A DNA stretch of 21,422 bases. Source: a virus. The position numbers were made by a program, and so were the translations under genes. This document shows positions 1 to 21,422 of this stretch, piece by piece; positions within the stretch are counted from its first letter, which is position 1; the number at the start of each line of letters is the position of its first letter. The notes under the pieces were generated by a model, which did not search any database, was not told the origin of the DNA, and saw nothing but the letters and a program-made list of their open reading frames with translations. The stretch lies in IMG/VR virus record IMGVR_UViG_3300031774_000188, positions 1-21,422 of that record; one strand, 5' to 3'.

Positions 1-33
1 GTCATCAAGAGATGGGATGAGATAAGACAATGA
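1..33 (+). CDS. 3' end of an upstream small gene (partial)
   Basis: Only the last ten codons, ending VIKRWDEIRQ, and a TGA stop are inside the window. Reading frame 1 is open from the edge, and its stop overlaps the next ATG in the ATGA arrangement seen at several junctions further along. The other two forward frames close sooner. Nothing can be said about function. The fragment is too short to exclude chance. Confidence 0.4.
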   Translation, partial: VIKRWDEIRQ

Positions 34-182
34 TAAAGAAAACAATGGGAGTGCAACCAATTAATCCTGTAGCTAGAGCTATGTTGCAAAAGCGAAAGAG
101 TCCTATGGTCATTCCTAACAAAAAGAAACAGAAACCTAAAAAGATAAATAGAAGGGAGTTTGACAATGAAAGAGATCTATGA
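30..182 (+). CDS. Small basic hypothetical phage protein (50 aa)
   Basis: This 50-codon frame starts at an ATG overlapping the preceding stop and ends at a TGA inside the next gene. The product is very basic in its second half, with the run RKSPMVIPNKKKQKPKKINR, and has no membrane segment or cysteine. Short lysine-rich proteins with a similar 'NPVARAML..RKSP..IPNKKK' layout recur, as far as I remember, in early regions of T7-like marine phages. That resemblance is from memory, and no function is known to me. A nucleic-acid-binding role would suit the charge but is only a guess. Confidence 0.6.
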   Translation: MIKKTMGVQPINPVARAMLQKRKSPMVIPNKKKQKPKKINRREFDNERDL

Positions 183-303
183 TACCCTAAACGAATCAGT
201 CTTACTTGATGAAGATTTTGATGAGTGGGCAGAAGAAGAAGATTTAATTAATGATATAGTAGATAGATTTAACAATATAATAAACCAAGAAAAGGAGAAT
301 TAA
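166..303 (+). CDS. Small acidic hypothetical protein (45 aa)
   Basis: This 45-residue frame starts at ATG 166 behind a GGGAG-like ribosome binding site. It overlaps the end of the basic 50-residue gene by 17 bases and ends two bases before the next start codon. The product is strongly acidic (DEDFDEWAEEEDLINDIVD in its middle) and probably helical. I recognise no family. The pairing of a tiny basic protein and a tiny acidic protein may mean nothing more than early-region gene packing. Confidence 0.6.
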   Translation: MKEIYDTLNESVLLDEDFDEWAEEEDLINDIVDRFNNIINQEKEN

Positions 304-304
304 T

Positions 305-508
305 ATGATAGGAATAGCAGAAGGATTTTTAGCAACAGTAATAGTAGCTTTCAGTATACACCATGCAGATTTTAATGAGATGGTAGCTGAAAGATATAAG
401 CAAGGGCATTGGTGGAAGTTTAAGCCTGAGTTTGTAGAAGAAGAAAGAATAGCTATACCATTTAACTCAGAGCATGGAAGATATGTTCTATTTCAAATAG
501 GAGAATAG
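305..508 (+). CDS. Small hypothetical protein with N-terminal hydrophobic segment (67 aa)
   Basis: It starts at ATG 305 after an AAGGAG ribosome binding site. Residues 3-18 are hydrophobic and could be a membrane anchor or a signal-like segment. The rest is soluble with aromatic and acidic residues, ending RYVLFQIGE. Small proteins with a hydrophobic start, a 'G..W.F' segment and a C-terminal '..LF.' strand are common in marine phage early regions from memory, but I know no function. The next small gene begins two bases after the stop. Confidence 0.65.
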   Translation: MIGIAEGFLATVIVAFSIHHADFNEMVAERYKQGHWWKFKPEFVEEERIAIPFNSEHGRYVLFQIGE

Positions 509-510
509 TA

Positions 511-603
511 ATGAAAAAAGGAGGAGAAGGATATGGAACGATTATACTTGGCATACTATCAGGCTGTTTCATGGTATATTTTTGGTTTTGTATTATTTAC
601 TGA
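511..603 (+). CDS. Tiny hydrophobic peptide (30 aa), possible membrane protein
   Basis: An ATG two bases after the preceding stop opens a 30-codon frame ending at TGA 601-603. An AGGAGA site seven bases upstream could bind the ribosome. After MKKGGEGYG the product is almost wholly hydrophobic (TIILGILSGCFMVYFWFCII), consistent with a single membrane span. A second frame begins at ATG 533 with its own strong GGAGGAGAAGG site and overlaps this one, so which of the two is translated is uncertain. The spacing with the gene before favours this one. Confidence 0.45.
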   Translation: MKKGGEGYGTIILGILSGCFMVYFWFCIIY

Positions 604-609
604 ATATAT

Positions 610-643
610 AAAAAGAGTCGGTCTTACTCTTAGTATTCTTTTT
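610..643 (+). other. Two competing A/T-rich hairpins ahead of the integrase
   Basis: The left arm at 610-618 can pair in two ways. Bases 613-618 (AAGAGT) match 626-631 (ACTCTT) with a seven-base loop. The longer arm 610-618 matches 635-643 (ATTCTTTTT) over nine pairs including one G-U. The two structures exclude each other. Stems this AT-rich are weak, so this is at best a minor attenuator or terminator. Confidence 0.2.
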
Positions 644-664
644 AATGTTTTGATAGGAGGAGAA

Positions 665-808
665 ATGCACCAAACTTTTTCCTCTAGGAACTGGGAGAGA
701 AGACGCAACAAAAAAACTAACCTAGTCTGGATCATAGATTTCTTTTTCGGTGACGGACATTGCATGGAGTCTTGGGTAAAATGGCAAACAAAGATACTAA
801 AAAAGTAA
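665..808 (+). CDS. Possible small hypothetical protein (47 aa) upstream of integrase
   Basis: ATG 665 sits just behind TAGGAGGAG, one of the strongest ribosome binding sites in the window. The 47-residue product is basic at its start and ends in WVKWQTKILKK, with an aromatic stretch WIIDFFFGDG in the middle. Its end overlaps the integrase start by 28 bases. The same frame stays open back to ATG 533 (91 residues), so a longer protein is possible. I recognise no family. The evidence is essentially the ribosome binding site, so it could be spurious. Confidence 0.4.
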   Translation: MHQTFSSRNWERRRNKKTNLVWIIDFFFGDGHCMESWVKWQTKILKK

Positions 809-1701
809 AGACCCTTAGTGATATGATTGACTATTACTTTCGTAGTCCACAGTACCGATCTTTAAGAGGTAGAACTCAGATGGACTACGAGTATTGTCTG
901 AACAATGCTTTAGCTACTAAGATAAGTGAAAGCAAAACACTAGGTAGCATCAAGTTAGACAGACTAGGTAAAGCTGATTGTAAACTAGCTTATCAGGAAT
1001 GGCTAACCAGAGGTGTCAGGACAGCTAATATAACTGCTACAACCCTGTCAGTTGTACTGAATATGGCAGAGCAAATGGAGTTACTTATGATTAACCCTAT
1101 GAAAGCAGTAAAACGTATGACACAGAAGCCACGACAGGTTATGTGGACACCTGACCAAGTTAGATTATTCTTAGATACGGCATACTCTGACTTTAAGTGG
1201 AGGAGTGTAGGTCTGCTTGTGCATATGGCATATGAGTTTGCCCAAAGAGTAGGTGATATGCGTCTGCTTAAATGGAATAACATTAACTTTGAAGCTAGGC
1301 GATTAGACCTTACACAATCTAAGAAAAGAGCAGAGGTTCACCTTCCTATAGAGGATAATTTATACAAAATGCTGCAACAGCAACAGGAGGACTTTGGCTT
1401 CCAAGAATACGTTGTTCCTCATGTAAGACCGATTAATGGTGCGTACAGACCTTATACTAATATTGAAGTCTCACCCATTGTAAATGAGGTAAAGGCTGTC
1501 TGTGGCTTACCTAGTGAGTTACAGGCTATGGATATGCGTAGGACAGCAATTACAGAGATGGTAGAGGCAGGAGTAGACAGCACTCAGATTATGGCTGTAA
1601 GTGGACACACAAATCCTAACTCTATGAAGCCTTACTTGAAGCATACCTTTGCATCAGCTAATAATGCCCTGTCCAGACGAGGAGAATACAAGCATGTCTA
1701 A
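781..1701 (+). CDS. int: Tyrosine recombinase / phage integrase
   Basis: Tyrosine recombinases join attP to the host attB by strand exchange through a covalent phosphotyrosine. From ATG 781 the product is 306 residues, normal for the family. An N-terminal arm and core-binding segment spans about residues 1-110, followed by the catalytic domain. Visible active-site residues are Arg156 (AQRVGDMRLL), Lys182, Arg253 (MDMRRT), His276 (SGHTN) and the nucleophile Tyr285 (MKPYL). The position that is usually the first histidine of the HxxR box is Met250. ATG 781 is chosen because GGAG lies 11 bases upstream and the sequence from there reads like a normal integrase start. A TTG at 760 would add seven residues. 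The stop overlaps the primase start by 8 bases. The gene suggests a capacity for lysogeny, although no repressor is visible here. Confidence 0.93.
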   Translation: MANKDTKKVKTLSDMIDYYFRSPQYRSLRGRTQMDYEYCLNNALATKISESKTLGSIKLDRLGKADCKLAYQEWLTRGVRTANITATTLSVVLNMAEQMELLMINPMKAVKRMTQKPRQVMWTPDQVRLFLDTAYSDFKWRSVGLLVHMAYEFAQRVGDMRLLKWNNINFEARRLDLTQSKKRAEVHLPIEDNLYKMLQQQQEDFGFQEYVVPHVRPINGAYRPYTNIEVSPIVNEVKAVCGLPSELQAMDMRRTAITEMVEAGVDSTQIMAVSGHTNPNSMKPYLKHTFASANNALSRRGEYKHV

Positions 1702-2500
1702 CCAGAGGATTAAACAGCTTATAGATGGACTGCACCTAGATTTTAGTCAGAGTTTAACACTTAACTGCCCTGTCTGTGGTGGGTACAAGAAGTTCAGTGT
1801 GACTAACCTAGATGGAACAATAGTGTATAACTGTTACAGGAATAGCTGTGGCACTAAAGGAGCAGTGAAGACTACTATGACAAGTGAGCAAGTACAAAAG
1901 AAGATGAGATTAGCCCACGAAGCTAGAAAGAGAAGCCTAGACTTTGTATTACCTGAGTATATAACAGTAGATATTCTTAACACATCCATGAAAAGATTTA
2001 TCAATAGGTGGGGTCTACGAAATGTACGTTTATACTATGACGTTAAAGATAAACGAGCAGTGTTTCCTATCTTTGAAAACAACAAGATGGTAGGAGCTAT
2101 AGGTAGAGCTTTAAATAATATCTTTCCCAAGTGGTTACGTTACGACAAGACTGCTAATTACTATTCGCATGTACTAACTAGCGAATCATCTGTAGCTGTA
2201 GTAGTTGAAGACGTTATCTCAGCTACAGTACTAGCTCAAGAGATACCTCAAGTTACAGGTGTAGCGATTTTGGGTACATCGTTAAACGACAAACACAGGG
2301 AGTACTTAACTAAGTTTAAAAAGATAGTGATAGCTTTAGATCCAGATGCTGCAACTAAAACAATAGGTTACACTAAAGAGTTAAAGTCTTTTTGTGGAGA
2401 TAAGACATCAGTTTTAGCTTACAGATTAGAAGACGATATTAAATACAGGCGAGAAAACGACATCAATAACATAAAGGAGATAACTAATGAAAAAGTGTAG
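1694..2500 (+). CDS. DNA primase, zinc-finger plus Toprim (T7 gp4 primase-half type)
   Basis: It makes RNA primers for lagging-strand synthesis. The 268-residue product begins with a four-cysteine zinc-binding module (Cys25, Cys28, Cys47, Cys52) of the kind that recognises the priming trinucleotide in T7 gp4. A Toprim fold follows, with the catalytic glutamate Glu172 in VVVEDVISA and the metal-binding Asp216 and Asp218 in ALDPDAA. No helicase domain follows, so the T7 primase-helicase fusion is here two genes, the helicase being at 2987. ATG 1694 is preferred over an upstream in-frame start at 1649 because GAGGAG lies just before it and the extra residues lie wholly inside the integrase gene. 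It overlaps int by 8 bases and the next gene by 14. Confidence 0.92.
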   Translation: MSNQRIKQLIDGLHLDFSQSLTLNCPVCGGYKKFSVTNLDGTIVYNCYRNSCGTKGAVKTTMTSEQVQKKMRLAHEARKRSLDFVLPEYITVDILNTSMKRFINRWGLRNVRLYYDVKDKRAVFPIFENNKMVGAIGRALNNIFPKWLRYDKTANYYSHVLTSESSVAVVVEDVISATVLAQEIPQVTGVAILGTSLNDKHREYLTKFKKIVIALDPDAATKTIGYTKELKSFCGDKTSVLAYRLEDDIKYRRENDINNIKEITNEKV

Positions 2501-2990
2501 TACATGTGGAGAAACACTAGTTAAAGATGTAAATTGGACACATTCTAGGTATAATAAAGGTATTAATAAATGTAAATATTGTAATAGCGATGAAGGTAAT
2601 AAAGATAGGATGTGGGTAAACGGTGTTTACATACCTACAAGTCACCCAGATTGGAAAGCAGGGTATTATAAAGATTGGTCTAGTGTAGCTTTCTCTAATA
2701 TGAACAACTACAATAAAAAAACTGAAGGTGACGTATATGTTATTACAAACCCTGCATGGAAAAACTGGTATAAAATAGGTAAGGCAGTAGATGCAGAGGA
2801 TAGATGTAAAGGATACCAAACAAGTAGCCCACATAGAGACTACGAGCTAGTAAAAGTAATTCCTTGTGATGATAGGAATAGAGCAGAAATACTAGCCCAT
2901 AGAGCCGCAGAAAAAATATGTGTTGAAAAAAGAAACGAATGGTTCTATACTGAAAACTTAAATGAATTAATAGAAGGAATCACACCATGA
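2487..2990 (+). CDS. GIY-YIG superfamily nuclease-like protein (T5orf172/MUG113 type)
   Basis: The 167-residue product has two parts. Residues 1-35 contain a zinc-ribbon pattern (Cys4, Cys7, Cys29, Cys32). Residues 82-155 look like the T5orf172/MUG113 branch of the GIY-YIG nucleases. VYVITN (83-88) stands for GIY and YKIGKA (95-100) for YIG, with Arg106, an acidic AEILAH helix and NEWF near the end. GIY-YIG enzymes cut DNA, and several act as homing endonucleases. It lies between primase and helicase, the point at which the T7 fusion would be joined. It may be a mobile nuclease or a domesticated one. It has a strong AAGGAG site and overlaps both neighbours, so it is co-transcribed with them. 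Confidence 0.75.
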   Translation: MKKCSTCGETLVKDVNWTHSRYNKGINKCKYCNSDEGNKDRMWVNGVYIPTSHPDWKAGYYKDWSSVAFSNMNNYNKKTEGDVYVITNPAWKNWYKIGKAVDAEDRCKGYQTSSPHRDYELVKVIPCDDRNRAEILAHRAAEKICVEKRNEWFYTENLNELIEGITP

Positions 2991-4213
2991 TGGAATTAGC
3001 ACTAATTCGTAGTTTAATGAACAAGGACTTCTATGAAGACCACAAGGGTATACGTTGCCCAGATAAGCTGTTCACTAAAGATATACGGAAGATTAAGCAG
3101 ACAGTAGACTACGCAATGGAGAACTTTGAGAAAGACTTAACTGTATCGGAGTTGCAAGGTTTGTTTATGACTAGCAACAGTACAATGACTACAGCTACTA
3201 AAGAATCATATGACCAACTATTCAGTAAACTAGAACAGGAGAAGCCTATGTGTCAGGACATATCTAAGCAAGTATTTTCTAAATTGTTTCAACAGATGGT
3301 AGGCGAGGAAATAGCCAACTTAGGTTTTGACTACGTTAACGGTGACAAGAGTACACTAGAACCATTACGAGTATTACTAAACGACTACCACGATAACTTT
3401 TTACCTAACCTAAATGTTGAGTGGGAAGATATGAGCATAGACACACTACTTAAAGCTAACGCTATACAGAGCCAGTGGAAGTTTAACATACCTAGTTTGC
3501 AGAGAAAGGTGGAGGGTATTAGTGGAGGACATTTAGTTCTAATAGGAGCAAGACCTAACACAGGTAAGACTAGCTTCCACGCATCATTGATAGCTTCTAA
3601 AGATGGATTTGCAGAGCAAGGAGCTAAGTGTATTATCTTATGTAATGAAGAAGCATATGATAGGGTTGGAGCTAGGTATCTTTCAGCCGCTACAAATATG
3701 AGTATGGATGAGGTGCGTCAAAATGTCTCATTAGCTTCAGCTAGGTATCAGCCAGTTAAAGACAATGTATACGTTAAGGATACAACAGGAAAAGATATGG
3801 CTTGGGTTGAGGCAGTAGTTAAAGCTACTACACCTGACGTAGTAGTGTTAGATATGGGAGATAAGTTTGCTAACAGAACAGGAGAACGATCTGACATATA
3901 CTTAAAAGAATCAGCTATACACGCTAGAAACATAGCTAAACAATATAACTGTGCAATTCTGTGGATGTCACAACTATCAGCAGAAGCTGAAGGTAAAATT
4001 ATGGTAGATCAATCTATGCTTGAAGGTAGTAAGACAGGCAAGGCATCTGAGTCAGACTTGATGCTACTTATCAGTAAGAACCCTACTATAGAAGGACAAG
4101 AAAATGAAGATACAGAACGGCACATAGTTATAGCTAAGAATAAGCTTAAAGGTGGATGGCACGGTGTTGTCACTGTTCAGTTAGATGGAGAAAGAGCTAG
4201 GTTTACAGCATGA
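2987..4213 (+). CDS. Replicative DNA helicase, DnaB/gp4-like RecA-fold
   Basis: A hexameric 5'-3' helicase that unwinds DNA ahead of the phage polymerase. The 408-residue product has a helical N-terminal region (about 1-150) and a RecA-like motor. Walker A is GARPNTGKTS with Lys194, a Glu-rich ILCNEEA follows the next strand, Walker B is VVVLDMGD with Asp289, and WMSQLSAEAEGK is the H3-type sensor region. LEGSKTGKASESDLMLLIS matches the DnaB region that reaches the neighbouring subunit. It starts inside the nuclease stop (ATGATG) and ends in an ATGA overlap with the polymerase gene, so the genes are translationally coupled. Confidence 0.92.
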   Translation: MMELALIRSLMNKDFYEDHKGIRCPDKLFTKDIRKIKQTVDYAMENFEKDLTVSELQGLFMTSNSTMTTATKESYDQLFSKLEQEKPMCQDISKQVFSKLFQQMVGEEIANLGFDYVNGDKSTLEPLRVLLNDYHDNFLPNLNVEWEDMSIDTLLKANAIQSQWKFNIPSLQRKVEGISGGHLVLIGARPNTGKTSFHASLIASKDGFAEQGAKCIILCNEEAYDRVGARYLSAATNMSMDEVRQNVSLASARYQPVKDNVYVKDTTGKDMAWVEAVVKATTPDVVVLDMGDKFANRTGERSDIYLKESAIHARNIAKQYNCAILWMSQLSAEAEGKIMVDQSMLEGSKTGKASESDLMLLISKNPTIEGQENEDTERHIVIAKNKLKGGWHGVVTVQLDGERARFTA

Positions 4214-6261
4214 AGCTAATACTTGACGTAGAGAACACTACAACAAAACGAGATGGTAAGAATCATCTTGACCCTTTTGAGCCATCTAACACTCTAACTC
4301 AAGTGGGTGTTCTTAATGCACAGGGTAGCAAACCTCATGTGTTTACTTATGACCACACTGAGAAGCAAGACACTGATGGTTCGCAAAGGAAACAACTACA
4401 GGCTGTACTAGATAAAACGACACTCCTGATAGGACACAACTTACAGCACGACTTACAGTGGTTGTGGGCATGTGGGTTTAAGTACGATGGCACAGTGTAC
4501 GATACCATGTTAGCTGAATACTTATTACAAAGAGGACAAAAGAACTCTGTATCTCTTGAGGCTTGTGCAGATAGGTATGAACTAGGCTACCAGAAGCAAG
4601 ACACTCTAAAGAAATACTTTGCTGACGGATATAACACTAATGAGATACCATTGGCTGAGTTATCAGGTTACTTAGAGCAAGACCTGTATGTAACTAAATG
4701 TCTGTACCATAGGTTAGAGAAAGAGTATGAAGCTCCAGAGGCACAGTCTCTACTTGGAGTTAGGGATATAAACAATGACGTTTGTAAGACCCTTACTAAG
4801 ATGTACATGAGTGGCTTTAAGATAGACAAAGATGCCCTAGCTGAAGTGAGAAAGCAGTTTGAGACAGAACTAGCAGAGATAGAACAGAGATTAAACACTA
4901 CAGTAAAAACTATTATGGGTGACACTCCTATCAACCTTAACTCACCAGAACAAGTTAGCCAAGTAATATACTCTAGGAAGGTACGGAACAAAAAAGAATG
5001 GGCTGTGTTGTTTGATTATGTAAACACTAAGGATGAGTTTCTATCAGCATACAAGTCTAATAGTGACATGATGATGCGAACTAAGGCACACACATGTTTA
5101 AAGTGTAATGGCACTGGCAAGGTGCGTAAGACTAGAAAGGATGGGAAGCCTTTTGCCAAGCCTACTAAGTGTGACGCATGTGAAGCTAAAGGATACCTGT
5201 ACACTGAAACTAGCACTATGGCAGGGCTAGGCTTTGCACCTCCATCTAAGGATTGGGTGAGTGCCAATGGTTTTACTACCAGTAAAGGCAACTTAGAAAC
5301 GCTTATGTCAGCCGCTAAGAGTAAGAACATGGACACAGCATACGACTTCCTGTCTGATTTAAAGCGTCAGAGTGCTATCTCCAGTTACTTATCTAGCTTT
5401 GTTGAAGGCATACACAACTTCACTAAGCCTGATGGGTTACTCCATGTAGGTTTAACTCAGCACGTTACAGCTACAGGCAGGTTCTCAGGGCGAAACCCTA
5501 ACATGCAGAATATGCCTAGAGGAGGTACGTTCCCTGTTAAGCGAGTATTTGTATCCAGATGGAATGGAGGTAAGATTATAGAGGCTGACTTTGCACAGCT
5601 AGAGTTTAGAGTTGCCGCTTTGTTATCTCAAGACCAGACAGCTATGAAAGAAGTTGAGACAGGCTTTGATGTTCATAGCTATACAGCTAAAGTTATATCT
5701 GATGCAGGTCAACCAACATCACGACAAGAAGCTAAAGCTCATACCTTTGCACCGTTGTACGGAGCTACAGGGTACGGCAGGAGTAAAGCAGAGGCTGAGT
5801 ACTACACTCACTTTACATCTAAGTATAAGGGGATAGCTAAGTGGCACAAGAAGCTAGGCAATGAAGCTATTAACTTAGGCAAAATAACTACACCTTCAGG
5901 AAGACAATATGCGTTTCCTGATGTAGAGAGAAGGACTAATGGCAACCCTTCTCATTTCACTATGATTAAGAACTACCCTGTACAAGGCTTTGCTACAGGA
6001 GATATAGTTCCTATCGTACTCCTAGAGATAGAGAAGCGTTTAGATATAGACGGATTAAATAGTCTACTAGTAAACACAGTTCACGATTCTGTGGTGATAG
6101 ATGTCCATCCATCTGAGGAGAAAGCAGTCTTGGGGATAATCCAAGAAATAAATGACAAGTTGTCTGACATAATTGAATCGTACTACGATATAGATATTAA
6201 CGTGCCAATGTTACTAGAAGCTAAGATGGGTAATAATTGGCTTGACACTGTTGATATTTAG
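4210..6261 (+). CDS. Family A DNA polymerase with 3'-5' exonuclease and inserted DnaJ-type zinc segment
   Basis: This is the replicative polymerase, 683 residues, near the size of T7 gp5. The DEDDy exonuclease occupies about residues 1-200: Asp6 and Glu8 (LDVENT), Asp81 (GHNLQHDL), Tyr154 and Asp158 (YLEQD). Polymerase motifs follow: motif A ADFAQLEFR with Asp460, motif B with Arg505, Lys509, Phe513 and Tyr517 (RQEAKAHTFAPLYG), and motif C VHDS with Asp626. Phe513 aligns with E. coli Pol I Phe762. Between the two domains, residues 296-328 carry CLKCNGTGK and CDACEAKG, that is CX2CXGXG and CX2CX3G, two of the four repeats of the DnaJ central domain. This arrangement is known to me from SAR116 phage HMO-2011 and is the best clue to phage type. 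A promoter overlaps the end of the gene. Confidence 0.95.
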   Translation: MKLILDVENTTTKRDGKNHLDPFEPSNTLTQVGVLNAQGSKPHVFTYDHTEKQDTDGSQRKQLQAVLDKTTLLIGHNLQHDLQWLWACGFKYDGTVYDTMLAEYLLQRGQKNSVSLEACADRYELGYQKQDTLKKYFADGYNTNEIPLAELSGYLEQDLYVTKCLYHRLEKEYEAPEAQSLLGVRDINNDVCKTLTKMYMSGFKIDKDALAEVRKQFETELAEIEQRLNTTVKTIMGDTPINLNSPEQVSQVIYSRKVRNKKEWAVLFDYVNTKDEFLSAYKSNSDMMMRTKAHTCLKCNGTGKVRKTRKDGKPFAKPTKCDACEAKGYLYTETSTMAGLGFAPPSKDWVSANGFTTSKGNLETLMSAAKSKNMDTAYDFLSDLKRQSAISSYLSSFVEGIHNFTKPDGLLHVGLTQHVTATGRFSGRNPNMQNMPRGGTFPVKRVFVSRWNGGKIIEADFAQLEFRVAALLSQDQTAMKEVETGFDVHSYTAKVISDAGQPTSRQEAKAHTFAPLYGATGYGRSKAEAEYYTHFTSKYKGIAKWHKKLGNEAINLGKITTPSGRQYAFPDVERRTNGNPSHFTMIKNYPVQGFATGDIVPIVLLEIEKRLDIDGLNSLLVNTVHDSVVIDVHPSEEKAVLGIIQEINDKLSDIIESYYDIDINVPMLLEAKMGNNWLDTVDI

Positions 6262-6269
6262 TGTATAAT
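6242..6269 (+). promoter_or_regulatory. Strong sigma70-type promoter at the polymerase 3' end
   Basis: TTGACA at 6242-6247 and TATAAT at 6264-6269 are both perfect consensus hexamers, separated by 16 bases (17 is optimal). The -35 box lies in the last codons of the polymerase gene. Transcription should start near 6276, giving a leader of about 33 bases with an AAGGAG site ahead of ATG 6309. This divides the plus strand into an integrase-replication block and a second block of nucleases and nucleotide metabolism. No matching pair was noticed elsewhere by eye. Confidence 0.75.
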
Positions 6270-6308
6270 GCGAATCATTAACTTACTTAAAAAAGGAGTA
6301 AAAACTAT

Positions 6309-6734
6309 ATGGATACTTTTGCTAAAGAACCTAAACCAATGACAGAAGAAGAATTACGAGATTCCTATTCTGTTATATTTAAAGTAAAGGAAGATAAAAA
6401 CTTTACAACACACTTAATGTGGGATGAAAACAATTCTTTCGATAAAGAATTTCATTCCTACATGGTAAATACTTTACGGCTTGCTATAGATGTAGTCCTA
6501 GATATTGTGAATGATGTGGAACGTATGAAAGTAAATAAGAACAGTGATCCACACGGCTTTTTTGGGAAACAACTTTTTTCTTCATACATGATGGAGTTAA
6601 AGAGTAAATATTCTGCGTATGATCCTGAGTGGGGAAAAAAGAAAGATGCTTTTTTAGCACAGCTTGAAAAAGACTTAGAGACATATTCAGATGACAGAGG
6701 TAAATTAATATTTAATTCAGGAAAGGAACAATAA
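6309..6734 (+). CDS. Hypothetical protein (141 aa), first gene of second plus-strand block
   Basis: I recognise no family. The product is charged and probably mostly helical, with no membrane segment, no cysteine and no nucleotide-binding motif. It is the first gene after the strong promoter and has a good AAGGAG site. It lies immediately upstream of the candidate ssDNA-binding protein with no gap. Position suggests a DNA-replication or takeover accessory, but that is inference only. Confidence 0.85.
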   Translation: MDTFAKEPKPMTEEELRDSYSVIFKVKEDKNFTTHLMWDENNSFDKEFHSYMVNTLRLAIDVVLDIVNDVERMKVNKNSDPHGFFGKQLFSSYMMELKSKYSAYDPEWGKKKDAFLAQLEKDLETYSDDRGKLIFNSGKEQ

Positions 6735-7616
6735 ATGGAAAATAATTTAAGTGTAATTGAAAGTAACCCTTCAGCATTAGCTGATATTATGGGAGTGTCA
6801 CAATCAAGTGGTACTTCAAGGTCAGCCTTGGCTGAAGTTAAACAAATACATCAGCCTATTATGGGTACTAAGAATGTAGACGGTGAGGACATGGAGGTTG
6901 CAGTTATTAAAGCTTCTTCTTACTCTGTGACCTTTCCTGACGGTAGTATGTACTACAGTCCTACAGTTACCATCAGACCTTTTATGCAAAGGTTTCAGTT
7001 CCAAAGATGGGATGGAAACTATAAAAGTGATGAAGGTAAGGAAGGACGCATGTTGAAAACTGTGTTGGCGAAATCGCTTAACCAAGACTTAAAGGATAAC
7101 TATGGTGGATATAACTGTGGTAGACCTTCAGGCTACGTTGAGGATTTCAAGGCTCTCCCCTCCAAGACACAGGAACTCATGCGTCAGACCAAGCGAGTCA
7201 AAGTGATGTTTGGCTTGTGTACACTCGACAAACCAATGGACGAAAACGGTGAGCCTGTTGATGTAAAAGAGTTCCCTTTCTTTATGAATGTAAAGAACAG
7301 AGAAAGCTACAAAAACATGGATGCTATTTACAATACTATTCAAAAGAAGAATAGATTACCAATACATTTTGAAATATTGTTATCTGGTGAAGTAAAGAGT
7401 ATTCCTACAGGAGCTACCTATGGTGTTATCCAAGCTAAATTGGGTAAGTCTGTTGAAGTTACTCTTGACGATCAGGAGGTCTTGAATAACTTTGTTGAGT
7501 GGGTGGAAGCTACTAACTCTATGGTTCTTAACTACTGGGCAGAAAACAATAAGGAGGTTCTCTCCCAAGAAGACTCCGATATTGTAGGCTCAATAGTTGA
7601 AATTGACGAGGAGTAA
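6735..7616 (+). CDS. Hypothetical protein, candidate single-stranded DNA-binding protein (293 aa)
   Basis: I cannot match this to a named family by sequence. It starts directly after the preceding stop, behind AAAGGAA. The body contains aromatic and basic stretches (RPFMQRFQFQRWDGNYKS near residues 82-99) and the tail is acidic, ending IVGSIVEIDEE. A hydrophobic or aromatic core with an acidic C-terminal tail is the general plan of phage ssDNA-binding proteins such as T7 gp2.5. The gene also sits between polymerase and the recombination nucleases, where gp2.5 is expected, and no other SSB is visible. The gene is certain. The SSB role is inference, perhaps 40%. Confidence 0.8.
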   Translation: MENNLSVIESNPSALADIMGVSQSSGTSRSALAEVKQIHQPIMGTKNVDGEDMEVAVIKASSYSVTFPDGSMYYSPTVTIRPFMQRFQFQRWDGNYKSDEGKEGRMLKTVLAKSLNQDLKDNYGGYNCGRPSGYVEDFKALPSKTQELMRQTKRVKVMFGLCTLDKPMDENGEPVDVKEFPFFMNVKNRESYKNMDAIYNTIQKKNRLPIHFEILLSGEVKSIPTGATYGVIQAKLGKSVEVTLDDQEVLNNFVEWVEATNSMVLNYWAENNKEVLSQEDSDIVGSIVEIDEE

Positions 7617-7621
7617 GTAGC

Positions 7622-8476
7622 ATGAACCATCCTGCAGAACTGGCGATACATTCTTTCTTAGAGCAAGCAGTTAAAGGTAAGGCTGAAGTGGATCAATCTA
7701 TCCTTGATAAAATAGCTGATGACGTTAAGAAAGCAGTGGATCGGCAGTTCTCAGGAGGTTCGCCTAGAGATAAGTTTAGACTTCGTATGTCGAATATAGG
7801 AAGAAAGAAATGTCAACTTTGGTTTGATAAAAATGACTCAGAAGGCAAAGAGCCTCTACCTTCGCACTTCCTAATAAACATGCTACTAGGTGATATAGTT
7901 GAAGCTGTCTTTAAGGGTGTGATGAGAGCAGCTAAAGTAGACTTTGAAGATAGTGGACAGGTTGTATTAAAAACTAAACACGCTAACATAAAGGGTGAAT
8001 ACGACATGGTGTTAGATGGTAAAGTTGACGATATAAAGTCTGCTTCTTCTTGGTCTTACGAAAATAAGTTTAAAGACTTCAGTACACTAAAAGCAGGAGA
8101 TAGCTTTGGCTATGTAGCCCAACTAACAGGATACGCTAAAGCGTCAGACAATGACGTTGGTGGTTGGTGGGTAATAAACAAGAACACAGGAAACTTTAAG
8201 TATGTAGAAGCTGAGAACCTAAACGTAGATGAAGAGATAAATAAAATAGAAGACACTATAGAGTATCTTGAGAAAGACGAACCTTTTAAGAGATGCTACG
8301 AAGATGAAGATGAGACTTACTACGGCAAGCCTAGTGGTAATAGAAAGCTAGGAGTAGAGTGTGGCTTCTGTGCCTATAAAGAGAAGTGTTGGGATAACAT
8401 ACAAGCCCTGCCTTCTAAAGTCTCTAAGTCTAGGTTTCCACCAACAGTTTACTACACGCAGTTAAAAGATGCGTAA
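7622..8476 (+). CDS. PD-(D/E)XK exonuclease, Cas4/RecB-like with Fe-S cysteines
   Basis: A 284-residue nuclease that probably serves as the phage exonuclease for host DNA breakdown and recombination, the job of gp6 in T7. The PD-(D/E)XK core is visible as Asp128 (GEYDMVLDG) and Asp137-X-Lys139 (DDIK), followed by the QXXXY helix Gln167 to Tyr171 (QLTGY). One cysteine at 64 (GRKKCQLWF) and three at 247, 250 and 256 (CGFCAYKEKC) match the layout that binds a 4Fe-4S cluster in Cas4 and AddB nucleases. A helical region of about 55 residues precedes the core. It overlaps the endonuclease gene by 8 bases. No cas1, cas2 or CRISPR is present, so it is not part of an adaptive immunity locus. Confidence 0.87.
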   Translation: MNHPAELAIHSFLEQAVKGKAEVDQSILDKIADDVKKAVDRQFSGGSPRDKFRLRMSNIGRKKCQLWFDKNDSEGKEPLPSHFLINMLLGDIVEAVFKGVMRAAKVDFEDSGQVVLKTKHANIKGEYDMVLDGKVDDIKSASSWSYENKFKDFSTLKAGDSFGYVAQLTGYAKASDNDVGGWWVINKNTGNFKYVEAENLNVDEEINKIEDTIEYLEKDEPFKRCYEDEDETYYGKPSGNRKLGVECGFCAYKEKCWDNIQALPSKVSKSRFPPTVYYTQLKDA

Positions 8477-8900
8477 GCATAACAAGTTTAGATACAGGAG
8501 TGGTCTGGAAAAAGAGATTGCCGCTTTCCTGAAGTCGTGCCAGAAAGAACTAAGGTATGAACTTCTGAAGATAGAGTGGGAAGATCTTAGGTACAGGCAT
8601 TACACTCCTGATTTTATTTTAGACAACGGAATAATAATTGAGACAAAGGGTATGTTTGATTCAGAAGATAGACGAAAGCATCTCTGCATTAAGAAGCAGT
8701 ACCCTAAGTTAGATATACGTTTTGTCTTTAGTAATGCTAATGCTAAACTATATAAGAAAGCTAAAAGTAGATACTCAGATTGGTGCGAAAAGAATGGTTT
8801 TTTATATGCACATAGAATTATTCCACAAAAATGGTTGACTGAAAGAAAAAAACAAATACAACTAGGGGTTCTTCCCTTCAAAAAGAAAAGGGCAATATAA
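8469..8900 (+). CDS. T7 endonuclease I-like Holliday junction resolvase
   Basis: It cleaves branched DNA at four-way junctions and helps package and recombine phage DNA. The 143-residue product follows T7 gp3 closely. RSGLEKEI, YTPDFILDNGIIIETKG and a DRRKHL helix are all in the same order. The four catalytic residues of T7 endonuclease I (Glu20, Asp55, Glu65, Lys67) correspond to Glu14, Asp48, Glu58 and Lys60 here. A basic C-terminus (FKKKRAI) also matches. The ATG lies in an 8-base overlap with the exonuclease stop, and the pair is likely co-translated. Family and activity are well supported by motif order. Confidence 0.93.
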   Translation: MRKHNKFRYRSGLEKEIAAFLKSCQKELRYELLKIEWEDLRYRHYTPDFILDNGIIIETKGMFDSEDRRKHLCIKKQYPKLDIRFVFSNANAKLYKKAKSRYSDWCEKNGFLYAHRIIPQKWLTERKKQIQLGVLPFKKKRAI

Positions 8901-9262
8901 TGGAGATAGATAAAAACGAATACGTTATACTCTTTACTCCTACAGAAGACGAAGAAGACGGAGAATTTTCAGGACATGTAGGCATAAGAGTACTATACAA
9001 CTCTGACAATGATTGGGATGAGCGAACAAGATACCTGATGCTAGAGATGCTAACATTAGTTACAGCTACTGTACCATTACTAGAGACAGAAGATGAGTTC
9101 TTAATGAAGGTTAGAGACAAAAGGACGCAGTTACTTGAAGATGGGTCGTTAGCTCCTATATATGATGACACAGGTGCAGAGGTAAAAGACACACCGTTAA
9201 TAACAGGAATAAAAGATAACGTAATACATGTAGATTGGAAGAAGAAAAATGGACGAGACTGA
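8900..9262 (+). CDS. Hypothetical acidic protein (120 aa)
   Basis: The start codon shares its A with the stop of the resolvase gene (TAATG), so the gene is coupled. The product is acidic in its first half (PTEDEEDGEF) and ends in a basic DWKKKNGRD. It has no cysteine, no signal and no recognised motif. It overlaps the DUF3310 gene by 14 bases. I cannot assign a role. It lies in a cluster of nuclease and nucleotide genes. Confidence 0.85.
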   Translation: MEIDKNEYVILFTPTEDEEDGEFSGHVGIRVLYNSDNDWDERTRYLMLEMLTLVTATVPLLETEDEFLMKVRDKRTQLLEDGSLAPIYDDTGAEVKDTPLITGIKDNVIHVDWKKKNGRD

Positions 9263-9473
9263 TGATATGGTTAATAGCCCTCCACATTACAATAAAGCTA
9301 ACGTAGAATGTATTGATGCTATTCATGCCGCTACGGATGAAGGGTACGAATATTATTTACAAGGTAACATCTTGAAATATGTTTGGCGATACCGATATAA
9401 AGGTGGTGTTGAGGACTTGAAGAAGGCACAGTGGTATTTAGATAGATTAGTAACAGAAAAGGAGAATAAATGA
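9249..9473 (+). CDS. DUF3310 family protein, possible nucleotide kinase
   Basis: The 74-residue product consists almost entirely of a DUF3310 module: VNSPPHYN, then ECIDAI, then GNILKYVWRYRYKGG and EDLKKAQWYLDRL. DUF3310 is found in many tailed phages. T7 gp1.7, a nucleotide kinase, carries a related region, so a role in dNTP supply is plausible but not shown for short stand-alone versions. A second in-frame ATG at 9267 would begin MVNSPPHYN and is an equally good start. The gene overlaps the MazG-like gene by 4 bases (ATGA). Confidence 0.85.
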   Translation: MDETDDMVNSPPHYNKANVECIDAIHAATDEGYEYYLQGNILKYVWRYRYKGGVEDLKKAQWYLDRLVTEKENK

Positions 9474-9886
9474 ACATGCACTATAAATCACGAGAAGACA
9501 GCTTACAAGAATTTCATTCAGCTTTTGGGCATCCTGTAGATGAAGTGATGACCGTAGATGGTATGGAGTTACGCAGAAGCTTAATAGTAGAAGAGTTTAC
9601 AGAGTTAATGTCAGAGATGAGCCAAGTGTCTATAGCTTTAGCTAGAGGTAGAAAGCCTAAACTAGAAGTACGAGAAAACTTATTGAAAGAACTGTGTGAC
9701 CTACAATACGTTATATCTGGTATGGCTGTAGCTTTTGGGCTTCCTTTACAAGTAGCCTTTAACAGAGTACACGCTAGTAATATGTCTAAGCTAGGAGAAG
9801 ATGGTAAACCTATATACAGAGAAGATGGTAAAGTCTTAAAAGGACCAAACTATGAGCCTCCTGACTTAAAGGATTTAGTGGCATGA
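9470..9886 (+). CDS. MazG-like / HisE-like nucleotide pyrophosphohydrolase
   Basis: An all-alpha NTP pyrophosphatase, which hydrolyses nucleoside triphosphates to monophosphate and pyrophosphate. The family metal site is visible as Glu41, Glu42 and Glu45 (IVEEFTEL) with Glu74 and Asp77 (KELCDLQYV). The HASNMSKL helix and the tail with EDGKPI and KGPNYEPPDL are typical of phage PRA-PH-like versions. The substrate cannot be read from sequence. Phage members have been proposed to clean the nucleotide pool or to act on signalling nucleotides. Being next to ribonucleotide reductase and DUF3310 supports pool management. Confidence 0.87.
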   Translation: MNMHYKSREDSLQEFHSAFGHPVDEVMTVDGMELRRSLIVEEFTELMSEMSQVSIALARGRKPKLEVRENLLKELCDLQYVISGMAVAFGLPLQVAFNRVHASNMSKLGEDGKPIYREDGKVLKGPNYEPPDLKDLVA

Positions 9887-10047
9887 AGTTCAAGGTATTT
9901 ATGACATTAGAGGTAGACCCTGAAGAGAACGTACTATCTATTGATGAAGATGGTCAAACAGAAAGTGTACAAGAACTAATAGAAACATTAATGTTTGACG
10001 CAGATGGAGTAGAAATTAAAAACATAAAGGTGACAAGCCATGAATAA
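9883..10047 (+). CDS. Small acidic hypothetical protein (54 aa)
   Basis: This short frame fills the gap between the MazG-like gene and ribonucleotide reductase. It starts in an ATGA overlap with the former and ends 8 bases inside the latter (ATGAATAA). The product begins MKFKVFMTLEVDPEEN and ends DGVEIKNIKVTSHE, reading as a small alpha-beta protein with two edge strands. Comparable short proteins with 'VDPEE ... D.DGV.I..I.V' occur in marine phages from memory, function unknown. The double overlap and lack of any other gene there make it very likely real. Confidence 0.8.
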   Translation: MKFKVFMTLEVDPEENVLSIDEDGQTESVQELIETLMFDADGVEIKNIKVTSHE

Positions 10048-11947
10048 CGCATTACCAACAGACTATCAAAACTTTATTGCAACATCTCGTTACGCTAGAT
10101 GGTTAGATGAAGAACAAAAGAGAGAAACATGGAGTGAGACTGTATCTCGCTATGTAGATTATATATCTGACAGAGCAGGTTTAGATTACGATACACCTGA
10201 AGAATTGTGGGATGCTATACATAAGCTAGACGTTATGCCTAGTATGAGAGCCTTAATGACAGCAGGAGCAGCTTTAGACAGAGATAACACAGCAGGATAT
10301 AACTGTAGTTACCTCCCTGTAGATGATCCTAAGTCTTTTGATGAAGCTATGTATATACTACTATGTGGTACAGGTGTAGGCTTTTCTGTAGAGAGGCAGT
10401 ATGTAAATAAGCTACCTGACATACCTAACGAGTTAGAAGAGTGCGATACAACTATAGTAGTAGCTGACAGCAAAGAAGGTTGGGCAAAGGCTCTACGGAA
10501 AGTAATAGGACATCTCTACATGGGTGAGATACCTACATGGGATGTATCTAAAGTTAGACCTGCAGGTGCTAGGCTAAAGATATTCGGTGGTAGGGCAAGT
10601 GGACCTGCACCTCTAGTTGATCTGTTTAACTTCACAGTTAATATGTTTAAAGCTAACATAGGACGTAAGCTTTCTAGCTACGATTGTCACTCTTTAATGT
10701 GTAAGATAGGTGAGATTGTAGTTGTAGGTGGTGTTAGACGATCAGCTATGATTAGTTTATCTAACCTGAGTGACATACGAATGAGACACGCTAAGTCAGG
10801 CAAGTGGTGGGAAAACGCACCACACATGGCTCTAAGTAACAACTCAGTAGCTTACACTGATAAGCCTGACGGTGAGACATTTCTTAGGGAGTGGTCTAGT
10901 TTAGTTGAATCTAAGTCAGGTGAGCGAGGCATATTCAACAGAGTGTCAGCTAAGAAGCAAGTCGAGAAGCATGGACGCAGAGATTCTAACCATGAGTTCG
11001 GTACTAACCCTTGCAGTGAGATTATACTTAGACCTTACCAGTTCTGTAACTTGACAGAAGTTGTAGTTAGAGCAGAAGATAATATAGATACGTTAGCTAG
11101 AAAGGTTGAGCTTGCTACTATACTAGGTACAGTGCAATCTACATTGACTAACTTTCCTTATCTAAGGAAGATATGGAAGCACAACACAGAAGAAGAAAGA
11201 CTGTTAGGTGTATCTCTTACAGGTATCATGGACAACCCTTTAACTAACGGCACTAAAAATGGCTTAGAGCAAGCGTTAGAACACTTGCGTAACGTAGCTA
11301 TTAAGACTAATGCTGAGTGGTCACAGAAGCTAGGAGTACCTATGTCTGCTGCTATAACTTGTGTTAAACCTAGTGGCACAGTGTCACAACTAGTGGACAG
11401 TGCATCAGGCATACACGCTAGACACAGTAAGTACTATATTAGAACTGTAAGAGGTGACAACAAAGATCCACTTACACAGTTTATGATAGAGCAAGGTATA
11501 CCATCTGAACCTGACGTTACTAAGCCTAATGACACGACTGTATTTAGCTTCCCTGTTAAGTCTCCTGAAGGAAGCGTTGTCAGAGCCGATTTAACAGCCG
11601 TACAGCAGCTAGAAATGTGGCTGACGTACCAGAGGCACTGGTGTGAACATAAGCCTTCAGTGACGGTTTCTGTAAGAGATGACGAGTGGATGGAAGTTGG
11701 TGCGTTTGTCTTTGAACACTTCGATGAGATGTCAGGTGTATCATTCTTGCCACACTCAGACCATTCGTATCAACAAGCACCATATCAAGAGTGTACGGAA
11801 GGTGAGTACGGTATAATGAAAGAGATGATGCCTGACAGCATTAACTGGTCAAAGCTATCTGAATATGAAAAAGTAGACACAACAGCAGGTAATCAGACAT
11901 TCGCTTGTACTGGTGACATCTGTGAAATAGTAGATATAGGAGCTTAA
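10040..11947 (+). CDS. Class II (adenosylcobalamin-dependent) ribonucleotide reductase, monomeric
   Basis: It converts ribonucleotides to deoxyribonucleotides for phage DNA synthesis. The 635-residue product resembles the monomeric class II enzyme of Lactobacillus leichmannii. The buried reducing pair is Cys89 (AGYNCSYLPV) and Cys336 (PYQFCNLTEV). The thiyl-radical site is Cys325 with Asn323 and Glu327 in NPCSEI. Cys325 and Cys336 are 11 apart, as are C408 and C419 in the reference enzyme. The C-terminal shuttle pair Cys623 and Cys628 (CTGDIC) has the same spacing as C731 and C736. Glycine-rich CGTGVGFSVER is also present. No small radical subunit gene (nrdB) or NrdG-type activase is visible in the window, consistent with use of coenzyme B12. 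The enzyme would depend on host cobalamin. Confidence 0.93.
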   Translation: MNNALPTDYQNFIATSRYARWLDEEQKRETWSETVSRYVDYISDRAGLDYDTPEELWDAIHKLDVMPSMRALMTAGAALDRDNTAGYNCSYLPVDDPKSFDEAMYILLCGTGVGFSVERQYVNKLPDIPNELEECDTTIVVADSKEGWAKALRKVIGHLYMGEIPTWDVSKVRPAGARLKIFGGRASGPAPLVDLFNFTVNMFKANIGRKLSSYDCHSLMCKIGEIVVVGGVRRSAMISLSNLSDIRMRHAKSGKWWENAPHMALSNNSVAYTDKPDGETFLREWSSLVESKSGERGIFNRVSAKKQVEKHGRRDSNHEFGTNPCSEIILRPYQFCNLTEVVVRAEDNIDTLARKVELATILGTVQSTLTNFPYLRKIWKHNTEEERLLGVSLTGIMDNPLTNGTKNGLEQALEHLRNVAIKTNAEWSQKLGVPMSAAITCVKPSGTVSQLVDSASGIHARHSKYYIRTVRGDNKDPLTQFMIEQGIPSEPDVTKPNDTTVFSFPVKSPEGSVVRADLTAVQQLEMWLTYQRHWCEHKPSVTVSVRDDEWMEVGAFVFEHFDEMSGVSFLPHSDHSYQQAPYQECTEGEYGIMKEMMPDSINWSKLSEYEKVDTTAGNQTFACTGDICEIVDIGA

Positions 11948-11948
11948 T

Positions 11949-12143
11949 ATGAAAAGTGCATACGATAGAGGTTTTAATGTCTTTTGGAAAGGTTATATGG
12001 ATAACTCAGGCATAAATCTTAAACCTAATCCCTATAAGACACACACAAACGGACACCGTGAGTGGGAGCGTGGCTTCAATGCTGCCTATTTTAAGAGACT
12101 GCAAAGGGTCATAGACAATGAAACAAGAAGAAGAGAAACTTAG
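11949..12143 (+). CDS. Rmf-like (ribosome modulation factor family) small protein
   Basis: The 64-residue basic product starts one base after the reductase stop, with GGAG in the end of that gene as ribosome binding site. Its layout is AYDRGF, a tryptophan-glycine segment, NPYKTH, then REWERGFNAAY. This parallels E. coli Rmf, which has RGY, then CPYQ, then a tryptophan and GWREA, although the spacer before the PY element is about six residues longer here. Rmf pairs ribosomes into inactive 100S dimers, and CrpP-like relatives exist. A phage copy could act on host ribosomes, or be a small DNA- or RNA-binding protein with the same fold. The family call is by pattern only. Confidence 0.6.
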   Translation: MKSAYDRGFNVFWKGYMDNSGINLKPNPYKTHTNGHREWERGFNAAYFKRLQRVIDNETRRRET

Positions 12144-12270
12144 AAGAGAGGTTGAGAAATTCTATAAAGACAAGAAGACTAAAGAAACTAGTAGCTTACA
12201 ACAAGAAGCAGATGACTTTATGAACAGGAAGACAAGAGATGGGCAAGAGAAGCAACTTCGACAGGATTGA
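12118..12270 (+). CDS. Small highly charged helical protein (50 aa)
   Basis: This frame begins inside the end of the Rmf-like gene and ends 32 bases inside the methyltransferase gene, filling the space between them. The product is almost all charged or glutamine residues (MKQEEEKLRREVEKFYKDKK at its start), suggesting a single helix or short coiled coil. The ribosome binding site is weak (AAAGGG). No family recognised. The long overlap with the next gene makes it less certain than other small frames here. Confidence 0.5.
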   Translation: MKQEEEKLRREVEKFYKDKKTKETSSLQQEADDFMNRKTRDGQEKQLRQD

Positions 12271-12769
12271 ACGAGACTTTTACCCTACACCTGAAGAAGC
12301 ATTTTTACCTTTAGTGGAGCATTTACCTAAAACTAAATTCTATTACTTAGAGCCTTGTGCAGGTGATGGAGCTTTAGTTAAATGGATAAATAAGCACACT
12401 AAAGGTAAGGGTGTAGTGTACAGTGACATTGAGCCTCAACAAGAGTGGATACAAACTAAAGATATGTTTAAGGTGTCTACTCCTCCAACTAATGCAACAA
12501 CATTTGTAATCACAAACCCACCTTGGACTAGGAGTATATTGCATCTAGCCATAGATCATTTCGCTATGCAGTGTCCTACTTGGTTGCTATTTGATGCTGA
12601 TTGGTGTCACACAAAGCAAAGCCAACCCTACATGGATTGGCTCGTTAAGATTGTTAGTGTTGGAAGGGTGAAGTGGATACCTGATAGTAAGATGACAGGC
12701 AAGGATAACTGTTGTTGGTATCTATTTGATTCTACTAATAAAGCTGTGACTGAGTTCTATGGACGTTAG
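12239..12769 (+). CDS. DNA adenine-N6 methyltransferase-like protein
   Basis: A SAM-dependent methyltransferase of 176 residues. FYPTP (14-18) is the usual N-terminal element before motif I, EPCAGDGA (38-45) is the SAM-binding loop, and NPPW (93-96) is the catalytic motif IV of amino-methyltransferases that modify adenine N6. No recognition domain or partner restriction enzyme is present, so it is an orphan enzyme that may protect the phage genome from host restriction or tune gene expression. It is short for a Dam-type enzyme. A glutamine- or RNA-directed activity cannot be excluded, as NPPX motifs are shared. Its stop overlaps the stop of the convergent gene. Confidence 0.78.
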   Translation: MGKRSNFDRIERDFYPTPEEAFLPLVEHLPKTKFYYLEPCAGDGALVKWINKHTKGKGVVYSDIEPQQEWIQTKDMFKVSTPPTNATTFVITNPPWTRSILHLAIDHFAMQCPTWLLFDADWCHTKQSQPYMDWLVKIVSVGRVKWIPDSKMTGKDNCCWYLFDSTNKAVTEFYGR

Positions 12770-15700
12770 TTAAGGACTATTCTCTTAGCTGCTTTCCTGT
12801 CTCTTTCTATCATCTCTTTTAGTAATAGAAGCTCTTGGAGACTTAAATCAGACATTTCTCCTGTTGATGTAAAAGCTTTTAAGTATTTTGATACTTCAGA
12901 TTTACTTTTATTTTTAGATATATCAAACATAACTTTTAGTTTTCTGTCTTCCCTTATAGGTGATGTTCTTAGTTCTCTTTTAGCTAATTCTCTAGCCCTC
13001 GACACTACTTTACCTACGACTTCTATTCTTTGCTTCAAAGACATCTTAGAAAAGTTTCCTGTTTTAAGTATTCTATTAGCTTCATCTTCTAAATATTTAA
13101 ACACAACTTGATTTAACCTATTATCAGCTTCAGGTACTTTAGAGTAAAAACCTGTTCTCCAATTAGGTCTTCCTATAGTATTAAACATTCTTTCTATTTG
13201 GCTGTGTTTAGGAACTTCCCTATAACCTACTAGCTTACCTGCTTGAACTCTAGCTTTTTCTTTTGTTGAAGCTCTGTGTTTCTCAGGTGTTAATTCTAAA
13301 CCTAAACCTTTAGCTATGTCTTCTACGTAGCGCATTGAGTCATTTAAAACTCTACTACCTTGTCTTCTATCAATACCTTCATATTCTTCTGGTCTTGTCA
13401 TTGCAAAGGCTACATTGAAAGGCTCTAGTGGTCTAGTTACACCAGATGCTACTTGTGACACGGATGATCCTATCACTCTTGCAGCTTCATCTTTAGCTAA
13501 CATAAAGTCTCCGTTAAAAGTAGCGTTAAGTAAATTATAGACACCCTTCTCATATGTTCCTAGCTGTCTGGTCATTTGCCCTAGTAGAAATTGATCTCCT
13601 ATAGTTGTCATTATTTCTTTAGGAACACCTTCTCCTCTTTTCATGTGAGCTACAACTCTACCTGCCATTTTAAAAGCAGAGTAAGGATAGTCGTATTGAT
13701 AACTTCTTATTTCTCCTGTGCTATCATCTCTGTCCTCATACCAAGCCAATCCTTCTGATAAGTTTTTCTCTTCTCTTAGTGCGTAAGCTCCTACTAAAGC
13801 TCCTCCTATAGAAGACTTTATTACGCTTTCAAGACCATCTTCTCTAGTGGTAGCTCTGCTAATTACGTTTCCTGCTTCATCCATTTTATCTCTAGCAAAC
13901 ATTTTATAAAAATTAAGACCTGCATTTAATGGAGACATCTCATACATAAACGCTATAGTGTTGTTAAAGAACTGACCAAACGGCATAGTCAAACCGACAA
14001 GGGGTACTTTTCTAAACTCTTCCATTAAAAATGCTCCTGCCTTAACAGGGTTAGTAAAGTCAGCTTTGCCTACATCACCAAACTTTTTAGAGAACACAGA
14101 TTTTAAAGTTCTATCTACAGCTTCAGCCTCTAATTTTACATATTCAGCCGAACTCATTTTTGTAAATACATCTTTACTATCTACAAAATCATTGTAGCTT
14201 TGTCCGTATCTTTTTCTTATGCCTTTATCTAAGTTATAGAAAAACTCTACAGACTTAGTAAGAACATCTTGTCCTTTAACTGCGAATAATTGTTGCATAA
14301 ACTCTGTGTACTTTTCAGCAGCTAACCCAAAAGGGTTTTCTTTAGGGTCAAAGTTAAATTGTTTTTTAGCAAACTCCGCACTTTCAACACCGCCTGTTCT
14401 GTAACGCATAAGATCACGCATTTCTTTATGTCGCACCGTCATATACGATTCTAATGCTTCAATAGTAGTCTGTGGGTCAAAAAGATTTCTTAACTTCCTA
14501 ACTTGGTTTGTGGCTAAACCTTTTATGTAGGTAGTCTTTTTATCTCTGTCTAACTTGTTTAATTGAGGTATAGCTAGAGTAGGAGTATATAGAACAGCTT
14601 TTATTAAGTCTGTAGTTGTTTGTAAAAATGAATAGCCACTCCAACCAGTTAAGTTCAATGCTGTAGTTCCAGGATGAGTAACTATGTTTCTTATAACTAA
14701 GTTCTGTACATATTGAGCTACATCTAGTGTTTTACGAGCTACATCAGAAACCATATTATCAAGTCCTACGTCATCAATTATATCCTGCATGGTTATATCA
14801 TCTATTTTGCCTCTGGCTCTCATAGTTAGTGCAGCTTGGCTCAAACCCTTCATAAATCTACCTGCCCTATTAGCCATAAAAGACATACGATCAGCAAAAA
14901 ATCTAAGTTTTTCTTCTTCTGTTAAATCAGATACTTCTTTACTTACGTAGCCTTTAACTTTAGCGTTGCCTAGTTTTTTAGTTGTAGAAAGTGATCCAGT
15001 TCTTGCATAATCTTGAAGTGCTTTATTATAATCAGGTATTAAACCTTTTAACCCTGTAAATTTAAAGTTTTCTTCAAATATACTATAAACTTCACCAAAA
15101 GCTCTTATGTCAGCATTACCTTGGATAGTACTAGCTAACCACTGTGTAATAGGACCATCACGATCCCTGCCCTGCCATCTTACACCACTTTCAAATAAGT
15201 TAGGAACAAAACCATTGTATACTTGACCTAGTTTTGGATCATCGTTTCCAAATAAAAACCGCAAGAAAAACTCTTCTTCTAGGTTTCCTCGCTCTATTTT
15301 TTGGTCCATGCCTCTTTTAGCTCTAGTTTTAATAAGCTCTTGTGACAGGGCTTTAGCACTATCCTTAAATGCTTTTCCTGACTTATTTAATAAAGCTTTT
15401 TGTGACGCTTTATACTTACCTTCTAGCTCCCTTGTAGGAGCTAAATGCGTATCTTTAGTAACTTTTCTAGTTCCTACAGAAGCTGCAGCAACGCTACCAC
15501 CAACAAGACCTCCTAACGCTGCAAGACCTGTTTGCAAGCCATTATAGTCTTCTTGTTGCATAGATTTTATCATACCGTTTTGGTATGCTACATCAATGCC
15601 CATGCTTAAAAGTGTGTCTGTTGCTGTTGCTCCAATAACTTCTTTCTTGTCAGCAGAGTTAGCTATAGCTTTTTTAACAAAGTCTGCAGTAGCTTTTTTA

Positions 15701-16272
15701 GCCTCTTTTTCTCCTACACCTAATGCTGTTTGTTTTTTCATAAAATTTAAAGCAGAAGCTTGTACTACTTTAGCTGTTGTTTTAGCTCCTACTCCTGCAA
15801 AAAAACGTCCTGCTCCAAAGCTAACTAAGTTAACAGGGTCTACAATAGCTGCTCTAAGATAATCACCTACACCATCTATTTTTTCTAAAAAAGTATTCTG
15901 GTCGCCAAAAACATTACCTAGTCTGTCAAACGTATTGTAAGCATTAGCTGCAATCATTCTGTCTTCTTCACTAGCTCTGCTTAACCAAGTTGTTTCACCT
16001 AAAGTAACAACAGATTGACCAGACCTAAATCGCCTCATCTTGTTTACAAACTTATCCACTACTTCTTTGTCAGTAGCGTCATCAAATTCACCTACACCGT
16101 AGCGACTTTTCATATATGATTTTATTTTGCGTAAAGAATCCTGATCCTCCACTAAATCACTAGGAGATAGTTTAGGTAGGTCTTCATTACTGTCAGGGAA
16201 AACTGGAGGTGTGCTAGGCATGGATGGAAAAGTATCTACACCTGTATACATAGGCTTGTTTAGTTTAACCAT
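12766..16272 (-). CDS. Large virion protein, probable internal/ejection protein (1168 aa)
   Basis: The largest gene in the window and the last of the minus-strand block. The product is mostly helical with an N-terminal proline-rich lead, then a segment (GQSVVTLGETTWLSRASEED) that I associate with large internal virion proteins of marine podophages. Alanine/glycine-rich patches around residues 145-160 and 235-270 (VDPVNLVSFGAGRFFAGVGA; LGGLVGGSVAAAS) could insert into or cross membranes. There is no peptidase or lysozyme motif that I can see. By size, position and composition it resembles the DNA-ejection proteins (T7 gp15/gp16 role), which form a conduit through the cell envelope. That role is inference. 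The ATG lies two bases after the previous stop, and the end overlaps the methyltransferase stop. Confidence 0.75.
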   Translation of the reverse strand: MVKLNKPMYTGVDTFPSMPSTPPVFPDSNEDLPKLSPSDLVEDQDSLRKIKSYMKSRYGVGEFDDATDKEVVDKFVNKMRRFRSGQSVVTLGETTWLSRASEEDRMIAANAYNTFDRLGNVFGDQNTFLEKIDGVGDYLRAAIVDPVNLVSFGAGRFFAGVGAKTTAKVVQASALNFMKKQTALGVGEKEAKKATADFVKKAIANSADKKEVIGATATDTLLSMGIDVAYQNGMIKSMQQEDYNGLQTGLAALGGLVGGSVAAASVGTRKVTKDTHLAPTRELEGKYKASQKALLNKSGKAFKDSAKALSQELIKTRAKRGMDQKIERGNLEEEFFLRFLFGNDDPKLGQVYNGFVPNLFESGVRWQGRDRDGPITQWLASTIQGNADIRAFGEVYSIFEENFKFTGLKGLIPDYNKALQDYARTGSLSTTKKLGNAKVKGYVSKEVSDLTEEEKLRFFADRMSFMANRAGRFMKGLSQAALTMRARGKIDDITMQDIIDDVGLDNMVSDVARKTLDVAQYVQNLVIRNIVTHPGTTALNLTGWSGYSFLQTTTDLIKAVLYTPTLAIPQLNKLDRDKKTTYIKGLATNQVRKLRNLFDPQTTIEALESYMTVRHKEMRDLMRYRTGGVESAEFAKKQFNFDPKENPFGLAAEKYTEFMQQLFAVKGQDVLTKSVEFFYNLDKGIRKRYGQSYNDFVDSKDVFTKMSSAEYVKLEAEAVDRTLKSVFSKKFGDVGKADFTNPVKAGAFLMEEFRKVPLVGLTMPFGQFFNNTIAFMYEMSPLNAGLNFYKMFARDKMDEAGNVISRATTREDGLESVIKSSIGGALVGAYALREEKNLSEGLAWYEDRDDSTGEIRSYQYDYPYSAFKMAGRVVAHMKRGEGVPKEIMTTIGDQFLLGQMTRQLGTYEKGVYNLLNATFNGDFMLAKDEAARVIGSSVSQVASGVTRPLEPFNVAFAMTRPEEYEGIDRRQGSRVLNDSMRYVEDIAKGLGLELTPEKHRASTKEKARVQAGKLVGYREVPKHSQIERMFNTIGRPNWRTGFYSKVPEADNRLNQVVFKYLEDEANRILKTGNFSKMSLKQRIEVVGKVVSRARELAKRELRTSPIREDRKLKVMFDISKNKSKSEVSKYLKAFTSTGEMSDLSLQELLLLKEMIERDRKAAKRIVLN

Positions 16273-16274
16273 GT

Positions 16275-17882
16275 TTATTTACCGTAGTCTTTTGCAAACT
16301 GTCCTAGAATCCTTACGTCAATGTTAGGATACTCTTCTATTAACTTAGTTCTTAAATAGCGGTCAAAGCCAAAATAGCTTGTTCCTTTGTACTTAATACC
16401 TTTTCTTGTTCCAGAGGATGAAGGAGAATTTTCTTTATAATACTCATACTCTTTTTTAAGAGTTTCAATATGTTTAGAAATACTAGCCTTTTCAGCATCA
16501 GATAAATCAGGCATTTTAATTCTAGCAGACTTCGCAGAACTAACAGGTTCTGCTCTGTTAAATATTGAAGTTAAGTTAGACTCTGGTGTTTCTAGTATTT
16601 TAACTTCTTCTTCATCCGTATCAGCCATTAATTCTTCTGGGTCTTTTTGTGCGTATTTGTATTTACCCTCTGACATTATAGCTGTTGTAGACGGTAAAAC
16701 ATCTTTAGTACCTTTAGCTCTATCAACGTCATCCTCGGTTACGTCTGCTGTCATGTATAAGTCTTTTAGGTATACTTTACTACCTGCTTTTAATTTGTCT
16801 TCTCTTATTAGTACATCTATACTTGCATTATAATCTTCTGAAGATGTGCCAGATATTACAGGTAATCCTCTTCTTTGCTCTATTAATTCTACAGTAGATT
16901 CAAACTGGTTTGGTGCAAGAGCTTTTAACTCATTATTACTTTCCCAATTAGGGTACAACTCTGCTATCTGCATCATTGCTTGCGTACCATATAAGTCAGT
17001 TAACTGACCAGTAGTGTAGCCTGTTAATATCTTATCTTCTGTATCTTCAGATATAACAACTCTGTTACCTAAATCTAATAAGTTAAAATCCTGTTGATCT
17101 ATAACACCTGCTGCCAGTGCTTCTTCTGCAGTACCATCAAAGTTATCCACTACTTTAAATACTCTATTGTAGTCTTTTACAACAGCAGTTTTTAGTAATC
17201 TGTTAAATGTTTCTGTTTGTAGGACGTTTTCAGTGGCAGAAGGAGCAGAAGGCAATTCACTATAGTTTATATTTATATTAGCCATCTCATCAGGAGTGTA
17301 GTCACCTGTAGTACCCATCTGATATAAGTCATATGTAGTTAAGTTATCAATCTCTGTCCGTTCTCTTAACTGTGCATCAATTCTGTCTTTCGCATTGAAA
17401 CCAAAAACGGATTGTAGCATATTATCTTCATCTTGTTGTGGATCAGGTGTATAATTCTGCATGTAAAGACCTGCTGCTCTTTCTATCTGTTGAGGTAATT
17501 TTAAAGCAAATCCATTATCATCAACAGGAGAAGCATAATCATTAGTTAAAGTAATAAGCTCATTAAGTCTGTTTGCTTTCATAGACCTACCATGCTCTTG
17601 TTCAAACTTATTAACAGAATCAAAGACAGTAGCTAACGCTGACGGATTACTAGCAAGGTAGCTTAAATTATCATCATCCATGCCTTTTGATTTTAAAGAG
17701 TTAGCCCATTGTAAATACTTAGCTGCTAGTGTCTTACGTTTTCTGTACTGGGTCATACCTGCAGTACGAGCTAATTCTTTTCTGCGATCACTTTCTGTTT
17801 TAGCTTCTTTAAATCTTTCTTTTATATCTGCAGCTTGACCTTCTAAAAAAGCTGTAGCAAAAGCTTGTGCATCAAAACCCAT
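16275..17882 (-). CDS. Probable virion/ejection protein (535 aa)
   Basis: No named family recognised. The product is hydrophilic, with a helical, lysine- and arginine-rich N-terminus (QAADIKERFKEAKTESDRRK) and an acidic middle. No signal or membrane segment is visible. It is flanked by the 1168-residue protein downstream and the 203-residue protein upstream, with the start codon directly after the upstream stop. Consecutive large helical genes of this type are the usual place for internal core proteins in T7-like phages, so a structural role is likely. The exact job is unknown. Confidence 0.75.
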   Translation of the reverse strand: MGFDAQAFATAFLEGQAADIKERFKEAKTESDRRKELARTAGMTQYRKRKTLAAKYLQWANSLKSKGMDDDNLSYLASNPSALATVFDSVNKFEQEHGRSMKANRLNELITLTNDYASPVDDNGFALKLPQQIERAAGLYMQNYTPDPQQDEDNMLQSVFGFNAKDRIDAQLRERTEIDNLTTYDLYQMGTTGDYTPDEMANININYSELPSAPSATENVLQTETFNRLLKTAVVKDYNRVFKVVDNFDGTAEEALAAGVIDQQDFNLLDLGNRVVISEDTEDKILTGYTTGQLTDLYGTQAMMQIAELYPNWESNNELKALAPNQFESTVELIEQRRGLPVISGTSSEDYNASIDVLIREDKLKAGSKVYLKDLYMTADVTEDDVDRAKGTKDVLPSTTAIMSEGKYKYAQKDPEELMADTDEEEVKILETPESNLTSIFNRAEPVSSAKSARIKMPDLSDAEKASISKHIETLKKEYEYYKENSPSSSGTRKGIKYKGTSYFGFDRYLRTKLIEEYPNIDVRILGQFAKDYGK

Positions 17883-18494
17883 CTATCTTCTCCTAGCCAT
17901 TAAGCCTCTAGGTGGCTCTTCCATAGGCATTTCTTCTTGTTCCATAGCTAGATCTTCTTTTTGTTCATCTGTAACCATTTCAACACCACTAGCCATCTCT
18001 GCTTGTTCATCAGGACTTGGCTTATCTTCTAGCATTTCCGCTACCTCTTCAAGTAAGTCTGTACCTGCATCTTTTTCTGAAGCTTCGTCTATTGATTTAC
18101 GCAATATATTCTTAAATACTTCTTCATTAGTTTCATTATCGCTGTCTTGTTTTTGAACTGGATGCTCTTTAACATTAATGTCTTCAACTTGAGCAGCAGC
18201 TAAAATATATTCATGTATTACAGGTGACACTATAAGACTTGCATCTACAGTGTGCATACCTTCCATAACACCTACACCAAGTATACTATCTACCATAGTA
18301 CTTAATGGGAAACCATTGTCTAATGCAGTAAATACGTCATCCATAACTCTTTGATCGCCTAACCTTGTTATGTAAAAATTCATAACATCAGAGACTTCAT
18401 TCATCTCAGGAGGACGCTCCCAAGCGTAGCCTTTAGGCTCTGTAGTTAGTGATTGCCCTGCAATAGGTGCTGTAAATGTATTAACTTCTTGCAT
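17883..18494 (-). CDS. Hypothetical acidic protein of the virion gene block (203 aa)
   Basis: The N-terminus has an ordered 'TFTAPIAGQSLT..PKGYAWERPP' type opening that I have seen in proteins of marine phages without known function. The middle (about 30-110) is a compact, possibly globular domain. The C-terminal half is very acidic with many Glu and Asp (NETNEEVFKN, EEMPMEEPPRG) and ends in RRR. The acidic tail could serve binding to a basic partner or act as a chaperone. It has an AGGAAAA ribosome binding site. Function unknown. Confidence 0.75.
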   Translation of the reverse strand: MQEVNTFTAPIAGQSLTTEPKGYAWERPPEMNEVSDVMNFYITRLGDQRVMDDVFTALDNGFPLSTMVDSILGVGVMEGMHTVDASLIVSPVIHEYILAAAQVEDINVKEHPVQKQDSDNETNEEVFKNILRKSIDEASEKDAGTDLLEEVAEMLEDKPSPDEQAEMASGVEMVTDEQKEDLAMEQEEMPMEEPPRGLMARRR

Positions 18495-18496
18495 TA

Positions 18497-19024
18497 TTAT
18501 GTTTTCCTAAATATGTTTCTCATCTGGTCATAAGCAGGTTGTATTAATGGACCTAATTCTCTTAGCTGTCCTAGACCAGAGCCACCAAGGTTTTGTAACG
18601 TATCTAGTATGTCAGGTATTAGACTTAAATCAGCTACCTTTCGTACTTTAATAACGTCACCTGCAGCTAACCTATCTTTATCTTTCATATCATTTAAAGC
18701 TAACATTTGACCTATTGTTGTGTTGGTTTTTTCAGCTATGTCTGTTAATGTGTCTCCTGCTTGAACAACGTAGTCTGTAGTTGCAACATCAGCACCCATA
18801 GTATTAGCTTCCATCTCGTACACTTTCTCTAATGCTTCTTGCACTTTAGATGTAACTTTTTTTATCTCTTTAGTGTCTTTAACTTCAGGAGCTTTTGCCA
18901 TTATACCTGATACAGCTTGTACTTTATCACCTTCTTCATCCACTACATTTTTAGTAGCAGCAAAAAAAGCTGCTTCTCTTAATCTATTAAGATTGTTTTT
19001 TCTTAAGATTGGATCTATAGCCAT
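18497..19024 (-). CDS. LysM-domain protein, probable virion-associated peptidoglycan binder
   Basis: The 175-residue product has a LysM domain at about residues 84-128: YVVQAGDTLTDIAEKTNTTI, then QMLALND and LAAGDVIKV. LysM modules bind the glycan chains of peptidoglycan. The N-terminal 80 residues are helical and charged. There is no signal peptide or catalytic domain, so it does not look like a lysin. Placed among virion genes, it may anchor the particle or ejected proteins to the cell wall during infection. That placement-based role is inference. The domain is clear. Confidence 0.85.
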   Translation of the reverse strand: MAIDPILRKNNLNRLREAAFFAATKNVVDEEGDKVQAVSGIMAKAPEVKDTKEIKKVTSKVQEALEKVYEMEANTMGADVATTDYVVQAGDTLTDIAEKTNTTIGQMLALNDMKDKDRLAAGDVIKVRKVADLSLIPDILDTLQNLGGSGLGQLRELGPLIQPAYDQMRNIFRKT

Positions 19025-19042
19025 TATTTCACCTTTTATACT

Positions 19043-21106
19043 TTAAAATGGAAGTCCATATTGAAACATACCACTTACAACAGCACTACCAAATTGCCCT
19101 AGCGCAGAACTAAAAGCTGTATCTCCTGCTTGTTCAGCATTTAAGTTAGCTTCCACTAGTCTTTGTCTTCTTTCAGCAGCAGCTTCAGCAGAAGCAAATG
19201 CGTAAGCCATAAGGTCACGCTCTTTCTGCCACACTTCGTCTAAACCTTTTTGTGTAAGACCGTTAGCTTGTAGAGCGTTTTGTCTGTTAGCTTCATTTGC
19301 AGTTTGATTGTTTATAGTAGCTAACTGCTGTCTCCATCTAGCGTTAGCTTGTGCTATGACTAGTTGGTTTTGTCCATTAAACTGATCTCGCTGATTATTA
19401 ATCTCCTGTTGAAATTTACTTAAAGCATTAGTTTCTCCTGCGTTAAACTGCTCCATAGCGTTAGTTTGAGAAGAGTTAAACTGCCCTACTGTAGTTGCTA
19501 AGTTCTCAAAGAACTGGTTAGTTTGATTTTCACTAGTAGCATTGAACTGAGAAGCTGCATTATTAGCAGCAGCGTCACTAAACAAAGACTGCACCATAGA
19601 CTGATTTCTAAACATATCAGCTTGCTGTGACATCTCTAAATTAGCCATATCCATTTGTAGAAAGTTCTGAGCGTTCTGTACTGCAGCTTGTTGTCTGTTG
19701 TTTAAGTTGGACATATCAGCTTGAGACATAGCTGCAGCTTGAGCCATTATAACTCCCTGTCTATTGTTTAAATTATTAAGATCAGCAGTTTGAGCAAGCC
19801 TAGCGTTCTCTAAAGCTATCTGTTGTTCAGCAGAGAAGTTCATATTCGCTATATCGGATACTTTAGATGCGTTTTGAACACGAGCTTGAAACTGTTGGTC
19901 AAACTCCATACCCATAAAGGTAGCTCTTTGTTGAGCAGCAAGCATAGCTCTTTGTTGTCTATTAGAAAGATTAGCAGCTTCAAACTGTGCCGTTGTCTGA
20001 GCATCAGCCATAGCTATAGGTAAAGCAGTCTCCATTGCAGCTTGTACTATAGCTTGTCCTGCCATAGATGAAGCTGATACTCCTCTTTGAGCCATAGCTG
20101 TAGTTGCTGCTCGTATAGCACCTGCAGCCCATGCAGGAGGCTGACCACCTTCAAACTGGGTCATTAGAGTAGATAGCTGTCCTTGAACAGTTGCAGCAGT
20201 AGATGGCGCACCTGTTGCAGCTTCTACACCTTCCGTAAACTGTGCGGCTGTTTGAGCATTAGCTGCTCCTTGTATCATTTCTCCTTGTTGAAGCTGTCTA
20301 GCTGCAGGAGATACTATTTGTGTACCTTGTGTTTCAGCAGCTTGTACGTTTTGTACGGCTAACTGAGCAGGAGCTTGCTGTGCTGCATCGAGTAAAGCTT
20401 GAGGTGTAACTTGACCTTGTGTTTTTTGTATGTCTAGTGCTGCTATGTTTTCTGCTGTACCTGCTGCTGTAGCTTGGGCTGCTGTAGTAGGAGTAGGAGC
20501 AGCAGTTTGTGCTGTTTGTCCAGTTGTAACTTGTGTAGTGGGTGCAACACCAAGCTGTCCTGTGCCTGTAGCAATATCCTGTGCTGTGTCAGGAGCTATT
20601 TGCTGTGTTTGTATAGGAGTAACACCTTCTGTAGGTGTAGAAATAGTCATGCCTACAGCTTCTGCTGCTGTCGGAGTAGCAGAGACACCAAAGGCAGAAG
20701 ACGCACCTGCAAGACCTGCCTGTGCCTGTGCCATCTTAGCGTTTTGTTGATTTATTTGGGAAACTACTAGACTACGCTGTTGGTCAGCACTACCGTCTGT
20801 AGGTAGCATTGCTAGTTGTTGTTGAAGGGTTGATAGCTTCTGTTGTTCTTCAGCCATCCTAGATTGTGCAGTATTTAGATTAGCTTTTGTTTGAGCAGGA
20901 GATCCTACGACTGAGCCTCCTTCTTGATACTTCTGTATGTACATACCCCTGTTAGCATTTACTACTTGTTCGGCTTTTCTTGTCATTCCTGCTAAATATC
21001 TTGCTGCAGCAGGGCTTCCAAAGTCTAAGCCTTTTTTATCTAACATCATTGCAACTTGCTGTGGGGTAAACCCTGCAAATTTACGCATAGGGATTTGTGC
21101 TTCCAT
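19043..21106 (-). CDS. Gln/Ala-rich repeat virion protein (687 aa)
   Basis: Three regions are visible. Residues 1-70 are a conserved-looking head (RKFAGFTPQQVAMMLDKKGL). Residues about 135-300 are low complexity, rich in Thr, Ala, Gln and Pro (GTGQLGVAPTTQVTTGQTAQ). Residues 378-619 are 22 uninterrupted 11-residue repeats, rich in Asn and Gln. The end is a helical, alanine-rich tail closing GMFQYGLPF. There are no cysteines that I can see and no enzyme motif. The composition and repeats suggest an elongated helical particle component, such as an internal core, tail or fibre-like protein. I cannot say which. It is the largest member of the block after the 1168-residue protein and has an AAAGG site in the end of the gene before it. 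Confidence 0.8.
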   Translation of the reverse strand: MEAQIPMRKFAGFTPQQVAMMLDKKGLDFGSPAAARYLAGMTRKAEQVVNANRGMYIQKYQEGGSVVGSPAQTKANLNTAQSRMAEEQQKLSTLQQQLAMLPTDGSADQQRSLVVSQINQQNAKMAQAQAGLAGASSAFGVSATPTAAEAVGMTISTPTEGVTPIQTQQIAPDTAQDIATGTGQLGVAPTTQVTTGQTAQTAAPTPTTAAQATAAGTAENIAALDIQKTQGQVTPQALLDAAQQAPAQLAVQNVQAAETQGTQIVSPAARQLQQGEMIQGAANAQTAAQFTEGVEAATGAPSTAATVQGQLSTLMTQFEGGQPPAWAAGAIRAATTAMAQRGVSASSMAGQAIVQAAMETALPIAMADAQTTAQFEAANLSNRQQRAMLAAQQRATFMGMEFDQQFQARVQNASKVSDIANMNFSAEQQIALENARLAQTADLNNLNNRQGVIMAQAAAMSQADMSNLNNRQQAAVQNAQNFLQMDMANLEMSQQADMFRNQSMVQSLFSDAAANNAASQFNATSENQTNQFFENLATTVGQFNSSQTNAMEQFNAGETNALSKFQQEINNQRDQFNGQNQLVIAQANARWRQQLATINNQTANEANRQNALQANGLTQKGLDEVWQKERDLMAYAFASAEAAAERRQRLVEANLNAEQAGDTAFSSALGQFGSAVVSGMFQYGLPF
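19250..19975 (-). repeat. 22 tandem 11-residue (33-base) coding repeats
   Basis: Within the 687-residue protein the sequence divides without gaps into 22 units of 11 residues, from ANLSNRQQRAM to QNALQANGLTQ. Asn is at position 2 in 15 units, position 3 is commonly Leu, Ala or Phe, and units 14-19 all begin with Phe. Similar units recur, for example NNLNNRQGVIM and SNLNNRQQAAV. The periodicity is protein-level and diverged at the DNA level, so it is not a recent tandem duplication. Eleven-residue periods suit a slightly right-handed coiled coil. Confidence 0.85.
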
Positions 21107-21111
21107 TTATT

Positions 21112-21342
21112 TTAACCTTTAATCAATAACTTATCTAACTTGTCTTCAATACGGTGCATAGCTTCGTGTACTGTTTTCATCTCTTCTTTAACGTCATCTC
21201 TTGAAGCGTACTCTTCTCTAGTCTTGTTTACAAGTATGTCTATGCGCTTTACCTCTGTAATTAAGCCTCTGAATGTCCAAAAGGCAGGAGCTATAACGAG
21301 TGTCAGTATTAAGTTCCAGAATAGTATAGGGTTAATTTCCAT
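21112..21342 (-). CDS. Small membrane-anchored coiled-coil protein (76 aa)
   Basis: The product has a hydrophobic N-terminal segment (residues about 6-24, LFWNLILTLVIAPAFWTF) followed by a charged heptad-like helix (MHRIEDKLDKLLIKG at the end). A single membrane span followed by a coiled coil resembles inner-membrane spanins and haemolysin XhlA-like or holin-accessory phage proteins. Homologous-looking small proteins with 'FW...AP.F......EVKRID.L.NKTRE' are widespread in phages from memory. A lysis or virion-maturation role is possible but not shown. The start shares a base with the preceding stop (TAATG), so the two genes are coupled. Confidence 0.8.
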   Translation of the reverse strand: MEINPILFWNLILTLVIAPAFWTFRGLITEVKRIDILVNKTREEYASRDDVKEEMKTVHEAMHRIEDKLDKLLIKG

Positions 21343-21422
21343 TATTTAAATGCGTCCTTCATTGCGTTTAACATATCGTCTATGCTAGGTGGTTTATCTT
21401 TTGGATCGTACTCACAGACCAC
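21342..21422 (-). CDS. 3' end of the next minus-strand gene (partial)
   Basis: Twenty-six codons and a TAA stop are visible, open to the window edge, ending VVCEYDPKDKPPSIDDMLNAMKDAFK read as VVCEYDP, KDKPPSIDDM, then LNAMKDAFK. The stop overlaps the next ATG in a TAATG junction, which supports the frame. The short acidic and proline-containing end gives no family. Confidence 0.65.
   Translation of the reverse strand: MVCEYDPKDKPPSIDDMLNAMKDAFK

What the first reader, a model, noticed from the sequence alone, without database searches (positions are those of the whole stretch)
5094..5194. DnaJ-type zinc segment inside a family A DNA polymerase
Residues 296-328 carry CX2CXGXG and CX2CX3G, two repeats of the DnaJ central zinc domain, between intact exonuclease and polymerase domains. 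All catalytic motifs on either side are present, so the insert is tolerated and probably useful. From memory this is a hallmark of the HMO-2011 phage type. Its function is not known to me. It could act as a thumb-like processivity arm, taking the place that thioredoxin binding has in T7, or be a docking site for helicase or primase.
Basis: partly seen in the sequence, partly recalled or inferred. Interest (0 to 1): 0.65.

Follow-up and report, generated by a model that had tools for sequence, protein, structure and literature searches.

The report
Zinc-tipped thumb insert in phage polymerase
The DNA-copying enzyme of this marine phage carries a small zinc-held, positively charged finger, already known as the trademark of HMO-2011-type phages, and it sits at the tip of the part of the enzyme that grips DNA, next to but not in the spot where phage T7 binds its thioredoxin helper.

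Summary
The ORF at 4210-6261 (+) is a 683-aa family A DNA polymerase. CX2CXGXG (aa 296-303) and CX2CX3G (aa 321-328) lie at window 5095-5193. The four cysteines are invariant in 248/248 relatives down to 35% identity, while the protein's four other cysteines vary. Papers from 2019 and 2022 describe this partial DnaJ central domain as the hallmark of HMO-2011-type phages, without a function.

New here is the placement. By alignment anchored on E. coli Pol I, the zinc tip belongs to an insert of about 85-95 aa at the thumb tip, after Pol I residue ~594 (helix H1). T7's thioredoxin-binding domain enters before that helix: a neighbouring site. Cysteine-free inserts (49-123 aa) occupy the same site in phiKMV-like and Zobellviridae-like phages, so zinc looks like a variant of a wider thumb insert. 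The AF2 model shows a two-stranded stalk; the strongly basic tip resembles single DnaJ-type zinc modules (Anti-TRAP, DnaJ repeats 2-3, UvrA, lambda Q).

Most likely role, inferred: a zinc-stiffened arm gripping primer-template duplex, giving thioredoxin-independent processivity. Rival: a docking site for the acidic tail of the neighbouring conserved ORF 6735-7613.

The parts
4210..6261 (+). family A DNA polymerase, 683 aa, 3'-5' exonuclease plus polymerase
   Evidence: Pfam PF01612 and PF00476; HMO-2011 DNAP 58.6% identical over full length; AF2 pLDDT 91.6
4930..4980 (+). thumb helix H1 motif INLNSPEQVSQVIYSRK (aa 241-257), counterpart of Pol I FNLSSTKQLQTILFEKQ (578-594) and T7 FNPSSRDHIQKKL
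   Evidence: alignments
4981..5241 (+). thumb-tip insert (about aa 258-344): two helices (261-270, 274-283), two-stranded stalk (289-295 / 329-337), zinc tip
   Evidence: no counterpart in Pol I, T7 or StenR_269; secondary structure from AF2
5095..5118 (+). first repeat CLKCNGTG (aa 296-303)
   Evidence: Cys 248/248
5119..5169 (+). basic loop/hairpin KVRKTRKDGKPFAKPTK (aa 304-320); K310 and G312 invariant, 307 and 309 always K/R, 317 and 320 mostly K/R
   Evidence: column counts; aa 290-332 carry +17 net charge per 100 aa on average, about 0 in aa 346-683
5170..5193 (+). second repeat CDACEAKG (aa 321-328), incomplete
   Evidence: Cys 248/248
6735..7616 (+). 293-aa conserved protein of unknown family with an acidic C-terminal tail; possible SSB-like partner (inference)
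   Evidence: matches in 206 ORFs of fetched loci; last 20 aa net acidic in 193/193; no convincing Pfam, PHROG or PDB relative

Best explanation
The segment is the tip of a thumb insert in an HMO-2011-type replicative DNA polymerase. Four cysteines bind one zinc ion in the manner of a single DnaJ-type module (the repeat 2-3 half of DnaJ) and close a basic loop on a two-stranded stalk that grows out of the thumb between helices H1 and H2. The arm most likely lies along the primer-template duplex behind the active site and holds it through phosphate contacts, so the polymerase stays on DNA without host thioredoxin. Shown: sequence, strict conservation, insertion point by alignment, predicted secondary structure, charge, resemblance to zinc modules. 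Inferred: zinc binding, DNA contact, effect on processivity.
For: Four Cys invariant in 248 relatives while the others drift. Basic tip, positive in all 72 representatives (+7 to +23 per 100 aa), against about 0 for aa 346-683. The insert point maps to E. coli Pol I ~594-597, in the thumb tip; from memory, deletion of Pol I residues 590-613 lowers DNA binding and processivity. Confident AF2 models of the whole protein and of the insert. Top matches of the insert are DnaJ-type zinc modules, including two from nucleic-acid machines, UvrA and lambda Q. In UvrA the hairpin of the third zinc module contacts DNA (PMC7835731), and in lambda Q the zinc finger is described as taking part in DNA recognition (PMC9371919). 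T7 and human mitochondrial polymerases gain processivity through thumb inserts (PMC7699545).
Against: No structure with DNA and no coordinates, so contact with DNA was not tested. The structural matches are weak by score (Foldseek E >= 0.2, VIA Z <= 4.8). [quoted passage not shown] A basic surface fits acidic protein tails equally well. Cysteine-free inserts at the same site are less charged in some phages (net -1 to +7).
Confidence: 0.48

Rival explanations
1. The zinc arm is a docking site for other replication proteins, such as the acidic C-terminal tail of the 293-aa protein encoded just downstream (a candidate single-strand binding protein) or the DnaB-like helicase, as the T7 thioredoxin-binding domain docks the T7 SSB.
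For: The downstream ORF is conserved next to the polymerase and has an acidic tail in 193/193 relatives. The T7 TBD mediates contact with the C-terminal tail of T7 SSB (PMC7699545). DnaJ-type zinc modules often bind proteins (DnaJ, BSD2, Anti-TRAP).
Against: The SSB identity is a guess: no family or PDB match. The helicase ends show no conserved acidic tail. No co-variation was tested.
Confidence: 0.27
2. The zinc is purely structural: it replaces a hydrophobic core in a thumb insert that other phages of this wider group keep without cysteines, and the tip has no partner of its own.
For: Cysteine-free inserts of 49-123 aa occupy the same site in eight other phage polymerases.
Against: K310, G312 and T291 are invariant, and positions 290, 307 and 309 always hold K or R, beyond what zinc binding needs.
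Confidence: 0.18
3. A co-chaperone module that recruits host DnaK, by analogy with DnaJ in lambda replication (analogy raised in PMC9038755).
For: Best sequence match among solved structures is the E. coli DnaJ Cys-rich domain, E 0.0024.
Against: Only half of the Cys-rich domain, no J domain detected, and strong basic charge. The same module occurs in non-chaperones (Anti-TRAP, UvrA, lambda Q).
Confidence: 0.04

Closest known systems
HMO-2011-type DNA polymerase (Puniceispirillum phage HMO-2011, RCA phages CRP-1/-2/-3, pelagiphage HTVC033P)
   Same: full-length homologue (58.6% to HMO-2011, 65% to CRP-603), same partial DnaJ segment between exonuclease and polymerase domains, same primase-helicase-polymerase gene order
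   Different: nothing essential; second repeat is CX2CX3G where HMO-2011 has CPACHGDG, and a GIY-YIG-like gene sits between primase and helicase
T7 gp5 with its thioredoxin-binding domain
   Same: family A phage polymerase with an insert of about 75-90 aa at the thumb tip that carries many basic residues
   Different: T7 insert enters before helix H1, this one after it; no similar sequence; T7 insert has no zinc motif and needs thioredoxin
phiKMV-like and Zobellviridae-like phage polymerases (Bf7, PSTNGR1, TS-10, H4/4, RHph_N37, Saratov-12, MEP402, QDWS535)
   Same: insert at the same H1-H2 site, no T7-type domain by alignment, motif C without Glu
   Different: no cysteine pairs; 49-123 aa against about 97-110 aa over the same columns; less basic in several
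Single DnaJ-type zinc modules: DnaJ repeats 2-3, Anti-TRAP, UvrA zinc module, lambda Q zinc finger
   Same: CX2C pairs around a short hairpin; best structural matches of the insert model
   Different: different host proteins; the match scores are low and homology is not shown

Membership tests
HMO-2011-type DNA polymerase | family A polymerase with 3'-5' exonuclease domain | tested here: met
   PF01612 and PF00476 above cut-off
HMO-2011-type DNA polymerase | partial DnaJ central domain with two CXXCXGXG-type repeats between the two domains (PMC9038755) | tested here: met
   aa 290-332; first repeat complete, second lacks one Gly
HMO-2011-type DNA polymerase | closest full-length relatives are HMO-2011-type phages | tested here: met
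   top 12 tblastn records all HMO-2011-type; same 12 only for aa 238-400; tree groups the zinc forms, support 83/94
DnaJ / Hsp40 type I chaperone | J domain | tested here: not met
   no J-domain match in Pfam scan of the polymerase
DnaJ / Hsp40 type I chaperone | four CXXCXGXG repeats, two zinc sites | tested here: not met
   two repeats only; profile aligns to repeats 2-3 of E. coli DnaJ
T7-type thioredoxin-binding domain | insert between helices H and H1 of the thumb | tested here: not met
   with Pol I as bridge the T7 insert ends at FNPSS (Pol I ~577) and this insert starts after Pol I 594; no direct structural superposition
T7-type thioredoxin-binding domain | binds host thioredoxin | not testable with these tools
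   needs biochemistry
DnaJ-type zinc module (fold) | two CX2C pairs brought together around one zinc | tested here: inconclusive
   insert model pLDDT 89.8; top structural matches are such modules but with low scores; Cys-Cys distances not measurable here

The most novel reading that the evidence does not exclude
Phage family A polymerases have a second thumb insertion site (between H1 and H2), distinct from the T7 thioredoxin site, that gives thioredoxin-independent processivity in phiKMV-like, Zobellviridae-like and HMO-2011-type phages, with the HMO-2011 type having turned it into a zinc-held DNA clamp.
Probability: 0.35. Interest if true: 0.6.

Novelty: already known. Interest (0 to 1): 0.32.

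Why it matters
HMO-2011-type phages are among the dominant marine phages (PMC9038755), and the trademark of their polymerase has no assigned function. Placing it at a second thumb-tip site, shared with cysteine-free inserts of phages that lack the T7 thioredoxin domain, turns a curiosity into a direct test of how these phages replicate processively.

Tried and rejected
Unanchored alignment with intact T7 gp5 lays the T7 domain opposite the zinc segment. It was rejected because it breaks the FN(L/P)SS helix match that T7-Pol I and window-Pol I show independently. The co-chaperone reading was rejected for lack of a J domain and half the Cys-rich domain. The whole-model structure comparison listed mainly bacterial Pol I fragments; T7 polymerase was not among the 50 rows shown, so a direct structural comparison with T7 was not made. 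The downstream 293-aa protein was tested for SSB kinship by profile searches without success, and its profile does not match the partial ORFs downstream of the polymerase in Bf7-like phages. The tree leaves the order of zinc-free and zinc inserts unresolved (open forks, long branches). The one scan of cellular genomes gave only MAG or single-cell contigs, probably phage.

Full report
Observation. The ORF at 4210-6261 (+) encodes a 683-aa family A DNA polymerase. CLKCNGTG (aa 296-303) and CDACEAKG (aa 321-328) lie at window 5095-5193. Pfam's DnaJ central domain model covers aa 290-332 below its curated cut-off (23.3 against 32.7 bits, E 7.7e-5), and 71 of 72 representative relatives hit it at E <= 0.01. 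Chance is not an explanation: a CX2C-X21-CX2C pattern is expected about 2e-6 times per such protein, and both Cys codons are used at all four sites.

Conservation. In 248 polymerases from viral contigs, 35-99% identical to this one, the four cysteines are invariant. The four other cysteines of the window protein are not (for example position 164 is mostly Glu, Arg or Ser). G301, K310, G312, G328 and T291 are also invariant in the 72 representatives. Among 50,697 phage records, only twelve, all HMO-2011-type, match aa 238-400.

What it is. The gene order integrase, primase, helicase, polymerase, 293-aa ORF, Cas4-like exonuclease, endonuclease I, B12-dependent RNR matches phage HMO-2011. The partial DnaJ segment is described as present in all reported HMO-2011-type polymerases, and used as the criterion for the group, in PMC9038755, PMC6918029 and PMC8528129. 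None of the passages read gives a tested function.

Where it sits. E. coli Pol I aligns without gap to aa 241-257 (INLNSPEQVSQVIYSRK against FNLSSTKQLQTILFEKQ, Pol I 578-594) and resumes around aa 345 (Pol I ~597). T7 gp5 aligns to Pol I with its own insert ending just before FNPSS. So the T7 thioredoxin-binding domain enters before this helix and the zinc insert after it. Alignments that keep the T7 domain in place and ignore this anchor put the two opposite each other; I consider these wrong, but no direct superposition with T7 was obtained. The helix names H, H1 and H2 follow the T7 and Pol I literature from memory.

A wider insert. Over the same columns, Pol I, T7 (its own domain removed) and StenR_269 have 12-19 residues and the zinc forms 97-110. 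Eight phiKMV-like, Zobellviridae-like and related phage polymerases have 49-123 without cysteine pairs. PMC5653853 reports from models that phiKMV-like polymerases, Bf7 among them, lack the T7 domain. The zinc forms group together in a tree made without the insert, support 83/94, one origin not ruled out; relations between insert types are unresolved.

Structure. AF2 with a 72-sequence alignment gives pLDDT 91.6 for the whole protein: helices 261-270 and 274-283, strands 289-295 and 329-337 flanking the zinc tip. The insert alone gives pLDDT 89.8. Its leading Foldseek and VIA matches are Anti-TRAP, DnaJA2, BSD2, UvrA, lambda Q and E. coli DnaJ, proteins with DnaJ-type or similar zinc modules, with low scores (Foldseek E >= 0.2; VIA Z 4.8 or less). 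A profile of the insert finds the E. coli DnaJ Cys-rich domain at E 0.0024, aligned to repeats 2-3. This supports the four cysteines meeting, but distances could not be measured.

How it probably works. The zinc tip carries +17 net charges per 100 aa on average (positive in all representatives), against about zero for aa 346-683. The thumb of family A polymerases binds the duplex, and inserts there serve processivity in T7 and mitochondrial polymerases (PMC7699545). In T7, basic residues of the insert contact the DNA backbone in simulations (PMC5984650). The UvrA zinc-module hairpin contacts DNA (PMC7835731), and the lambda Q zinc finger is described as taking part in DNA recognition (PMC9371919). 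A zinc-stiffened DNA-gripping arm is my first choice (0.48). Docking of replisome partners is second (0.27): the conserved 293-aa ORF downstream has an acidic tail in 193/193 relatives, as T7 SSB does, but its identity is unproven. A purely structural zinc comes third (0.18).

Verdict. Confirmed, already known as a group hallmark. The added value is the insertion site, the shared cysteine-free inserts, and a testable mechanism.

Noticed in passing
window 6735-7616 (+): 293-aa ORF after the polymerase, conserved in over 200 ORFs of related loci, no family match, acidic C-terminal tail in every complete relative; candidate single-strand binding protein.
   Followed up: partly
window 6079-6090 (aa 624-627): Motif C is VHDS; the Glu that follows the catalytic Asp in Pol I and T7 is replaced by Ser in all HMO-2011-type relatives read and by Ser, Cys or Ala in the phiKMV- and Zobellviridae-like polymerases read.
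   Followed up: partly
window 2487-2990 (+): T5orf172/MUG113 (GIY-YIG-like) gene with an N-terminal CX2C pair, lying between primase and helicase; absent at this place in phage HMO-2011.
   Followed up: no
window 5746-5748 (aa F513): O-helix position equivalent to Pol I 762 is Phe, as reported for the HMO-2011-like clade in PMC6302109.
   Followed up: no
L086:1492-3603 (MEP402), L292:583-2498 (QDWS535), L297:353-2446 (Saratov-12): Polymerases of several relatives are annotated as two ORFs split at about the same place, near the start of the palm; PMC10580990 suggests an intron for MEP401/402.
   Followed up: no
L089:188-454: Stenotrophomonas phage StenR_269 carries its own thioredoxin-like gene just upstream of a family A polymerase that lacks both thumb inserts by alignment.
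   Followed up: no
L281-L290: HMO-2011-type polymerase genes occur in MAG and single-cell assemblies labelled Euryarchaeota, Flavobacteriales, Neomarinimicrobiota and others; the same contig is filed under two unrelated MAGs (L282/L283, L285/L286), so these are probably binned phage contigs.
   Followed up: no

Follow-up and report, generated by a model that had tools for sequence, protein, structure and literature searches.

A conserved 64-residue protein of an HMO-2011-type marine phage, its predicted Rmf/CrpP-like fold, and the apparent loss of the RNA-contacting residues of ribosome modulation factor

Does a marine phage encode its own ribosome modulation factor (RMF), able to park host ribosomes as 100S dimers, or has the fold of this protein been reused for another role? 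The question is raised by a 64-aa open reading frame (ORF) in the window, the whole stretch of 21,422 bases of viral DNA that was analysed. A preliminary description had likened its product to RMF because of an RGF, NPY and W-RGF-AA motif order combined with a longer spacer. Both features are present: the order is R7-G8-F9, N27-P28-Y29 and W39-E40-R41-G42-F43-N44-A45-A46, and the spacer from G15 to N27 spans 12 positions, instead of the six from G23 to C29 in E. coli RMF, many relatives being short in this region. Literature searches of titles and the starts of abstracts, covering HMO-2011-type phages and phage RMF, returned no study of this protein, and most small genes of these phages are still blank.

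The ORF is a real gene. The 64-aa ORF adjoins the ORF of a class II ribonucleotide reductase, which ends at 11947; the smaller ORF starts one base past that stop, exactly where the preliminary description had placed it (Table 1). The AGGAG ahead of the start is likewise found upstream of the gene in two relatives (L003 and L004). The surrounding fragment can be assigned to an HMO-2011-type marine phage, because its family A DNA polymerase is 58-65% identical to those of HMO-2011, CRP-1, CRP-2, CRP-207, CRP-345 and CRP-603, and contains an inserted DnaJ domain (DnaJ_CXXCXGXG at residues 290-332, E 8e-5, under the model's own cut-off), which is a stated hallmark of HMO-2011-type polymerases according to PMC9038755. 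According to the same source, phages of this type dominate in the ocean and have a broad distribution there. The window also encodes a tyrosine integrase, a Toprim primase, a DnaB-type helicase, phage endonuclease I, a DUF3310 protein and, from PHROGs, a MazG-type pyrophosphohydrolase, such that the 64-aa gene sits in a run of replication and nucleotide-metabolism genes, straight after the reductase. The MUG113/T5orf172 domain encoded between primase and helicase is presumably of the GIY-YIG type. Scans of the whole window against Rfam and for tRNAs gave no matches. Among the matches listed, the 50-aa ORF that overlaps the gene at its 3' end is present in five of the 166 loci compared, and is therefore specific to the window's close relatives; the methyltransferase-like product beyond it looks half-length for such an enzyme, given its partial phrog_799 alignment. 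Near the 64-aa ORF, one promoter-like site (3.5 in shuffles) and two terminator-like sites (0.7 in shuffles, sd 0.8) were counted, and these counts were used for no conclusion.

Table 1. Positions in the window of the 64-aa gene, its motifs and selected neighbouring features
Feature	Position	Strand	Basis or note
167-aa protein with MUG113/T5orf172 domain, between primase and helicase	2487-2990	+	also matches PADLOC candidate PDC-S57, E 8e-9
Family A DNA polymerase with inserted partial DnaJ central domain	4210-6261	+	domain search
Class II (B12-dependent) ribonucleotide reductase, upstream neighbour	10040-11947	+	PF02867, PF21995, PF17975; phrog_367 E 5e-185
AGGAG, likely Shine-Dalgarno sequence, within the 3' end of the reductase gene, 6 nt ahead of the ATG	11938-11942	+	sequence
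64-aa ORF, Rmf/CrpP-like-fold protein (predicted)	11949-12143	+	ORF list; relatives; AlphaFold
Gly8 codon, equivalent to RMF G16; Gly in 111/111 family members	11970-11972	+	alignment
Asn27-Pro28-Tyr29 loop motif, equivalent to RMF C29-P30-Y31	12027-12035	+	alignment
HREWERGFNAAY, start of the long second helix, equivalent to RMF R37 to about M48	12054-12089	+	alignment, AlphaFold
Highly charged ORF of 50 aa that overlaps the Rmf-like gene at its 3' end	12118-12270	+	ORF list
176-aa methyltransferase-like protein	12239-12769	+	phrog_799 positions 201-369 of 458; PADLOC MTase_II E 1e-5

The gene is not confined to this fragment. Relatives of the 64-aa protein were found by tblastn in nine phage records, and the seven regions opened comprised six HMO-2011-like genomes, with the gene downstream of the reductase, and a Yersinia phage. 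Two pattern scans of IMG/VR, the first using [HY][RK]EW[EQN]RG[FY] and the second other patterns, with at least 80 loci each, located relatives in at least 160 loci, encoding at least 112 distinct proteins. The invariance of E38, W39, R41 and G42 in the half of the family from the first scan is forced, because that pattern was used for retrieval; among the named tblastn hits that were aligned, E-W-x-R-G is also kept, the Yersinia phage (EWKHG) being the exception. Searching 12 named phages with the 33-row profile A4 detected the family in seven (CRP-345, HMO-2011, CRP-1, ctYwJ313, CRP-212, CRP-3 and CRP-235), and detected no copy in CRP-603, CRP-2, CRP-207, HTVC033P or CRP-738. Hence the family is conserved, but not universal. 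Three of the carriers encode proteins annotated as hypothetical (HMO-2011 gp20, CRP-345 gp38 and CRP-1 gp29) of the same family in the same module, with 36-42% identity to the window protein, which differ from it in having an N-terminal KYDAPL-type arm. In relatives down to about 29-40% identity, motif order and genomic place are unchanged. Among the matches listed, the median dN/dS was 0.19, and the ratio was below 1 in all 1594 of 1594 pairs with dS of 0.15-1.5; the family is under purifying selection. With order and place kept in distant relatives, and no pair reaching a dN/dS of 1, the motif pattern of the window protein exceeds chance.

Whether this pattern reflects kinship with RMF had to be judged largely from the family, as the individual protein provides little signal. 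In hmmscan searches, the window protein had no match to Pfam or NCBIfam even at E 10, and none to PADLOC; it had two weak matches to unnamed PHROGs families (0.039 and 0.047), while a phmmer search of the PDB with this single protein as the query returned a photosystem chain as its sole match (E 0.27). Four of the ten members of family profile A2 weakly matched Pfam RMF (best E 0.0056), and three of the ten the NCBIfam Rmf_CrpP_fam model NF041886 (best E 0.034). Over whole records, PF04957 matched five of six named carriers, none of six IMG/VR records and not the one Yersinia phage in a first set; neither the one further carrier nor any of five non-carrier relatives in a second; and seven of 18 IMG/VR carriers, one of which was already in the first set, in a third. 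In total, 12 of 30 distinct carriers had one match each, always on this gene when coordinates were compared. The window's own record had none, and the cut-off of 27.9 bits was exceeded in none of the 13, six and 18 records searched. The profile check put forward in the preliminary description thus gave sub-threshold matches on the gene in some relatives, but nothing for the window and nothing above the cut-off. Used against the PDB, the ten-row A2 profile ranked RMF first (E 0.039); the A4 profile did not find RMF at E 10, returning mS31 and NucC at E of at least 1, which counts against a superfamily link. A scan of genome contigs with A4 gave ten pattern matches and no relatives, and a tblastn search of phages with E. 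coli RMF as the query returned 15 records, each with E of at least 1 and none of the HMO-2011 type.

Profile-profile comparison located the family within the wider group. The bacterial comparison set consisted of 58 PF04957-type sequences plus E. coli RMF, 59 in all; it was gathered with PF04957 itself, and includes six loci and others below or near the cut-off of that model. With the 28-row phage family profile A3 as the query, hhalign assigned 89.3% probability to a match with all 59 (score 30.7), 91.5% to a match with the 28 non-Rmf members (score 32.6), and 5.7% to a match with the 31 true-Rmf members (score 17.3), this last being inside the range of column-permuted decoys, for which the maximum was 19.0 in 200 permutations for the full set and 15.5 in 200 for the 28 non-Rmf members. 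These 28 were labelled "CrpP-like", though the set holds no CrpP reference sequence, and bacterial PF04957 relatives outside true Rmf are uncharacterised. By these scores, the family profile would lie near the wider Rmf/CrpP-like set, and not near true Rmf. The Rmf/CrpP family (NF041886) and the bacterial PF04957 relatives share with the phage proteins the motif order G...G...(N/C)PY...W..G(W/F/Y), whereas the phage lineage has E-W-x-R-G-F-N and F12.

The second half of the family name suggests an enzymatic role. CrpP is reportedly a 65-aa ciprofloxacin-modifying enzyme, and therefore the phage protein could itself be an enzyme that modifies small molecules. NCBIfam groups Rmf with CrpP, and the phage profile is most similar to non-Rmf bacterial members, in a set without a CrpP reference. 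However, the preliminary description's suggested check of CrpP-like families yielded only the weak NF041886 matches of the A2 members, the same model having no matches over 14 records; crpP-like genes are not always tied to resistance (according to PMC7918633); and an antibiotic-modifying role would be hard to explain in a marine phage's replication module. Such an enzyme is therefore the most improbable of the roles considered here.

Predicted structures agree with the sequence comparisons. AlphaFold2 models the window protein (pLDDT 88.9) as a small helix-loop-helix, with helices at 4-13 and 34-63. Its two helices and loop are predicted to pack as in 2jrm and 6h4n, with modest E and Z values. 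Among 350,542 PDB chains, Foldseek ranked E. coli RMF first (6h4n_v, E 3.6, TM 0.49/0.56). In a second structural comparison, V. parahaemolyticus RMF (2jrm; Z 4.6, rmsd 3.9, 52 aligned) and 6h4n (Z 4.5, rmsd 3.2, 47 aligned) were the only two of six chains with Z of at least 2. A divergent relative, L083, was modelled with pLDDT 80.5; Foldseek ranks 1 and 2 were RMF, and three RMF entries headed the second comparison (Z 6.2 with rmsd 2.3 and 52 aligned, 5.9 and 5.7), followed by an unrelated chain at Z 4.5, with ten of 41 chains at Z of at least 2. Families absent from these second-comparison tables are not thereby excluded. RMF was therefore the top PDB match for both models, in line with the structural test that had been proposed against E. 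coli Rmf. The Foldseek E values of 1.6-3.6 for both models are by themselves not significant, and the Z values are middling; it is the agreement of the structure matches with the sequence evidence that carries weight. In BFVD, many phage proteins have a similar shape, and two are named ribosome modulation factor: A0A0F7ING3 of Delftia phage IME-DE1 (prob 0.47) and A0A8S5UIL5 of Myoviridae ctu2j3 (prob 0.75). These resemble the window protein in predicted fold, the only feature compared, but belong to other phages, match with E above 0.5, and have names that are database annotation.

Two-helix hairpins are common and short, and with Foldseek E above 1 and middling Z the likeness to RMF might be convergent. 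This is nevertheless a rather unlikely account, as RMF was picked by sequence and by structure alike, Gly, Pro and Trp residues fall at the same places as in RMF, and decoys (200 for each of two sets) reached no more than 19.0 compared with the 30.7 observed. Instead, the sub-threshold PF04957 matches, the hhalign probability of 89% and the ranking of RMF first by the AlphaFold models argue that the resemblance is genuine, reflecting a shared superfamily and fold. Hence the protein very probably belongs to the broad Rmf/CrpP-like superfamily, and the likeness first noticed stands as fold and remote homology, but not as a match of the window protein alone to any Pfam or NCBIfam model.

Membership of the superfamily does not imply the activity of RMF. 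Like RMF (PF04957; PDB 6h4n, 9iot and 2jrm), the window protein is small and basic, has two helices joined by a loop in its predicted model, and keeps the packing core of G16, G23, P30, W40 and G43, with an aromatic residue, Phe, at W44. Unlike RMF, it is encoded by a phage gene, falls under every curated cut-off, has a longer second helix (34-63), and has nothing aligned to RMF residues 1-8, and hence no R3/K5 arm, while R11 is replaced by Ser, C29 by Asn and R45 by Asn. In the family (n = 111, after dropping the 56-aa contig-end fragment L167 and counting L020, identical to the window protein, once as the window), G16, P30, W40 and G43 are each found in 111 of 111 members among the matches listed, the W40 and G43 counts being partly forced by the first search pattern, with F or Y at W44 in 109 and G23 in 68. 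In the same matches, Arg is found in none of the 111 at either R11 or R45, and C29 is never Cys. According to Yoshida et al. 2021 (PMC8126665), dimer formation by E. coli RMF is abolished by R3A, K5A, R11A, G16A and G23A, likewise by C29A, P30A, W40A, G43A and W44A, and nearly abolished by R45A, while removal of the five N-terminal residues abolishes ribosome binding; work cited there has R3 and K5 touching helix 28, and R45, the contact to the anti-Shine-Dalgarno sequence, touching C1536. With the packing core kept and counterparts of R3, K5, R11 and R45 missing, the scaffold appears to have been retained and the known RNA grip of RMF lost.

A true phage Rmf would bind the host 70S ribosome at the anti-Shine-Dalgarno end of 16S rRNA and make 100S dimers. 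The predicted fold and the core Gly, Pro and Trp positions fit such a protein, but the counterparts of R3, K5, R11, C29 and R45 are absent, the profile match to true Rmf fails, and the PF04957 cut-off was not reached in any of the 13, six and 18 records. Furthermore, RMF is described from gammaproteobacteria (according to PMC8126665 and PMC8778775), whereas the hosts of the phage isolates are alphaproteobacteria; Caulobacter, one of 14 control genomes, had no PF04957 match at E 0.001. A true Rmf is accordingly a very unlikely identity for the protein. As the true-Rmf comparison fails (5.7%) and R3, K5, R11, C29 and R45 are absent, we infer that the protein is not an Rmf orthologue, and formation of 100S dimers by it seems highly improbable; the dimer-parking role proposed at the outset loses its footing with the same residues and profile. 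The alternative also voiced then, reuse of the fold, fits no worse, given the loss of the rRNA-contacting residues and the profile's greater closeness to non-Rmf members.

The main rival among target-binding roles is reuse of the fold as a protein-binding accessory of DNA or nucleotide metabolism, with a phage or host nucleotide-metabolism protein as its partner, for example the reductase or replication proteins. Among the matches listed, 159 loci extend 1.5 kb or more upstream of the gene, and in 133 of these the reductase precedes it on the same strand. F12, E38, R41 and N44 are family-specific positions absent from E. coli RMF. However, the distance between the two genes ranges from 5 to about 2100 bases among the matches listed, with other genes between them, and therefore adjacency may only reflect a stable module. 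In addition, CRP-603, CRP-2 and CRP-207 are the three closest polymerase relatives, yet have no detectable copy, even though CRP-603 has a reductase. An accessory role is on balance somewhat unlikely.

The best single guess, a tentative one, is instead that the target is the host ribosome or another RNA, because binding of this kind is what the fold is known for, and because the protein is basic. Its net charge is +6, and the family median is +11 among the matches listed; in these matches, most relatives have an N-terminal basic arm (median 18 aa, charge +4), which is missing in the window lineage (six of 111 without an arm). To our knowledge, ribosome binding by RMF is the only experimentally characterised function of the fold that has structures. 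It is the function with structures that PMC8126665 describes. The leading explanation overall, with function deduced and its odds still short of even, is a hairpin that docks on the host translation machinery, or on other RNA or protein, and makes no 100S dimers. The protein would be made together with the replication proteins, and would act by docking its hairpin onto a host target, most likely the translation machinery, at the 30S platform or another structured RNA. Translation would then be altered without 100S dimers forming. Any ribosome interface would have to differ from that of RMF. Binding of host ribosomes by phage proteins at an early stage of infection has been described (PMC10914614), and a term search of the available text of that source finds no mention of RMF.

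A broader and more doubtful conjecture is that one of the most widespread groups of marine phages carries a dedicated RMF-fold protein, which may contact the 30S subunit of the host by a new interface (E38/R41/N44, joined in most relatives by the basic arm), and thereby steer or silence translation in alphaproteobacteria that themselves lack a use for RMF. Because the best-known member of the fold controls ribosomes, the conserved gene offers a concrete and cheap host-takeover hypothesis, and the set of kept and lost residues makes it testable whether the Rmf/CrpP fold is a ribosome-binding fold or a multi-target scaffold.

The gene can also escape annotation. In CRP-3, CRP-212 and ctYwJ313, the Rmf-like reading frame (L012:2986-3171, L011:2986-3180 and L009:3956-4156, respectively) is unannotated, and the annotation lists later coding sequences elsewhere or in another frame instead. 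Separately, the same motif order occurs in Yersinia phage fHe-Yen8-01 (L010:2971-3168) and Pseudomonas phage Ep020 (H7), with E 0.3-0.8; these are other phages, of about 92-98 kb, and their proteins point to wider phage use of the fold.
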